This document shows, one piece after another, positions 1 through 64,000 of a stretch of 64,000 nt of DNA; position 1 is the first letter of the stretch; each line of letters begins with the position of its first letter. This DNA is from Rhodobium orientis. Lineage in GTDB: Bacteria; Pseudomonadota; Alphaproteobacteria; Rhizobiales; Rhodobiaceae. The stretch spans positions 18,744-82,743 of the forward strand of contig NZ_NPEV01000004.1 in NCBI RefSeq assembly GCF_003258835.1. Direction: 5' to 3'. The position numbers and the translations under genes are program-made. The notes beneath the pieces are model-generated. The model saw only the letters and a list, made by a program, of their open reading frames with translations. It did not search any database and was not told the DNA's origin.

Positions 1-111
1 GGCACGCCGGCCCGCCGCCGGTCACTCTCCTCGATATGTCGAAGGTCGGCAGACCGTTTCGATTGGCACGACCGAAAGCGGCGTGCCCTGACTGAGAAGA
101 AAGGGATACCC
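1..111. other. Leader upstream of torA; possible tail of a truncated gene
   Basis: This short stretch precedes the torA start. Two plus-strand frames stay open from the left edge and stop at 89-91 and 93-95, so the 3' end of an upstream gene may be present, but neither 30-residue tail resembles a family I know and codon bias does not separate them. A purine-rich AAAGGGA at about 100-106 is a good ribosome-binding site for the ATG at 112. No promoter can be assigned with confidence. Confidence 0.3.
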
Positions 112-2535
112 ATGACCAGTCACCCGATCACACAAGTCTCGCGCCGCTCGGTGCTGAAGGGCCTCACCGCCCTTGGTGCCGGCACGCTACTGGTGCCGTC
201 CGTACTGCGCCAGGCCTATGCCGCCGCCGTGGCCGACGGCGAGGTCGTCACCGGCTCGCATTTCGGCGTCCACTACGCCAAGGTCGAGGGCGGCAAGCTC
301 GTCGCCGTGCGTCCGCACGAAGCCGACCTCGTCCCGGTCGAGCAGGCGACGACGCTGGTCGACTGGGCCTATTCGCCGACCCGCATCAAATATCCGATGG
401 TCCGCAAGGGCTTCCTGAAGGACGGCGTCAACAGCGACCGCACCGAGCGCGGCAAGGGCGAGTTCGTGCGCGTTTCCTGGGACGAGGCGCTCGATCTCGT
501 CGCCAGCGAATTGAAGCGCGTCAAGGACGAGCACGGCAACGGCTCGATCTATGGCGGGTCCTATGGCTGGCGCACGCCGGCGATGCTGCACAACTGCTTC
601 AACAACCTCTATCGTCTCCTCAACCTCAACGGCGGCTTCGTCGACGACGTCAACACCTATTCCACGGGCGCGATCCGCGTGATTCTGCCCTATGTGATCG
701 GCACCTCCTACTACGACTCCTCGACCTGGCCGAGCATCATCGAGAACACCGAACAGATCGTGTTCTGGGGCTCCGATCCGGCCGTCACCAGCCGCATCGG
801 CTGGTCGGTCCCGAACCATGCCGGCCTCAAATACCTTGAGGAGTACAAGGCAACCGGCAAGCCGTCGATTTCGGTCAACCCGATCAACACCGAAACCGCC
901 AAGCTGCTCGGCTCCGACTGGGTGGCACCGCGTCCGGGCACCGACGTCGCCATGATGCTCGGCATCGCCCACACGCTGGTCGCCGAGGATCTGCACGACA
1001 CCGAATTCCTTGCCAACTACTGCTCCGGCTTCGAGGAGTTCTCCGCCTATCTGAAGGGCGAGCCCGACGGCACCGAGAAGACGGCCGAATGGGCCGCCGA
1101 GATCTGCGGCGTCGACGCCGACAAGCTGAAGGAAATGGCTCGCTCCATGGCCGCCAAGCGCACGCTGATCACCATGGGCTGGTCGATCCAGCGCCAGGAC
1201 CATGGCGAGCAGGGTCCGTGGATGGCCCATACGCTGGCCTGCATGCTCGGCTATATCGGCCTGCCCGGCGGCGGCGCCGACTTCACGCTGCATTACGCCA
1301 GCTACGGCACGCCGAAGGGCCACGGCCCGTCATTCGCCGGCTTCCCGGCGGGCGAGGCCTCCAAGGAGGTTCCGGCGCCGATCCCGTGCTCGCGCGTGCC
1401 GTGGGCGCTGGCCAATGCGGGTGAGAAATACGACTACAACGGCCAGGAATACACCACACCGGATCTCAGGCTGGTGATCTGGGCCGGCGGCAACCCGTTC
1501 CACCACCACCAGGAACGCAACAAGCAGATCGATTTCTGGCAGAAGCCGGAGACGATCATTATCAGCGACATCAACTGGACGCAGTCGGCCCGGTTCGCCG
1601 ACATCGTGCTGCCGATCTCGACGCTGTTCGAACGCAACGACATCTGCAACATCAGCGAGCAGAATGCCGGCCTGTGCGCCATGCAGCAGGCGATCGAGCC
1701 GCTGTTCGAATCCAAGACCGACTTCTGGGTCTATTCCCAGGTCGCCAAGCGCCTCGGCTTCGAGGCCGAATACACCGACGGCATGGACGAGATGGGCTGG
1801 CTCAAGCACATCTACGAGGAAGGCGTTGCCAAGGCGGCGGAAAAGGGCATCGAAAGCCCGGACTTCGATACCTTCTGGAACGAAAAGAAGGTGTGGATGT
1901 ACGACGTCACGGACGAGAAGCGGAACTACGTGCAGTTCGCCAAGTTCCGCGAGGATCCGCTGCTCAATCCGGTGGCGACCCCGTCCGGCATGTTCGAGAT
2001 CCTGTCGCGCAAGATCGCCGGCTACGGATATGACGACTGCCCGGGCCATCCGACCTGGATGGAGCCGTTCGAGCGGCTCGGCGGCACGATGTCGGACAAG
2101 TATCCGCTGCACATGACCTCGTCGCATCCGGACTATCGCCTGCACTCGCAGCTCGATAACGCCGACCTCAGGCACTCCTACGAGGTGGAGAACCGCGAGC
2201 CGGTGTGGATCCATCCGGACGCGGCCGAGGCCCGCGGCATCGCCGACGGCGATGTGGTGCGCATCTTCAACGACCGCGGTGCGGTCCTGGCCGGTGCCGT
2301 CGTCACCGACCGGATGAAGAGCGACGTGATCCGCCTGCAGGAAGGCGCCTGGTACGACCCGGCCGAGCCGGGCACGAAGGGCGCGCTGTGCAAGCACGGC
2401 GACCCGAACGTGCTGACCTTCGACAAGGGCACCTCCAAGCTCGCCCAGGGCAACTGCGCCCACACCGCCCTCGTGGAGATCGAGAAGTACGCCGGAGACC
2501 TTCCGACGATCACCACCTTCGACCCGGTCGCCTAG
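112..2535 (+). CDS. torA: Periplasmic molybdopterin TMAO/DMSO reductase (TorA/DorA type)
   Basis: This is the catalytic subunit of an anaerobic S- or N-oxide reductase. It reduces trimethylamine N-oxide (or DMSO) in the periplasm using bis-MGD molybdenum. The 807-aa precursor begins with a Tat signal: SRRSVLKG with the arginine pair at residues 11-12, a hydrophobic stretch, then an AYA-A cleavage site near residue 37. There is no N-terminal CxxC iron-sulfur motif, as expected for the TorA/DorA branch. The motif YSTGA at about residue 183-187 matches the region of the serine molybdenum ligand (Ser184). The C-terminal molybdopterin dinucleotide-binding domain covers roughly residues 660-780. 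Length is close to E. coli TorA (848 aa). torC follows 86 bp downstream on the same strand. TMAO versus DMSO preference cannot be read from sequence. No torD chaperone or TorTSR genes are in the window. Confidence 0.9.
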   Translation: MTSHPITQVSRRSVLKGLTALGAGTLLVPSVLRQAYAAAVADGEVVTGSHFGVHYAKVEGGKLVAVRPHEADLVPVEQATTLVDWAYSPTRIKYPMVRKGFLKDGVNSDRTERGKGEFVRVSWDEALDLVASELKRVKDEHGNGSIYGGSYGWRTPAMLHNCFNNLYRLLNLNGGFVDDVNTYSTGAIRVILPYVIGTSYYDSSTWPSIIENTEQIVFWGSDPAVTSRIGWSVPNHAGLKYLEEYKATGKPSISVNPINTETAKLLGSDWVAPRPGTDVAMMLGIAHTLVAEDLHDTEFLANYCSGFEEFSAYLKGEPDGTEKTAEWAAEICGVDADKLKEMARSMAAKRTLITMGWSIQRQDHGEQGPWMAHTLACMLGYIGLPGGGADFTLHYASYGTPKGHGPSFAGFPAGEASKEVPAPIPCSRVPWALANAGEKYDYNGQEYTTPDLRLVIWAGGNPFHHHQERNKQIDFWQKPETIIISDINWTQSARFADIVLPISTLFERNDICNISEQNAGLCAMQQAIEPLFESKTDFWVYSQVAKRLGFEAEYTDGMDEMGWLKHIYEEGVAKAAEKGIESPDFDTFWNEKKVWMYDVTDEKRNYVQFAKFREDPLLNPVATPSGMFEILSRKIAGYGYDDCPGHPTWMEPFERLGGTMSDKYPLHMTSSHPDYRLHSQLDNADLRHSYEVENREPVWIHPDAAEARGIADGDVVRIFNDRGAVLAGAVVTDRMKSDVIRLQEGAWYDPAEPGTKGALCKHGDPNVLTFDKGTSKLAQGNCAHTALVEIEKYAGDLPTITTFDPVA

Positions 2536-2621
2536 GGCCGGTTCGACCTTGATGCCAACGGAACGGGCGCCTTCTGGCGCCCGTTCCTCCGGGGACACCC
2601 TGCTACACTGGAAATCGAGAC

Positions 2622-3785
2622 ATGATCCGCAAATGGTGGAATACGCTGTGGTCGCGCAAGACGCCCTTTCGCCTGGGCGTGGCGCTGATCGTCGGCGGTA
2701 TCGGAGGCGTCATCTTCTGGGGCGGCTTCAACACCTTCATGGAGTACACCAACACCATGGAGTTCTGCATCTCGTGCCACGAGATGCGCGATAACGTCTA
2801 TGCCGAATATACCCAGACCGTGCACTACAAGAACGCTTCGGGCGTGCGCGCCATCTGCTCCGACTGCCATGTGCCGAAGCCCTGGACGGCCAAGCTGATC
2901 CGCAAGATCCAGGCCTCCAACGAGCTGTTCCACAAGGTCATCGGGACCATCGACACCAAGGAGAAATTCCAGGAGCACCGGCTTGAGATGGCCGAACGGG
3001 TGTGGGCGACGATGAAGGCGAACGACTCCCGCGAATGCCGCAACTGCCATTCCTTCGAGACCATGGATTTCCACAAGCAGAAGGAGACCGCAGCCAAGCA
3101 GATGCAGGAAGCGATGAAGAACGGCGACACCTGCATCGACTGCCACAAGGGCATCGCCCACCATAAGCCGGATATGGCCAAGCGCGCCCGCGAAGAGGCG
3201 GCCGCCTTCATGGCCAGGACCGAGGATCTGACGGGCGACCATGTCTGGGCCAAGCGGACGACCGGACTGGTCGCGGAGCCTGCAGACGACGCCAGCAAGC
3301 TGGCGACGGTGCTGGTCGGCGTCGGCATGACCCGGCTGGAGAGCAGCGGCGACTACGTCAAGGTGCGGGTCGAGGGCTGGCAGGCCGGCCAGGTGGTGCG
3401 CGGCCAGTATGCGGGCTTCGGGTTGCGTGCCCTCAACCTGTCGATCTCGGCAAGCGCCCTCGATCAGGTCAAGAAGGGCGAGACCCGCTTCTACGAGGAC
3501 GGCAACCAGGACTGGGTGCAGACCTCGCTCGACGGCTGGGTCAAGGCGGCGGACCTCACCTCCGACGACCAGATGCTGTGGTCGATCGCCGACCGGACCT
3601 TCTCCAGCCAGTGCGGTGCCTGCCATTCGCCGCCGGATCCGGCCTCGCGCGATGCGCTCGCCTGGCAGACGGACGTCGACACCTACGCCCCGAGGACCAG
3701 CCTGACGGGAGAGGAAAAACGCTTCGTCCTGCGCTACCTGCAGGTCCACGGCGCCGGCTCCAAGGAAGCCATGGCGATCAACTGA
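2622..3785 (+). CDS. torC: Pentaheme membrane c-type cytochrome TorC (NapC/NirT family)
   Basis: This protein passes electrons from membrane quinol to the periplasmic reductase encoded just upstream. It is 387 aa. One N-terminal transmembrane anchor lies at about residues 16-40, followed by a NapC/NirT-type tetraheme domain with CxxCH motifs at residues 49, 79, 139 and 171. A separate C-terminal domain carries a fifth motif, CGACH, at residue 331. Four NapC-like hemes plus one C-terminal heme is the TorC/DorC architecture and distinguishes it from plain NapC. It forms an operon with torA and is followed by a strong hairpin terminator. The order torA-torC differs from the dorCDA/torCAD orders I know, where the cytochrome comes first. 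Confidence 0.9.
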   Translation: MIRKWWNTLWSRKTPFRLGVALIVGGIGGVIFWGGFNTFMEYTNTMEFCISCHEMRDNVYAEYTQTVHYKNASGVRAICSDCHVPKPWTAKLIRKIQASNELFHKVIGTIDTKEKFQEHRLEMAERVWATMKANDSRECRNCHSFETMDFHKQKETAAKQMQEAMKNGDTCIDCHKGIAHHKPDMAKRAREEAAAFMARTEDLTGDHVWAKRTTGLVAEPADDASKLATVLVGVGMTRLESSGDYVKVRVEGWQAGQVVRGQYAGFGLRALNLSISASALDQVKKGETRFYEDGNQDWVQTSLDGWVKAADLTSDDQMLWSIADRTFSSQCGACHSPPDPASRDALAWQTDVDTYAPRTSLTGEEKRFVLRYLQVHGAGSKEAMAIN

Positions 3786-3811
3786 CCGGCAGAAAAACCG
3801 ACAAATACCAG

Positions 3812-3848
3812 GCCGCCCGGAGCGTTTTCCGCCCGGGCGGCTTTTTTG
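3812..3848 (+). terminator. Intrinsic terminator of torAC
   Basis: A perfect 9-bp GC stem (GCCGCCCGG at 3812-3820 with CCGGGCGGC at 3833-3841) closes a 12-nt loop. It is followed by six T residues at 3842-3847. It lies 27 bp after the torC stop and separates torAC from the convergent gene. Confidence 0.85.
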
Positions 3849-3861
3849 TCGGGGAAGGGGG

Positions 3862-4530
3862 CTATTTGCCGGCGGACCGCTTCAGTTCGGCGATGCGGGC
3901 GAAGGCGGCGTCGCGGCTGTCGAACAGGTTGGGATCGTAGCTCGCCGACAGCGGTTCGTCGGTCACCTTGGTCTCGTCGGCCTCGCGCTCCACATAGCGC
4001 ACGGTGCCCAGCGAATGGGTGACGTTGATCTTCTTGCCGCGATGGGCGAACGCCACCCAGGCCTCCGGCCAGATGCGGCAGTCCCTGTAGTTGACGACGA
4101 AATACCAGTGGCGGCCGGTGGTCGCGATCACACCGTCGATGACATCGTGGAAGTCGTTGACGGTCTTGGAATTCTTGAAGACGAAACCGCTGAAGTCGAT
4201 CTCGATGACGTCGAGGTCGTCGAGGATGCGCACGCGCGAGGCGTATTCCCGGAAATCCTCCTGGGACAGCTCGCTGGCGCTGCTTGTGTGACCGGTTTCG
4301 CCGCCGGCGTCGTAGACGGAGTCGGCAAGGCCGGCGACGGCCTTTTCGAGCCGCACGCAGCCGCGCAGGGCAGTGTCCAGGAAGCGGGTACGCTCGTCCT
4401 TCGAGAGGTCCTCGAAATCCCTGAGGATTTCCAGCGAGCCGCGGATCGCCGTCAACGGCGCGATGAATTCCTCTTCGACCTTGGTACTGAGGGCGACGGT
4501 CTCCTTGGCGCCCGACCCGTCCCTGTCCAT
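3862..4530 (-). CDS. Degenerate histidine-kinase dimerisation (DHp) protein lacking the phospho-His, with a C-terminal alpha/beta domain
   Basis: This is a 222-aa soluble protein. Residues about 12-70 align without gaps to the HisKA segment of the kinase at 12211-14898: KVEEEFIAPLTAIR against QVSHELRTPMTSVR, then the shared EIL, SxDERxRF and RL positions. I counted about 18 identities in 52. The phospho-accepting His is replaced by Glu20, and no HATPase domain is present, so it cannot act as a kinase. Residues about 100-200 form an alternating alpha/beta region reminiscent of STAS or SpoIIAA-like folds, which is inference only. It begins 24 bp beyond the stop of the livF-like gene on the same strand, so it is probably the last gene of that operon. 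A role as docking partner or phosphotransfer decoy is a hypothesis. Confidence 0.65.
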   Translation of the reverse strand: MDRDGSGAKETVALSTKVEEEFIAPLTAIRGSLEILRDFEDLSKDERTRFLDTALRGCVRLEKAVAGLADSVYDAGGETGHTSSASELSQEDFREYASRVRILDDLDVIEIDFSGFVFKNSKTVNDFHDVIDGVIATTGRHWYFVVNYRDCRIWPEAWVAFAHRGKKINVTHSLGTVRYVEREADETKVTDEPLSASYDPNLFDSRDAAFARIAELKRSAGK

Positions 4531-4554
4531 ATCGCGGCTCCCAAACGGTCGGGC

Positions 4555-5378
4555 TCAGATCGCCAGGTATTGCTGGCGCAGGTCGGCGTTGTCGAGCACC
4601 TCCTGGGAGACGCCGTCGAACACCACCTGACCCATGTCGAGGATGATCGCGCGGTCGGCCAGATGCAGCGCGGCGATCGCGTTCTGCTCGACGATGATGG
4701 TGGTCATGCCGAGGTTCTTGATCTGCTCCAGCGTGCGCTCGATCTCCTGCACGATGACCGGGGCGAGGCCCTCATAGGGCTCGTCGAGCAGCAGCAGCTT
4801 GACGTCGCGGGCGAGCGCCCGGCTGATCGCCAGCATCTGCTGCTCGCCGCCGGACAGCGTGATGCCCTCCTGGTTGCGCCGTTCGCCGAGGCGCGGGAAG
4901 AGGTCGTAGATGCGCTCGATCGACCAGCCGACGGGCGGGGAGATCTGGGCAAGTTGCAGGTTCTCCTCCACCGTCAGGCCGGCGATGATGCGCCGGTCTT
5001 CCGGCACCAGACCGATGCCGTTGAAGGATGCCTGGTGCGCGCGCATGCTGTGCAGCGGCTTGTGGTCGAGCCAGATCTCGCCGTGCTTCAGGTTCGGCGA
5101 ATCGACACGGGCGATGGTCCGCAGCGTCGAGGTCTTGCCGGCGCCGTTGCGGCCGAGGAGGGCGACGATCTCGCCCTCGCGGATGTCGAAGCTGACGCCC
5201 TGGACGATGTAGCTCTCGCCGTAATAGGCATGGACGTCCCAGCAGGAAAAGAAGGCCCGCTGGCCGCCTGTGGTCAGCGTCGGCTTCTTGCCGGGGGCGG
5301 CGCCTGCGAACGGGTCGTCGGCGAGCAGCGACGGGCCCGGCTTTTTCTCGGGAGCCGGGCTCCCCTGGTTGAGATCGG

Positions 5379-5382
<4 letters not shown>
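4555..5382 (-). CDS. livF: Branched-chain amino acid/amide-type ABC transporter ATP-binding protein (LivF family)
   Basis: This is the second ATPase of a HAAT-family uptake transporter. Walker A is GRNGAGKTST, the signature is LSGGEQQML and Walker B is LLLLDEP. The start chosen is the ATG at 5382, which overlaps the stop of the upstream livG-like gene (ATGA), giving 275 aa. That is about 40 residues longer than typical LivF, because of a Pro/Gly/Lys-rich N-terminal extension before the first strand of the nucleotide-binding fold. The extension is the only odd feature. Translational coupling to the partner ATPase is expected from the overlap. The transported solute cannot be deduced. The symbol denotes the family only. 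Confidence 0.88.
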
Positions 5383-6134
<752 letters not shown>

Positions 6135-6144
6135 TTTTCTCTCC

Positions 6145-7338
6145 TCACTCGGCCGCCGCGGAGGCCCGATCAGAGGCCTTGCCGCTCTTGCCGCCGCCCA
6201 TCAGGCGGGAGATGCCGGTGCGGATGCGCCTGAAGCCTTCCATCAGCCCGCCGGGCAGGAAGATGACGATCAGCATGAACAGGGCGCCGAGCGTCAGGTG
6301 CCAGCCCTCGCCGACGAACAGCGAGGAGATAGAGACCAGGGCGTGCTGCAGGGTCTCCGGCAGGAAGCTGTATGCCTGCATCAGGATGCCCTCGTTGAAG
6401 GACGAGAAGATGTTCTCGAAATATTTGATGACGCCGGCGCCGATCACCGGGCCGAGCAGGGTGCCGGCACCGCCGAGGATGGTCATCAGAACGACCTCGC
6501 CGGACGCCGTCCACTGCATGCGTTCGGCACCGGCCAGCGGGTCGGTGACGGCCATCAGGCCGCCGGCAAGGCCGGCATACATGCCGGAGATGATGAAGGC
6601 GGCGAGCGCATAGGGCTTGGTGTTGAGGCCGGTATAGCTCATCCGGTTCTGGTTCGACTTCACCGCGCGCAGCATCAGGCCGAAGGGCGAGCGGAAGATG
6701 CGCATGGAGATGAAGAAGCACAGGATCAGCAAGACGGCGCAGAAATAGTACCCGGAGTTGAACTGCAGCGTCTGGCCGAACAGCGTCGTCTCCACCGTTG
6801 AGTTCATGTCGATCCCGAAGAAATTGGAGACCGGGAGCGCCGCCCCGTAGTCGATACCGGCGGCGGTGTCGAGGATCCGCGGGTCGGACTGGTCGAGCTG
6901 CAGGCCGGTCTCGCCGTTGGTGATCGGGGTCAGCACCGAATAGGCGAGGTTGTAGCACATCTGGGCGAAGGCCAGCGTCAGGATCGAGAAGTAGATGCCC
7001 GAGCGGCGCAGCGAGATGTAGCCGATGACGGCGGAGAACAGGCCGCCGAGCAGGATGGCGAAGAAGATCGCCGGCAGCGGGTTCATCGACAACAGCTTGA
7101 ACGACCAGACCGCGGTGTAGGAGCCGACGCCGAGGAAGGCGGCGTGGCCGAAGGAGAGGTAGCCGGTCAGGCCGAACAGGATGTTGAAGCCGAGGGCGAA
7201 GATGCCGAAGATCGCGAACTTCTGCAGAAGGTCCGGATAGCCGGCGCCGATCGGGGTGAAGATGAAGGGCGCGGCAAACACCACGATCGTGAAGCCGATC
7301 AGGAGAAGCACGTCGTTGCGGTTCATTGTAAGGCTCAT
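6145..7338 (-). CDS. livM: HAAT-family ABC transporter permease (LivM type)
   Basis: This inner-membrane permease subunit has 397 aa and about nine to ten hydrophobic segments. The family hallmark lies near residues 60-80, within the sequence [20 protein letters not shown] second hallmark, [14 protein letters not shown], is a conserved LivM cytoplasmic loop near residue 285. Its start is separated from the livH-like stop by only 3 bp. The C-terminal tail is basic and ends in a short Ser/Ala stretch. It pairs with the LivH-type subunit to form the channel. Confidence 0.9.
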
Positions 7339-7341
7339 AAC

Positions 7342-8370
7342 TCAGTGCTCCATCACGCCCTTGCGGCCCAACAGGCCACGCGGCCGGACCAGGAGGATGA
7401 CGACGGCGATCAGGTAGATGATGATCTGGTCGATGCCCGGGAAGATGTCCTTGACCTCGTTCATGGAGGCAAAGCTCTGCAGGATGCCGAGCAGGAAACC
7501 GGCCAGCACCGCGCCGGGCAGCGATCCCATGCCGCCGACCACGACCACGACGAAGGACAGGACCAGGAAGTCCATGCCCATGTGGTAGTCCGGACTGAGG
7601 ATCGGCGTGTACATGGCGCCGGCAAGGCCGGCGACGACGGCGGCGATGCCGAAGACGACGGTGAAGCGCCGGTCGATGTCGATGCCGAGGAGGCCGACGG
7701 TCTCGCGGTCGGCCATGCCGGCGCGCACGACCATGCCGAAGGTGGTGAGCTGCAGGAAGGCGAACACGCCGCCGATCACGGCGAGCGAGAACAGGAAGTA
7801 GATCAGGCGCCAGGCCGGGTAGACGACGTTGCCGGCGTCGAAGCCGAGGGCGATGCCGAAGTCGATCATGCCCTGGGCCGCTTCCGGGGCCGGCTGCGGG
7901 ATCGGGTTGGCGCCGAAGAAGCTCTTGATGATCTCCTGCAGCACGATGGCAAGGCCGAAGGTCACCAGGATCTGGTCGGCGTGCGGGCGCTTGTAGAAGA
8001 AGCGGATCAGGCCGCGCTCCATGGCGATGCCGACGATCAGCATCACCGGCACGGCGACGAGAACCGAGAACGGGACGGAAAAGTCGACGACAAGGCGGCC
8101 GAACTCACCGAACCAGGCCTCCATATAGGGCTGGCGGATTTCCATCGGCGTGCCCCAGGCCGTCGTCTGGGTCGGATCGAGGGTGACCTTTTCCATGCCC
8201 AGGAACGCCTTGACGGCGACGGCGCAGAAGGCGCCGAGCATGAACAAGGCGCCGTGGGCGAAATTCACCACGCCCAACGTTCCGAAAATGATCGTCAGGC
8301 CAAGCGCGATCAGCGCGTAGGCGCCGCCCTTGTCCAGACCGTTGAGGATTTGCAGCAGAATCTCGTCCAT
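7342..8370 (-). CDS. livH: HAAT-family ABC transporter permease (LivH type)
   Basis: This inner-membrane permease subunit has 342 aa, slightly longer than typical LivH (about 290-310). It contains LTIIFGTLGVVNFAHG near the N-terminus, the LivH signature, and GGMGSLPGAVLAGFLLG near residue 280, the conserved EAA-like loop. Between the first two membrane segments there is a roughly 50-residue hydrophilic insertion (around FLGMEKVTLDPTQ and ARFGEFGR-like sequence), as seen in some amide or urea transporters. It is separated from the binding-protein gene by 72 bp that hold a GC palindrome. Confidence 0.9.
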   Translation of the reverse strand: MDEILLQILNGLDKGGAYALIALGLTIIFGTLGVVNFAHGALFMLGAFCAVAVKAFLGMEKVTLDPTQTTAWGTPMEIRQPYMEAWFGEFGRLVVDFSVPFSVLVAVPVMLIVGIAMERGLIRFFYKRPHADQILVTFGLAIVLQEIIKSFFGANPIPQPAPEAAQGMIDFGIALGFDAGNVVYPAWRLIYFLFSLAVIGGVFAFLQLTTFGMVVRAGMADRETVGLLGIDIDRRFTVVFGIAAVVAGLAGAMYTPILSPDYHMGMDFLVLSFVVVVVGGMGSLPGAVLAGFLLGILQSFASMNEVKDIFPGIDQIIIYLIAVVILLVRPRGLLGRKGVMEH

Positions 8371-8389
8371 GGATCTCGCTCACGTCGAA

Positions 8390-8403
8390 GGGGCGGCCGC
8401 CCC
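8390..8403. repeat. GC palindrome between binding-protein and permease genes
   Basis: GGGGCGGCCGCCCC is a perfect 14-bp palindrome in the 72-bp spacer just after the binding-protein stop (minus strand). In the transcript it could form a stable hairpin without a U-run. Such elements often protect the upstream mRNA, so the binding protein accumulates above the permeases. That role is inference. Confidence 0.5.
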
Positions 8404-8442
8404 CGAAGGGGCGACCGTGTTGCTTGCGAAAAAGCGGGGTGA

Positions 8443-9783
8443 TCAGGCGCCGTCGTTGTACGGGCCAAGCTCGCCGCCGAGCAGCTCGGCCGGGTACTCG
8501 ACCTGGGCGCGCGGGGTGATTTCAACGACTTCCAGAAGGTCGTAGTTGGAGGAGGGGTTCTCCTTACCCTTCACGACCAGGACGTCCTTGAAGCACTGGT
8601 GGTCGGCGGCCCGGTATTCGGTCGGGCCGTTGCCGAGACCGTCGAACGAGAAACCTTCCAGGGCCGCACCGACCGCCGACGGGCGGAACGAGCCGGCGCG
8701 CTGGCAGGCATCGGCGTAGAGGATGGTCTGGCAGTAGCAGGTGTGGGCCGCCTGGGACGGCGGGAAGCCGTACTTCTGGCCGAACGACTTGACGAACGCC
8801 TTGGAGCCCTCGTCCTGCAGCGACCAGTGCCAGTTGGTGGAGCCGAAGATGCCCTTGATGGCATCGCCGGCGCCCTGGGCCATCAGGCGCGAGAACAGCG
8901 GCACGACGATGGCGAACTTCTTGCCGTTCACTTCCTTGTCGCGCAGGCCGAACTGGACCGCCTGGGTCAGCGAGTTGACCATGTCGCGGCCGTAGTGGTT
9001 GAGCACCAGAACGTCGGCGCCGGAGTTGAGGACCGGCGTGATGTACTGGGAGAAGTCACCGGCACCGAGCGGGGTGCGCACGGCCGCGACCGTCTCCCAG
9101 CCGAGCTCTTCGGTGTACTTCTTGATCGAGCCTTCCTGCGACCAGCCCCAGGTGTAGTCGGCGGTCAGGTGGTAGGCCTTGCGGTCGGAGCCGAAGTTGT
9201 TCTTCAGCACCGGGGCCAGCGCGGCGCCGGTCATCTCGGTGTTGAAGAAGTGGCGGAAACCGTTGGCCCGCTTGTCCTTGCCGGTGGTGTCGTTGGAGTG
9301 GGTGAGGCCGGCCATGAAGATGACGCCGGCTTCCTGGCAAAGGCCCTGCACGGCGATGGCGACGCCCGAGGACGAGCCGCCGGTGATCATCACAGCGCCG
9401 TCCTTCTCGATCATGCGCTTGGCACTGGCGCGGGCGGCGTCGGACTTGGTCTGGGTGTCGCCGGTGACGAAGGCGACCTTCTTGCCGTTGACGCCCTCGC
9501 CCTTCAGCTCCTTGGAGGAGAAGGTGCTCAGCATGCCGCCGTCGCCTTCGCCGTTGAGGTGCTCGACCGCAAGCTGGTAGGCGCGCAGCTCGTCCGCGCC
9601 CTCGTCGGCGTAGGCGCCGGTCTGCGGTACGTTGAAGCCGAGGGTGACGGTGTCGCCGGTCGGCTCGTTCATGTATTCGGCGGACCAGGCGCGGCTGGTA
9701 AAGATCGTCGGTGCGGCAAGGCCGACACCGGCAGCGGCCGTGCCTTTCAGCAGGCCGCGACGGTTTACATATAATTTGCTCAT
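8443..9783 (-). CDS. Tat-exported periplasmic substrate-binding protein of a HAAT-family ABC transporter
   Basis: This 446-aa protein is the solute receptor of the operon. It opens with a twin-arginine signal, NRRGLLKG with arginines at residues 8-9, then a hydrophobic stretch and a SRAWSA cleavage region near residue 34. The mature part shows the Peripla_BP_6 pattern: TLGFNVPQTGAYAD at the start, a GGSSSGVA ligand-loop region near 140, and a typical two-lobe layout. It is the promoter-proximal gene of the liv-like operon and diverges from the XRE regulator. Most LivJ-type proteins use Sec; Tat export suggests folding or cofactor/ligand binding before export, or a lineage habit. Ligand unknown. 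Confidence 0.88.
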   Translation of the reverse strand: MSKLYVNRRGLLKGTAAAGVGLAAPTIFTSRAWSAEYMNEPTGDTVTLGFNVPQTGAYADEGADELRAYQLAVEHLNGEGDGGMLSTFSSKELKGEGVNGKKVAFVTGDTQTKSDAARASAKRMIEKDGAVMITGGSSSGVAIAVQGLCQEAGVIFMAGLTHSNDTTGKDKRANGFRHFFNTEMTGAALAPVLKNNFGSDRKAYHLTADYTWGWSQEGSIKKYTEELGWETVAAVRTPLGAGDFSQYITPVLNSGADVLVLNHYGRDMVNSLTQAVQFGLRDKEVNGKKFAIVVPLFSRLMAQGAGDAIKGIFGSTNWHWSLQDEGSKAFVKSFGQKYGFPPSQAAHTCYCQTILYADACQRAGSFRPSAVGAALEGFSFDGLGNGPTEYRAADHQCFKDVLVVKGKENPSSNYDLLEVVEITPRAQVEYPAELLGGELGPYNDGA

Positions 9784-9917
9784 GAAAAAAACTCTCCCTT
9801 GCAGCGTTTCCCTAGGGTTAAGCCGAATGGCCGGCCTTTAGCGTCCAGGCTCTTTTCGGCCCGCGGGCGATTGTCTCGCCCGGCGCCAAACTGAACCAAC
9901 GCTGTCAAATGCACAAT

Positions 9918-9939
9918 AAGCAATTGGAACTAATTGCTT
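9918..9939. promoter_or_regulatory. Inverted repeat in the divergent liv/XRE intergenic region
   Basis: AAGCAATT (9918-9925) and AATTGCTT (9932-9939) are perfect 8-bp inverted arms with a 6-bp spacer, inside an unusually AT-rich patch. The site sits 135 bp upstream of the binding-protein start and 94 bp upstream of the XRE start. It is a reasonable operator candidate for the divergent regulator. A weak hairpin role is possible because T residues follow. Confidence 0.5.
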
Positions 9940-9974
9940 TTTCTGTAAATCTATTTCATTATTTGGATGTTAAG

Positions 9975-9991
9975 TTGTCAATAATTGACAA
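9975..9991. promoter_or_regulatory. TTGTCAA-TAA-TTGACAA palindrome upstream of the XRE gene
   Basis: Perfect 7-bp arms around a 3-bp spacer give a 17-bp palindrome centred 50 bp before the XRE start codon. Its right arm contains TTGACA, which could itself be a -35 element, so a bound protein would block or modulate that promoter. Autoregulation by the XRE protein is the simplest guess. Confidence 0.55.
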
Positions 9992-10032
9992 GCGAGCGAT
10001 CGCGACAATACCCGCCAAGGGAGCAAAACCCC

Positions 10033-11424
10033 GTGGAATCGTCGATTCTCGGCACCCGCATAAGACAACGCAGGCGCGAAATCGGCCTCACCCAGGCCGA
10101 GCTCGCCCGCCGGATCGGCATCTCCCCGTCCTATCTGAACCTGATCGAATGGAACAAGCGGCGGATCGCCGGCGGCCTGTTGCGGCGCACGGCCGAGGCG
10201 GTCGACCTGACCGTGGAGGAACTCGACGACGATACCGGCAGGCGGCTGCTCGACAGGCTGAGCGAAATCGCCCAGCTTCCCGAACTGGCCGATGTCGGGA
10301 TCGAGGAACACCGGACCAACGAGTTCGTCGGCCGCTTTCCCGGCTGGGCGCAAGGCATGGCGGCGCTCGCCCAGTCGGAGCGCGAGGCGACGGTGCGGGC
10401 GCAGATCGTCGCCGACCGGCTCTCCAACGACCCGTTCCTCAGCGAGACGGTGCACCGCATGCTGACGCGGATCGCGGCGATCCGGTCGGCGGCCGAGATT
10501 CTCTCCGACTATCCCGAGGTGCCGCAGGCGCGCCGCCAGCGCTTCACCGATATCGTCAACGAGGAGAGCCGGACGCTGACCGGCATCGCCGAGGCGCTCG
10601 CCGCCTATCTCGACAAGGTGGAGGCGAGCGACCGCAAGCTGACGCCGGTCGACGAGGTCGAGGCGCTGTTCGCGGAGCGCCAGAACCGCTTTGCCGAACT
10701 GGATGCGGCCGCCGCGCCGCTGGCGTCCCGGCTCTCCTCGCTGCATCCCGGCGGCAGGCGCGACGAGGCACGGGCACTCGCCGAGGCGCATCTCCAGGAG
10801 ATCGTGGAATCGCTCTGCCGGCAGCCGCCGATCGAGACCGCTGCGGCGCGCGCGCGGGCCCGCCGGCGGCTGATGGACTACGCCACCGGCGCCGTGTTGA
10901 TGCCGCTTGCCGATTTCGTCTCGCGCGCGGCCGACCTCCGCTACGACATCGAAGCGCTGGCCGAGGCGTTCGCCGCCGAGGTGGAATCGGTCTGCCTGAG
11001 GCTGACCGCGCTGTCGCCTGGCAAGGAGACGCCGCGCTTCGGCTATTTCCGGGCCAATGCGGCCGGCACCATCATCGAGATGCTCGGCCTTGAGGGCCTG
11101 ACCGTGCCGCGCTACGCCGCGGCCTGTCCGCTCTGGGTGCTTTACCGGGCGCAAGGCTCGCCGGAGGCGGTGCTGCCGCAGCGGGTGTTGTTTCCCTCCG
11201 GCGCGCGCTTCGTGTTCGTCGCCCGCGCCACCGGCGTCGGGCCGAGCGGCTTCGGGCGGCCCCGGCATTATGTTACCGACATGCTGGTGATGCGCGAGGC
11301 CGATGCAACCCACACGGTCTACGGTCCGGACCCGAGGGCGCTGGTGGAGGAGGTCGGGCCCAGTTGCCGGCTGTGCCCGCGCCGGTCCTGCCTGCACCGG
11401 GTGGAAGACCCCTTTGCCGAATAG
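10033..11424 (+). CDS. XRE-family regulator with embedded DHp-like segment and C-terminal ScfR-like (DUF2083) domain
   Basis: This is a 463-aa cytoplasmic transcription regulator. A helix-turn-helix occupies about residues 6-60 (RIRQRRREIGLTQAELA and ISPSYLNLIE). Residues about 131-190 align without gaps to the kinase dimerisation domain of the protein at 12211-14898: FLSETVHRMLT against FLSQVSHELRT, then RSxxEIL, RF and ESRxLT, about 21 identities in 56, with His141 at the phospho-acceptor position. The C-terminal third, with CRLCPRRSCLHR near the end, resembles the ScfR domain found in regulators of short-chain acyl metabolism such as RamB. The start is the GTG at 10033, preceded by AAGGGAG at about 10017-10023; an upstream TTG at 9985 lies inside the palindrome and is rejected. 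It is divergent from the liv-like operon. Confidence 0.8.
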   Translation: MESSILGTRIRQRRREIGLTQAELARRIGISPSYLNLIEWNKRRIAGGLLRRTAEAVDLTVEELDDDTGRRLLDRLSEIAQLPELADVGIEEHRTNEFVGRFPGWAQGMAALAQSEREATVRAQIVADRLSNDPFLSETVHRMLTRIAAIRSAAEILSDYPEVPQARRQRFTDIVNEESRTLTGIAEALAAYLDKVEASDRKLTPVDEVEALFAERQNRFAELDAAAAPLASRLSSLHPGGRRDEARALAEAHLQEIVESLCRQPPIETAAARARARRRLMDYATGAVLMPLADFVSRAADLRYDIEALAEAFAAEVESVCLRLTALSPGKETPRFGYFRANAAGTIIEMLGLEGLTVPRYAAACPLWVLYRAQGSPEAVLPQRVLFPSGARFVFVARATGVGPSGFGRPRHYVTDMLVMREADATHTVYGPDPRALVEEVGPSCRLCPRRSCLHRVEDPFAE

Positions 11425-11541
11425 CAGCGCGCGGCGGCGCCTGGCATAACACCAATTCCTCAATTGCCACTCCGCGCCAATTATCGTGTAATCGCGCCGA
11501 CGCCTGCATCAGACCAGTGCGCAGTGGAGGAAGCGAAAACA

Positions 11542-11919
11542 ATGGCAAAACGCGTGTTGCTGGCCGAGGACGAACCGAACATCGTGGAATCGCTCACCTT
11601 CCTTCTGGAACGGGCGGGCTTCGATGTCGCCGTCGAGACCGACGGACGCAAGGCGCTCGACAAGGCGCTGGCCGACACGCCCGACGTGCTCATCCTCGAC
11701 GTCATGCTACCGGAAATCGACGGCTACGAGATCCTGCGCCAGTTGCGCGCCGACCGGCGTGCCGACCGGCTGCCCGTCCTGATGCTGACCGCAAAGGGCC
11801 AGCGCGAGGACCGCGATACGGCGCTGGAATGCGGCGCGGACCTGTTCATCACCAAGCCGTTCGCGAATTCCGAAATCGTCGCCGCCGTCGAAAAGCTCTC
11901 CGACGGCCGCCCCGCATAG
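11542..11919 (+). CDS. Single-domain CheY-like response regulator
   Basis: This 125-aa protein is a stand-alone receiver. The acidic pair is at residues 9-11 (AEDE), the phospho-acceptor is Asp53 in LILDVMLPEIDG, the conserved Thr82 is in MLTAKG and the Lys104 is in ITKPF. No DNA-binding or enzymatic output domain follows, so it must act by protein contact or phosphotransfer. GGAGGAA precedes the ATG. It lies between the DHp-containing XRE regulator and a membrane histidine kinase, about 35 bp before a small membrane-protein gene, so the kinase is its likely phosphodonor. Its target is unknown; the DHp-like segment of the XRE protein is a candidate. Confidence 0.9.
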   Translation: MAKRVLLAEDEPNIVESLTFLLERAGFDVAVETDGRKALDKALADTPDVLILDVMLPEIDGYEILRQLRADRRADRLPVLMLTAKGQREDRDTALECGADLFITKPFANSEIVAAVEKLSDGRPA

Positions 11920-11953
11920 CCGCCGCGGCGGCTCGCTCTTTGAGGCGCGTGCC

Positions 11954-12211
11954 ATGAGCGACCATCCGGAAGTCCAGTTCCTCCACCGCCAGACCCGGGA
12001 CCGTGCCATCGTCCTGGTCATCTTCGGCGTTGCCGTGCTGATGCCGCCGATGGTCGGCATCTCGCTGATCCCGCACAAGATCGCCGGCATTCCGGTGCCG
12101 CTGCTCTACGTGTTTTCCATCTGGATCTGCCTGATCGCCGTTGCCTTCGTGCTGGCGCGGCGATTCGGCGACACCGATCCGACCGTGTCGTCCCACGATC
12201 CGGCGCCCTGA
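11954..12211 (+). CDS. Small two-TM membrane protein coupled to the symporter-kinase gene
   Basis: This 85-aa protein has two hydrophobic helices (about residues 19-40 and 51-71), a charged N-terminus and an acidic Ser-rich tail. Its stop overlaps the start of the next gene by one base (TGATG), implying translational coupling. Small two-helix proteins commonly precede SSS-family transporters (for example YjcH before ActP), and this one probably assists or stabilises the symporter-like sensor. No enzymatic motif is visible. Confidence 0.8.
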   Translation: MSDHPEVQFLHRQTRDRAIVLVIFGVAVLMPPMVGISLIPHKIAGIPVPLLYVFSIWICLIAVAFVLARRFGDTDPTVSSHDPAP

Positions 12212-14898
12212 TGCTGTCCGTCAATTTCCTGCTCGCGGTCTGCCTCGGCTATGTGGCGCTGCTTTTCGCCGTCGCCTTCATCGTCGACCGGCGCAACCGG
12301 CGCGGCCCGATCGGCTGGCTGCAGTCGCCCGTCATCTACACCCTGTCGATCTCGGTCTACTGCACGTCCTGGACGTTCTACGGCGCGGTCGGGTCGGCGG
12401 CGCGCAGCGGGCTGGAATTCGTCACCATCTATACCGGGCCGACGCTGGTCTTCATCGGCTGGTGGTGGCTGCTCCGCAAGCTGGTGCGGATCGGCCGGGT
12501 CCACCGGGTGACCTCGATCGCCGACCTCATCTCCTCGCGCTACGGCAAGAGTCCGAGCCTTGCCGTGCTGGTCACGCTGATCGCGCTGATCGCGACGACG
12601 CCCTATATCGCGCTGCAGCTCCAGTCGGTGACGCGCAGCTACCAGATCATCGCCGGCGAGGCCGACGTCGTCTCCACGGCGTTCTGGGTCGCCGCCGGCA
12701 TGGCGCTCTTCACCGTGCTTTTCGGCACGAGGAACCTCGACGCCAACGAGCGCCACCACGGCGTCGTCGCCGCCATCGCCCTTGAGGCGATCGTCAAGCT
12801 GGTGGCGCTGATCGCCGTCGGCGTCTTTGCTACCTTCGGCCTGTCGGGCGGGTTCGACGATGTCTTTGCCAATGTGTCGATGGAGGATATCCGCGGCGCC
12901 GGCGACATCTTCGGGCCGCGCTGGGCGACGCTGACGTTCCTGTCGGCCGCCGCCGTCATCTGCCTGCCGCGCCAGTTCCAGGTCACCGTCGTTGAAAACA
13001 TCGAGGAGCGGCACCTGGCGACGGCCTCCTGGCTGTTCCCGCTCTACCTCTTCGGCATGACGCTGTTCATCATGCCGATCGCCATCGTCGGCCTGAAGAT
13101 GATGCCGGCGGGCAGCAATCCGGACTTATTCGTCCTGACCCTGCCGCTCGCCTCGCAACGGGACGACCTGGCGCTGCTCGCCTTCCTCGGCGGCTTTTCC
13201 TCGGCGACCTCCATGGTCATCGTCGCTGCGATCGCCGTCTCCACCATGGTCTCCAACCATATCGTCATGCCGGTGGCGATGCGGTTGCTCGCGGCCAACC
13301 CCGCCGTCAGCGGCGACGTGCGCAACCTCCTGCTGGTTTCGCGGCGGATCAGCATCGCGCTCATCCTCGGCCTCGGCTTCCTCTATTTCTGGGTCAGCGG
13401 CGGCTCGACGGCGCTTGCCGCCATCGGCCTCATCGCCTTCGTCGGCGTCGCCCAGTTCCTGCCGAGCCTCGTCGGCGGCATCTTCTGGCGCGGCGCGACG
13501 CGGGTCGGCGCCATCGCCGGCCTCAATGTCGGCTTCGTCTTTTGGGCCTATACGCTGTTCCTGCCGAGCTTTGCCGGCGATTTCTCCGGCACGGCCGCGT
13601 TCCTTGCCGAGGGTCCGTGGGGGATTGCGCTTCTGCGGCCGCAGGCGCTGTTCGGGCTGACCGGGCTCGACCCGCTCGTCCACGCGGTGATCTGGAGCGT
13701 CGGGCTGAACACGCTCACCTTCCTCGTCGTCTCCAGCCTGGTGACGCCCGGGGCGCTGGAACGGCTGCAGGGCGCGCTCTTCGTCGACGTCTACCGCACC
13801 ACGGGCGGCCGGCCAGCCGGCGTCCAGGTCGGAACGGCGCAGTCGGAAGACCTCTTCATCCTCGCCCAGCGCATCCTCGGCGCGGAACCGGCGCGGCGGC
13901 TGTTCGACGAGATGTCGCGCAGCCAGGGCAGGGCCGGCGGCCTGCCGCATCCGACCGACGATGTGATCGGCCGCCTGGAACGGGAGCTTGCCGGCTCGAT
14001 TGGGGCGGCTTCGGCCCACGCCATGGTCACCCGTATCGCCGGGCGCCAGACCGTGGAGATCACCGACCTCTTCGACATCGCCGACGAGACCCAGCGGCTG
14101 ATCGAGACCTCGCGCCGGCTGTCGGAGAAATCCATCGAGCAGGAGCGGACCGCCCAGCAGCTTCGTAATGTCAACGAACGGCTGAGGGCGCTCGACGCCC
14201 ACAAGGACGATTTCCTCAGCCAGGTCAGCCATGAACTGCGCACGCCGATGACCTCGGTGCGCTCGTTCTCCGAAATACTGATGACCGAAAAGAGCCTCAG
14301 CGAGGATGAGCGCGACCGGTTCGTCTCCATCATCCACGACGAGAGCCGGCGGCTGACCCGTCTGCTCGACGAACTCCTCGATATCAGCCGGCTGGAGGCG
14401 GGGGCCTCGGTCGTCGACGTGGAGCCGATCGATGCGCGCCAGGCGATCGATGCGGCGCTTGCCGCCGTCGACAGCATGACCCGCAATTCGGAGGTCGACG
14501 TCACCGTCGACCCGGACCCGAGCGGGCTTAACATCATGGCCAATTCGGACCGGCTCCGGCAGGTGCTGATCAACGTCCTGTCCAACGCCGTCAAATACAA
14601 CGCCGCGGAAGAGCCGAGCATCCTCGTGCGGACCAATGTGCGCGGCCCGGTCGTCCATGTCGACATCATCGACAATGGCGGCGGCGTCTCGCGCCAGGAT
14701 GCGACCGTGGTGTTCGAGAAGTTCGCCCGCGGCAGCCGCGCCAGCCGCGACCAGGGCGCCGGCCTCGGCCTGCCGATCAGCCGCGCCATCATGCGGGCGA
14801 TGAAGGGCGACCTCGTCATCGTCTTTGCCAATGACGACACCAGCTATTTCCGCATCATCCTGCCGCTGGAAAGCCGCACCGAGAAGCCGGCGGGATAG
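12211..14898 (+). CDS. Sodium:solute symporter-like sensor histidine kinase (CbrA/CrbS-like architecture)
   Basis: This 895-aa membrane kinase fuses an SSS-family transporter domain (about 13 hydrophobic helices, residues 1-520) to a coiled linker, a HisKA domain with the H-box SHELRTP (His674), and a HATPase_c domain with N-box NVLSNAVKYN, DNGGG and GAGLGLP motifs. No PAS or receiver domain is evident. Proteins of this layout (CbrA, CrbS) sense or transport small solutes such as histidine or acetate and drive a partner regulator. Here the likely partner is the receiver at 11542-11919. Together with the ScfR-like regulator, a short-chain carboxylate or amino-acid signal is plausible but unproven. 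A bidirectional terminator follows. Confidence 0.9.
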   Translation: MLSVNFLLAVCLGYVALLFAVAFIVDRRNRRGPIGWLQSPVIYTLSISVYCTSWTFYGAVGSAARSGLEFVTIYTGPTLVFIGWWWLLRKLVRIGRVHRVTSIADLISSRYGKSPSLAVLVTLIALIATTPYIALQLQSVTRSYQIIAGEADVVSTAFWVAAGMALFTVLFGTRNLDANERHHGVVAAIALEAIVKLVALIAVGVFATFGLSGGFDDVFANVSMEDIRGAGDIFGPRWATLTFLSAAAVICLPRQFQVTVVENIEERHLATASWLFPLYLFGMTLFIMPIAIVGLKMMPAGSNPDLFVLTLPLASQRDDLALLAFLGGFSSATSMVIVAAIAVSTMVSNHIVMPVAMRLLAANPAVSGDVRNLLLVSRRISIALILGLGFLYFWVSGGSTALAAIGLIAFVGVAQFLPSLVGGIFWRGATRVGAIAGLNVGFVFWAYTLFLPSFAGDFSGTAAFLAEGPWGIALLRPQALFGLTGLDPLVHAVIWSVGLNTLTFLVVSSLVTPGALERLQGALFVDVYRTTGGRPAGVQVGTAQSEDLFILAQRILGAEPARRLFDEMSRSQGRAGGLPHPTDDVIGRLERELAGSIGAASAHAMVTRIAGRQTVEITDLFDIADETQRLIETSRRLSEKSIEQERTAQQLRNVNERLRALDAHKDDFLSQVSHELRTPMTSVRSFSEILMTEKSLSEDERDRFVSIIHDESRRLTRLLDELLDISRLEAGASVVDVEPIDARQAIDAALAAVDSMTRNSEVDVTVDPDPSGLNIMANSDRLRQVLINVLSNAVKYNAAEEPSILVRTNVRGPVVHVDIIDNGGGVSRQDATVVFEKFARGSRASRDQGAGLGLPISRAIMRAMKGDLVIVFANDDTSYFRIILPLESRTEKPAG

Positions 14899-14924
14899 AA
14901 CGGCAGGATCTCAGGCCGACAACG

Positions 14925-14959
14925 AAAAAGCCCGGCGGAGCGACCCGCCGGGCTTTTTT
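14925..14959. terminator. Bidirectional intrinsic terminator
   Basis: A 14-bp stem, AAAAAGCCCGGCGG (14925-14938) with CCGCCGGGCTTTTT (14945-14958), closes a 6-nt loop. It has a T-run on the plus strand and the mirror-image A-run that gives a T-run on the minus strand. It sits between the convergent kinase gene and the DUF882 gene and can serve both. Confidence 0.88.
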
Positions 14960-14987
14960 GACGTGTTCGGTGCCGTTCGACGCCGGA

Positions 14988-16712
14988 TCAGTAGATCGAG
15001 CGGGTCGGCAGGGCGGCGATTGCGGTGCCGCTGAAGGCGTCCATGCTGAGCGGTGCCGGCGCATTGCCGGAGAAGTCGTTGACCACCGTGCGCCCCGGCA
15101 CCGACATGAAATAGGCGATGCTGCGCTGGTCGGGGTGGTAGAGCTCGGCAAAGGCGGTGGTGCCGGCGGAATGGGCGTCGACGAAGAGGCGCGGCGCCTT
15201 GGCCATGCGGCCGGTCGGATCGTTCGGGTCGTCGGATCTGGCGATCGTCGTGCCGTCGGCGCCGATGCGGGCATCGCCCTTCAGGCTGGCCAGGGCCCGC
15301 GGACGCGGGTTCGGTCGCGGCGAGGCCGACGGGACGGCGGTATCCGCCAGGCGACGGGTTTCGTCGAAGATCGAACCGGGTTTCGATGCCGGTACCGCGG
15401 AGGCATAGCCGAGAACGGCTGCCGTGTTGTCTTCGTCGATCGCGGCGACCTCGGTGCCGTCACGCGGAATCGTCGCGGTGACTGTGGCGTCCGCCTCTTC
15501 GGTGCCGGCCGAGGCGACCACGGTCGGTACGGCCGGCTTCAGGCGCGGGATCGCGGTATCGTCGACGAGCGCGGCAATGGCGGTCTCGGTGACCGGTTTC
15601 GGACGCGGCGGCGGGGCATCGGCCCGGATCACGAATTTCGGCTCTTCATCCACTGCCGGTGGCTCGGGCGCCGCCGGTTCGGCTGCGGCCTCGGCCGGTT
15701 GCGGCTCGGTGTTGTCGGTGCCGACATTGCTGCCGAAAAGGGCATTGGTGGCCGGCGTCAGCGACGCGACGCGGGTCTGGTCGTCGGTGCCGACCGGGGC
15801 CGGCGGGACCGGCCCGTTGCGCCTTACGGCGACCTGCGGTGTGCGGACGGCCTTGGCAGGCGCTGCGGCGACCTCGGTGCGACCGCTCGCCTCGACGCCG
15901 CTGCCATCCTCTTCCTCGTCGAGACCGCCGCCGAACAGGGCACTCAAAAAGCCCTTGCCGGTGCCCTTCTCGCGCAGCACGCCTTCGTCCCAGCCGCCGT
16001 TGCGCCCGCCGGTGGTCGGCGCGGTGAGCGAGGCGACGCGGGTGGAGCGCTGGGCGAGGCTCTTGCCGGACTTGGCGCGCGAGAGCGCGGTCTTGTAGCC
16101 CGGCAGCGGCTTGCCGTCGGACGGCACATGCAGGGTGTTGCCGTTGGGGAAGACCTGGACGAGCTGGCTCCGGGTCATGCGCGGCCAGTGGCGCACGCGG
16201 CCGGTGTCGAGGTGAATGAACTTGGAATGGGAGCGCGGATAGTAGCCGACGCCGCCGACCTGCTGCCGCAGGCCGATGACCCGGATCTTCGACGACTTCA
16301 CGCCGGGGATGAAGAAGTCCATCGCCTTGCCGAGCGTGTGCTGGCTGAACTTGGCGACGCCGCGCGAGCGCCGGCGCAGCATGTTGTTGGTGGCCGGCGA
16401 GCGGTAGCCTGAGACCACGTGGATCGGCGTGCTGGTGCCGGTCCTCTGGTAGACCGACCATATCAGGTCGAACAGGCGCGGATCCATCTTGATGGATTCA
16501 TTGCGCCGCCAGTCGCGCAGGAACCGGTTCAGGTCGCGCAGGCCGGACGCGACGTAACGCCCGTTGCGCTTGAACGTAATGGTCGCGCGTTCGTGGGTGT
16601 GTGTGTTGTAGAGCGTCAGGCTGCGGGTTTCGGCAAAGGCGGATCCGCCGAAGGCGGTCGCGCAGAACACCGCCGCAAAGAGCGCGGTAATCAGCTTCGC
16701 CAAACCGGGCAC
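14988..16712 (-). CDS. Secreted DUF882 (YcbK/M15-like) peptidoglycan-hydrolase-type protein with long Pro/Ala-rich tail
   Basis: This exported cell-wall protein has a hydrophobic signal (GLAKLITALFAAVFCATAFG) ending at an SAFA cleavage site. It is followed by a DUF882 domain of about 150 residues with SGYRSP, SQHTLGKAMDFF and HSKFIHLDTGRVRHW, which supply the His/Asp zinc-ligand pattern of M15-type peptidases. The remaining roughly 350 residues are low-complexity Ala/Pro/Val/Thr with no fold I recognise. The start is uncertain: I chose a GTG at 16712 that places the signal at the N-terminus. The frame stays open to a TTG at 16856, which would give 622 aa with an unlikely 50-residue leader. 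The neighbouring L,D-transpeptidase fits a wall-remodelling theme. Confidence 0.8.
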   Translation of the reverse strand: MPGLAKLITALFAAVFCATAFGGSAFAETRSLTLYNTHTHERATITFKRNGRYVASGLRDLNRFLRDWRRNESIKMDPRLFDLIWSVYQRTGTSTPIHVVSGYRSPATNNMLRRRSRGVAKFSQHTLGKAMDFFIPGVKSSKIRVIGLRQQVGGVGYYPRSHSKFIHLDTGRVRHWPRMTRSQLVQVFPNGNTLHVPSDGKPLPGYKTALSRAKSGKSLAQRSTRVASLTAPTTGGRNGGWDEGVLREKGTGKGFLSALFGGGLDEEEDGSGVEASGRTEVAAAPAKAVRTPQVAVRRNGPVPPAPVGTDDQTRVASLTPATNALFGSNVGTDNTEPQPAEAAAEPAAPEPPAVDEEPKFVIRADAPPPRPKPVTETAIAALVDDTAIPRLKPAVPTVVASAGTEEADATVTATIPRDGTEVAAIDEDNTAAVLGYASAVPASKPGSIFDETRRLADTAVPSASPRPNPRPRALASLKGDARIGADGTTIARSDDPNDPTGRMAKAPRLFVDAHSAGTTAFAELYHPDQRSIAYFMSVPGRTVVNDFSGNAPAPLSMDAFSGTAIAALPTRSIY

Positions 16713-16951
16713 GCCATGTGCTACAAAACCGGCGTTCGTTGTCGACAAGACACGTCCCGTACTGTTTAGCGCTGTGGTAGCGCTGGCCCCCAAGCCTACT
16801 CGATGTACGCCCGGATAGGTTAATGTCGATTTACCGCGGAGTGGAATAGCCGCCAAAAATGACGGTTCCGCGGCATCGCCGGTAGAAAATAGCCCGGATT
16901 TTCCGAAAAATCGACCGTTCTCCGCCGTTTGAGGTCGTTCCGGGCCTCAAT

Positions 16952-18604
16952 TCACAGCTTTAAAGCCTTCTTCAGGCGCTCGTGATGGCCATAAATGTCC
17001 GGCAAACGCTTCAGTTCGCCGCGCCCGTTAACGATGGTCGTAAAATAGGTCAGGTGAACGGGGATGTGGTGGTCGAGTTCGATGCGCCGCTCGCCGCGCC
17101 CGAAGATGCTCTCGAGTCGCGCGGCGTTCCATCCGGTCCCGGCCAGCAGCACGTCGGCGAGTTCGAGCGGGTCCTGGACGCGCACGCAGCCATGGCTGAA
17201 GGCGCGCCGGTTGCGCTTGAACAGGGTCTTCGACGGCGTGTCGTGCAGGTAGATGGAGTATTTGTTCGGGAACATGAACTTCAGCCGGCCGAGCGCGTTG
17301 CGGGCGCTCGGACGCTGGCGGATGCGGATGTTCCTGAGGCTCGCCGCCGACCATTCCACGGAATAGGGGCTGACGACGCGGCCGCGATAGACCACCTCGT
17401 AGCCGCGGCGGGCGAAATAGGCGCCAGGATTGGCGCGGATGCTCGGCAGCATCTCCTTGGTGGCGATCGAATAGGGCACGTTCCAGTACGGGTTGACGAC
17501 GATGTGCTCCATCTCGTCGGAGAACACCGGCGTCTGGTTGTGCACCTTGCCGACGACGACGCGGGCGCGGTGGACGACGCGGCCGTTGTCGACGACCCGG
17601 ACCAGGAATTCCGGAATGTTGACGTAGACGTGGTTGCGGCCGAGATCGCGCGGCAGCCAGCGCCAGATCTCCATGTCGGTGACGATGTCGGCGATCGGAT
17701 CGGACGCGGTCGTGCCGTTCAGCGCAGCGACCGTGCGCGGCCCGAGAATGCCGTCCGACGTCAGCCGGTGCTCCTCCTGGAAGCGGCGCAGGGCCGCATC
17801 GACGTCTTCGTCGAACGTGTTTGCATCGCCCGTCGCCTCGGCGAGGTCGAGGTGCTTGCGCAGGAGCGGCACGCGCGGGTCGGTGTCGCCGAGGCGGGCA
17901 TTGCCGCCGGCGGGAAGCGGGTCCGGCCGCTCGGCTGTGGCCTCGTCGCGCTTGCGGCGCAGTTCGGCGAGCTTGGCGCGCAGGCGCCGGTAGCCTTCGT
18001 GGGGCGGGTTGTAGCCCTGCAGCGTGCGGCCGGGATCGTCGGCTTCGGCGAGCCGTTTCAGCACCTCTATCGGGTCGGGGCGCACCGGGCGCTGCTTGAT
18101 GTAGCCGGAGATCTCCTGGGGATCGATGCGGCCGGCCTCGGCATCCTCGGCATAGGTGAGGGCGGCCAGCGCGACGGCGACCTCCAGGCGGGCGGCCTTT
18201 TGCGGCGTGGTACCGGCAACGGCGCCCGGGTCGGCCTCGGGCACCTTGTAGGCGGCAGGGTCGAGACCGTCCTCGTCGGCATGGGCGAGCCGGTCGAGAA
18301 GGTCGAGGCCGCGCTCCGTCAGCGCGCCATCTTTCGTCCAGGCCGGCTGCCAGTTGCGGTCGGCGTAGAAGGCCTTCAGGGCCGCGATGTGGCGCTTGTC
18401 GTCGAAGGTGAGGGCGCCGGCGCTGCCGGAAAGGAGGAGGTGAAGGTCCTCGGCGACCGGATCGAGGCTCGGGCGGTGCGCGGCGAGTGCTTCGGCAAAC
18501 GCTGCTTCCGGCTCGGCGCGCGCCCCGGCCGGGCTGCCGGCGGCGAGGCCGGCGGCGACAAGGGCGATGGCGAGGGCTCTCGATAGCGGCATGCGTGCGG
18601 TCAC
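16952..18604 (-). CDS. L,D-transpeptidase of the YcbB type (YkuD domain with peptidoglycan-binding domain)
   Basis: This 550-aa exported enzyme forms 3-3 cross-links in, or modifies, peptidoglycan in the periplasm. After an N-terminal signal (PLSRALAIALVAAGLAAG, then an AGARA cleavage region) there is an alpha-helical scaffold domain as in YcbB. Next comes a peptidoglycan-binding motif (DGILGPRTVAALN) and a YkuD catalytic domain with HDTP and the SHGCVRV motif, catalytic Cys473. The start is the GTG at 18604, preceded by AAAGGGAG; the frame extends upstream to 18766, but that part has no signal-like sequence. It lies downstream of the sigma-54 regulator on the same strand with about 130 bp between them. 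Confidence 0.88.
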   Translation of the reverse strand: MTARMPLSRALAIALVAAGLAAGSPAGARAEPEAAFAEALAAHRPSLDPVAEDLHLLLSGSAGALTFDDKRHIAALKAFYADRNWQPAWTKDGALTERGLDLLDRLAHADEDGLDPAAYKVPEADPGAVAGTTPQKAARLEVAVALAALTYAEDAEAGRIDPQEISGYIKQRPVRPDPIEVLKRLAEADDPGRTLQGYNPPHEGYRRLRAKLAELRRKRDEATAERPDPLPAGGNARLGDTDPRVPLLRKHLDLAEATGDANTFDEDVDAALRRFQEEHRLTSDGILGPRTVAALNGTTASDPIADIVTDMEIWRWLPRDLGRNHVYVNIPEFLVRVVDNGRVVHRARVVVGKVHNQTPVFSDEMEHIVVNPYWNVPYSIATKEMLPSIRANPGAYFARRGYEVVYRGRVVSPYSVEWSAASLRNIRIRQRPSARNALGRLKFMFPNKYSIYLHDTPSKTLFKRNRRAFSHGCVRVQDPLELADVLLAGTGWNAARLESIFGRGERRIELDHHIPVHLTYFTTIVNGRGELKRLPDIYGHHERLKKALKL

Positions 18605-18734
18605 GTAGCGGCTCCCTTTGGAACGGGGTGTCGGTCGGCGACCGCGAGCGTTTCGCGGCCAGGGGCGGCTCGACAGGTCTCCCCTTAAAAAGGGGCTCCC
18701 GCAGCCGATTTCAATGAACAGTCGCGTGATCGGC

Positions 18735-20282
<1,548 letters not shown>

Positions 20283-20545
20283 GGGTCGCGGTCCGGATCG
20301 CGCGTCTCCTGGCCTAGAAGACGCTGGATAAATCGGCTCCGCCGTGTGCGGACGCCTGTCTCATTTCGGGTCATCATGGAGGGAACGGGTTAATAAACGC
20401 CTGCTCCGGACTTTATTTGCACCGACCTTGCGATATTTGCTCACAAAGGCGGGGCGCGGCCGTTGAACCCGCCCCCCGCGACACGATATGAAACCCGTCC
20501 CGCCCGGCGCCGCGCGCCGCTGATGCCCTAGCAAAGAGACCGCCG

Positions 20546-22420
20546 ATGACCGCCTTTTCCACCGATGCCGCCACAGGGTTTCCCGGAGTTTTCCACAACG
20601 CCGTCCACAGCCCGGACGACGGGGGCGCGGTGGCGGCCAGCGATCTCGGGGCGCTGCCGGAATGGGACCTCAGCGATCTCTACGACGGGCCGCAGTCCGA
20701 TGCCGTCAAGCGCGATTTGACGCGGGCGAAGGCAGATGGCGAGGCGTTCGAGAAGACGCGCAAGGGGCGGCTTGCCGGTTATCTTGCCCCGGGCGGGGAT
20801 GTGGGTCAGCTCGTTGCCGCGATCCGCGAATACGAGGAGCTGCAGGAGCTGCTCGGCCGGCTGATGTCCTATGCGAGCCTCTTGTACTCGGGCCAGACCA
20901 CCGATCCGGCGCGGGCGAAGTTCTATGGCGATGTGCAGGAAAAGGTGACCGCGGCGAGCGTCCATCTCTTGTTCTTCGAGCTGGAGCTCAACCGGGTCGA
21001 GGATGCGGCGATCGAGGCAGGCTTCAAGGACGAGGGCCTGGCCCACTACCGGCCGTGGATCGAGGACATCCGCAAGGAAAAGCCCTACCAGCTCGAGGAC
21101 GACATCGAGCGGCTGTTCCACGAAAAGTCGGTGACCGGGGCGGGCGCCTGGAACCGGCTGTTCGACGAGACCATGGCCGGGCTGTCGTTCCAGACCGCTT
21201 CCGGCGAACTGGGCCTTGAGGCGACCCTCAACCTCCTGCAGGATCCGGACGAGGAAAAGCGCAAGGACGCGGCCGAGGCATTGGCTCAGACCTTCTCGGA
21301 GAACCTTCGCACCTTTACCCTGATCACCAACACGCTCTCCAAGGACAAGGAGATCTCCGACCGCTGGCGCGGTTTCGGCGATGTCGCCGACTCCCGGCAC
21401 CTGGCCAACCGGGTCGAGCCGGAGGTGGTCGCGGCCCTCGTCGATGCCGTCACCGGCGCCTATCCGAAGCTCTCGCACCGCTACTACGCCATGAAGGCGC
21501 GCTGGCTGGGCATGGACAAGCTCGCCCATTGGGACCGCAACGCGCCGCTGCCGAACACCGACCGGCGCAAGGTTTCCTGGGACGAGGCGTCAAAGACCGT
21601 GCTCGATGCCTATGGCGGCTTTTCGCCGAAGATGGCGGAGATCGCCGATACCTTTTTCAAGCGCAACTGGATCGACGCGCCGGTGCGCCCCGGCAAGGCG
21701 CCGGGCGCCTTTTCGCACCCGACCGTGCCGAGTGCGCACCCTTATGTGCTGCTCAACTACCAGGGCCGCACGCGGGACGTCATGACGCTCGCCCACGAAC
21801 TCGGCCACGGCGTCCACCAGGTGCTGGCGGCGCCGCAGGGCGCGCTGATGGCGCCGACGCCGCTGACGCTCGCCGAGACCGCCAGCGTCTTCGGCGAGAT
21901 GCTGACCTTCCAGGCGATGCTGAAGACGGCGGGAACGCCGGAGTTGCGCAAGATCATGCTCGCCCAGAAGGTCGAGGACATGATCAACACGGTGGTGCGC
22001 CAGATCGCCTTTTACGTGTTCGAGCGCCGGCTGCACGAGGCGCGCCGCGAGGGCGAACTGACCTCGGAAGAGATCGGCCGCATCTGGCTGGAGGTGCAGG
22101 GAGAGAGCCTCGGCCCGGCGGTGGAACTGAAAGAGGGCTACGAGACCTACTGGACCTATATCCCGCACTTCATCCACGTGCCCTTCTACGTCTACGCCTA
22201 TGCCTTCGGCGACTGCCTCGTCAATTCGCTCTACGCGGTCTACGAGGAGGCCGAAACCGGCTTCCAGGAGAAGTATTTCGACATGCTAAAAGCCGGCGGC
22301 ACCAAGCACCACTCGGAGCTGCTGGCGCCGTTCGGGCTCGATGCCTCCGACCCGGCCTTCTGGCAGAAGGGACTGGGGGTGATTTCGCGGATGATTGATG
22401 AGTTGGAGGGGATGGAGTGA
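20546..22420 (+). CDS. pepF: M3 family oligoendopeptidase F
   Basis: This 624-aa cytosolic zinc metallopeptidase degrades short peptides. The zinc site is LAHELGHGVHQ with His417, Glu418 and His421, and the third ligand lies in the downstream TASVFGEM region. Length and the absence of a signal peptide match PepF/M3B enzymes of alphaproteobacteria. It is transcribed alone, divergent from the sigma-54 regulator across a 263-bp spacer that contains AT-rich patches but no obvious operator. Confidence 0.92.
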   Translation: MTAFSTDAATGFPGVFHNAVHSPDDGGAVAASDLGALPEWDLSDLYDGPQSDAVKRDLTRAKADGEAFEKTRKGRLAGYLAPGGDVGQLVAAIREYEELQELLGRLMSYASLLYSGQTTDPARAKFYGDVQEKVTAASVHLLFFELELNRVEDAAIEAGFKDEGLAHYRPWIEDIRKEKPYQLEDDIERLFHEKSVTGAGAWNRLFDETMAGLSFQTASGELGLEATLNLLQDPDEEKRKDAAEALAQTFSENLRTFTLITNTLSKDKEISDRWRGFGDVADSRHLANRVEPEVVAALVDAVTGAYPKLSHRYYAMKARWLGMDKLAHWDRNAPLPNTDRRKVSWDEASKTVLDAYGGFSPKMAEIADTFFKRNWIDAPVRPGKAPGAFSHPTVPSAHPYVLLNYQGRTRDVMTLAHELGHGVHQVLAAPQGALMAPTPLTLAETASVFGEMLTFQAMLKTAGTPELRKIMLAQKVEDMINTVVRQIAFYVFERRLHEARREGELTSEEIGRIWLEVQGESLGPAVELKEGYETYWTYIPHFIHVPFYVYAYAFGDCLVNSLYAVYEEAETGFQEKYFDMLKAGGTKHHSELLAPFGLDASDPAFWQKGLGVISRMIDELEGME

Positions 22421-22554
22421 GGGACGCGTTAGATGAGCGGGGCACATGCGGCAGGGCCTTTGCCTGAGCGCGCCTTATGGTGTTTCGTGCACAGGTTACA
22501 ATTTTAGCGATTATTCCGTCTGAATCGTAAGATCCTTTTGCTCAGAATTGCGCC

Positions 22555-22908
22555 ATGGGCACCGTGGCGCAATTTCGCGAGAAACACCGGGATCGGCGTC
22601 GGAAAGAACGCCGGTCGGGCGGGCTGGCGACGGCGGCAACGTTCGCAGTCGGTGTCGTCGTCGGCCTTTTGGTGATGAGCGAAAAAGACGCCGTCTTGCC
22701 GCTGCTGACGTCCGTTTCGCAGTCCTTTGCCGCGCTCGCCACCTGCAACATCAAGGGCAATGTCAGCTACAATACCGGCGAGCGCATTTTCCACGTCCCG
22801 GGCCAAAAATTTTACCATCAGACGGTGATCTCGCCGTCGCGCGGGGAGCGCTGGTTCTGCACCGAGAACGAAGCCTGGGCCGCCGGCTGGCGAAGGGCGC
22901 GGCGGTAG
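22555..22908 (+). CDS. Membrane-anchored small protein with C-terminal sunset-type domain
   Basis: This 117-aa protein has a very basic N-terminus (residues 1-22), one transmembrane helix (about 23-42) and a C-terminal module. The module contains CNIKGNVSYNTGERIFHVPG, a QKFYHQTVI stretch and GERWFCTENEAWAAGW. This pattern is what NCBI annotators call a sunset domain, often attached to nuclease-like or ExoI-like secreted proteins in rhizobia. Two conserved cysteines flank the domain. The function is not established. It stands alone between pepF and the antitoxin remnant. Confidence 0.8.
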   Translation: MGTVAQFREKHRDRRRKERRSGGLATAATFAVGVVVGLLVMSEKDAVLPLLTSVSQSFAALATCNIKGNVSYNTGERIFHVPGQKFYHQTVISPSRGERWFCTENEAWAAGWRRARR

Positions 22909-22932
22909 GCGGGGGTTATTGCGGCAGGTCCC

Positions 22933-23175
22933 TCACGAATCGACGCCCACAGCCAAACGCACGCCCGTCTCTTTCTGCAAATGACCGGTTTCCGCGGCGA
23001 GCTTTTCGAAGCCGACCGTCGCGTTGACACAGGTGCGTAGAACGGCTTTGCCGGTGTCGACATTGCCGGAGATCAGCAGATCGACCGCTTCGGCCAGCAG
23101 AGCGGCGCGAAAAGCCGGATCGCATCCGGCGCGGACCTTCACCGTTTCGGTGAACTCCCGGGCTAATGCGGACAT
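22933..23175 (-). CDS. Shortened HigA-like antitoxin/regulator, HTH core missing
   Basis: This is an 80-aa protein. Residues 1-63 match, from memory, the N-terminal half of a common small regulator/antitoxin family: a start like M-x-L-x-R-x-F-x-E-T-V, then DPAFRAALL, a TGKAVLR-like segment and NATVGFEKLA. The end LQKETGVRLAV matches that family's C-terminus. Family members are about 105 aa and carry roughly 26 more residues between these parts, including the helix-turn-helix (a KSLxRM...GNP pattern). Here these are absent without breaking the frame, so DNA binding is probably lost. No toxin gene is next to it. It may be a relic. Confidence 0.6.
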   Translation of the reverse strand: MSALAREFTETVKVRAGCDPAFRAALLAEAVDLLISGNVDTGKAVLRTCVNATVGFEKLAAETGHLQKETGVRLAVGVDS

Positions 23176-23270
23176 TGTTCTTCTCTCTTGCCTTGTCTGC
23201 AATTCTGCCAGCGAGTTTTGGCTGCGTCGATACTCTTCTGTCGATGTGGCGAACGGCCAACAATCGCCGC

Positions 23271-23378
23271 AAACATGACCCTCATCACACTCCTTCGTTC
23301 GCGTGGCTCCCATGTTGGCAAGGTCGCGGGAAACGCGGCGTGCGCTGTCCCCGGCGCATCTAACGAAGGAGAAGGACA
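23271..23378 (+). promoter_or_regulatory. Structured leader A: element complementary to the downstream ribosome-binding site
   Basis: CTCCTTCGTT (23290-23299) is perfectly complementary to AACGAAGGAG (23362-23371), which contains the ribosome-binding site 7 nt before the ATG at 23379. The upstream element also lies between AACATG (23272-23277) and CATGTT (23311-23316), which can pair with each other. So a hairpin whose loop binds the ribosome-binding site (a pseudoknot), or two exclusive folds, is possible. The same arrangement is conserved in leader B. This suggests translational control; the signal is unknown. Confidence 0.55.
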
Positions 23379-23717
23379 ATGAAACGCGCATTTCTTTCCG
23401 GACTGGCACTGGCGGCGCTGCTGGCGACGTTCCACGGCCCCGCGAATGCACATCCCATCACACCGCCGGCCACGGCATATCTCGCTCATGCCGATACCGC
23501 GGAGGTGGTCAAGGTCGGCTGGCGGGCCAAGCGCCGCCACACCAAGCGGTTCCGCTACAATCGGCGGAACCGCGGCCACGGCTACGGCCGTTTCCGCGGC
23601 GGTCGCCGGGCGTCGAGGTTGGGGCCCTATGTGCATCCCGGCGTCGCCTCGATGCTGATCCGGCGTCGCCAGTGCCTCGATGCGCTGTTCCCGGCGAGCG
23701 ATCCCGCCTGCCGGTGA
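23379..23717 (+). CDS. Small secreted Arg/Gly-rich protein, paralog A
   Basis: This 112-aa protein has a clear Sec signal (FLSGLALAALLATFHGPANA). Cleavage after ANA would leave a mature N-terminal His-Pro-Ile. The body is strongly basic: VKVGWRAKRRH, KRFRYNRR, RGHGYGRFRGG, then PYVxPGVASM and a C-terminal Cys pair. It is about 70% identical by eye to the protein at 24059-24400, with the core nearly invariant. I do not recognise the family. A basic, periplasmic or surface role (binding polyanions or metal through the N-terminal His) is speculation. The duplicated leader upstream suggests both are regulated in the same way. Confidence 0.72.
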   Translation: MKRAFLSGLALAALLATFHGPANAHPITPPATAYLAHADTAEVVKVGWRAKRRHTKRFRYNRRNRGHGYGRFRGGRRASRLGPYVHPGVASMLIRRRQCLDALFPASDPACR

Positions 23718-23851
23718 CGATGCCCAATGATGGCCATTGGCGGGCGACGACGTCGCTGGTCGCCTCGGGCGCTCGTCCCGGGGCGCCCGTCCGCATGGGA
23801 AGGCTTTCCGCGGGCGCTTTCCAGCAAAGCCTTCTCCCGAGCCGGCCCCGC

Positions 23852-23899
23852 TCGGGCTGACGCCGATCGGCCTCGAGGGAGACTGCCGAGATCGACGAT
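23852..23899 (+). pseudogene. Decayed copy of the 5' end of the haem-dependent N-demethylase gene
   Basis: TCGGGCTGACGCCGATCGG here differs by one base from the corresponding part of the intact gene at 24585-24603. Similarity continues with small indels to CGACGAT (gene copy ending at 24631). Its place after paralog A mirrors the position of the intact gene after paralog B. This supports a tandem duplication of leader, small gene and N-demethylase start, with the left copy truncated. The match is short, so confidence is modest. Confidence 0.4.
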
Positions 23900-23942
23900 T
23901 GCCTTGCTTGCCCTCACCGGTTGCTGCTCCCGCAATCGCTCC

Positions 23943-24058
23943 AAACATGACCTCCATCACACTCCTTCGTCTGACCTGGCCCCATGTTGAAAGGGTCGCG
24001 GACGGCTGCGGCCTGCGCTCCCGAAAGCGCACCCAACCAAGAACGAAGGAGACGACCC
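23943..24058 (+). promoter_or_regulatory. Structured leader B: element complementary to the downstream ribosome-binding site
   Basis: CTCCTTCGT (23962-23970) is complementary to ACGAAGGAG (24043-24051), whose AAGGAG is 7 nt before the ATG at 24059. AACATG (23944-23949) and CATGTT (23983-23988) flank the element with exactly the same 12-nt spacings as in leader A. The linker between CATGTT and the ribosome-binding site differs in length (54 versus 46 nt) and sequence, so the paired elements are better conserved than their surroundings. Confidence 0.55.
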
Positions 24059-24400
24059 ATGAGACGCACATTTCTTTCCGGACTGGCACTGGCGGCGCTG
24101 CTGGCGGCGGCCCACGGCCCCGCGAGCGCGCATCCCATCATCCCGCCGGGCGCGGCATATCTCGCCCATGCCGACGAGGCCCATGTGGTCAAGGTCGGCT
24201 GGCGGGCAAAGCGCCGCCACGCCAAGCGGTTCCGCTACAATCGCCGGCACCGCGGCCACGGCTATGGCCGTTTTCGCGGCGGTGGTCGGTCGTCGAGGAT
24301 GGGCCCCTACGTGATGCCGGGCGTTGCCTCGATGATCAAGCAAAGATGCCGCCCGAGGCGCGAAGAGCTCCTCCCGGGCGGCCCGCGCGGCTGCAATTGA
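24059..24400 (+). CDS. Small secreted Arg/Gly-rich protein, paralog B
   Basis: This 113-aa protein has a signal peptide FLSGLALAALLAAAHGPASA with cleavage after ASA, again leaving a mature His-Pro-Ile start. The core VKVGWRAKRRHAKRFRYNRR and RGHGYGRFRGG is shared with paralog A (23379-23717). The C-terminal 25 residues differ but keep two cysteines. The start is set by AAGGAG at 24046-24051. It is the right copy of a tandem duplication, and the N-demethylase gene follows after 135 bp. Function unknown. Confidence 0.72.
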   Translation: MRRTFLSGLALAALLAAAHGPASAHPIIPPGAAYLAHADEAHVVKVGWRAKRRHAKRFRYNRRHRGHGYGRFRGGGRSSRMGPYVMPGVASMIKQRCRPRREELLPGGPRGCN

Positions 24401-24535
24401 CCGGGACCACGTCCTACTTGCCTCCAAATCGCCCGACGACCGGTCGGGCGATTTGTCGTTGCGGCATCGCGGGCGCCGGTCAGCGCGACATTGCCAGGTC
24501 TTGCCCTCCTGCTCCGTCCCGCCTAAACCGCTGCC

Positions 24536-25441
24536 ATGCGTGCATTCCTCCACAAGCCCTATCTCACCACCAAGCCCTTCTCGATCGGGCTGAAGCCGAT
24601 CGGGCCGGAGGCGATTGTCGAGACCGACGATCGCGTCGCGCGGGACCTTGCCGAGAAGGAGGCGTTGTTTGCCGCGGACGAGGCGGCGGTGTTCCGGGCC
24701 GAGCAGGGAACCGGCGCGGCACAGGCGGAAATCCTGAAGGTCGTGCTCGCCTCGGCGACGGACCAACGGCCGGACCTTTACGAGCTCGACCGGGAGGGCG
24801 TGACGGTGGCCCCGGCTGCCCGCCGCTATCGCTTCTCCGACTTCTCCGATGCGCCTCTGAAACTCGCCGCCCTCCTCGTCCAGGAAGACCTCTGCCTGAT
24901 GCGCAAGGGCGACGACGGCTGGCGGCTGGCGGCCGCCGCGGTCTGTTTCCCCTCGTCCTGGCAGCTCGAAGAGAAATTCGCCAAGCCGATGGGCGCGATC
25001 CACGATCCTGTGCCGGGCTTTGCCGGGCGCATGCTGACGGTGGTGGAGCGCATCTTCGACAATCTGGCGCCAGGCAGTGCCGTGGAGCGCCACAACTGGT
25101 CGCTCTACACCGACACTAGGCTCCGGCATGCCGAGCCGCACGAGGAGGACATGGCGGCGCTGACGCCGGCCGAACTGGCCGAGAGACTGGCGGTGCGCGT
25201 GGAACGCCAGACGCTGATGCGGCTGCCGGAGACGAGCGATATCCTGTTCACGATCCGCATCCATGTGGACCCGGTGGAAACCATCCGCGCGCATCCGGAC
25301 CGGGAAAAGATCGCATTGGCGCTCGCCGGGCAGCTTGCCGCGATGACGCCGGACCAGCTCCGCTACAAGGGGCTGACCCGCGCCGCGCCGGCGATCGGTG
25401 CGCTGCTGTCCGACATCGCCGGGGTACCGCAACCGGCCTGA
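24536..25441 (+). CDS. Haem-dependent oxidative N-demethylase family protein (DUF3445)
   Basis: This 301-aa soluble protein matches the DUF3445/HDOD family, haem enzymes that demethylate secondary amines. Family-typical stretches are TTKPFSIGLKPI near the start, CLMRKGDDGWRLAAAAVCFPSSW (about 120-143), which is the central haem-pocket region, KFAKPMGAIHDPVPG (about 148-162), and RHNWSLYTD. The arrangement and length match relatives of about 300 aa. A possible link with the torA operon through methylamine chemistry is only suggestive, since they lie 22 kb apart. A degraded copy of its 5' end lies upstream. Confidence 0.8.
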   Translation: MRAFLHKPYLTTKPFSIGLKPIGPEAIVETDDRVARDLAEKEALFAADEAAVFRAEQGTGAAQAEILKVVLASATDQRPDLYELDREGVTVAPAARRYRFSDFSDAPLKLAALLVQEDLCLMRKGDDGWRLAAAAVCFPSSWQLEEKFAKPMGAIHDPVPGFAGRMLTVVERIFDNLAPGSAVERHNWSLYTDTRLRHAEPHEEDMAALTPAELAERLAVRVERQTLMRLPETSDILFTIRIHVDPVETIRAHPDREKIALALAGQLAAMTPDQLRYKGLTRAAPAIGALLSDIAGVPQPA

Positions 25442-25574
25442 GGCCGGCTGTCTTGCAGGTACCGCTCGCAAAAATCTCTGGACAGGCACCGCCGGCCCGC
25501 GTCAAGGATGGCGCCGCGTCCCGGTCGCTTCCCACGGCCCGATCCGGCGCCCCGACCTTTCGAAAGCAACACCC

Positions 25575-26813
25575 ATGGGCTTTTTGGCCTTTGCCGTCGC
25601 CAATCTGCGCTGGCTCTTTGCCGGCTTCCTGCTGACCTTTGCCTCAAGCTTCGGCCAGACCTTCTTCATTTCGCTGTTCGGCGGCGAGATCCGCGCCGAA
25701 TACGGCCTCTCCCACGGCGATTTCGGCACGCTCTACATGGCGGCGACCCTGGCGAGCGCGGCAACGCTGCTCTGGGTCGGCAAGTTCGCCGACCACTCGC
25801 GGCTCGACCTCGTCAGCGGGCTTATCCTCGGCGGGCTGGCGGTCACCTGCCTGATGATGGCGCTGTCGCCCGGCATCGCCGTCCTTGCGGTCGCGCTCTT
25901 CGGCCTCAGGCTGTTCGGCCAGGGCATGCTCGACCATGTGGCGCTGACGGCGATGGCGCGCTGGTACAACCGGGAGCGGGGCCGGGCGATCGCCATTGCC
26001 GCCCTCGGCCATCCGGTCGGCGAGGCGATCTTTCCGGCGATCGGCGTGTTCCTGGCCGCCGCCATCGGCTGGCGCCAGACCTGGGTCGTCGCCTGTATTG
26101 CGCTGGCGCTGGCGGCGCCGCTTTCCATGGTCCTCTTCCGCCAGTCCCGGGTGCCGAAGACGCCGCTGCCGCCACGCCGCGAGGGCGAGGCGCCGGCGGA
26201 GGAGTGGACCCGTGCCCGGGTGCTGCGCGATCCGCTGTTCTGGATCCTGCTGCCGGGGCTGCTGGCGCCCGCCTTCATCGTCACCGGCGTCTTCTTCCAC
26301 CAGGTGCATCTGGTCGAGACCAAGGGCTGGGAGCTTGCCTGGTTCGCGGCCGGCTACCCGTTCTTTGCCGCAACCTCGATCACCAGCGGCCTTGCCACCG
26401 GATGGATCATCGACCGCTGGTCCGCCAGACGCGCGCTGCCGGCCTATCTGTTGCCGATGGCGGGCGGCCTTCTGGTCCTTGCCTGGTCGCCGGAGCCGGG
26501 GCTGGCGCTCCTCTTCTTCGTGCTCGCCGGGCTCACGCAAGGGGGCAGCTCCGCGGTCCTCGGCGCGGTCTGGGCGGAACTTTACGGCAGCGCCCATATC
26601 GGCGCGATCCGTTCGGTGGCGGTTGCCGCGGCGGTGCTGTCGACGGCGCTCGCGCCGGGCCTGATGGGCTGGCTGATCGATCTCGGCGTTGCCATCGAGA
26701 CGCAGCTCGTCGCCATGGCCGTCTATGCGGGGGCGGCGACCATCGTCTTTGCGCTGCTTTCCGGCGCGCTGCATCGCCGCGCCTGTTCAACGGGCGCCGA
26801 AGTGCCATATTAG
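25575..26813 (+). CDS. Major facilitator superfamily transporter
   Basis: This 412-aa inner-membrane carrier has about 12 transmembrane helices. The cytoplasmic loop 2-3 motif is present in altered form (GKFADHSRLD), and the repeat in the second half reads GWIIDRWSARR. A central hydrophilic loop of about 35 residues separates the two six-helix halves. The start is the ATG at 25575. The upstream frame extends to 25398, overlapping the preceding gene, but lacks membrane character. Substrate unknown; the best general match is the oxalate/formate or monocarboxylate-type MFS group. It is followed by a 64-bp gap and the ABC1 kinase gene on the same strand. Confidence 0.85.
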   Translation: MGFLAFAVANLRWLFAGFLLTFASSFGQTFFISLFGGEIRAEYGLSHGDFGTLYMAATLASAATLLWVGKFADHSRLDLVSGLILGGLAVTCLMMALSPGIAVLAVALFGLRLFGQGMLDHVALTAMARWYNRERGRAIAIAALGHPVGEAIFPAIGVFLAAAIGWRQTWVVACIALALAAPLSMVLFRQSRVPKTPLPPRREGEAPAEEWTRARVLRDPLFWILLPGLLAPAFIVTGVFFHQVHLVETKGWELAWFAAGYPFFAATSITSGLATGWIIDRWSARRALPAYLLPMAGGLLVLAWSPEPGLALLFFVLAGLTQGGSSAVLGAVWAELYGSAHIGAIRSVAVAAAVLSTALAPGLMGWLIDLGVAIETQLVAMAVYAGAATIVFALLSGALHRRACSTGAEVPY

Positions 26814-26877
26814 GCGTGGATGAAACGCCGCCGGGCGGCGCGCGTCGACGATGTGTCAGTGAGTTTTTGCGACCACG

Positions 26878-28266
26878 ATGAACGATAAGATCAAGGATAC
26901 CGAAGCCAACCGCTTCAGCGGCCGGGTCCGGCGCTATGCCCGGGTCGGCACCAATATGGGCGGCCTTGCCGCGCGCATGGCCGGCACGCGCTTTTTCGGC
27001 GGCGATGCCGACCACGACCGTAACGCGACGGAACTGGCCGCAGCGCTCGGCGGGCTGAAGGGCCCGCTCATGAAGGTGGTGCAACTGCTCGCCACCATTC
27101 CCGATGCCGTACCTCCGGAATACGCAACGGAATTCGCCAAGCTGCAGGCCAACGCGCCGCCGATGGGCTGGGCCTTCGTCAAGCGGCGGATGACGGCCGA
27201 ACTCGGGGCCGGCTGGCAGAAGCGCTTCGCCTCCTTCGAGCACGAGCCGGCCGCGGCCGCCTCGCTCGGCCAGGTGCACCGGGCGGTCCACACCGACGGG
27301 CGCAACCTTGCCTGCAAGCTGCAGTACCCGGACATGGAATCGGCGGTCGAAGCCGACCTCAACCAGCTCGGCATCATCTTTTCCCTCCACCGGCGCACCA
27401 AGCCGGCGATCGACACCCGTGAGATCGCCAAGGAGATCGGCGCCAGGGTGCGCGAGGAACTCGACTATTACCGGGAGGCGCGGCACACCAAGCTCTATGA
27501 CGGCATCTTCGCCGACAACGATCAGGTGCGGGTGCCGGAGATCGTCGACGAATTGTCCACCAAGCGGCTGCTGACCATGACCTGGCTCGATGGCAGGCGG
27601 CTCCTGGAATACCGCGAGCACTCGCTGGAGGAGCGCAACATCGTCGCGGAGACCCTGTTCAAGGCGTGGTGGTATCCGTTCAGCCACTACGGCGTCATCC
27701 ACGGCGATCCGCATCTCGGCAACTACACGGTGTTCGAGGAGGGCGGCCGGCCGGCCGGCATGAACCTCCTCGACTATGGCTGCATCCGCATCTTCCCGCC
27801 CGAGTTCATCAAGGGCGTCGTCGATCTCTACACCGGGCTTCGCGACAATGACGACGAGCGGGTGGTGCATGCCTATGAGCGCTGGGGCTTCAAGGGACTG
27901 ACCAAGGACGTCATCGAGATCCTCAATGTCTGGGCGCGGTTCATCTACGGTCCGATCCTGACCGACCGCGTACGGACCATGGCCGACGGCGTCTCACCGT
28001 CCGAATACGGCCGCAAGGAAGCCTTCCAGGTGCACAAGGCGCTGAAGGAGCGGGGACCGGTGACGGTGCCACGGGAGTTCGTGTTCATGGACCGGGCGGC
28101 GATCGGCCTTGGCGGTGTGTTCCTGCATCTCGGCGCCGAGCTGAATTTCTACAAGCTCTTCAACGGCCAGATCGAGGACTTCGACATCGATGTGGTCGCC
28201 CGGCGCCAGCGCGAGGCGCTCGCCAGCACGGGGCTGTCGCTGGAGACGGTGGCGTCGCCGCAATAG
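26878..28266 (+). CDS. ABC1/UbiB-family atypical kinase
   Basis: This 462-aa protein belongs to the AarF/UbiB/ADCK family linked to quinone lipid biology. It shows the Ala-rich loop AAAASLGQVHRA (about 122-133), a conserved Lys in LACKLQYP, the catalytic VIHGDPHLGNY (His-Gly-Asp) and the metal-binding LLDYG. The N-terminal KxGQ motif is altered to KVVQ within GPLMKVVQLLATIPD, as in a subfamily distinct from ubiquinone-biosynthetic UbiB. No C-terminal membrane helices like those of UbiB are present. So I call it family-level only and give no symbol. Confidence 0.85.
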   Translation: MNDKIKDTEANRFSGRVRRYARVGTNMGGLAARMAGTRFFGGDADHDRNATELAAALGGLKGPLMKVVQLLATIPDAVPPEYATEFAKLQANAPPMGWAFVKRRMTAELGAGWQKRFASFEHEPAAAASLGQVHRAVHTDGRNLACKLQYPDMESAVEADLNQLGIIFSLHRRTKPAIDTREIAKEIGARVREELDYYREARHTKLYDGIFADNDQVRVPEIVDELSTKRLLTMTWLDGRRLLEYREHSLEERNIVAETLFKAWWYPFSHYGVIHGDPHLGNYTVFEEGGRPAGMNLLDYGCIRIFPPEFIKGVVDLYTGLRDNDDERVVHAYERWGFKGLTKDVIEILNVWARFIYGPILTDRVRTMADGVSPSEYGRKEAFQVHKALKERGPVTVPREFVFMDRAAIGLGGVFLHLGAELNFYKLFNGQIEDFDIDVVARRQREALASTGLSLETVASPQ

Positions 28267-28395
28267 CGAGGGGGACCGGACGGCGCTGCGCTTGCATGCG
28301 CCTTGGGTAATATGACCGGCCGGGTCTTTCGGCGTTGCACAACAAGTGCTATGCCTTCGATCGCATGGCGGTTCGAAAACTGTTGTGCGCCCGCG

Positions 28396-28423
28396 TTGCC
28401 GCAGGCGCATGCTTTGCTATAAC
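28396..28423 (+). promoter_or_regulatory. Candidate promoter for the aa3-IV/pnt operon
   Basis: TTGCCG (28396-28401) and TATAAC (28418-28423) are separated by 16 bp and lie 35 bp before the ATG at 28459. The fit to a sigma-70-type promoter is reasonable. An inverted repeat GCACAACA (28337-28344) / TGTTGTGC (28381-28388) lies just upstream and could be a regulator site. Confidence 0.35.
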
Positions 28424-28458
28424 AGCCCGGACGTACCTTGATTCAAAGGGAGGGGAGC

Positions 28459-28743
28459 ATGAGCCAGACCAGCCAGCCGGCAACCGATTTCAACACCCAC
28501 CACGAGACCTACGAGCGCTTCATGTCGCTGATCAAGGTCTCGGTCGCCAACATCTTCAGCATCCTTGTCGCCCTCGTCCTGTTCGCCTTCGGCGGGTCGT
28601 GGTCGGTCTGGACCGGGTCGCTGATCGTCTTTCTTGCGATCGTCACCGCGCTCATCGGCCTGTTCGCCGGCCCGCGCGGCTGGATACCCGGTGGCCTCGT
28701 CTTCGTTCTCGGGGTGGCGTTCGTCGTTCTTACCGTCGCTTAG
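28459..28743 (+). CDS. aa3-type cytochrome c oxidase subunit IV
   Basis: This 94-aa protein has a hydrophilic N-terminus with HHETYERFMSLIKV, matching the short bacterial subunit IV family (PF07835), then two hydrophobic helices forming a hairpin. The family normally has only one helix, so the second hydrophobic segment (about 60-92) is a slight extension. The start has a strong GGGAGG ribosome-binding site. It precedes pntAA by only 12 bp, so it is probably cotranscribed with the transhydrogenase. No other oxidase genes are in the window. It was assigned from memory of the family pattern. Confidence 0.7.
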   Translation: MSQTSQPATDFNTHHETYERFMSLIKVSVANIFSILVALVLFAFGGSWSVWTGSLIVFLAIVTALIGLFAGPRGWIPGGLVFVLGVAFVVLTVA

Positions 28744-28755
28744 TTCGGAACAATC

Positions 28756-29886
28756 ATGAAAATTGCAGTCCCACTGGAAAGTGATCCGGTCGAGGCGCGC
28801 GTTGCGCTGACTCCGGAAACGGCCAAGCGTTTCGTCGGCCTCGGTGCCGAGGTGGTCGTTCAGAAGGGGGCCGGCGCGCTGTCGCGGTTTCCCGACGAAG
28901 CCTATGAAAAGGCCGGCGCCAAGCTGGCCAAGGACGCCAAGGCGACGCTCTCGGGCGCCGATGTCGTGCTCAAGGTGCGACGTCCGAATGCGGACGAGCT
29001 GAAGCTCATCAAGAAGGGAACGCTGGTCGTTGCGACCATGGATCCCTTCGGCCACGAGGACGACGTCAAGGCGATGGCCGAGGCGGGCATCACGGCCGTC
29101 ACCATGGATTTCATGCCGCGCATCACCCGCGCCCAGGTCATGGACGTGCTGTCGAGCCAGGCGAACCTTGCCGGCTACCAGGCGGTGATCGACGCGGCCG
29201 AACTGTTCGACCGCGCCATGCCGATGATGATGACGGCAGCCGGCACGGTGTCGGCGGCCAAGGTCTTCGTCATGGGCGCCGGCGTTGCCGGCCTGCAGGC
29301 GATCGCCACCGCCAAGCGGCTCGGCGCCATCGTCTCGGCGACCGACGTTCGCCCGGCGGCCAAGGAACAGGTCGAATCCCTCGGCGGCAGGTTCGTCGCC
29401 GTGGAGGACGAGGAGTTCAAGGAAGCCGAGACGGCCGGCGGCTACGCCAAGGAGATGTCCGACGACTACAAGAAGAAGCAGGCGGAACTCGTCGCTTCGC
29501 ACATCGCCAAGCAGGACATCGTCATCACCACGGCGCTGATTCCCGGACGCCCGGCACCCAAGCTCGTCACCAAGGACATGCTTGCCTCCATGCAGCCCGG
29601 CTCGATCGTCATCGATCTCGCCGTGGAGCGCGGCGGCAACGTGGAAGGTTCGGTTGCCGGCGAGGTCGCCACCGTCGGCGACGTCAAGGTCGCCGGCTAT
29701 CTCAACGTGCCCGGCCGCATCGCCGCCACCGCCTCGCTGCTCTACGCCAAGAACCTCTATGCCTTCGTCGAGACGCTGATCGACAAGGAGGCCAAGGCGC
29801 TTGCCGTCGACTGGGAGGACGAGCTCGTCAAGGCGACGGTCCTGACCCGCGACGGTTCCATCGTTCACCCGGCATTCGCCGGTTAA
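28756..29886 (+). CDS. pntAA: NAD(P) transhydrogenase subunit alpha part 1 (NAD-binding)
   Basis: This 376-aa peripheral subunit binds NAD(H) in the proton-translocating transhydrogenase, which makes NADPH from NADH using the proton motive force. The alanine dehydrogenase/PNT N-terminal domain starts with [20 protein letters not shown]. The Rossmann fold has [14 protein letters not shown] near residue 172-185, followed by SATDVRP. The mobile-loop region and [13 protein letters not shown] are present. It is the first of three consecutive pnt genes with short gaps (14 and 13 bp), the split-alpha form usual in alphaproteobacteria. Confidence 0.95.
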
Positions 29887-29900
29887 GGGGGACTTCACTC

Positions 29901-30362
29901 ATGGCTAATCTTACCCCGGCCGAAGCGCTCGAACGCGCGCGCGCTGCGGCCGATGCCGCCGCCCAGTCCGCACGGGAGGCCACCGACGCGGCCGCGGCCG
30001 CCCAGTCCTATGTCGACCAGGTCGGCGATGCCGCGGGCGCGGCCGTCCACGCCGCCACCGGCGGCGCCATCGACCCGTTCGTGTTCCGGCTGGCGATCTT
30101 CGTGCTCGCCATCTTCGTCGGCTACTACGTGGTCTGGTCGGTGACCCCGGCGCTGCATACGCCGCTGATGTCGGTCACCAACGCCATCTCCAGCGTCATC
30201 GTCGTCGGTGCGCTCTTGGCCGTCGGCGTCGACATGGTCGGCGAGGGCGGTACCTGGGCCCGGGTGCTCGGCTTCATCGCGCTGGTCTTTGCCAGCGTCA
30301 ACATCTTTGGCGGCTTCCTGGTCACCCAGCGCATGCTCGCCATGTACAAGAAAAAAAGCTGA
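29901..30362 (+). CDS. pntAB: NAD(P) transhydrogenase subunit alpha part 2 (membrane)
   Basis: This 153-aa protein supplies the alpha-part membrane helices of the transhydrogenase proton channel. The N-terminal 50 residues are an Ala-rich, coiled-coil-like linker ([21 protein letters not shown] pattern), longer than in many homologues. Next come [20 protein letters not shown], the conserved [16 protein letters not shown] and two further helices, ending in [19 protein letters not shown]. The C-terminal motif is diagnostic for PntAB. It is located between pntAA and pntB. Confidence 0.95.
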
Positions 30363-30375
30363 GGGGGCTGATTAG

Positions 30376-31773
30376 ATGTCCGCAAGCATCACGGCTCTTC
30401 TCTATCTCGTCGCCGGCGTGCTGTTCATTCTGGCGCTGCGCGGCCTGTCGCATCCGGTAACCTCCCGGCAGGGCAACCTGTTCGGCATGATCGGCATGGC
30501 CATCGCCATCATCACGACGCTGTTCGTGGCGTCGCCGGCGGCCGATGCCTGGTTCCTGATCATCATCGCGATTGCCATCGGCGGCGGCATCGGTGCGTTC
30601 ACCGCCAAGAAGATCCCGATGACGGCGATGCCGCAGCTCGTTGCCGCCTTCCACTCGCTGGTCGGCATGGCCGCGGTGCTGGTGGCGGCCGGAGCGCTCT
30701 ATGCGCCCGACGCCTTCGGCATCGGCTCTCCGGGCCATATCCACGGGGCGAGCCTCGTGGAAATGTCGCTCGGTGTCGCCATCGGCGCCATCACCTTCAC
30801 CGGCTCCGTCATCGCCTTTTTGAAGCTCGACGGGCGGATGAGCGGCGCGCCGATCCTGCTGCCGTCGCGGCACGTCATCAATGCCGGCCTGTTCGCCCTG
30901 ATCGTCATCCTGATCATCTGGTTCGTCGGCTCGGAAAACCACACCGCGTTCTGGCTGATCACGCTGGCCGCACTGGTCTTCGGCGGCCTGATCATCGTTC
31001 CGATCGGCGGCGCCGACATGCCGGTGGTGGTCTCCATGCTCAACTCCTATTCGGGGTGGGCGGCGGCCGGCATCGGCTTCACCCTCGGCAACACGGCGCT
31101 GATCATCACCGGCGCACTGGTCGGCTCGTCGGGTGCGATCCTCTCGTACATCATGTGCAAGGGCATGAACCGGTCCTTCATCTCCGTCATTCTCGGCGGC
31201 TTCGGCGGCGAGACGGCGGCGGCGGGCGAGGACACCGGCGACAAGGTCGTCAAGCGCGGCTCTGCCGAGGACGCGGCCTACATCATGAAGAATGCCGGCA
31301 AGGTCATCATCGTCCCCGGCTACGGCATGGCGGTCGCCCAGGCCCAGCATGCGCTTCGGGAAATGGCCGATGCGCTGAAGCACGAGGGCGTTGAGGTCAA
31401 ATACGCGATCCATCCGGTCGCCGGCCGCATGCCCGGCCACATGAACGTGCTCCTGGCCGAAGCCAACGTGCCGTACGACGAGGTCTTCGAGCTGGAAGAC
31501 ATCAACTCGGAGTTCAGCCAGGCGGATGTCGCCTATGTCATCGGCGCCAACGACGTCACCAACCCGGCGGCCGAGGACGATCCGTCCTCGCCGATCTACG
31601 GCATGCCCGTCCTGCATGTCTGGAACGCCGGCACGGTGATGTTCTCCAAGCGCTCGCTGGCGTCCGGCTATGCCGGCATCGACAACCCGCTGTTCTACCG
31701 CGACAACACCATGATGCTGCTCGGCGACGCCAAGAAGATGGTCGAAGGCATCGTCAAGTCGATGGAAGCCTAG
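30376..31773 (+). CDS. pntB: NAD(P) transhydrogenase subunit beta
   Basis: This 465-aa subunit carries the remaining transmembrane helices (about 1-270) and the NADP-binding domain (about 290-465). The latter shows VIIVPGYGMAVAQAQHALRE and HPVAGRMPGHMNVLLAEA. The end of the domain has VIGANDVTNPAA and the YAGIDNPLFYRDNTMMLLGDAKK segment. All are highly conserved in PntB. It completes the three-gene operon, and a hairpin terminator lies 33 bp after its stop. Confidence 0.95.
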   Translation: MSASITALLYLVAGVLFILALRGLSHPVTSRQGNLFGMIGMAIAIITTLFVASPAADAWFLIIIAIAIGGGIGAFTAKKIPMTAMPQLVAAFHSLVGMAAVLVAAGALYAPDAFGIGSPGHIHGASLVEMSLGVAIGAITFTGSVIAFLKLDGRMSGAPILLPSRHVINAGLFALIVILIIWFVGSENHTAFWLITLAALVFGGLIIVPIGGADMPVVVSMLNSYSGWAAAGIGFTLGNTALIITGALVGSSGAILSYIMCKGMNRSFISVILGGFGGETAAAGEDTGDKVVKRGSAEDAAYIMKNAGKVIIVPGYGMAVAQAQHALREMADALKHEGVEVKYAIHPVAGRMPGHMNVLLAEANVPYDEVFELEDINSEFSQADVAYVIGANDVTNPAAEDDPSSPIYGMPVLHVWNAGTVMFSKRSLASGYAGIDNPLFYRDNTMMLLGDAKKMVEGIVKSMEA

Positions 31774-31805
31774 AACAGGCGATCCGCAAGAGAGATTGGA
31801 TAGGG

Positions 31806-31833
31806 CGTCTGCCGACCGGCAGGCGTCCTTTTC
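31806..31833 (+). terminator. Probable terminator of the pnt operon
   Basis: CGTCTGCC (31806-31813) pairs with GGCAGGCG (31818-31825), with one G-T wobble, over a 4-nt loop. It is followed by TCCTTTTCTT. It lies 33 bp downstream of the pntB stop. Confidence 0.6.
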
Positions 31834-31935
31834 TTGTTTGCAGGTCCTTCACGACATCCTGAAGCGGCTTGATGCGCGCTGCGCCTCGTGTGCGGATAGG
31901 CTGGCCTCTTCCAGATCGATGCGGAGGAAGGCGTT

Positions 31936-32880
31936 ATGGCGTGGATGTCCGGTAGGATCGCGATTGCCGTTCTGGCGCTCGGCCTTGCCGCGGTGCCGAC
32001 GCTGTCGCAGCAGAGCGCGCCTTTACGCCAGGAGATCGCCGTTGGCGGGGCGACGCTGTCGGTTGCCTATCGCGGCGACTTCAGCCTTCCTGAGGCGGCC
32101 CTTGCCGCCTGGATCCGACGCTCGGCCGAGGTCATTGCCGGCTACTACGGGCGGTTCCCGGTCGATCACGTGCGGCTCGACGTCATCGGCGTTGACGGGA
32201 CCGGTGTCAGGTCCGGCAAGGCGTTCGGCGACCGCGGCGCCTATCTGCGCGTCATGGTCGGCGAGGCGAGCGACGTCGCCGATCTGAAGAAGGACTGGAT
32301 CATGGTGCACGAGATGGTGCACCTGGCGCTGCCGCGCATGCCTCGACGCCACGACTGGCTGGCCGAGGGGCTCGCGGTCTATGTGGAGTCCATTGCGCGG
32401 ATGCAGGCCGGCGATCTCGACCGCACCCAGGTCTGGGGCGAGTTCGTGACGCGCATGCCGCACGGCCTGCCGAAGGCCGGCGACCACGGCCTCGACAACA
32501 CGCCGACCTGGGGCCGGACCTATTGGGGCGGGGCGATCTTCGCGCTCGTCGCCGATACGCAGATCCGCAAGCGGACGAACGGCGCCAGAAGCCTCAGGGA
32601 CGCCCTTCGCGGCGTGCTGACGTCGGGCGGCGATTTCACGGATTTCTGGCCCATCGAGCGTACGCTCGCGGCGGCCGATGCGGCGACCGGCACGGACGTG
32701 CTGATGACGCTCTACAGGGACTGGCGGTCAACGCCCGTCGATCCGGACCTCGACCGTCTCTGGAAATCGCTCGGCGTTACGCATTTGAGCGGGCGCATCG
32801 CCTTCGACGAGGATGCGCCTCTGGCCGCCATGCGCCGGTCGATGGAGACCGGAGAGGCGTGCGAGGTCGTTGCGTGTTGA
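31936..32880 (+). CDS. Exported gluzincin-type metallopeptidase (HExxH)
   Basis: This 314-aa protein has a signal-like N-terminus (residues 6-24) and a zinc-peptidase motif HEMVH (His125, Glu126, His129). It is followed by WLAEGLAVYVESIAR, which supplies a downstream Glu as third ligand, the pattern of the MA-type (peptidase_MA/DUF4157-like) gluzincins. GGAGGAAGG precedes the ATG. It is not obviously part of an operon, lying between the pnt terminator and a convergent lipoprotein gene whose stop is 2 bp away. Target unknown. Confidence 0.78.
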   Translation: MAWMSGRIAIAVLALGLAAVPTLSQQSAPLRQEIAVGGATLSVAYRGDFSLPEAALAAWIRRSAEVIAGYYGRFPVDHVRLDVIGVDGTGVRSGKAFGDRGAYLRVMVGEASDVADLKKDWIMVHEMVHLALPRMPRRHDWLAEGLAVYVESIARMQAGDLDRTQVWGEFVTRMPHGLPKAGDHGLDNTPTWGRTYWGGAIFALVADTQIRKRTNGARSLRDALRGVLTSGGDFTDFWPIERTLAAADAATGTDVLMTLYRDWRSTPVDPDLDRLWKSLGVTHLSGRIAFDEDAPLAAMRRSMETGEACEVVAC

Positions 32881-32881
32881 G

Positions 32882-33745
32882 CTACGTCCGCGTGCGCGAG
32901 TAGGTGGCGCCGAGGCGGCCGAGGCCTTCGCGGGCGGTCTTGTTGGTGGCTTCCAGGGCGATTGCCCGGTTATAGGAGCCGATCGCCTCGTTCTTGTGGC
33001 CAAGCTCTTCCAGAGCGACGCCGCGATTGGCCCAGGCACTGGCGGTCTTGCGATCGTATTCCAGCGACCAGTTGAAGTCTTCCAGCGCCGCCTTGGCGTT
33101 GCCCTGGGCAAGATACGAGACGCCGCGGCCGTTATAGGGGGCAGGGGCCTTCGGATCGAGGCCGATGGCGCGCGAGAAGTCGTCGACCGCCTTGTTGTGC
33201 TGGTTGCGGGCCTGGTAGATCAGCGCCCGGTTATGATAGGCGCGCGGATCCGACGGGTTCAGCCGGATCGCGTTGTTGTAGTCGTTGAGGGCAAGGCCCG
33301 GCTGGTTATGCTGGCGGTAGATGTTGCCGCGCGCCACATAGGCCGAATCGTAGTTCGGATTGATCGACAGGGCGCGGTTGTAGTCGGCGAGCGCCAGGTC
33401 CATGCGGCCCATGTTGCGGTAGACGAGGGCTCGGTTGGCGTAGGCCTGGTAATAGGACGGGTCGAGTTCGACGGCGCGGGTGAAGTCCTGGATCGCCTGT
33501 TCGGACTTGTTGGCCTTGCCGAAGGCGGTGCCGCGCATGTTGTAGGCGTGCGGATCGCGCGGGTTGGCTTCCAGCACCGCGCTCAGCGACGCGATATTTT
33601 CCTTGGAGCCAGTATAGGGGTCGAGCTCGCTGGCCGTCGGCCCGGAAACGGAATCGACCTGGCAGCCGGCAAGGCCAACGGCGAGAATTGCCGCGGCAAG
33701 GCTGCCGGCGCGGAACGTTCTCAACCCGGTGACGGGATACCTCAT
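32882..33745 (-). CDS. TPR-repeat lipoprotein
   Basis: This 287-aa envelope protein has a lipobox LAGC (Cys28), so it is likely lipidated and anchored in a membrane. It is followed by about seven tetratricopeptide repeats; recurring patterns are YxxAYxNRGxVYR, NRALxxNPxxxxAY and YNRAIxLxP. Such proteins act as scaffolds, and NlpI is the best-known relative. The start is ambiguous: an in-frame ATG at 33778 would add 11 residues, but the ATG at 33745 gives a signal of normal length. It sits tail-to-tail with the metallopeptidase gene. Confidence 0.82.
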   Translation of the reverse strand: MRYPVTGLRTFRAGSLAAAILAVGLAGCQVDSVSGPTASELDPYTGSKENIASLSAVLEANPRDPHAYNMRGTAFGKANKSEQAIQDFTRAVELDPSYYQAYANRALVYRNMGRMDLALADYNRALSINPNYDSAYVARGNIYRQHNQPGLALNDYNNAIRLNPSDPRAYHNRALIYQARNQHNKAVDDFSRAIGLDPKAPAPYNGRGVSYLAQGNAKAALEDFNWSLEYDRKTASAWANRGVALEELGHKNEAIGSYNRAIALEATNKTAREGLGRLGATYSRTRT

Positions 33746-33875
33746 GACATTTTCCCGCGCTGTTTTCATGGAAAACATTTAACACACGTCGCTTTTTGGG
33801 AATACCCGTGCGGGACAAAGGCCTTTCGGCGACTGGACCGTCGATTTTCGGGTGGCGCCTTCATGGCGGGCAGCG

Positions 33876-33901
33876 AAAAGGCGCCGCAGCATTGCGGCGC
33901 C
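33876..33901 (-). terminator. Intrinsic terminator of rpsU
   Basis: On the minus strand the perfect 9-bp stem GGCGCCGCA/TGCGGCGCC (33893-33901 with 33880-33888, 4-nt loop) is followed by a short T-run read from 33879-33876. It lies about 80 bp beyond the rpsU stop. Confidence 0.75.
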
Positions 33902-33983
33902 AATCCGGTCGGTGTCTCAAAGGGCGTTGCCGCCGGCTGCCGCGGCGCCGGAGCCACGCGAGCCGGCCTGCGGACCTCGTCGC

Positions 33984-34211
33984 CTAGCTGCGCGGCGCCT
34001 TGCCCGGCAGCAGGCCTTCGCGCTGTGCCCGCTTGCGGGCGATCTTGCGTGCGCGCCGGACGGCCTCGGCCTTTTCGCGGGCCTTCTTCTCGGACGGCTT
34101 CTCGTAGTGGCCGCGAAGCTTCATTTCGCGGAAGATGCCCTCGCGCTGCATCTTCTTCTTCAGCGCCTTCAGCGCCTGATCGACGTTGTTGTCGCGGACG
34201 AGTACCTGCAC
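33984..34211 (-). CDS. rpsU: 30S ribosomal protein S21
   Basis: This 75-aa basic protein starts [20 protein letters not shown] and contains [19 protein letters not shown], diagnostic of bS21. It joins the small subunit and influences initiation at the mRNA 5' region. It is single-gene transcribed, with its own terminator. The alphaproteobacterial C-terminal extension ([11 protein letters not shown]) is present. Confidence 0.96.
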
Positions 34212-34344
34212 GCGTCAAATCCCGTGTTCGTTTCCGTGTGATCTTGCCGGGAATCCGCCGCTAAGGGGCGACAACTCCCTTGGCGCCGCTGTCGCGTCGC
34301 AAATGTGGCGCCGTCTTTAACAGAATCAACAAGGGTTGTCCACG

Positions 34345-35460
34345 TCAAAGCGGCCGTTTCGGAGAGGTTCCAAAACGGCCGTTTGGCGAGGCCAAACGGT
34401 TCACGTGACCCATCTTGCGTCCGGGGCGCGTTTCGCCCTTTCCGTACAGATGGAGCCGGGCACCCGGTTCGGCAAGGATGTCGGCCCAGCGCTCCGCATC
34501 GGCGCCGATCAGGTTCTCCATCTCGACCTCAGAAACGAGCCGCGGGATGGCGAGCGGCCAGCCGGCGATCGCCCGGACATGCTGCTCGAACTGGGAGACC
34601 GCGCAGGCATCCTCGGTCCAGTGGCCGGAATTGTGGACCCGGGGCGCAAGCTCGTTGACGAAGAGGGTCTCCGCATCGCCGTCGCGGACGACGAAGAGCT
34701 CCACGGCAAGGACACCGACATGGTCGAGGGCGCCGGCGATGCGCCGGGCAATGTCGGCGGCCTTCGCGGCGGTTTCCGGGGCGATCGGGGCGGGCACCCT
34801 GGAGAATTTCAGGATGTGGTTTTCGTGGCGGTTGTCGGCGATGTCGAAGACGGCTGTCTCGCCGTCGACGCCGCGGGCGACGATGGCCGAGCATTCCAGC
34901 GCGAAGGGCACGACGGCCTCCAGGATCGCCGGCGCCTTGCCGATGGCCTCCCAGGCATCCGCCGCTTCCCCCGCGGTGCGGATCATCGTCTGGCCCTTGC
35001 CGTCATAGCCGAAACGGCGGGTCTTCAGGATCGCCGGTGTGCCGATCTCGCCGAGTGCCTTTTCCAGCTCGTCCAGGCTGTCGACCTTGCGGAACGCGGC
35101 CGTTGCGATGCCGGCATCGGACAGGAAGGCCTTTTCGGTCAGCCGGTCCTGGCAGACGCGCAGGGATTCCGGCGAGGGGCGCACGGGCACACGGGCGGCA
35201 AGCACGGCGGCGGTGGTGTCCGGCACGTTCTCGAACTCGTAGGTGACGACGTCGACGGCTTCGGCAAAGGCGGCCAGCGCCGCTTCGTCCTCATAGGGCG
35301 CGCAGGTGCTTGCGGCTGCGACCTCGAAGGCCGGCGAGGCGGCGTCCGGGCAATAGACGTGGCATTTGAGGCCGAGGCGGGCGGCCGCCATGGCGATCAT
35401 GCGGCCGAGCTGGCCGCCGCCGAGGATGCCGATGGTGTCGCCGGGGGAAAGTCGCGCCAT
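34345..35460 (-). CDS. purK: 5-(carboxyamino)imidazole ribonucleotide synthase
   Basis: PurK uses ATP and bicarbonate to make N5-CAIR in purine biosynthesis. The 371-aa enzyme starts with GDTIGILGGGQLGRM and has an ATP-grasp fold (TRRFGYDGKGQ, FVNELAPRVHNSGHWT). The ATG at 35460 is chosen because the glycine-rich motif follows immediately; an upstream extension to 35541 overlaps purE. The last residues fall in an inverted repeat CGGCCGTTT/AAACGGCCG (34351-34381). It is separated from purE by 7 bp. Confidence 0.94.
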   Translation of the reverse strand: MARLSPGDTIGILGGGQLGRMIAMAAARLGLKCHVYCPDAASPAFEVAAASTCAPYEDEAALAAFAEAVDVVTYEFENVPDTTAAVLAARVPVRPSPESLRVCQDRLTEKAFLSDAGIATAAFRKVDSLDELEKALGEIGTPAILKTRRFGYDGKGQTMIRTAGEAADAWEAIGKAPAILEAVVPFALECSAIVARGVDGETAVFDIADNRHENHILKFSRVPAPIAPETAAKAADIARRIAGALDHVGVLAVELFVVRDGDAETLFVNELAPRVHNSGHWTEDACAVSQFEQHVRAIAGWPLAIPRLVSEVEMENLIGADAERWADILAEPGARLHLYGKGETRPGRKMGHVNRLASPNGRFGTSPKRPL

Positions 35461-35467
35461 TGCCGGC

Positions 35468-35965
35468 TCAGTCCTCGTCGCTCGGGGTCTCGGCGATCGC
35501 CTCGGTCTGGCGCGCGCGCCAGGCGTCGAGCCGTTCGGCAAGGGCCGCGTCGGTGAGCGCCAGCACGCTTGCGGCCATCAGCGCGGCATTGACGGCGCCG
35601 GAGCGGCCGATGGCCAGTGTTCCGACCGGCACGCCGGCCGGCATCTGGACGATCGAATAGAGGCTGTCGATGCCCTTCATGGTGCGCGATTCGATCGGCA
35701 CCCCGAACACCGGCAGCGGCGTCATCGACGCCGTCATGCCGGGCAGGTGGGCGGCGCCGCCGGCACCGGCGATCACCACCTTGTGGCCGCGGTCGCGGGC
35801 GCCCTTGGCGAAGTCGTAGAGCCGGTCGGGCGTGCGATGGGCGGAGACGATCCGCGCCTCGAAGGCGATGCCGAGCGCATCGAGGGTCTCGGCGGCATGG
35901 CGCATGGTCGGCCAGTCGGACTGGCTGCCCATGATGATGGCGACCGGAGCGGCCGGTGACGGCAT
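35468..35965 (-). CDS. purE: N5-carboxyaminoimidazole ribonucleotide mutase
   Basis: PurE converts N5-CAIR to CAIR in the purine pathway. The 165-aa protein has the class I motifs [12 protein letters not shown] near the start, SAHRTPDRL and [10 protein letters not shown]. It has a short acidic C-terminal tail. It is the first gene of a two-gene purEK operon, as is common in bacteria that use the two-step route. Confidence 0.95.
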
Positions 35966-36345
35966 TGGATTACCTTTCGGCTATGGGCCGGATGCCGGGC
36001 CGCGCGCCGGCGCCGGGTTGGAAAGCCGGGGATTATAGGGACGGAGTGCGGCGGTGCAAGGCGGCGATTCGCGGTTGTCGGACGGCGCTATCGAGGGTGT
36101 ATGCACTGCACGCAACTCGCCCGAAGCGCGAGCCTGGGCCCTGCGACGTTATTGCCGGGAAACATTTACCCGCCGGATTCTTTAATAAACACTGCATATT
36201 ACCGCGTTGCTGAAAAAACGCTAATGCGCTCCCTGGTTGCATCGCTAAGATTTTACTGTTCCAAGTGAGGAAATCGTAATGGCGGCCGTACTATCAGGCC
36301 TTAATCTTGTTGCGCCGGATTGCGGTAAACGCGAAAGAGAGCGCC

Positions 36346-37053
36346 ATGGAAGACCAGCATGTGCAAAACGCCGTACGGGCCGGCGACGAGGTGGTTTTGA
36401 TCCACCCGTCAGAGGTCGGCCCGACTGCGATAAACGACGTCCTTTTGCGGACCCTCGCGCCGGAGGCCCGGCAGATCGTCCATGCCTTCGAGCATCTGAT
36501 CTACACGCTCGACTGCCGCATCAAGGACCTGGAAGGCAAGCTCGACGAGGACGAACTCACCGGCGTCTTCAATCGGCGCGGATTCATGCGGGAGCTGGAA
36601 CGCGCCAAGGCCTTCAGCGGCCGCTACGGGGTGTCGGCGACGCTCGTCTTCTTCGACGTCGACCGGTTCAAGACGATCAACGACCGGTTCGGTCACCGGG
36701 TCGGCGATGCGGCACTGCGCCATGTGGCGCGGCTTCTCCTGGAAAACGTCCGCGACTCCGATCTCGTCGGCAGGCTGAGCGGCGACGAATTCGCCATGCT
36801 GCTGTGGAACACGGTACCCGCAGAGGCGGCAAAGCGCGTCAGGGACCTCGTTACGTTCGTTGAGGAAAACCCGCTCTGCGACTTCGGAACGCCGATCCCG
36901 CTGCACCTGTCGTCCGGCATCGCGCCGCTGGAGACGAAGGGCGGTTGCGAGACCGTTCTGGACGAGGCCGATGCGGCGATGTACCGCGACAAGAGACGTC
37001 GCCGCGAGGCCTATACCCGGGCCGTTTTCGCCTCAGGCGATGATGTCCGGTAG
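36346..37053 (+). CDS. GGDEF-domain diguanylate cyclase with SGDEF signature
   Basis: This 235-aa soluble protein likely makes c-di-GMP. After an N-terminal region with no known sensor (residues 1-60) and a short coil, the GGDEF domain begins DELTGVFNRRGF. The active-site loop reads RLSGDEF (Ser145 in place of the first Gly). The product-inhibition I-site RDSD (Arg136 to Asp139) is intact at the usual five-residue spacing. Ser at the first position is tolerated in some active cyclases, but activity should be tested. AAGAGAG precedes the ATG. Its 3' end overlaps the convergent DUF465 gene by 21 bp. Confidence 0.85.
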   Translation: MEDQHVQNAVRAGDEVVLIHPSEVGPTAINDVLLRTLAPEARQIVHAFEHLIYTLDCRIKDLEGKLDEDELTGVFNRRGFMRELERAKAFSGRYGVSATLVFFDVDRFKTINDRFGHRVGDAALRHVARLLLENVRDSDLVGRLSGDEFAMLLWNTVPAEAAKRVRDLVTFVEENPLCDFGTPIPLHLSSGIAPLETKGGCETVLDEADAAMYRDKRRRREAYTRAVFASGDDVR

Positions 37054-37290
37054 GGTGTCGTCCTCGAGCTGGCTGATCCTGTCCTTCAGCACCAGCTTGC
37101 GCTTCTTCAGCCGCTGAACCTGCAAGTGATCGGCCCGGGCATTGGCGACCATCGCCTCGATGGCGGTATCCAGGTCCCGGTGCTCTTCGCGCAGCCGCGC
37201 CAGTTCTGCTTCCGCTGCAGCTTTTTCTTCGACGTCCAACGGCGCAACCTCACCGTTCAGATGCGGGGGCGGGGACCCTCCGGCGATCAT
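37033..37290 (-). CDS. DUF465 (YdcH-like) small coiled-coil protein
   Basis: This 85-aa protein has an N-terminal acidic stretch. A helical hairpin follows with LREEHRDLDTAIEAM and LQVQRLKKRKLVLKDRISQLE, the DUF465 signature (H-x-x-L-D-x-x-I then KKRKLxLKD). The role is unknown in this family. A second DUF465 gene (37480-37647) diverges from it across about 190 bp. The stop lies inside the end of the GGDEF gene. Confidence 0.82.
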   Translation of the reverse strand: MIAGGSPPPHLNGEVAPLDVEEKAAAEAELARLREEHRDLDTAIEAMVANARADHLQVQRLKKRKLVLKDRISQLEDDTLPDIIA

Positions 37291-37479
37291 TTTTAAACTG
37301 TAATTTCACGACGATAGCACGGTGTTGCCGGGCACCGGAAGCGCGTCTTCAGGGTATACGCCGCAAGCATCCCAAAAAGGGGTGATTCGGGGGCTTGGAG
37401 GGGACTTTTTTTTCGACAGACCGGTTCCCATATGTCACACTTGTGTTGTCAAACTTGGGATAGAAGGAGGCTTTTCGAC

Positions 37480-37647
37480 ATGTCTCAGAATGCCGCTCTC
37501 GTTAACCTCGAAGAACAGCATCACGCGCTGGAACGGGAAATCGAAGAGGAACTGGCCCATCCGGGGTATGACGATCTCCACGTAGCCGAGTTGAAGCGCA
37601 AGAAGCTGCTCCTGAAGGACGAGATTTTGCGCATCCGAACATCCTGA
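37480..37647 (+). CDS. DUF465 (YdcH-like) small coiled-coil protein
   Basis: This 55-aa protein has LEEQHHALEREIEEELAHPGYDD and ELKRKKLLLKDEI, a typical short DUF465 member. The ATG at 37480 is preceded by AAGGAGG at an 8-nt spacing, clearly better than the upstream in-frame ATG at 37432. It has no membrane or catalytic features. Its divergent paralog shares the KK-L-LKD end, suggesting a paired regulatory or assembly role, which is unproven. Confidence 0.85.
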   Translation: MSQNAALVNLEEQHHALEREIEEELAHPGYDDLHVAELKRKKLLLKDEILRIRTS

Positions 37648-37939
37648 GATCAGCTTCTGTAACGGTCACGTCAAGCACGTTCCAGAAATCCGCGAGTAGG
37701 GCCTAGACGCCAAGACTTAAGGTTCTGCTCGCGGCGCCATCCGTATCAATCGCCGGTCTGCCTTTTCGTTCGACCGGCCCCCGCCGCCGCCAGTCCGTGC
37801 GGTCTCGGCGGCTATCCCATCTCACGTTCCCGAAATCCGCGGTCTTGCGGGCCCTTTCCGGGCCGCGCCGGCGCTCAAGACTGCGCCGACTGCCGCAAGG
37901 AGCGGGCGTTCCGGACGACGTTTGCCGTCCGCACCGGCC
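37648..37939. other. Intergenic stretch without recognised features
   Basis: These 292 bp separate the plus-strand DUF465 gene from a convergent membrane-protein gene. I see no gene, strong hairpin or repeat in it. Confidence 0.4.
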
Positions 37940-38374
37940 TCAGCCATAGGGCGGCTGTTGCGGCGGTTCCGTCTCGTCTTCCTCGTAGATTTCCGAGCGC
38001 GCGGCCCAGTGCGCCCAGGCGCTGGCGACCGCAAGGGCGATGCCGCACGCCCAGGCCCATTCCTCGGGCACGTGGAACTTCATGAAATCCCCGAAGATCA
38101 GCGCCGGCACCAGCGTGACGACCGCCAGGTACAGCCAGAAGAACCAGCGGGTCTTGTAGAGAAGGCTCATCAGGCCGACGAAAACGACGATGCCGGCGAT
38201 GGCGGACGGCAGCCAGGGCAGGCCCGCGAAGCGCTTGGCGGCCCAGGCGGCAAGCGCGCCGATGACGACGAATTCCGCGATCAGAAGCCAGCCGGGCAGG
38301 TTGAATTCCTTGTGGGTCTTCGGGCGCCCGCCATCCGGGCCGTAGCCGCCGCCCGAAGGGGGCACGATCGACAT
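37940..38374 (-). CDS. Hypothetical four-helix membrane protein
   Basis: This 144-aa protein has a Gly/Pro-rich cytoplasmic N-terminus (residues 1-25) and four hydrophobic segments (about 29-48, 53-70, 73-95 and 108-125). It ends in an acidic Pro-rich tail EEDETEPPQQPP. The start at 38374 has AGGAG 10 nt upstream; the frame extends to 38503 without membrane or family features. I do not recognise the family. It is in line behind the acyl-CoA synthetase gene but about 150 bp away. Confidence 0.65.
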   Translation of the reverse strand: MSIVPPSGGGYGPDGGRPKTHKEFNLPGWLLIAEFVVIGALAAWAAKRFAGLPWLPSAIAGIVVFVGLMSLLYKTRWFFWLYLAVVTLVPALIFGDFMKFHVPEEWAWACGIALAVASAWAHWAARSEIYEEDETEPPQQPPYG

Positions 38375-38527
38375 TTTTTCAAAGCTCCTGTCGGTTGCCC
38401 GAGCCGGAAGCGCAAAAGCGCGGTCGCGGTACGGGGCGCCATAATCCGTCTCGTCAGTAACGGTCCCATGATGGGCGGGGGACCGGGCCCTGTTCAAGGC
38501 CACAAAAGGGCGCTGCCGGCGCGCGGG

Positions 38528-40168
38528 TCAAAGATCCTTGGCCTGCTCGCGCAGCACGTATTTCTGGATCTTGCCGGTCGAGGTCTTCGGCAGGTCCGTG
38601 AACTGGACGTGGCGCGGCACCTTGAAGTGGGCGAGGTTCTCCCGGCAATAGGCGATGACCTCGTCGGGGGTGATCTCCGCGCCGGGACGCAGCTCCAGGA
38701 AGGCGCACGGGGTCTCGCCCCACTTGTCGTCCGGCTTGGCGACGACGGCGGCGGCGGCGATCGCCGGGTGCTTGTAGAGCACGTCCTCCACCTCGATGGA
38801 GGAGATGTTCTCGCCGCCGGAGATGATGATGTCCTTGGAGCGGTCCTTGAGCTGGATGTAGCCGTCCGGATGCAGGACGCCGAGGTCGCCGGAATGGAAC
38901 CAGCCGCCGCGGAACGCGGCATCGGTCGCCGTCGGGTTCTTCAGATAGCCCTTCATGACGAGGTTGCCGCGGAACATGACCTCGCCGATGGTCTCGCCGT
39001 CGGCCGGCACCTTTTCCATGGTCTCCGGGTTCATCACCGTGAGGTCTTCCAGCGCCGCGTAGCGCACGCCCTGGCGCGCCTTCCTGGCCGCGCGGGCGGG
39101 GCCCTCGAGCGCCTGCCACTCGTCCTTCCAGTCGTTGACGACGGCGGGGCCGTAGGTTTCCGTCAGGCCGTAGAGGTGGGTGACGTTGAAGCCGTTGTCG
39201 CCCATGGCGGCGAGCACCGCCTCGGGCGGCGGCGCGGCGGCGGTCATGAACTCCACGGTATGGTCGAGGTCGCGCTTTTCCTCTGCCGGGGCGTTGAGGA
39301 TGGTGGACATGACGATCGGCGCGCCGCACAGATGGGTGACCCTGTGCTCGGCGATCGCCTTCCAGATCGCCTCCGGCCGCACCCAGCGCAGGCAGACATG
39401 GGTGCCGGCGACGACCGACAGCGACCAGGTGAAGCACCAGCCGTTGCAGTGGAACATCGGCAGGGTCCAGAGATAGACCGGGTGCTTGCCCATCGCCGCC
39501 GTCACCACGTTGCCGTTGGCGAGCAGCGAGGCGCCGCGGTGGTGGTAGACGACGCCCTTGGGGTTGCCGGTGGTGCCGGAGGTGTAGTTGAGCGAGATCG
39601 CGTTCCACTCGTCTTCCGGCATCGGCCAGTCGAATTCCGGATCGCCCTCGGCGAGAAGTTCCTCGTAGTCCAGCTCCCCGAGGCGCTCGCCCGTCTGCTG
39701 GAACTCCGGGTCGTCATAGTCGATGACGAGGGGCTTGACCTTTTCCGTCAGGGCCAGCGCTTCCTTGACGGTCGCCGAATACTCCCGGTCGACAATCAGC
39801 ACCCTGGTCTCGGCGTGGTCGAGGGAAAAGGCGATGATCTTGGCGTCGAGCCTTGTGTTGAGCGTGTTGACGACGGCGCCGTTCGCCATCGCCACCCCGT
39901 AATGGGCCTCCAGCATCGGCGGCGTGTTGGCGAGCATGACGGAGACGGTGTCGCCCTTGCCGATGCCGCGCTTTGCCAGCGCCGAGCCGAGCCGCCGGCA
40001 GCGGGCGTAGAACTCGGCATAGGTGGTGCGGCTCTCGCCGTGGATGATCGCGACATGGTCCGGGAAGACCAGGGCGGAGCGCTGCAACAGCGTCAGCGGC
40101 GTCAGCGGCTGGTAGTTCGCGGGGGTTTTTTCCAGATGAAGATCGTATTGGCTTGGCTGTTCCGTCAC
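38528..40168 (-). CDS. AMP-forming acyl-CoA synthetase
   Basis: This 546-aa ANL-superfamily enzyme activates a carboxylate with ATP and CoA. It contains the P-loop YTSGTTGNPKG, the A5 region HLYGLTETYG, and the hinge/adenylate motif GGWFHSGDLGVLHPDGYIQLKDR. The catalytic lysine lies in KTSTGKIQKYVLR near the C-terminus. The opening SQYDLHLEKTPANYQPLTPL matches medium-chain and methylmercaptopropionate-type (FadD3/DmdB-like) ligases. The start is the GTG at 40168 with GAGGAAA upstream; the longer frame on this strand is a shadow over the next gene. Substrate not assignable. Confidence 0.88.
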   Translation of the reverse strand: MTEQPSQYDLHLEKTPANYQPLTPLTLLQRSALVFPDHVAIIHGESRTTYAEFYARCRRLGSALAKRGIGKGDTVSVMLANTPPMLEAHYGVAMANGAVVNTLNTRLDAKIIAFSLDHAETRVLIVDREYSATVKEALALTEKVKPLVIDYDDPEFQQTGERLGELDYEELLAEGDPEFDWPMPEDEWNAISLNYTSGTTGNPKGVVYHHRGASLLANGNVVTAAMGKHPVYLWTLPMFHCNGWCFTWSLSVVAGTHVCLRWVRPEAIWKAIAEHRVTHLCGAPIVMSTILNAPAEEKRDLDHTVEFMTAAAPPPEAVLAAMGDNGFNVTHLYGLTETYGPAVVNDWKDEWQALEGPARAARKARQGVRYAALEDLTVMNPETMEKVPADGETIGEVMFRGNLVMKGYLKNPTATDAAFRGGWFHSGDLGVLHPDGYIQLKDRSKDIIISGGENISSIEVEDVLYKHPAIAAAAVVAKPDDKWGETPCAFLELRPGAEITPDEVIAYCRENLAHFKVPRHVQFTDLPKTSTGKIQKYVLREQAKDL

Positions 40169-40320
40169 GGCGGTTTCCTCGTCCCTGGTCGCGCATCGCG
40201 TTGAGCCGGATCGCTCGGGTCCGGGTCTTTTTGCGCGCGTCATGCCGCCGCCGTTTGCGGCAGCGGCGATTGATTTTTCGCAAGACCTAAGACCAAATCG
40301 CGGCGGTCCGCAACTGCGCT

Positions 40321-41091
40321 TTACCGGAGGGCGATTTCGGAAACGCCATCCCAGATCAGCTTGCACGAGACCAGGAACACCGCCGAATAGATGATGCGGT
40401 AGAACGGCTTCATGGGGATGCGCTTGACCAGCCAGACGCCGCTCATGACGCCGATCGGGGCGAGCGGCAACAGCACGGCCGATGTCGTCAGGTTCTGGGT
40501 GGAAAACTGGCCAAGGGCGAAATAGGGGACGAGCTTGACCGCGTTGACGGAGGCGAAAAAGATTGCCGAGGTGCCGGCGAACAGCACCGGCTCCAGCTTC
40601 AGCGGCAAGGCGTACATCTGGAACGGCGGGCCGCCGGCGTGGCTGACGAAGCTGGTGAAGCCGGCAACCGTCCCCCAGAAGCCGCCCTTGGCGATGTTGT
40701 GTTCGGCCGGCGCCCGCTCGCCCTTGCGCTTCAGCAGGTAGTCGAGGGTGAACCACAGGCCGATGGTGCCGACGATGAGCCGGACATGGGCGGCGGTGAT
40801 CATCGCCGCCGTCAGCCAGCCGATGGTGACGCCGATGACGCCGGCCGGCACGAGGATGGCGATGGTCTTCTTGTCGAAGCGGCGCCGGTAGGCGGTCAGC
40901 GCCACGATGTCCATGGCGACCAGGATCGGCAGCATGATGCCGGCGGCCTGAAGCGGCGGGATGACAAGGGCCATCAGCGGCGTGCCGAGGAGGGCGAAGG
41001 AGCCGCCGAAACCGCCTTTCGACAGGCCGACGAGGAGTACGGCCGGCACCGCGGCCCAGTAGAACATCGGGTCTGTGATCATGGTGGTCAC
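40321..41091 (-). CDS. TauE/SafE-family sulfite/organosulfonate exporter-type membrane protein
   Basis: This 256-aa integral membrane protein has about eight helices. The family pattern appears twice, early as GLSKGGFGGSFALLGTPLMAL and later as GFTSFVSHAGGPPFQMY. Proteins of this type export sulfite, sulfoacetate or related anions, although many are uncharacterised. It is upstream of the acyl-CoA synthetase gene on the same strand (150 bp) and divergent from prpE. Confidence 0.88.
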   Translation of the reverse strand: MTTMITDPMFYWAAVPAVLLVGLSKGGFGGSFALLGTPLMALVIPPLQAAGIMLPILVAMDIVALTAYRRRFDKKTIAILVPAGVIGVTIGWLTAAMITAAHVRLIVGTIGLWFTLDYLLKRKGERAPAEHNIAKGGFWGTVAGFTSFVSHAGGPPFQMYALPLKLEPVLFAGTSAIFFASVNAVKLVPYFALGQFSTQNLTTSAVLLPLAPIGVMSGVWLVKRIPMKPFYRIIYSAVFLVSCKLIWDGVSEIALR

Positions 41092-41286
41092 ATCGACGGC
41101 AGATCGGGCCTCGCGTCAAGCATCCAACAGGCGATGGCGTCGGTGGGACGCACGTCTCCTGTCGCCATGCGGGCTGTGACAGCAACGCTTCGCCACCGCT
41201 TTCGGACGCCTGGCGCACGCTCGCGGGTCATTTTTCGGCCATAAGCGGCGTTGCTTAGTCGGAAAGTCGTAACATCGCCGACTTGC

Positions 41287-41316
41287 ATTTGTCCGTTGAA
41301 TTTGCCCAATTTGCCG
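41287..41316. promoter_or_regulatory. Three ATTTGYC direct repeats just upstream of prpE
   Basis: ATTTGTCC (41287-41294), ATTTGCCC (41300-41307) and ATTTGCCG (41309-41316) occur within 30 bp, ending 28 bp before the prpE ATG. The TTTGC core resembles what I recall of RamB/ScfR-type binding sites. With an ScfR-domain regulator in the same window (10033-11424), this is a candidate operator. The evidence is weak. Confidence 0.35.
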
Positions 41317-41343
41317 GAAACCTGCAGTTGGGAGAAACGCGCC

Positions 41344-43248
41344 ATGGCGAGCCGGTATCAGGATGTCTACGAGGGCTGGAAGAACGACCCGGACGGGTTC
41401 TGGGGGAACGCGGCCGAGGAGATCGACTGGTTCACGCCCTACGACAAGGTGTTCGATGCCGACAGCGGCGCCTATGGCCGCTGGTTTCCCGGCGCCACCT
41501 GCAACACCTGCTACAACTGCCTCGACCGCCATGTGGAGCGCGGCCGCCCCGGCCAGCCGGCGCTGATCTACGATTCCCCGATCACCGGCAGGAAAGCCTC
41601 CTACACCTACGCCGAACTGCTCGACCGGGTGAAGGCGATGTCCGCCGTCCTGATCGACAACGGCATCCAGAAGGGCGACCGGGTCATCATCTACATGCCG
41701 ATGATCCCCGAGGCGGTGATGGCGATGCTCGCCTGCGCCCGCATCGGCGCCGTCCACTCCGTGGTGTTCGGCGGCTTTGCCTCCAAGGAGCTGGCGACGC
41801 GCATCGACGACGCCAAGCCGACGGCGATCATCTCGGCGTCCTGCGGCATCGAGCCGGGCCGGGTCATTGCCTACAAGCCGCTGCTCGACGGCGCCATCGA
41901 TTTTTCCACCCACAAGCCCTCCAAATGCTTCATCGTCCAGCGCGAGGAAGTGGAGGCGCGGCTCAACGGCGAGCGCGACGTCGACATGCTCGCCGCCATG
42001 GACGAGGCGCTGTCTTCGGGCCGCGACGTGCCGTGTGTGCCGGTCGCCTCGACCGATCCGCTCTACATCCTCTACACCTCCGGAACGACCGGCCAGCCGA
42101 AGGGCGTCGTGCGCGACAATGGCGGCCACATGGTGGCGCTGAAATGGTCGATGAACGCGATCTACGGCATCGATCCGGGCGAGGTGTTCTGGGCCGCCTC
42201 CGACGTCGGCTGGGTGGTCGGCCATTCCTACATCGTCTATGCGCCGCTCCTGCACGGCTGCACCACCGTCGTCTTCGAAGGCAAGCCGGTCGGCACGCCC
42301 GATGCCGGCGTGTTCTGGCGGGTGATCGCCGAGCACAACGTCGCCGTGCTCTTCACCGCGCCGACGGCATTTCGCGCCATCAAGCGCGACGATCCGAAGG
42401 GCACGCTCATCGCCGACTACGATCTCGGCACGTTCCGGACCCTGTTCCTGGCCGGCGAGCGCGCCGATCCGGACACCATCCAGTGGGCCGAGGAGCACCT
42501 GAAGGTGCCGGTGATCGACCACTGGTGGCAGACGGAAACGGCCTGGGCGATCGCCGCCAATCCGGTCGGCCTCGGCATGCTGCCGGTGGTCTACGGCTCG
42601 CCGACGGTGGCGATGCCCGGCTACGACGTGCAGATCCTCGACGATGCCGGCCATCCGGTCTCTGCGGGCACCCTCGGCAATATCGTCGTCAAGCTGCCGC
42701 TGCCGCCGGCCTGCCTGCCGACGCTGTGGGAGAACGACCAGCGCTTCAAGGAGAGCTACCTCACCGAGTTCCCCGGCTACTACAAGACGGCCGACGCCGG
42801 CTACATGGACGAGAACGGCTATCTCTTCATCATGGCGCGCACCGACGACATCATCAACGTCGCCGGCCACCGGCTTTCCACCGGCGGCATGGAAGAGGTG
42901 CTGGCGAGCCATCCGGACGTTGCCGAATGCGCCGTCATCGGCATCCACGACCAGCTTAAGGGCCAGGCGCCGTGCGGCTTCGTGGTGCTGAAGTCCGGCG
43001 TCGACCGCGACTATGAGGTGATCGAGAAGGAACTGGTCGCCCTGGTGCGCGAGAAGATCGGTCCCGTCGCCGCCTTCAAGATCGCGGTCACCGTCGACCG
43101 GCTGCCGAAGACGCGCTCCGGCAAGATCCTGCGCGGCACCATGCGCCAGATCGCCGACGGCGAGGAATACAAGATGCCGGCGACCATCGACGATCCGGCG
43201 ATCCTCGACGAGATCATGGAAGCCTTGAAAGAGCACGGCGTCGGCTGA
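41344..43248 (+). CDS. prpE: Propionyl-CoA synthetase
   Basis: This 634-aa AMP-forming enzyme resembles acetyl-CoA synthetase. Family-diagnostic elements are the opening YQDVYEGWKNDPDGFW, CNTCYNCLDRHVERG, the P-loop YTSGTTGQPKGVVRDNGGH, DHWWQTETAW and the PLPPACLPTLW segment that distinguishes PrpE from Acs. The C-terminal PKTRSGKILRGTMR carries the catalytic, acetylatable Lys. GGGAGAAA precedes the ATG at 41344; the frame upstream to 41251 is rejected. It supports propionate assimilation through methylcitrate or methylmalonyl-CoA pathways, which are not in the window. Confidence 0.9.
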   Translation: MASRYQDVYEGWKNDPDGFWGNAAEEIDWFTPYDKVFDADSGAYGRWFPGATCNTCYNCLDRHVERGRPGQPALIYDSPITGRKASYTYAELLDRVKAMSAVLIDNGIQKGDRVIIYMPMIPEAVMAMLACARIGAVHSVVFGGFASKELATRIDDAKPTAIISASCGIEPGRVIAYKPLLDGAIDFSTHKPSKCFIVQREEVEARLNGERDVDMLAAMDEALSSGRDVPCVPVASTDPLYILYTSGTTGQPKGVVRDNGGHMVALKWSMNAIYGIDPGEVFWAASDVGWVVGHSYIVYAPLLHGCTTVVFEGKPVGTPDAGVFWRVIAEHNVAVLFTAPTAFRAIKRDDPKGTLIADYDLGTFRTLFLAGERADPDTIQWAEEHLKVPVIDHWWQTETAWAIAANPVGLGMLPVVYGSPTVAMPGYDVQILDDAGHPVSAGTLGNIVVKLPLPPACLPTLWENDQRFKESYLTEFPGYYKTADAGYMDENGYLFIMARTDDIINVAGHRLSTGGMEEVLASHPDVAECAVIGIHDQLKGQAPCGFVVLKSGVDRDYEVIEKELVALVREKIGPVAAFKIAVTVDRLPKTRSGKILRGTMRQIADGEEYKMPATIDDPAILDEIMEALKEHGVG

Positions 43249-43276
43249 GCCGGCCGTTCTCCTGTCGATCTGGCGC

Positions 43277-43306
43277 GGGCGCCGGCGGAATGGCCGGCGC
43301 CCTTTC
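43277..43306 (+). terminator. Probable terminator of prpE
   Basis: A perfect 10-bp stem GGGCGCCGGC (43277-43286) / GCCGGCGCCC (43293-43302) with a 6-nt loop is followed by only three T residues. It lies 28 bp after the prpE stop. Confidence 0.55.
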
Positions 43307-43478
43307 CATGGACGGGTTCTGAAAGCGGAATTTTTGCTGCCGGGATTTTCCCTTGTCCCGCCAAGGGCCTGGGCGCGAACGGTTTTAGAATCGCTACAAT
43401 AATTTTTCGCCGCCCCGGAACCTTCGCCCCCGCCTGCCGTTGCGACCTTCGCTATCCACGCAACAAGGGGAAGGTGTC

Positions 43479-45575
43479 ATGGGAGCTGACAAGCCGTTTG
43501 AGACGACGCCGGGCAATGCCGGCGAGACCCACCAGCACGTGCCGAAGAAGGGCCCGCACGACGCGGACGGCCACCTGACGACCAATCAGGGCATTCGCGT
43601 TTCGGACAACCAGAACAGCCTGAAATCCGGCGCCAGGGGGCCGACGCTGTTGGAGGACTTCGTCCTCCGCGAGAAGATTTTCCATTTCGACCACGAACGG
43701 ATCCCGGAGCGTATCGTCCATGCGCGCGGTTCGGCCGCGCACGGCTATTTCGAGCTCTACGAGTCGCTTTCCGACATCACCTCGGCCGATCTCTTCCAGC
43801 GCAAGGGCGAGAAGACGCCGCTCTTTGCCCGGTTCTCCACGGTTGCCGGCGGCGCCGGCTCGGTCGACACGCCGCGCGACGTGCGCGGCTTTGCCGTCAA
43901 GTTCTACACAAAGGAAGGCAACTGGGACCTCGTCGGCAACAACATCCCGGTGTTTTTCATCCAGGACGCCATGAAGTTTCCGGACCTCGTCCATGCGGTG
44001 AAGATGGAGGCCGACCGCGGCTATCCCCAGGCCGGCAGCGCCCACGACACCTTCTGGGACTGGGCCTCGCTGACGCCGGAATCCACCCACATGCTGTTGT
44101 GGGCGATGTCCGACCGGGCAATCCCGCGCTCGCTTCGAATGATGGAAGGCTTCGGCATCCATACCTTCAAGCTGGTCAATGCCAAGGGAAAGGCGACCTT
44201 CGTCAAGTTCCACTGGAAGCCGAAGCTCGGCGTCCAGTCGACGGTCTGGGATGAGGCGCTGAAGCTGCAGGCCGCCGACAACGACTACCACCGCAAGGAC
44301 CTCCACGAGGCGATCGCGGCCGGCGACTTCCCGGAATGGGAACTCGGCATCCAGGCGTTCGACGAGGACTGGGCCGACGCCCAGCCCTATGACGTGCTCG
44401 ATCCGACCAAGCTGATCCCGGAAGAGGAGATCCCCGTGAAGCTGATCGGGCGCATGGTGCTCGATCGCAACCCGGACAACTTCTTTGCCGAGACCGAGCA
44501 GGTGGCGTTCTGCCCGGCCAATATCGTGCCCGGCATCGACTTTTCGAACGACCCGCTGCTGCAGGGGCGTCTGTTCAGCTATCTCGATACCCAGAAGTCG
44601 CGGCTCGGGACGGCGAATTTCCATCAGCTCCCGATCAACCAGCCGAAATGCCCGGTGATGAACTTCCAGCGCGACGGTCACATGCAGATGGAGGTGCCGA
44701 AGGGTCGCGCGAACTACGAGCCGAACAGCCTTGCCGACCATGGCGAGGAGGGCGGTCCGCGCGAATGCCCGGCGACAGGCTTCACCACCCATGGCGGTCG
44801 TGCCGCCAACGACGAGCAGGGCGACAAGATGCGCCTGCGGGCCGAGCTGTTCGGCGACCATTTCAGCCAGGCGCGTCTGTTCTGGAAGTCGCAGACCGAC
44901 GCCGAGCAGGCGCATATCGCCTCCGCCTTCGTCTTCGAGCTCTCCAAGGTCGGCCTGGAGCAGGTGCCGCCGCGGGTGGTCGCCCGACTGCGCAATGTGG
45001 ACGAGGATCTGGCCAAGCGGGTCGCCAAAGGCCTCGGCATCGAGATGCCGAAAAAGGCCAAGGCGGCGCGCAAGACGATCGACATGGAGCCGTCGCCTGC
45101 ACTCAGCATCCACAAGAACATGAAGGAGACCCTGGAAGGCCGCAATGTCGGCGTGCTGATCGCCGACGGCAGCGACGCCAAGGCCGTTTCAAGCCTCACG
45201 AAGGCCCTGGAAAAGGCCGGCGCCAAGGTGACCCTGGTGGCGCCGAAGATCGCCGGCGTCACGCTGTCGGACGGCACGGAGGTCATGGCCGACGGCCAGC
45301 TCCTGGGCTCGCCTTCGCAGCTTTTCGACGCCGCCGCGGTAGTCCTGTCGGGGGAGGCGACGAAGGCGATGTGCGGCGAGGGTGCGGCCGTTCAGTGGGT
45401 GATGGATGCGTTCGGCCACTTGAAGGCGCTCGGCTGCAACGAGGACGCCAAGCCGCTCCTCGAAAAGGCAGGCGTCATGGCGGACGACGGCGTCACCGGT
45501 GTCGGGGACGATTTCGTCGCCGCCGCGGCCAGGCGCTTCTACGACCGCGAGCCGAAGGTCCGGATGCTCGCATGA
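43479..45575 (+). CDS. katE: Large-subunit (clade 2, HPII-type) catalase
   Basis: This 698-aa haem catalase destroys hydrogen peroxide. The core has [13 protein letters not shown] with distal His81, [15 protein letters not shown] with the catalytic Asn, and the proximal haem Tyr368 in [14 protein letters not shown]. The C-terminal 150 residues form a flavodoxin/DJ-1-like domain ([15 protein letters not shown]), typical of large catalases such as KatE. It has an acidic N-terminal extension without a signal peptide. The start is chosen at 43479 after AAGGGGAAGG. It is monocistronic between hairpin terminators. Confidence 0.94.
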
Positions 45576-45620
45576 TGGTGCGCGCGGCCTTTTGACAGGG
45601 CCGAAACGCTCAAAAACGGC

Positions 45621-45667
45621 GCCGCCCGCCTCGCCGGACGCGACAATCCGGCTGGCGGGCGGCGTTT
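45621..45667 (+). terminator. Long hairpin after katE, probable terminator
   Basis: An outer 10-bp stem GCCGCCCGCC (45621-45630) / GGCGGGCGGC (45654-45663) encloses an inner stem GCCGGA (45633-45638) / TCCGGC (45647-45652). The T-run is short (GTTTA). Its position 45 bp after katE supports termination. Confidence 0.6.
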
Positions 45668-45780
45668 ACTTTCGCCGGCGGATCGCAATGCGCGTGTGGA
45701 AAACGTGCCTCGACCCCTGTTCCAACGGGCAAGCGGCTGCTCTAGAGTGCCGCCGACTTTAGTACCATGCGGAGGCTGAT

Positions 45781-46572
45781 ATGGGGCTTGAAGGAAAATC
45801 CGCGATCGTCACCGGCGCCGCCCGCGGCATCGGTTATGCGATCGCCCGGCGGTTCGCCAATGACGGTGCCAAGGTGGTGCTGGCGGACGTCGACGAAAAG
45901 CGCGGCCAGGAAGCCGCGGAAAGCCTTGCCGATGTCGGCACGGTCAGCTTCGTCCACTGCGATGTCGGCGAAAAGCTCGATGTCAGGAACCTCGTTGCCG
46001 CGACGCTGGAGCAGCACGGCGAGATCGATATCCTCGTCAACAATGCCGGCATCATCCACGGCTGCTCGTTCCTGGAGCTCGAGGAGGCCGACTTCGACCG
46101 GGTCCTCCGGATCAATCTGAAGGGCATGTTCCTCGTCAGCCAGGCGGTGGCGCGGTACATGGTGGAGCGGGTGGAAGGCGGCGGCGAGCCGGGCGCCATC
46201 GTCAACATGTCGTCGATCAACGCGGTCTTTGCGATCCCCGACAACGTGCCCTATTCGGTCTCCAAGGGCGGGGTGAACCAGCTCACCAAGGTGATGGCGC
46301 TGTCGCTGGCGCCCTATGGCATCCGGGTCAACGCCATCGGTCCCGGCTCGATCATGACCGACATGCTGTCGACCATCACCACCGACGAGGCGGCCCGCAA
46401 CAAGGTGCTGTCGCGCACGCCGCTCGGCCGTATCGGCGAGCCGCACGAGATCGCCGCCATCGCCGCGTTCCTGGCCTCCTCGGAGGCGAGCTACATGACC
46501 GGCCAGACGGTCTATGCGGACGGCGGCCGGCTGCCGCTCAACTACACCGTCCCGGTGCCGGACGCGAGTTGA
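45781..46572 (+). CDS. SDR-family oxidoreductase
   Basis: This 263-aa NAD(P)-dependent dehydrogenase/reductase belongs to the classical short-chain family. The cofactor motif is TGAARGIG at residues 12-19, NNAG is near 88-91, the catalytic Ser is in VNMSSINA, YSVSK supplies Tyr and Lys, and the family C-terminal motif is GQTVYADGG. Asp40 after the second strand favours NAD over NADP. The substrate is unknown; 3-oxoacyl or glucose-1-dehydrogenase-type annotations are common for such proteins. Confidence 0.9.
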   Translation: MGLEGKSAIVTGAARGIGYAIARRFANDGAKVVLADVDEKRGQEAAESLADVGTVSFVHCDVGEKLDVRNLVAATLEQHGEIDILVNNAGIIHGCSFLELEEADFDRVLRINLKGMFLVSQAVARYMVERVEGGGEPGAIVNMSSINAVFAIPDNVPYSVSKGGVNQLTKVMALSLAPYGIRVNAIGPGSIMTDMLSTITTDEAARNKVLSRTPLGRIGEPHEIAAIAAFLASSEASYMTGQTVYADGGRLPLNYTVPVPDAS

Positions 46573-46594
46573 GCTTCATCCGCTGAGGAAAACA

Positions 46595-46626
46595 AAAACG
46601 GCGCTGCCCGCGGGTAGCGCCGTTTT
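46595..46626. terminator. Bidirectional intrinsic terminator
   Basis: An 11-bp stem AAAACGGCGCT (46595-46605) / AGCGCCGTTTT (46616-46626) closes a GC-rich loop. The A and T tracts make it usable from both sides. It separates the SDR gene from the convergent trcR gene. Confidence 0.85.
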
Positions 46627-46658
46627 CGATTCCGTAGCGGACTGGCGAAAGATCGAGC

Positions 46659-47558
46659 CTATTCGGGCTTCCGGTCGTCGTCGCTCTCCTCGCTCGGGCT
46701 TTCCTCGCCGGAGCTCGCCTCTTCTTCGGCGCCGTTGTCGCTCTCCTCGCCGGAGGTCTCGACTTCGCCCGAGGCTTCTACCTCCGAGGCTTCTACCTCC
46801 GAAGTCTCTTCCTCCAAGGTCTCTTCCTCGTTGGCGTCTTCCACTTCCTTGTCGGAGCCCTTCAGGGTCTTCAGCTTGGCGAAGACCTGGTCCGGGTCGT
46901 ACACCTCTTCCTCGGGATCCGGTTCGGACGGTCTGTCCGATTTGGCGAAGACGTCGGCGTCCCTGACCGGCGGTGCCACCGTCTCCTCGACGGACAGCAG
47001 CGTCGAGCCGGCCTCCTCGACCGGCGGGCGCGGGGCGTTCTTGGCCGCCTTTTCCACTTCCAGGTCGAGTTCGATCTGGGAACACAGGCCGAGCGTCACC
47101 GGATCCATCGGCGACAGATTGGCGGCGTTCCAGTGGGTGCGCTCGCGAATCGCCTGGATGGTCGGCTTGGTGGTGCCGACGAGGCGCATGATCTGGCTGT
47201 CCTTGACCTCGGGATGGTTGCGCACCAGCCACAGGATGGCGTTCGGCCGGTCCTGGCGGCGCGACACCGGGGTGTAGCGCGGACCGCGTCGGCGGGCCTC
47301 CGGCACCCGGACCTTGCGCTCGGCGAGCTTCAGGTGGTGCTTCGGGTCGGCCTCGGCCTTGTCGATCTCCTCGCGGGTCAACTGGCCGGTCTGAAGCGGA
47401 TCGAGCCCCTTGATTCCCTGCGCGGCCTCGCCGTCGGCGATGGCCTTCACCTCGAGCGGATGCAGCTTGCAGAACGCGGCGATCTGCTCGAAGCTCAGCG
47501 CGGTGTTGTCGACAAGCCAAACGGCGGTCGCCTTTGGCATCAACGGCGTCGACGTCAT
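46659..47558 (-). CDS. trcR: Cell-cycle transcriptional regulator TrcR (DUF1013)
   Basis: This 299-aa protein matches DUF1013, named TrcR in Caulobacter and rhizobia, a transcription-associated cell-cycle factor. The conserved part (residues 1-170) includes PLMPKATAVWLVDNTALSFEQIA, a KGLDPLQTGQLT-like region and NAILWLVRNHPEVKDSQIMRLVGTTK with a helix-turn-helix-like core. The C-terminal 130 residues are highly acidic, ending in Glu/Ser-rich repeats encoded by 15-bp DNA repeats. GGAGGAGC precedes the ATG at 47558. Relatives are usually about 200-230 aa, so the tail is long. It lies near the rcdA gene, also a cell-cycle gene. Confidence 0.86.
   Translation of the reverse strand: MTSTPLMPKATAVWLVDNTALSFEQIAAFCKLHPLEVKAIADGEAAQGIKGLDPLQTGQLTREEIDKAEADPKHHLKLAERKVRVPEARRRGPRYTPVSRRQDRPNAILWLVRNHPEVKDSQIMRLVGTTKPTIQAIRERTHWNAANLSPMDPVTLGLCSQIELDLEVEKAAKNAPRPPVEEAGSTLLSVEETVAPPVRDADVFAKSDRPSEPDPEEEVYDPDQVFAKLKTLKGSDKEVEDANEEETLEEETSEVEASEVEASGEVETSGEESDNGAEEEASSGEESPSEESDDDRKPE
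46771..46830 (-). repeat. 15-bp tandem repeat encoding the acidic tail of TrcR
   Basis: GAGGCTTCTACCTCC occurs twice head to tail (46771-46785, 46786-46800). It is followed by two related units, GAAGTCTCTTCCTCC (46801-46815) and AAGGTCTCTTCCTCG (46816-46830). On the coding strand each unit gives five residues such as SEVEA. Slippage could change tail length between strains. Confidence 0.8.
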
Positions 47559-47720
47559 TTCAAATGCTCCTCCTCCGTGCTTTGCCGGGGTGCCGGCAAA
47601 GGCCCATATCGTCAAATTGACGGGGAATGGCCGCGAATATAGGTCGTAACGTCCCGGCGTGCAATCGCCGGGATGGATTATCCGGGAAAGGCCGGGATTT
47701 GGCCGCGACGCCGGGCCGGG

Positions 47721-49016
47721 TCAGGTCCGCGGAGCCTTGTGCCTTTCGGCCGCGTGCCGGCGCAGGCGGCGGTAGAAGCCTGCGAGCCGCGGATTCGCCT
47801 TGACGGTCCGCTTGGCGATCTCGGTGCCGGCGGCGCGAAAACCGGGAACGATGCCGTACGGTCCGATGATCTCGTAGCGATAGGAGAGCGGGCGGGCGTC
47901 GTCGCACCAGCGGTCCTTCAGGCCGTTGTCGCCAACGCCGAAATCGACGGTGCGATAGCGGCCTGCCTCGCACAGCGCCTGCAGGTATTTCTCAAAGGCA
48001 ACGAAGCCCGGCGCCCCGCGGCGCAGTTCCGCGTCGTCGCTGATCGCGGTGACGAGGCCGAAGACCGTGTCCTTGAAGCCGACGCTGAAGATGGTCGCGG
48101 CGATGCGCTCGCCGACATGCAGCCTGCCGAGGATCGGCTCGGTGCCGGCGTCCGCCGTTGCCAGGCGCTCAAAGAAGGCGACGACCGCCGGATCGCCATA
48201 GCGGTCGGGAATGCCGGCGGCGCGGAACTGAAGGGACTTCTGGCGCAGGAGATCGCCGAGGGCGGCGGCGGATGCGGCCGGATCGGTCGTGATTTCGAAT
48301 CGGAGCGGTGCGATGCGGGCAAGTCGTGCGGCGCTGCGGCGGTCCTCGGCCCGGTGCCGGGACTTGCGATGGGCGGGGTCGAACACGTCCCAGGGTGCCA
48401 GATGGCAGAGGTGGACCGGCTCGGTCAGCGATCCGGCAAAGGCGAGCCCGCGCCGGGCGATCGTGGTCTCGGACTTGAGGGCGGTCTCGCCGAGGCAGGG
48501 CTCCAGGATGACGTCGGCGGCAAGGCGTCCGGCGATGGCGCGCCGTGCGTCTGCGATCAGGCGTGCGCCGTCCGGCCGGGACAGCAGCTCCGGCGCATAG
48601 AGCCCGCCGCATTCGGCCGCATGAACGCCGCCGATGGGAAAGGCGATGCGCGACAGGCCGTCTTGTCTGATGGCAAAGGCGTTGAGAAGGACCGGCACGC
48701 CATCGAGATATCCGACGAAGGCCTGGAACCCCTCGCCATGGGCCGGGCCGGCGGTCGCTTCCCAGGCCGCGGCCCAGGCATGGGACTGGAACAGATTGGC
48801 GCCGGCGCCCCGTTCCAGCGCCTGCCACGGCCGCGCCGCGGCCTCGACGGTCTGGAACGCATCGATGCGCAGCGCGCCACCTGCCGCACTCTCCGCCGTG
48901 CCCGGTCGTGCCCGGCGCTCCGGTGCTGCCGTGCCGGCAATCTCTGGTGATGCGATCGAGCGCTGCAAGAGGCTGGCTCCGTTCCCCGATGTCCGCGCCG
49001 TCCTTGCGCGAACCAC
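47721..49016 (-). CDS. BioF2-like/FemAB-fold acetyltransferase domain protein
   Basis: This 431-aa protein has a GNAT-like CelD/BcsL-type (PF13480) domain in the middle and C-terminal half. The typical segments are LFQSHAWAAAWEATAG near residue 75, and GRLHVGERIAATIFSVGFKDTVFGLVTAISDDAELRRGAPG. The latter is the acyl-CoA binding core, followed by FVAFEKYLQALCEAG and DFGVGDNGLKDRW. Proteins of this group often act in cellulose or exopolysaccharide production. The first roughly 45 residues are low complexity and the GTG start at 49016 has no clear ribosome-binding site, so the true start may be downstream. Confidence 0.72.
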   Translation of the reverse strand: MVRARTARTSGNGASLLQRSIASPEIAGTAAPERRARPGTAESAAGGALRIDAFQTVEAAARPWQALERGAGANLFQSHAWAAAWEATAGPAHGEGFQAFVGYLDGVPVLLNAFAIRQDGLSRIAFPIGGVHAAECGGLYAPELLSRPDGARLIADARRAIAGRLAADVILEPCLGETALKSETTIARRGLAFAGSLTEPVHLCHLAPWDVFDPAHRKSRHRAEDRRSAARLARIAPLRFEITTDPAASAAALGDLLRQKSLQFRAAGIPDRYGDPAVVAFFERLATADAGTEPILGRLHVGERIAATIFSVGFKDTVFGLVTAISDDAELRRGAPGFVAFEKYLQALCEAGRYRTVDFGVGDNGLKDRWCDDARPLSYRYEIIGPYGIVPGFRAAGTEIAKRTVKANPRLAGFYRRLRRHAAERHKAPRT

Positions 49017-49123
49017 GCGGGCAAGTGTCGCCGGCAGCTCTTTATTTTTGCTGAAACGGCGGCGCCCCGGCAGCCCTTTGCGGCGGCGCGAGGCAATCGC
49101 GGTTAACGGAGCGTGAACGGGCC

Positions 49124-50131
49124 TCAGGCGCCCGTGGTCAGCACGATCTTGCCGATATGGCCGCTCGTCTCCATGCGTTCATGGGCTTTTGAAGCGTCCT
49201 TCAGGTCGAAGGTGGAATCGATCACCGGCTTGATCGAGCCGCTAGCGATCAGCGGCCAGACCTTTTCCTCAAGGGCTTTGGCGATTTCCGCCTTGAATGG
49301 CACCTCGCGGGCGCGCAGCGTCGAGCCGGTGTGGGTCAGCCGCTTCATCATCAGCCGGCGGAAGTCGACATCGGCGGTCGGCCCGTTGAGGAAGGCGATC
49401 TGGACGATGCGGCCTTCCACGGCGGCGGCCTTGTAGTTGCGCTCGATATAGTCGCCGCCGACCATGTCGAGGATGACGTCGGCGCCGTGGCCGTCGCTCG
49501 CCGCCTTCACGGCCTCCACATAGTCGGTGGTCTGGTAGTTGATGGCCTCGTCGGCGCCGAGCTTCTTGCAGGCGGCGCATTTGTCGTCCGAGCCGGCGGT
49601 GGCGATCACCCTGGCGCCGAACGCCTTTGCCATCTGGATCGCCGTGGTGCCGATGCCGGAGGTGCCGCCATGGATGAGGAACACCTCGCCCTTTTGCAGC
49701 CGGCCGCGATCGAAGACGTTCGACCAGACGGTGAAGAAGGTCTCCGGCAGGCTTGCTGCCTCGGCCATGGAAAGGCCGTCCGGGACGGGCAGGGCGGTTG
49801 CCTCGTTGACGGCGCAATATTCCGCATAGCCGCCGCCCGGCACCAGCGCCGTCACGGTGTCGCCGACCTTCCAGCGCGCAACGTTGCGGCCGACCGCGGC
49901 GACGGTGCCGGCGATCTCCAGGCCCGGAATGTCGGAGGCGCCCTTCGGCGGCGGATAGAGCCCCTGGCGCTGCAGCACGTCCGGCCGGTTGATGCCGGCG
50001 GCGGCGACCTTGACCAGGATCTCGTGCTCATAGGCGTGCGGCACCTGCCGTTGTTCGGGCACCAGGACCTCCGGCCCGCCGGGATCCTGGATAGCGATGG
50101 CGGTCATGGTCTCGGGGATCGTGTCGGTCAT
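49124..50131 (-). CDS. NAD(P)H:quinone oxidoreductase (zeta-crystallin/PIG3-like MDR protein)
   Basis: This 335-aa medium-chain dehydrogenase/reductase lacks catalytic zinc. Typical parts are GINRPDVLQRQGLYPPPKGASD, PGLEIAGTVAAVG, the Rossmann motif HGGTSGIGTTAIQMAKAFGA and IATAGSDDKCAACKKLGADEAINY. It matches the PIG3-like branch (NAD(P)H quinone oxidoreductase) that is usual in this neighbourhood of rhizobial genomes. The start chosen is the ATG at 50131. It is divergent from the DUF1192 gene, with tandem repeats in between. Confidence 0.9.
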   Translation of the reverse strand: MTDTIPETMTAIAIQDPGGPEVLVPEQRQVPHAYEHEILVKVAAAGINRPDVLQRQGLYPPPKGASDIPGLEIAGTVAAVGRNVARWKVGDTVTALVPGGGYAEYCAVNEATALPVPDGLSMAEAASLPETFFTVWSNVFDRGRLQKGEVFLIHGGTSGIGTTAIQMAKAFGARVIATAGSDDKCAACKKLGADEAINYQTTDYVEAVKAASDGHGADVILDMVGGDYIERNYKAAAVEGRIVQIAFLNGPTADVDFRRLMMKRLTHTGSTLRAREVPFKAEIAKALEEKVWPLIASGSIKPVIDSTFDLKDASKAHERMETSGHIGKIVLTTGA

Positions 50132-50196
50132 GGCGGGCGTCCTCGGTGTTTTGGTCGGTTTCCTTCGATGTACCGCCTCGGACCGGAGCTGACAAT

Positions 50197-50268
50197 GTGC
50201 CCGCAGGCGGGTGGGCCCGGGTGCCCGCAGGCGTGTGGGTCCGGGTGCCCGCCGGCGGGGGCGTCCGG
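50197..50268. repeat. Three 24-bp tandem repeats in an intergenic region
   Basis: Three consecutive 24-bp units (50197-50220, 50221-50244, 50245-50268) each begin GTGCCCGCAGGCG or GTGCCCGCCGGCG and end in CCGG. They differ at a few positions. They sit between the start codons of two divergent genes. The unit length is a multiple of 3, but no real frame uses it. Confidence 0.85.
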
Positions 50269-50345
50269 CACCTTTGACCGCCGACGCTGACAAACCGTGC
50301 CATCGGGCCTATTTTGGCACAGGATATCCGGCAAGGAGGCACGCC

Positions 50346-50540
50346 ATGTTTTTCGACGAAGAGGGTCCGGAAAAGACGCCGAGGGCCGGCCACAGGGTCG
50401 GCGAGGACATCTCGACGCTGTCGGTGGCCGAACTGACAGAGCGGATCGGCGAGCTGGAGGCGGAAATCGGGCGCCTGAAAGATGCCATCCTGGTTCGGGA
50501 GGCGACCCGGTCGGCGGCGGACAGCGTCTTCAAGAGCTGA
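50346..50540 (+). CDS. DUF1192 family small protein
   Basis: This 64-aa protein has MFFDEE at the start and VGEDISTLSVAELTERIGELEAEIGRLKDAI, the DUF1192 signature of a short coiled coil. AAGGAGG at about 50332-50338 gives a good ribosome-binding site for the ATG at 50346. The family has no established function. It lies upstream of the sRNA candidate and rcdA, a gene order I recall from related genomes. Confidence 0.85.
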   Translation: MFFDEEGPEKTPRAGHRVGEDISTLSVAELTERIGELEAEIGRLKDAILVREATRSAADSVFKS

Positions 50541-50832
50541 AGCAACATCGGCATCGGAACTTTGTTAAGGCGCCTCTTCAGGGTCGACCTCTGTGCCGAT
50601 TCGGGATTGATTCGGTTGTTTCCGTCCGTTGCGGTGCAATTTGCCGTATTTTTTTCGGGAAAGATCCGGCGGGGATTTTTCCCTATCGGTTTGATACGTA
50701 TTTAATACTTGAAAGCTTGCATTTTCCACATTTATCCAGTGGTTTCTATGTGTATTTACCGGGTTCAGGGTTGCGAAAACGGCCTCATAATTTAACATTG
50801 TCTTTAAGCTTGGTTGGGGTTTTTCCGGTCTA

Positions 50833-50847
50833 TTAACCGACTATTAA
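50833..50847 (+). promoter_or_regulatory. CtrA-binding box
   Basis: TTAACCGACTATTAA is a perfect TTAA-N7-TTAA match to the CtrA recognition sequence. It covers the -35 position relative to a plausible -10, TACTAA, at about 50862-50867, the arrangement of CtrA-activated promoters. The likely start of transcription is near 50873. Confidence 0.6.
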
Positions 50848-50872
50848 GCTTTCTCGGTGTTTACTAAGTATG

Positions 50873-50963
50873 TCCAGTCATCTGGATTGCGAGTGGCTCC
50901 TGTCACTCTGTTTGACGCCTCCCTGTTAACTTCCTTAGAGCCGCCGCGAGCGGCTCTTTTTTT
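50873..50963 (+). ncRNA. Candidate CtrA-controlled small RNA with anti-Shine-Dalgarno loop
   Basis: The predicted transcript of about 90 nt is made of three parts. First is hairpin 1, TCCAG-TCAT-CTGGA (50873-50886). Second is hairpin 2, GAGTG/CACTC (50891-50895, 50904-50908), whose 8-nt loop shows CTCCT. A single-stranded stretch with CCTCCC (50918-50923) follows, and the third part is the terminator hairpin (50937-50957) with a T-run. Exposed CUCCU/CCUCC motifs are the targeting feature of many trans-acting sRNAs in the Rhizobiales. It has no ORF. It could alternatively be an attenuated leader of rcdA. The start site is inferred. Confidence 0.55.
50937..50963 (+). terminator. Strong orphan intrinsic terminator
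   Basis: A perfect 8-bp stem AGAGCCGC (50937-50944) / GCGGCTCT (50950-50957) with a CGCGA loop is followed by seven T residues. The nearest upstream gene ends about 400 bp before it, so it most likely ends a non-coding transcript. Confidence 0.88.
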
Positions 50964-51116
50964 ACCTTTTTTGATCGGTATAGTATCGCCGGTTGGGGAA
51001 GGCAGGCGGTCTGGCACGGTCGTTGCTCGTTGGGGTGTGATCGTCCCGGTCCGGGACACGCGGTCGATGGCGGTACGATGTGCCGTTTGCCGAACGAGTT
51101 AAGGGTAGCGAGTGCC

Positions 51117-51659
51117 ATGAAAGACAAGAATTCGACGAATGACCCCGGCTACGCCGAACCGGTCCCGTTCGCGGAGCGGCTGGCGAACTCGGAGAATTTC
51201 CTTTCGCTGTTCCGCGAGGGCATGGCGCTTGTCGAGGAATCCGCTGCCTATCTCGACAGCGAGGGCCGCGAGGAATCGAAATCGCTCGATCGTGCCGCCT
51301 CGCTCACCTACGCGACGGAATCCATGCGCCTGACGACGCGGCTAATGCAGCTCGCCTCCTGGCTGCTGCTGCAGCGGGCCGTCAACGAAGGCGAGATGAC
51401 GCACGAGCAGGCCGGCGAGGAAAAGTCGAAGGTGCGCCTCGACAGCCTGTCCTCGCCCTGCACCGGCCCGGGGTGGGAAATGCTGCCGGTGCGGCTGAAG
51501 GACCTGATCGCCCGCTCGGTCCGCCTGCAGGAACGCATCCGCATTCTCGATGCGGCGATCTACAAGAAGACGCCCACCGAACCGGAGGCGGCGACCAGCA
51601 ATCCGGTTGCCGCGCAGCTCAGCCAGCTCGCCAACGCGTTCCGCCAGGGCAGCGACTGA
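51117..51659 (+). CDS. rcdA: RcdA-type ClpXP protease adaptor (DUF1465)
   Basis: This 180-aa all-helical protein matches DUF1465, the family of Caulobacter RcdA, an adaptor that helps ClpXP degrade CtrA. Conserved parts are PFAERLANSENFLSLFREGMALVEESAAYLD, ESMRLTTRLMQLASWLLLQRAVNEGEM and the region from LDSLSSPCTG to VRLQERIRILD. The C-terminal 25 residues are disordered, as in RcdA. The start is the ATG at 51117. It is preceded by the CtrA box and the sRNA candidate, consistent with CtrA control of rcdA. A bidirectional terminator follows. Confidence 0.85.
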   Translation: MKDKNSTNDPGYAEPVPFAERLANSENFLSLFREGMALVEESAAYLDSEGREESKSLDRAASLTYATESMRLTTRLMQLASWLLLQRAVNEGEMTHEQAGEEKSKVRLDSLSSPCTGPGWEMLPVRLKDLIARSVRLQERIRILDAAIYKKTPTEPEAATSNPVAAQLSQLANAFRQGSD

Positions 51660-51684
51660 GAAGCCGCCAATCCTTGCACACACG

Positions 51685-51717
51685 AAAAACCCCGGCCGCG
51701 CGGCGACCGGGGTTTTT
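51685..51717. terminator. Bidirectional intrinsic terminator
   Basis: An 11-bp stem AAAAACCCCGG (51685-51695) / CCGGGGTTTTT (51707-51717) with an 11-nt loop is flanked by A and T tracts. It is shared by rcdA and the convergent rpmE. Confidence 0.88.
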
Positions 51718-51753
51718 GTTTGTCCGTCCGGATAGACCGGAAGCGTGCAGGGC

Positions 51754-51969
51754 CTAGCCGAGGAAACCCTTGTACTTCTTCTTGAAGCGCGACAGGCGGC
51801 CGCCACGGTCGATCAGGTGCTGCTGACCGCCGGTCCAGGCCGGATGGGTGGTCGGGTCGATGTCCAGACGCAGTTCGCCGCCCTCATAGCAGGAGCGGGT
51901 CTCGAACTCGGTGCCGTCCGTCATCACCACTTTCACGGTGTGGTATTCCGGGTGGATGTCCTTTTTCAT
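51754..51969 (-). CDS. rpmE: 50S ribosomal protein L31
   Basis: This 71-aa protein starts [19 protein letters not shown]. It contains [18 protein letters not shown] and ends FKKKYKGF, diagnostic of bL31. Only one cysteine (in RSCYEGG) remains in place of the usual CxxC zinc pair, so this is the zinc-independent form. It forms part of the intersubunit bridge in the ribosome. It is transcribed alone and divergent from an ABC exporter gene. Confidence 0.95.
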
Positions 51970-52295
51970 CGGACGGGTCCTTTCGTCAAATGCGGGTCGT
52001 CGTCTCGGTCGCGGCGGCCGCGTGCCGGCAGGGCCGGTCAATCGTCGGGGGCCGTGAAACCATAAAAGCACGGCCGCGAGCCGGAACAGCCCGCAGCCGA
52101 TGCGAAATCGATGCTGGATATAACCGAAGCAGGACAGCGAAACAAGGGGCGGGACGTGCTTATGCGGATTGCCGGCCAGCGTCCTTTCGGGCAAGGCCTG
52201 CGGCGAGTGCGGTCCCGGCCGAAGGTGCAGATCATATTCATGGGATTGTCAGCACGGCCCTGAGACGTTAAGCCAACGGAAAACGAGGACAAGCT
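51970..52295. other. Divergent promoter region between rpmE and the ABC exporter gene
   Basis: These 326 bp hold the start regions of two divergent genes. I see no gene and no strong hairpin or operator. GAGG near 52285 is the likely ribosome-binding site for the TTG at 52296. Confidence 0.45.
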
Positions 52296-54134
52296 TTGGC
52301 ACGCAGAAGACATTCCGCCGCCCGCCAGGACACCGACAACGGGCGCAAGAGCCGCTCGTTGCGCCCGCTGGCGACCCTCATTCCGTTCATGATGCGCTAT
52401 CGCGGGCATCTCGCCGCTGCGTTCGTGGCGCTGCTTGGCGCGACCGTGGCGACGCTGATCGTGCCGCTCGCCGTCCGGCGGATGATCGACCACGGCTTTT
52501 CCGGCGCCGAAACCAACCTCATCGACAAGTATTTCGCGATGCTGGTGGTGGTTGCAGCCGCCCTCGCGATCGCCAGCGCCTGCCGCTACTACTACGTCAC
52601 CTGGCTTGGCGAACGGGTAGTCGCGGACCTGCGCGCGGCCGTCTTCGCCCACATCACGCGGCTGTCGCCGGCCTTTTTCGACACCGCCAAGTCGGGCGAG
52701 GTGGTCTCGCGGCTGACCGCCGACACCACCCAGATCAAGGCAACCGTCGGCGCCACGGCGTCGCAGGCGCTGCGCAATTTCCTCCTCTTCGTCGGCGCCA
52801 TGATCATGATGGTGGTCACCAGCCCGCGGCTGTCCGGCATGGTGCTTCTCGCCATTCCCTTCGTCGTCGTGCCAATGATCGTGTTCGGCCGCCAGGTGCG
52901 GCGCAAGTCGCGCTTCGCCCAGGACACGCTGGCCGATGCGTCGGCCTATGCCTCGGAAGCGATCGGCGCGGTGCGCACGCTGCAGGCCTTCACCAACGAG
53001 GACTTCGCCTCCAACCGGTTCAGCGACGCCGTCGAGCGCGCGTTCCAGGCGGCGCGAGCCTCGACCAAGGCGCGGGCGGTGCTCACCGCCATTGCCATCT
53101 TCATCGTCTTTGCCAGCATCGTGTGCGTCCTGTGGATCGGCGCGACGGACGTGCTGGCCGGCCGGCTGACCGGCGGCTCGCTCAGCCAGTTCGTGCTCTA
53201 TTCGGTGATCGCGGCGGCCTCGCTCGGCGAACTCAGCCAGGTCTGGGGCGAGATCGCGCTCGCCTCCGGTGCGGCCGAGCGGCTGTCGGAGCTCCTCAAT
53301 ACCAGGAGCGCCATCCGCACGCCGGACAATCCGACACCGCTGCCGGACCCCGTGCGCGGCGAGGTCAGCTTCGAGGCGGTCAGCTTCGCCTATCCCGGGG
53401 TGCCGCAGGCCGGCGTCCTTTCCGGCATCACCACGACCATCCGCCCCGGCGAGACGGTGGCACTGGTCGGCCCGTCCGGCGCCGGCAAGTCGACGCTGTT
53501 CCACCTGATCCTGCGCTTTTACGACCCGACCGCGGGCACGCTCCGGCTCGACGGCGTCGATCTGCGCCATGTCGACCTCGATGCGCTGCGCAAGCGCATG
53601 GCCCTGGTTCCCCAGGACACCGTCGTCTTCGGCGCCAGCATCGCGGAGAACATCCGCTACGGCCGTCCCGAGGCGAGCCTCGACGAGATCAAGGCCGCCG
53701 CCCGCGCCGCCCACGCCGAGGAGTTCGTGCTGTCGCTGGAAAACGGCTACGACACGATGGTCGGCGAGCGCGGCGTGACGCTGTCCGGCGGCCAGCGCCA
53801 GCGCATCGCCATTGCCCGCGCCGTCCTCAACGACGCGCCGGTGCTGCTCCTCGACGAGGCGACCTCCGCGCTCGATGCCGAGAGCGAGGTGCAGGTGCAG
53901 GAGGCGCTGGAGACGCTGATGCAGGACCGCACCACGCTGGTCATCGCGCACAGGCTGGCGACCGTCCTCAAGGCCGACCGCATCCTGGTCCTCGACAAGG
54001 GCGTGATCGTGGAAGAGGGCGACCACCAGAGCCTCGTCGAAAAGGGCGGCCTTTATGCCCGGCTCGCCAAGCTGCAGTTCGAGACCGGGGCTGCGGCACT
54101 GAACGGCAATGGCGACGTCAAGGCGGCGGAATAG
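52296..54134 (+). CDS. ABC exporter half-transporter, fused permease and ATPase (MsbA-like)
   Basis: This 612-aa protein fuses a six-helix type I exporter domain (about residues 30-320) to an ATPase. The ATPase shows Walker A GPSGAGKST, the Q-loop VPQDTVVFG, the signature LSGGQRQRIAIAR and Walker B VLLLDEATSALDAES, followed by the H-loop His in VIAHRLAT. It likely works as a homodimer to export lipid or a drug-like molecule. The start is a TTG at 52296, because the next in-frame Met is inside the first helix region and GAGG precedes the TTG. Its last 17 bp overlap the convergent gene. Confidence 0.88.
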   Translation: MARRRHSAARQDTDNGRKSRSLRPLATLIPFMMRYRGHLAAAFVALLGATVATLIVPLAVRRMIDHGFSGAETNLIDKYFAMLVVVAAALAIASACRYYYVTWLGERVVADLRAAVFAHITRLSPAFFDTAKSGEVVSRLTADTTQIKATVGATASQALRNFLLFVGAMIMMVVTSPRLSGMVLLAIPFVVVPMIVFGRQVRRKSRFAQDTLADASAYASEAIGAVRTLQAFTNEDFASNRFSDAVERAFQAARASTKARAVLTAIAIFIVFASIVCVLWIGATDVLAGRLTGGSLSQFVLYSVIAAASLGELSQVWGEIALASGAAERLSELLNTRSAIRTPDNPTPLPDPVRGEVSFEAVSFAYPGVPQAGVLSGITTTIRPGETVALVGPSGAGKSTLFHLILRFYDPTAGTLRLDGVDLRHVDLDALRKRMALVPQDTVVFGASIAENIRYGRPEASLDEIKAAARAAHAEEFVLSLENGYDTMVGERGVTLSGGQRQRIAIARAVLNDAPVLLLDEATSALDAESEVQVQEALETLMQDRTTLVIAHRLATVLKADRILVLDKGVIVEEGDHQSLVEKGGLYARLAKLQFETGAAALNGNGDVKAAE

Positions 54135-55482
54135 GCGCGCCGGCGGCCGGCGCCGCGTCGTTTTCTGATCTCTCCGGCGACGGCGGCCTTTCTTGCGGGC
54201 CGCCGTTTTCTTTTCCGGGCTCCTTCCCGGGTGCGCCGGCGATCTTTTTTCGGATCCAGGCGGCAAAGCCGGAGATGACCCCGCCGATGACGCCGAGCGC
54301 AGTGAAGGCGCCGCCGAAGCCGATGACCGCCTCATAGATGGACTTCACCTTGCCGGTGGTCTTGTCGACCGCGCCGAGCGTTGCGCCGATCCGTGTCACG
54401 AGGTCGACATGGACGCTCACCGCGCGCGGGAAGGATTCCACCGGGATCTCGATGGTCTCCTCGCCGACCGTGATCCGCTGGCGGACGGTGAGCTTCAGGG
54501 TCTTCCTGCCTTCGGCGGCGGGCGTCACGGTCCAGGAAATGACGTCGGAGCGGCCCTCAGGCACGGTCACCCAGGTGAGGCCCTCGGGGTCGACGGTGAA
54601 ACCGCTTCCGGACAGCGCCGCGCCCACATCCGGAGTGGCGGCGACGTCGGCCGACAGCGCGTCGGGCTCCGGCGTTGCGGCGCGAAAGGTCTCGCCGGCG
54701 GCATCGCTTCCGGTGCCGCGGCCGATGGTCAGGTGGGCGTCGTAGGTCTCGCCGATCCACATCTCGGAGACGATTTCCAGCGTGATCTTCGCCGGGCGTT
54801 CGGCGCGCCGTGCCGCATCGGCGATGAGGGCGTCGCGGTCGGTGATGGCGGCGATGCGGTCGGCCAGCGGCTCGCCCTCCGCGGCCTCAAGGTTTTCGCG
54901 CTGCACCCGCATCGCCGCAATCTGCGTTTCGGAGGCGGCGCGGGTTTCGGCAAGCGCCTCGGCCCGGCGCTGGTAGAGGCGGCGGCGGGCCAGCATTTCC
55001 GGATCGCCGGATTGGATCCTCGGGCGCTGCGGCCGGCTGCGCCAGGTGCGATCGCCGCTGCTCCGGCTCCGGCCGTGATAGCTGCGGACGACGCGCTCGG
55101 AGATGGTGTTGAGGTCTTCGGTGATACCGGCAAGCTGTTCGGTCAGCCGCGCCAGCTCCTTTTCGGCAAAGATCTGCTCCTCGCCGAGGGCCTTTTCCGC
55201 GGCGACGATCTGTGCGCTGGCAGCGGCATCGACGGCTTCCGCCAGGGCCGAGCCGTCGGGAATGGAGACCTCAACGGGGGTTGCCGCGACCGGTGCCCGG
55301 GCGCCGCCGATGCCGGCGACGTAGACCGCAAGGAGACAGAGCGCGCCGGCGATGACGGCGACGGCAAAGCCGGTGAGAAAGACGCGGCCTGCGGACACGG
55401 ATCCCTTGTCCCTTGCGGTGGCCCCTGTGGCTCCTTTCGCGATCGCTCCTTCGCGTTGACGGGCGAGCGAGCCCGCCAACAC
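54118..55482 (-). CDS. Uncharacterised coiled-coil membrane protein with beta-domain
   Basis: This 454-aa protein matches no family that I recognise. An N-terminal transmembrane helix (about residues 34-56) is followed by a Glu/Ala-rich coiled coil (about 75-215), a beta-rich domain (about 230-385) with VDPEGLTWVTVPEG and ISWTVTP, a helix pair near 395-430 with a Gly-rich hydrophobic segment, and a Pro/Glu/Lys-rich C-terminus. The layout suggests a large extracytoplasmic part anchored at both ends. The GTG start at 55482 lacks a clear ribosome-binding site; a GTG at 55398 just before the first helix is an alternative. Its tail overlaps the ABC exporter gene by 17 bp. Confidence 0.62.
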   Translation of the reverse strand: MLAGSLARQREGAIAKGATGATARDKGSVSAGRVFLTGFAVAVIAGALCLLAVYVAGIGGARAPVAATPVEVSIPDGSALAEAVDAAASAQIVAAEKALGEEQIFAEKELARLTEQLAGITEDLNTISERVVRSYHGRSRSSGDRTWRSRPQRPRIQSGDPEMLARRRLYQRRAEALAETRAASETQIAAMRVQRENLEAAEGEPLADRIAAITDRDALIADAARRAERPAKITLEIVSEMWIGETYDAHLTIGRGTGSDAAGETFRAATPEPDALSADVAATPDVGAALSGSGFTVDPEGLTWVTVPEGRSDVISWTVTPAAEGRKTLKLTVRQRITVGEETIEIPVESFPRAVSVHVDLVTRIGATLGAVDKTTGKVKSIYEAVIGFGGAFTALGVIGGVISGFAAWIRKKIAGAPGKEPGKENGGPQERPPSPERSENDAAPAAGAPIPPP

Positions 55483-55570
55483 ATGGTTGTCGATCTGTCG
55501 AAAAACCGCAATCCCGTAAGGGAGTCACGTTTTGGTGCGCCCGGAACGGCGGCGCCCAGGAGGCACGCGC

Positions 55571-56218
55571 TCAAAGGGACCGATGCACGGCCTTCAGGCG
55601 CTCCATATCCGCGGTTTCCAGCGCTTCCAGATTGTCCTCGATCGCTTCGACCGGCCAGTCCCACCAGCGGATTTCCAGGAGATCGGCGATCACCTCGTCG
55701 GAAAAGCGCTTGCGGATGACGGCTGCCGGATTGCCGCCGACGATGGTGTAGGGGGCGACATCGCGGGTGACGACGGCGCGCGCGGCGACGATGGCGCCGT
55801 CGCCGATGGTCACGCCTGGCATCACCATCGCCTCGTGGCCGAACCAGACGTCGTTGCCGACGACCGTGTCCTTTACCGGCATCTCGGTGTAGTCGCGCAC
55901 GGTGTCGAGATTGAACAGCCGGAACGGATAGGCGGTGACGCCGCCCATCGGATGGTTGGCCGAACTGGTGATGAACTGCGCGCCGTGGGCGATCTGGGCG
56001 AACTTGCCGATGATGAGCTTTTCCCGGCTGTGGGGAAACAGATAGGGGGCGATGGCGGCGGCGATATTTTCCGGGCGGCCGAAGGAGCTGTAATAGGAGT
56101 AGTCGCCGACCTCGATCTGCGGGATGTCGATGGCGTTCTTCAGATAGACGACTTCTTCCAGGACGGTGCCGTCCGGCATGGTGACGGGGTTGCGCGCGTC
56201 CTTGTTCAAAAACGGCAT
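55571..56218 (-). CDS. CatB/Vat-type xenobiotic O-acetyltransferase
   Basis: This 215-aa trimeric left-handed beta-helix acetyltransferase uses acetyl-CoA. Hexapeptide-repeat residues appear as IGKFAQIAHGAQFI, VVGNDVWFGHEAMVMPGVTIGDGAIVAARAVVTRDVAPYTIVGGNPA, and the catalytic His lies in SSANHPMGG. The family includes CatB chloramphenicol and Vat streptogramin acetyltransferases, but most chromosomal members have other or unknown substrates, so resistance cannot be claimed. The ATG at 56218 gives the family length; an in-frame ATG at 56242 is less likely. Confidence 0.86.
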   Translation of the reverse strand: MPFLNKDARNPVTMPDGTVLEEVVYLKNAIDIPQIEVGDYSYYSSFGRPENIAAAIAPYLFPHSREKLIIGKFAQIAHGAQFITSSANHPMGGVTAYPFRLFNLDTVRDYTEMPVKDTVVGNDVWFGHEAMVMPGVTIGDGAIVAARAVVTRDVAPYTIVGGNPAAVIRKRFSDEVIADLLEIRWWDWPVEAIEDNLEALETADMERLKAVHRSL

Positions 56219-56346
56219 GATCGGACCTTTTCGCTTCGACATGGGAAGAGGGCCTGCACGGTCTTGGTGAGGCGCCCGGCGCAGGCGGAATGGCGAGGTT
56301 GAAAGGTTCTATCCGATCATCGGCCCGCGCTCCTTTGCGGGGAGGG

Positions 56347-57375
56347 TTACCGCTGGGTCAGCTTCAGCTCGATGCGGCGGTTCTTGGCGTAGGCCTCGTC
56401 GTCCTCGCCTTCCTCCAGCGGCTGGAATTCGCCGAAGCCGGCGGCAACCAGCCGGTTCGCCGGCACACCCTTGGAGATCAGATATTTGACCACCGAGATG
56501 GCGCGGGCGGCGGACAGCTCCCAGTTGGACGGGAAGCGCGGCGAGGAGATCGGCCGCTTGTCGGTGTGGCCGTCGACGCGCAGCACCCAGTCGATCTCGG
56601 GCGGGATCTGGGCGCCGAGTTCGTTGATCGCCTCGGCGAGCTTGTCGAGCTCTTCCTCGCCTTCCGGGTTGACGGCGTCGTTGCCGGCGGAAAACAGCAC
56701 TTCGGACTGGAACACGAAGCGGTCGCCGACGACGCGGATGTCGGAGCGCTTGGAGAGGATCTCGCGCAGGCGGCCGAAGAAGTCTGAGCGGTAGCGGGCG
56801 AGTTCCTGGACCCGCTGGGCGAGCGCCACGTTGAGGCGCTTGCCGAGGTCGGCGATCTTGGCCTGGGCCTCGCGGTCCTTGTCCTTGGACGCATCGAGGG
56901 CGGACTCCAGCGCGGCAATCTGCTTTCTGAGCGCTGCGATCTGGCGGTTGAGGAGTTCGACCTGGGCGAGCGCCCGCTGGCTGATGCGCTCCTTTTCGTC
57001 GAGCGTGTTCTGCAGGCTGGAAAGCTGGCCGCCGGCGCTCTCCGCAGCCCCCGTCTGCGTGTCGAGCAGGCCCTGCAGGCGCGCCTGCTCCTCTTCGGCA
57101 TCGCTGAGGTTGGACTCAAAGACGGCAAGGGTCTCGGTCAGGCTGTTGTTTTCCGCCGAGGTCAGCGCCAGGGCTTCCTTGAGGGCGGCGATCTCCGCGT
57201 TCAGCCGGTTGAGGACGGCGTCGCGGCCGGTGATCTCCTGGCTGAGGAAGAACTGCGCTAGCATGAACACGGACAGCATGAAGATGATGACGAGCAGCAG
57301 CGTCGCCATCGCATCGACGAAACCGGGCCAATAGTCGGCCCGCGCCTCGCGCCGTCGTGTCCGGGCGAGCGCCAT
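56347..57375 (-). CDS. MotB/OmpA-like peptidoglycan-binding stator-type protein
   Basis: This 342-aa inner-membrane protein has one N-terminal helix with a conserved Asp (FVDAMATLLLVIIFML), the proton-carrying position in MotB/ExbD/TolR-like proteins. A long coiled coil follows (about 50-190), then an OmpA-type domain (RVDGHTDKRPI, NWELSAARAISVVKYLISKGV, AAGFGEFQP, NRRIELKL). No flagellar genes are nearby. It overlaps functionally with the preceding MotA-like gene, which starts upstream and ends 3 bp before this gene's start. Its job in the envelope is unknown. Confidence 0.82.
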   Translation of the reverse strand: MALARTRRREARADYWPGFVDAMATLLLVIIFMLSVFMLAQFFLSQEITGRDAVLNRLNAEIAALKEALALTSAENNSLTETLAVFESNLSDAEEEQARLQGLLDTQTGAAESAGGQLSSLQNTLDEKERISQRALAQVELLNRQIAALRKQIAALESALDASKDKDREAQAKIADLGKRLNVALAQRVQELARYRSDFFGRLREILSKRSDIRVVGDRFVFQSEVLFSAGNDAVNPEGEEELDKLAEAINELGAQIPPEIDWVLRVDGHTDKRPISSPRFPSNWELSAARAISVVKYLISKGVPANRLVAAGFGEFQPLEEGEDDEAYAKNRRIELKLTQR

Positions 57376-57378
57376 CGC

Positions 57379-58377
57379 TCAGTCCTTCGCCTTCTTGAAC
57401 GCCGTGTTGAGGGTCTCCAGCAGCTCGCGGATGTGCTCCTGCTGGTCGCCCTGGTTCTTGGCCCATTGCTGCATGGTCTTCTGCTCGGACCTCAAATGCT
57501 GGACGAGGCCCTGGATGCCTTCGGCGAGATTGGCCATGGCGTGGGAGGCGGTGCGGTTGGAGCCGCCCTCCTGCATCGATCTGGCCATGCGTTCCATGGC
57601 GACGCGCAGGTCCTCAGCGGTCGTGCCGCTGGGCCCGCGCTGTTCGGCGATCTCCTCCGGTGTCAGGTCGGTGACGGTCGACAGCCAGTCCTCAAGGTCG
57701 TTGTAGAAGCGGTTCTGGGCCTGGCCGGCCTGCAAATCGAGGAAGCCGAGCACCAAGGAGCCGGCAAGACCGAACAGCGAGGACGAGAACGCCGTGCCCA
57801 TGCCGGTGAGCGGGGCTTCCAGTCCTGCCTTCAAATCCTCGAAGATGACGTTGGAATCGCCGGAGGCGACGTCCAGTGAGTTGATGGTGGCGCCGACCGA
57901 GGAAACGGTCTGCAACAGGCCCCAAAAGGTGCCGAGGAGGCCGAGGAAGACCAGCAGGCCCGTCAGGTAGCGGGAGATGTCGCGCGATTCGTCGAGGCGC
58001 ATGCCGATCGAATCGAGGATCGAGCGCATGGTGTGGGTCGAGATCGCCATCTCGCCGATGCGGTCGCCGAGCAGCGTCGACATCGGGGCAAGCAGCACGG
58101 GCGGGCGGCGAACCTCGATGCCGGGCTCGCCGAGGCGGAAGGAGTTGACCCAGGCGACCTCGGGAAAGAGCCGGATAACCTGCCGGAATGTCAGGAAAAT
58201 ACCGATCAGGCCGACGCCGAGAATGAGGCCGTTGAGGCCCGGATTGCTCATGAACGCGGTGACGATCTGGCGGTAGAGGATCAGCGCCACGAAGGCGAAG
58301 ATGACCAGGAAGATGATCATCCGCCACAGGAAGACCTGGGGGCTGGAAAGCCGGTAGGGATCGAGATCCTTTGCCAT
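57379..58377 (-). CDS. MotA/TolQ/ExbB-like membrane protein, partner of the MotB-like protein
   Basis: This 332-aa protein has four hydrophobic helices: about 15-38, 47-69, 137-158 (YLTGLLVFLGLLGTFWGLLQTV, the family signature) and 193-215. A cytoplasmic C-terminal tail is predicted to be helical (about 230-332). This is the layout of the proton-conducting MotA/ExbB subunit. It precedes the MotB-like gene with a 3-bp gap, so the pair is cotranscribed. It is not a Zorya system, since no ZorC or ZorD genes follow. Confidence 0.82.
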   Translation of the reverse strand: MAKDLDPYRLSSPQVFLWRMIIFLVIFAFVALILYRQIVTAFMSNPGLNGLILGVGLIGIFLTFRQVIRLFPEVAWVNSFRLGEPGIEVRRPPVLLAPMSTLLGDRIGEMAISTHTMRSILDSIGMRLDESRDISRYLTGLLVFLGLLGTFWGLLQTVSSVGATINSLDVASGDSNVIFEDLKAGLEAPLTGMGTAFSSSLFGLAGSLVLGFLDLQAGQAQNRFYNDLEDWLSTVTDLTPEEIAEQRGPSGTTAEDLRVAMERMARSMQEGGSNRTASHAMANLAEGIQGLVQHLRSEQKTMQQWAKNQGDQQEHIRELLETLNTAFKKAKD

Positions 58378-58478
58378 ATTCGCTCCACTGACCCGGAAAG
58401 GACGAGGTCAGTGATAGCGCGTTTTAGGCGCAGCAAAAACCGCTAATCGGAACCGTTTTTTAACCCTGGCGCTGCGGA

Positions 58479-59270
58479 TCAGCCGCCGGCCTTTTTCAAC
58501 AGCGCCATCAGCCGGCGGTGGATGTCCTCGTTGCCGGCGCAGATGTTGCCGGCCTCCAGCATGCGGTCGCGGTCGTCCAGGTCGGTGACGAAGCCGCCCG
58601 CCTCGCGGATCAACACGATGCCCGCGGCGATGTCCCAGGGCGACAGGGCGCGCTCCCAGAAGCCGTCGAAGCGGCCGGCGGCGGTCCAGGCAAGGTCGAG
58701 GGCGGCCGAGCCGCAGCGGCGCACGCCGGCGGTCTCGCCCATCACGGCCGCCAGCTCCTTGAGGAAGCGGCCGTGGTCGCCATAGCCGAAGCGCGGCATG
58801 CCGGTGCCGATGATGCAGTCGGTCAGGTCGTGGCGCGTGGCGACCCGGAGCCGGCGGTCGTTGAGGAAGGCGCCGGAGCCGCGTTCGGCGGTGAAGAGCT
58901 CATCGGTGATGGGATTGTAGATGACGCCGGCGACCAGCGTTCCCTGGCGCTCCAGGGCGACGGAGATGGAAAAGATCGGCAGGCCGTGCAGGAAGTTGGT
59001 GGTGCCGTCCAGCGGATCGACGATCCAGCGGTTCTCGCTGTCGCCCTCCGTGACGCCCGACTCCTCCATCAGGAAGCCGTAGCCGGGCCGGGCCTTCTGC
59101 AGCTCGTTGAACAGGACCTCCTCCGACTTGCGGTCGGCGGCGGAGACGAAGTCGGCAGGCCCCTTTCGCGAGACCTGGAGGTGTTCCACCTCGCCGAAAT
59201 CGCGGGTCAGCTTGCGTCCGGCCTTCATGACGGCCTGAACCATGACGTTCAAGAGGGCTGAACGCGCCAT
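58479..59270 (-). CDS. suhB: Inositol monophosphatase family protein
   Basis: This 263-aa magnesium-dependent phosphatase has the metal-binding motifs EESG, WIVDPLDGTTNFLHG and the C-terminal WDIAAG. It matches SuhB-type inositol-1-monophosphatases. It is translated downstream of efp on the same strand, with 39 bp between them, and may be part of the same transcript. Substrate in vivo is not certain. Confidence 0.9.
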   Translation of the reverse strand: MARSALLNVMVQAVMKAGRKLTRDFGEVEHLQVSRKGPADFVSAADRKSEEVLFNELQKARPGYGFLMEESGVTEGDSENRWIVDPLDGTTNFLHGLPIFSISVALERQGTLVAGVIYNPITDELFTAERGSGAFLNDRRLRVATRHDLTDCIIGTGMPRFGYGDHGRFLKELAAVMGETAGVRRCGSAALDLAWTAAGRFDGFWERALSPWDIAAGIVLIREAGGFVTDLDDRDRMLEAGNICAGNEDIHRRLMALLKKAGG

Positions 59271-59309
59271 AATGCAATCTCTTTTTTCGTTAGCGGTGTC
59301 GCCGCCGCG

Positions 59310-59873
59310 TCAGTCGGCGCGGCGGACGTATTCCAGTTCGTTGGTGTCGACGACGATGCGCTCGCCGGCCGAGACGAAGGGCGGCACCATCACGCGCACG
59401 CCATTTTCCAGCACGGCCGGCTTGTAGGAGGAGGACTGGGTCTGGCCCTTGACGACGGCGTCGGCCTCGGTGACTTCGAGCGTCACCTGCGCCGGCAGGG
59501 TGATGCCGATCGGCCGGCCCTCGTGCATTTCCAGGGTGACGGTCATGCCGTCCTGCAGGAAGGCGGCGCGATCGCCGACGAATTCCGTCTGCAGCTCGAT
59601 CTGCTCGTAGGTGTCGGTGTCCATGAACACCAGCATCTCGCCCTCGGCATAGAGGAACTGGAAGTCCTTCTGTTCCAGGCGGACGCGCTCGACGGTGTCG
59701 GCGGAGCGGAAGCGCTCGTTGAGCTTGCGGCCGTCGAGGAGGTTCTTCAACTCGACCTGGGCGAAGGCGCCGCCCTTGCCGGGCTTGACGTGCTGGGTCT
59801 TGACGGCGACCCAGAGCGTGTCCTGGTGCATGATGACGTTGCCGGGGCGGATTTCGTTGCCGTTGATCTTCAT
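59310..59873 (-). CDS. efp: Translation elongation factor P
   Basis: EF-P relieves ribosome stalling at proline stretches. The 187-aa protein begins [17 protein letters not shown]. It has the tip loop [11 protein letters not shown] with Lys33 at the site modified in many bacteria, and the three-domain EF-P ending [13 protein letters not shown]. The ATG at 59873 is chosen; the open frame upstream shows no conservation. Whether an EpmA/EpmB-like modifier exists cannot be seen here. Confidence 0.95.
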
Positions 59874-60078
59874 GTCGGTCGGTTCCGGATGCGGGCACGG
59901 CGGCGCGGACGCCGGAGGCCTGTCGTGGCTGTGGCAAGGCGCGCGGGGCGCCGATGGGGACCGGTGCCTCACGCGCCGATCGGTCGGGCGTCGTCGGCCC
60001 TTGATGTGTCGGGGCTTTCTGCACCACAAAAGCGCCGTCGTTTCAAGTCTCGCCGCGCTGCAAAGGTCCGCTGCGCGC

Positions 60079-61131
60079 CTACTTGCCGAGGATCCAGTTG
60101 GCGGCGAGATCCTTGGCGCGGTTCTGGACGTCCTGCGGCAGCGACTCCCAGTAGCCGTCGAGCTGCAGGTCCGAGAGGCCGAGCTGGCGGGCCACCAGGT
60201 GCCATTTGGCCGGCTCGGCGGGATCGTAGGTGCCGCCGCGGCCGAGCAGGTACATATGGGCGAGGCGGTTCATGGCGACCGGATTGCCGGCCCGCGCGGC
60301 ACGCTCGAACCAGGCGATGGCGGCGCCGTCGTCGCGCGCCGTGCCCTTGCCGTTGGCGAGCCGGATCGCATACTCGACCTGGGCGTCGACGAAGCCGTTG
60401 CGGGCGGCGCGGCCGAGCCATTCCGTCGCCTTTTCCTGGTCGATCGGCCGGCCGACGCCGAGCATGTGCATCTGCGCGATGGCATATTGGGCATCGGCGA
60501 TGCCGGCCTCTGCCGCCTTGGCAAACATCTCGGCGGCGCGGGGAACGCTTCGCGGCCGGTCGTCGCCGTCCAGATAGGCGATGCCGATGTTGAACATGGC
60601 GTTGGGCTGGCCGGCCTTTGCCGCCTCTTCGAAGAGGTCCATCGCCCGCTTGCGGTCCTTCTCGACGCCCTGGCCTTCCAGGTACATCGTGCCGAGGCGG
60701 AACTGGGCCTCGCGGTCGCCGTTCCTTGCCGCGATCCTGTACCAGTTCGCGGCGTCCTTCAGGTTCTGCTGGGTTCCCTTGCCGTTTTCATAGAGCACGC
60801 CGAGCAGCGTCTGGGCGGCCGTGTCGCCGTTTTCCGCGCGCGGAATGGCGTAGGCAAGGGCGGTCAGGAACAGGCCGCGCTGGTAGGCGCCATAGGCAAG
60901 GTCGACGGTCCGGCCGTCCGCTGTTGTCTCGTCTGCGCCGTCGGTCGTTGCCGCGCCGCTATCGGCTTCTGGCGCCTGCGGGCCGGCTTGCTGCTTGGAC
61001 AGGTAGTCGCTGACCGGGTTCTGCAGGAACTCGGTTTCCTCTTGCGGCGCCGTCGTCGGCGGCGTCTGGGCCGCCGCGGCGACGGGTGCGGTGAGAAGGA
61101 GGGCCAGCACCGCGATCGGGCGCAGCGTCAT
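60079..61131 (-). CDS. Exported Sel1-like repeat protein
   Basis: This 350-aa protein has a signal peptide ([18 protein letters not shown]), an acidic linker and about six Sel1/TPR-like repeats. Recurring patterns are [35 protein letters not shown] and [12 protein letters not shown]. Such proteins are envelope scaffolds that mediate protein interactions. Its ATG overlaps the stop of the ThiE-like gene (ATGA, 61128-61131), so the two are translationally coupled. Confidence 0.85.
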
Positions 61132-61772
61132 GGCGCGTCTCCGCCGAAGGCGTCGATGCGGGCATTGGCGAACTGGACGGCCTCGGCCGGGCCGCCCGGA
61201 TGGCTCCAGACGGCGGCGCGCATGCCGATGAAATCGGCACCGGCGTCGAGCACCGCATCGACGGTGGCAAGGTCGGCACCGGCCATCACCACGCAGGGCG
61301 GCTCGAACAGGCTCGACCACCATTCGCCAAGAGCGATGTTGGCCGGATGGGCTCCCGGTGCCTCCTCGCGGTCGATGCGGCCGAAAAAGACGTAGTCGGC
61401 GCCGCGCTCGGCGGCGAGCATCGCCGTGTGGCGGTCGAAGAGCCCTCCGGCGCCGACGAAGTTCTTCGGCTGGAAGCGCTCGATCGCATCCGTCAGGTCG
61501 TCGACGCCGGTGTCGATATGGATGCCGTCGGCGCCGGCGCGGCCGGTGACGCGGCTGTCATTGGCGACGATGGCGGCGACACCATTCTTCTGGGCAACCG
61601 CTGCAACGGCCTCTGCGACTTTCTGGAAGCCGGCGTCCTCGTCCATGTCCGGCGTGATCAGCAGCGAGGCGGCGTCGCCGGCCGACAGCGCCGCTTCCAG
61701 CTTCGGCAGGAAGGCGCTCAGTGCGACGGCGCGCGGCGTCACCAGGAAGAGGCGGGGGCGTGGCGTTGTCAT
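61128..61772 (-). CDS. ThiE/TenI-family protein (thiamine-phosphate-synthase-like)
   Basis: This 214-aa TIM-barrel-like protein resembles thiamine phosphate synthase/TenI: RLFLVTPRAVALSAFLPKLEAAL, a DGIHIDTG segment, GADYVFFGRI and a C-terminal GADFIGMRAAVW. The phosphate-binding and diphosphate-ligand residues of true ThiE are only partly visible, so synthase activity is uncertain. It shares an ATGA overlap with the downstream Sel1 gene. No other thi genes are present nearby. Confidence 0.72.
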   Translation of the reverse strand: MTTPRPRLFLVTPRAVALSAFLPKLEAALSAGDAASLLITPDMDEDAGFQKVAEAVAAVAQKNGVAAIVANDSRVTGRAGADGIHIDTGVDDLTDAIERFQPKNFVGAGGLFDRHTAMLAAERGADYVFFGRIDREEAPGAHPANIALGEWWSSLFEPPCVVMAGADLATVDAVLDAGADFIGMRAAVWSHPGGPAEAVQFANARIDAFGGDAP

Positions 61773-62084
61773 GTCGGGCTCGATCGTTCTGTCGTCCCGC
61801 CGGCTTTCGCCGCCAACGGGTCTCGGGGGCACCGATCACAAAAAGGCGGCAAAAAATGGGACCCCATGGCTTGGCCGGAAATATCCTGTTCGTCCGGTCC
61901 CGTCGAGGGGGTAGCGAAGCGCGTGCAAACAAAAACGCCGGCGGGGTAAACCGCCGGCGATTCTTTTTGGCGTTCAAGCGCTACCTGGGCTTTTCGGCGC
62001 AACGGCGCCGGCGCGGGTTCGCGCTTGCGATGCCTTTGGCGCCGGGCGGCGCATGCGGACCCGTCTTGCGACTTCGGGGCCGTG
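61773..62084. other. Intergenic region between pgk and the ThiE-like gene
   Basis: This 312-bp gap has a strong minus-strand hairpin terminator near 61936-61959, about 125 bp beyond the pgk stop. The rest shows no gene. In many relatives fba follows pgk, but it is not present here. Confidence 0.55.
61931..61959 (-). terminator. Intrinsic terminator downstream of pgk
   Basis: A 9-bp stem CGCCGGCGG (61936-61944) / CCGCCGGCG (61951-61959) with a 6-nt loop has AAAAA to its left. Read on the minus strand this becomes a T-run, as needed for termination of pgk. Confidence 0.75.
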
Positions 62085-63278
62085 CTACTTGCGCAGGGCC
62101 TCCACGCCCGGCAGGGGCTTGCCTTCCATCCATTCCAGGAAGGCGCCGCCGGCAGCCGACACATAGGAGAAGTCGTCCTTGACGCCGGCGTGCTTGAGGG
62201 CTGCGACGGTGTCGCCGCCGCCGGCGACCGACAGGAGATCGCCGGCCTTGGTGCGCTCCGCGGCGTGCTTGGCGGCGGCCACGGTGGCGGTGTCGAAGGG
62301 CGGGATCTCGAAGGCGCCGAGCGGGCCGTTCCAGACCAGCGTTGCGGCCTCGTCGATCTTGGCGGTGACGGCTTTGATCGAGGCCGGGCCGACGTCGAGC
62401 ATCATGGCGTCGGACGGGATGGCGTCGAGCGCGACCGTCTCGTTGGCGGCACCGGCGGCGAATTCCTTGGCGACGACCGCGTCCTCCGGCAGCACGATGG
62501 CGCAGCCGGCGGCTTCCGCGGCGATCATGATGCGCCGTGCGGTCTCGGCAAGGTCGTGCTCGCACAGCGACTTGCCGACGTCGACGCCCTTGGCGGCGAG
62601 GAAGGTGTTGGCCATGCCGCCGCCGATGACCAGGCCGTCGACCTTGGAGACGAGGTTTTCCAGAAGGTCGATCTTGGTCGAGACCTTGGCGCCGCCGACG
62701 ACTGCGACGACCGGGCGCTTCGGCGAGCCGAGCGCGGCCTCAAGGGCGTCCAGTTCCTTCTGCATGGCGCGGCCGGCCGCGGCCGGCATCTTGTGGGCCA
62801 GGCCCTCGGTCGAGCCGTGGGCGCGGTGGGCGGCGGAAAAGGCGTCGTTGACATAGACGTCGCCATTGGCGGCGAGCGCGTCGACGAAGTCTTCCTCGTT
62901 CTTTTCCTCGCCCTTGTAGTAGCGGGTGTTCTCAAGCAGCGCGATGTCGCCGTCGGCCATCTTGGCAACGGCGTCGGCAACGGTGTCGCCGATGCAATCG
63001 GAGACGAACGTCACCGGCTTGCCGACGGCCTCGGAAAGCGGGCCGGCGACGGGCTCCAGCGACATCTCCGGCTTCTTCTCGCCCTTGGGGCGGCCGAAAT
63101 GGGCCAGAAGCAGAACCTTCGCTCCCTTGTCGGAGAGCTCCTTGATGGTCGGGGCAACGGCGAGGATGCGGGTGTCGTCGGTGACCTTGCCGTCCTTCAT
63201 CGGCACGTTGAGGTCGACGCGCACCAGGGTGCGCTTACCGGCAACGTCAAGGTCGTCGATTGTGTTGAACTTGCTCAT
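62085..63278 (-). CDS. pgk: Phosphoglycerate kinase
   Basis: PGK transfers phosphate between 1,3-bisphosphoglycerate and ADP in glycolysis and gluconeogenesis. The 397-aa enzyme starts [27 protein letters not shown] and shows [26 protein letters not shown], the hinge-region [15 protein letters not shown] and the [10 protein letters not shown] nucleotide-binding loop. It lies downstream of gap, with a hairpin between them. Confidence 0.96.
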
Positions 63279-63347
63279 CGTGGTCCTCCCGTGAGCGCGG
63301 CGGCGCTGAAAAAGCCGCCCGCTGGCGTGGCTGAACTGACGGAGACG

Positions 63348-63385
63348 AAAACGGCCGCGACGGGAGCAATCCCGGGCCGCGGCCG
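63348..63385 (-). terminator. Hairpin between gap and pgk, possible terminator or processing site
   Basis: CGGCCGCG (63352-63359) pairs with CGCGGCCG (63378-63385), and an inner CGGGA/TCCCG adds to the stem. On the minus strand it is followed by TTTT (63351-63348). It would partly separate gap and pgk expression. Confidence 0.6.
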
Positions 63386-63448
63386 GTTACGGTTCGAAAC
63401 GGGCCCGGCGGATCGACAGTGGCCGATCCCGCCCGGCGGTCGCGGTTT

Positions 63449-64000
<552 letters not shown>

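Follow-up and report, generated by a model that had tools for sequence, protein, structure and literature searches.

The interval between the DUF1192 gene and rcdA of Rhodobium orientis contains a perfect CtrA box followed by potential RNA hairpins, and it raises the question of which gene the box serves, rcdA or a small RNA (sRNA) gene of its own, and what the product of such a gene would do. The interval lies within a 64,000-nucleotide stretch of contig NZ_NPEV01000004.1, the whole of which was analysed (the window). The box, the -10 sequence, the two hairpins, the free CCTCCC and the terminator that the original prediction had described are all present in the sequence, and the locus is laid out as follows.

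50346-50540, + strand: DUF1192 gene (PF06698), the conserved upstream neighbour
50833-50847, + strand: CtrA box TTAACCGACTATTAA (TTAA-N7-TTAA), a perfect match, its centre ~33 nt 5' of the presumed RNA start
50861-50867, + strand: -10-like TTACTAA (TACTAA at 50862-50867), kept in both other genomes of the genus compared
50872-50963, + strand: putative sRNA of ~92 nt, RF02356 BjrC1505, from a covariance-model match and fold, with a presumed start
50873-50886, + strand: stem-loop 1, TCCAG-TCAT-CTGGA, with double-sided changes in 6/6 pairs
50891-50908, + strand: stem-loop 2, with CTCCT in its apical part and double-sided changes in 5/6 pairs (56 sequences) or 6/6 (64 sequences)
50908-50927, + strand: core CTGTTTGACGCCTCCCTGTT, delimited by column conservation, with the anti-Shine-Dalgarno CCTCCC at 50918-50923; proposed mRNA-pairing seed
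50937-50963, + strand: intrinsic terminator, stem 50937-50957 and T-run to 50963, from terminator scan, fold and covariation
51117-51659, + strand: rcdA (DUF1465, PF07323), the downstream neighbour, probably outside the sRNA unit
51754-51969, - strand: L31 gene, after rcdA

We think it quite probable that this is a free-standing BjrC1505 gene, activated by phosphorylated CtrA, whose product would be a trans-acting anti-Shine-Dalgarno sRNA that represses mRNAs, with those of solute-binding proteins among its likely targets. The gene, its structure and conservation, the box and the terminator are established by sequence comparison; CtrA activation and anti-Shine-Dalgarno repression constitute the most likely working model.

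An Rfam 15 scan of the whole window gives a single match, to RF02356 (BjrC1505) at 50826-50963, which is full length and, at 90.3 bits, exceeds the cut-off of 50; the RNA is therefore a member of a catalogued family and not a new one, and the hairpins, core and terminator are all present. The matched region takes in the promoter as well as the RNA. Other Rfam families in a local scan are below cut-off, with suhB at 21.3 (cut-off 41) and ncS54 at 19.8 (cut-off 43). BjrC1505 was reportedly first described by Madhugiri et al. in 2012 and is reported as a short transcript in B. japonicum. The family match, terminator, fold and covariation together support the original proposal of an independent sRNA gene of about 90 nt, here a predicted transcript of ~92 nt.

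The covariance-model search across the order that was proposed at the outset finds RF02356 in 245 of 297 genomes (52 have no match), and under strict filters the family of Mesorhizobium amorphae has it in 81 of 101 genomes, the query genome counted, with 20 lacking a match. S. meliloti and Agrobacterium presumably fall in this same search family; NCBI taxonomy places Mesorhizobium under Phyllobacteriaceae. A class-wide sample has matches in 30 of 289 genomes, three of the 30 from the window's own order and two (L057 and L059) that look false by eye. None of 14 control genomes matched RF02356, and as Caulobacter vibrioides is presumably among them the richest CtrA data set is not usable here. 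Four genomes (G060, G024, G017 and G049) have two RF02356 matches each, possibly gene duplicates. A search of the genome collection with the core pattern gave 110 stretches, 80 of them listed, and those listed include Mesorhizobium, Pseudochrobactrum, Hoeflea, Nitratireductor, Methylobacterium, Microvirga, Pleomorphomonas, Thalassospira and Tistlia; L211, L213 and L220 (a mycobacterium, a cyanobacterium and a MAG labelled Gammaproteobacteria) were taken as spurious. When ten core-pattern or more distant loci were scanned with Rfam, six were at or above the RF02356 cut-off; the Thalassospira locus had no RF02356 match and the Tistlia locus a weak one.

Folding of the segment 50873-50966 (-32.9 kcal/mol, z -3.9) yields both hairpins and the terminator, along with a short third pairing. 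Covariation was scored in 56 divergent sequences, hand-picked from 79 selected ones: over the three helices 92.3% of cells are paired, and 17 of 20 pairs show changes on both sides; none of 500 shuffles scored as high and slid versions are 38-53% paired. Omitted from this alignment were rows that the extraction had shortened, the spurious L220 and eight rows that were complete yet highly divergent, and because omission of the last group favoured the structure the count was repeated with them, giving 89.9% paired cells and 18 of 20 pairs in 64 sequences (0/500 shuffles; slid versions 43-59%). The consensus fold, in which only stem-loop 2 and the terminator appear, leaves the core single-stranded, and single-sequence folds often place weak pairing around it. 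Outside the order the core and terminator are largely kept and both hairpins are altered in sequence, and some families within the order diverge too.

The folding signal also bears on the extent of the Rfam model, which folds its positions 1-46 into hairpins. Across 78 loci the mean z is -2.94 for stem-loops 1 and 2 and -4.02 for the whole RNA, and is -0.19 for the 50 nt that precede it. Because these 50 nt give no folding signal, the first ~46 positions of RF02356 are most likely promoter sequence modelled as RNA.

Conservation is concentrated in the core. Among 93 loci of the order, gaps not counted, identity is 96-100% in columns 50908-50926 (CTGTTTGACGCCTCCCTGT) and 83% in column 50927, and the single-stranded GAYGCCTCCCTGTT is nearly invariant (motif GAYGCCUCCCUGUU). 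The occurrence of CCTCCCTG is not unusual within the window (one found, 2.8 expected); it matters because relatives keep it unchanged. The original prediction had taken the CTCCT loop of hairpin 2 as a key element, and here it does not hold, since the loop differs between families (CTCCT in many loci; TTTC, CACCTG or TTGGAG in others) and it is the single-stranded GAYGCCTCCCTGTT that is nearly invariant. The box, loop and terminator had been expected to be conserved together in relatives; box and terminator are kept and the loop is variable. Within the genus, in a comparison that includes a more distant third genome, the box, TTACTAA, the RNA and the terminator are the most conserved parts.

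Three minor variations in this region may be recorded. Many of the loci L388-L416 have a TTGGAG-like hairpin-2 loop, which resembles a Shine-Dalgarno sequence and could pair with their own CCUCC core. Hairpin 2 of the window (50903-50905) is one C shorter than in two relatives of the genus, GTCACTC versus GTCCACTC. L137 and L140 have a divergent form with the core TTTCTCCCTGTTTTACC, yet retain a perfect CtrA box and rcdA downstream.

In the model that we favour, phosphorylated CtrA would occupy the box over the -35 position and switch the gene on, giving a transcript that would start near 50873 and end at the terminator near 50963. The two hairpins would expose the single-stranded core GACGCCUCCCUGUU, which could pair with Shine-Dalgarno regions of the CAGGGAGG type and block translation, as AbcR1/2 and alphaR8/MmgR/SisA do. 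Such repression by occupation of Shine-Dalgarno regions is expected by analogy, because alphaR8 and AbcR sRNAs carry anti-Shine-Dalgarno seeds. The sRNA, possibly with Hfq, would thus provide a repressing arm for CtrA, and its probable targets would include mRNAs of periplasmic solute-binding proteins.

Candidate targets were sought as open reading frames (ORFs) of at least 100 aa beginning 4-10 nt after CAGGGAGG, with CAAGGAGG as control pattern and duplicates counted once. In the organism's own genome, 7 of 17 ORFs behind CAGGGAGG are solute-binding proteins by Pfam (four DctP, and one each of Peripla_BP_4, NMT1_3 and Peripla_BP_6) versus 2 of 16 behind CAAGGAGG, for which the control comprised 30 loci and 14 stretches (one-sided p 0.07); an eighth ORF behind CAGGGAGG is DctQ. 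A second genome (G145) gives at least 4 of 25 versus 0 of 16 among the families listed (one-sided p 0.12), from 30 of 40 seed matches and all 23 control matches; 25 of 51 and 25 of 43 Pfam families were listed and four ORFs were assigned by their sequence starts, so that a weak match could be missed. Pooled, the two genomes have 11 of 42 behind CAGGGAGG and 2 of 32 behind CAAGGAGG (two-sided p 0.032), with neither genome significant alone. The signal for solute-binding-protein mRNAs is weak and suggestive only, and it is not specific to the BjrC1505 RNA because AbcR and alphaR8 carry CCUCCC-type seeds too.

The closest parallels are with two known groups. The suhB/MmgR/alphaR8 RNAs (RF00519; SisA-D in Caulobacter) share with this RNA the 3' module CCUCCCU..ACUU..GCCGC terminator and an anti-Shine-Dalgarno seed. 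Their members act through the 10-mer UUUCCUCCCU, however, whereas the window RNA has GACGCCUCCCUGUU, and no common motif precedes SisA-D, whereas the present family keeps a CtrA box. Membership of RF00519 was considered and rejected on the sub-cut-off suhB score and the absence of UUUCCUCCCU. AbcR1 and AbcR2 (alphar15) use anti-Shine-Dalgarno seeds to silence transport and metabolic mRNAs, and the target class predicted here is similar; their seeds, CUCCUCCC and UUCCCCUC, and their regulators, LsrB and RpoH1, are unlike those of the window RNA, in which neither seed was seen, and no Rfam match to AbcR at gathering score was found in the window. The organism's own genome also has a separate suhB/alphaR8 gene (L387, contig C175; 67.5 bits), and hence two or more sRNA genes that carry a CCUCCC-type module.

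The original prediction had also stated that CtrA-controlled sRNAs with CUCC motifs are known in the Rhizobiales. This needs correction, as the available text on AbcR1/2 and MmgR does not describe them as CtrA-controlled, and the CtrA-linked cases found are CcnA and, in Rhodobacter capsulatus, a set of 18 sRNAs that are uncharacterised (mentioned in PMC5928217). CcnA of Caulobacter crescentus is CtrA-linked but is 182 nt long, lies at the replication origin and acts on ctrA and gcrA. EcpR1 (SmelC291) and GspR of Sinorhizobium meliloti are rhizobial sRNAs that target cell-cycle mRNAs and are encoded at other loci; identity with EcpR1 was rejected because EcpR1 lies downstream of divK-pleD (PMC4414408) and the window RNA between DUF1192 and rcdA.

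It is unlikely, we believe, that the RNA is real and CtrA-linked but, instead of pairing with ribosome-binding sites of mRNAs, binds a protein, serves as a decoy for Hfq or acts as a sponge that takes up another sRNA. The long and nearly invariant single-stranded stretch would fit an RNA or protein partner as well, the stem-loop 2 loop is TTGGAG-like, and so Shine-Dalgarno-like, in most of 36 further loci (see below), and sponge RNAs against anti-Shine-Dalgarno sRNAs do exist, CrfA being one. The CCUCCC of the core, however, has the same sense as the AbcR and alphaR8 seeds and is thus not complementary to them.

The promoter is conserved along with the RNA. The 64-kb window, searched on both strands, has a single exact TTAA-N7-TTAA, and 100 dinucleotide shuffles have none. 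Its conservation was counted in 156 non-redundant loci, obtained from 204 candidates by reduction for similarity and upstream length, as the best match in the 70-nt segment that begins 110 nt and ends 40 nt upstream of the core: 79 are perfect, 70 have one mismatch, six have two, and one, the spurious L220, has four. A box with at most one mismatch is thus present in 149 of 156 loci, against a shuffle background of 1.2% perfect and 11% with one mismatch (12% together) and against 19 of 155 downstream control windows (five perfect and 14 with one mismatch). Not entered in the count were L045, L049, L057 and L059 (two short, two false-looking), L054, which lacks a core by the pattern, and 15 pattern loci excluded by a rough check for a terminator, although one is visible by eye in most of them.

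Because the RF02356 model includes the promoter, most of these loci were partly selected for it, and loci found by the core pattern alone, which were not, were therefore also counted. A box with at most one mismatch is present in 68 of 77 (42 perfect, 26 with one mismatch), spurious matches included, the 77 being those of the 80 listed core-pattern loci with enough upstream DNA; four of the remaining nine are spurious or have no terminator. After a second, likewise rough terminator filter the figure is 52 of 57 (33 perfect, 19 with one mismatch), 19 of the 80 having been dropped by that test, many wrongly, and four cut by locus or contig ends. All of 36 further loci, mostly from the Mesorhizobium family, have the box with at most one mismatch, 32 of them perfectly, and 35 have rcdA downstream; they comprise 29 of the 30 best-scoring family matches (the 30th, L255, is the query genome), five of six other loci, and L137 and L140, added by hand.

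Within the 93 order loci 35 boxes are perfect and 89 have at most one mismatch in any of the eight letters; under a narrower mismatch rule the same loci yield 35 and 60, respectively. The half-site columns are T99 T99 A70 A97 and T91 T98 A100 A82 (per cent), and only the first letter of the 7-nt spacer is well kept (C, 91%). The -10 region has a column consensus of approximately TATNACT across the order loci. Upstream of the box, at 50792-50807, a second two TTAA half-sites stand 8 nt apart, and these are found also in the genus relative L066.

The conserved box lies over the -35 position, as placed from the presumed RNA start. CtrA-activated promoters usually have a box at about -33 and, besides it, only a -10; this, with a sigma-70 scan that finds no independent site at this promoter, makes it quite improbable that CtrA represses it and that the RNA is made when CtrA is absent or unphosphorylated. 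On the other side, a box over the -35 could equally block RNA polymerase, and minC is repressed by CtrA in S. meliloti according to PMC5928217.

Does the box belong to this RNA or to rcdA? As had been noted for the window, rcdA is downstream, and on the same strand, in 91 of the 93 order loci, and DUF1192 is upstream in 72. The spacing is informative. The distance from box to core has a standard deviation of 6.2 nt over 149 box-bearing loci, whereas that from core to rcdA has one of 82 nt and ranges from 126 to 594 nt (126 loci, distances below 800 nt only), and that from DUF1192 to core one of 135 nt (92 loci). In 20 of the 149 box-bearing loci tblastn finds no rcdA downstream, although a few of these loci are truncated and the search could have overlooked a divergent RcdA. 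The next ORFs in several of them look unrelated by eye (sulfhydrylase-, dehydrogenase-, thioesterase- and Hsp20-like), and several retain upstream a quinone oxidoreductase like that of the window, or DUF1192. The fixed box-RNA spacing, the variable spacing to rcdA and the 20 loci in which rcdA was not found indicate together that the box belongs to the sRNA, in agreement with its original assignment to the sRNA gene, and by these sequence criteria box and RNA are independent of rcdA.

The same data weigh against read-through from the box into rcdA with the hairpins as a leader element or attenuator, a role that had been suggested initially and that we now regard as very unlikely. It draws on the constancy of gene order, on the published reading of CtrA motifs at rcdA as rcdA regulation (PMC2877005, PMC3616915 and PMC10469942) and on the direct activation of rcdA by CtrA in Caulobacter, as stated in PMC4433202. 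Against it, a strong terminator sits between box and rcdA, the link to rcdA is inconstant in presence and distance, and pairing between the core and the start regions of rcdA is not above expectation (mean z -0.41, with z below -2 in 5 of 91 loci; a rule selected the start codons, and for the window it took one upstream of 51117). In S. meliloti, moreover, rcdA is unchanged on CtrA depletion (PMC4433202). An rcdA attenuator is thus not supported, and a separate CtrA-driven sRNA gene remains the preferred reading. The feedback onto CtrA by way of rcdA that had been proposed is conjectural.

This assignment has consequences for how CtrA sites near rcdA are read. CtrA has mostly been studied as a regulator of protein genes. 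RF02356 is functionally obscure, and its conserved likely CtrA site suggests that CtrA may act on messages through an RNA; with the box kept in 149 of 156 loci at a distance steadier than that of the neighbouring genes, the RNA would be part of the core CtrA output. We advance tentatively, as a possibility that we lean slightly against, that an old and nearly order-wide sRNA is a direct output of CtrA across the Alphaproteobacteria, that it represses nutrient-uptake mRNAs and so couples the cell cycle to feeding, and that the CtrA site attributed to rcdA in Rhizobiales is the promoter of this sRNA. Searches of the open-access literature found no CtrA site, target or mechanism for BjrC1505 and no paper linking it with CtrA; the RNA is already known, and what appears to be new, within these searches, is that its promoter has a conserved CtrA box, that this promoter is independent of rcdA, and that the CtrA site near rcdA is to be assigned to the sRNA.

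Several published observations concern CtrA and rcdA. CtrA motifs have been predicted upstream of rcdA in Rhizobiales (PMC2877005; PMC3616915), those of agrobacteria lie farther upstream than in Caulobacter and rcdA there has several start sites (PMC10469942), and rcdA of Hyphomonas neptunium is not CtrA-regulated (PMC7200025). ChIP-seq in S. meliloti places CtrA at the rcdA promoter region and yet, puzzlingly, depletion of CtrA leaves rcdA unaffected (PMC4433202). A CtrA-driven sRNA in the interval upstream of rcdA could explain these rhizobial findings, among them the occupancy without an effect on rcdA.
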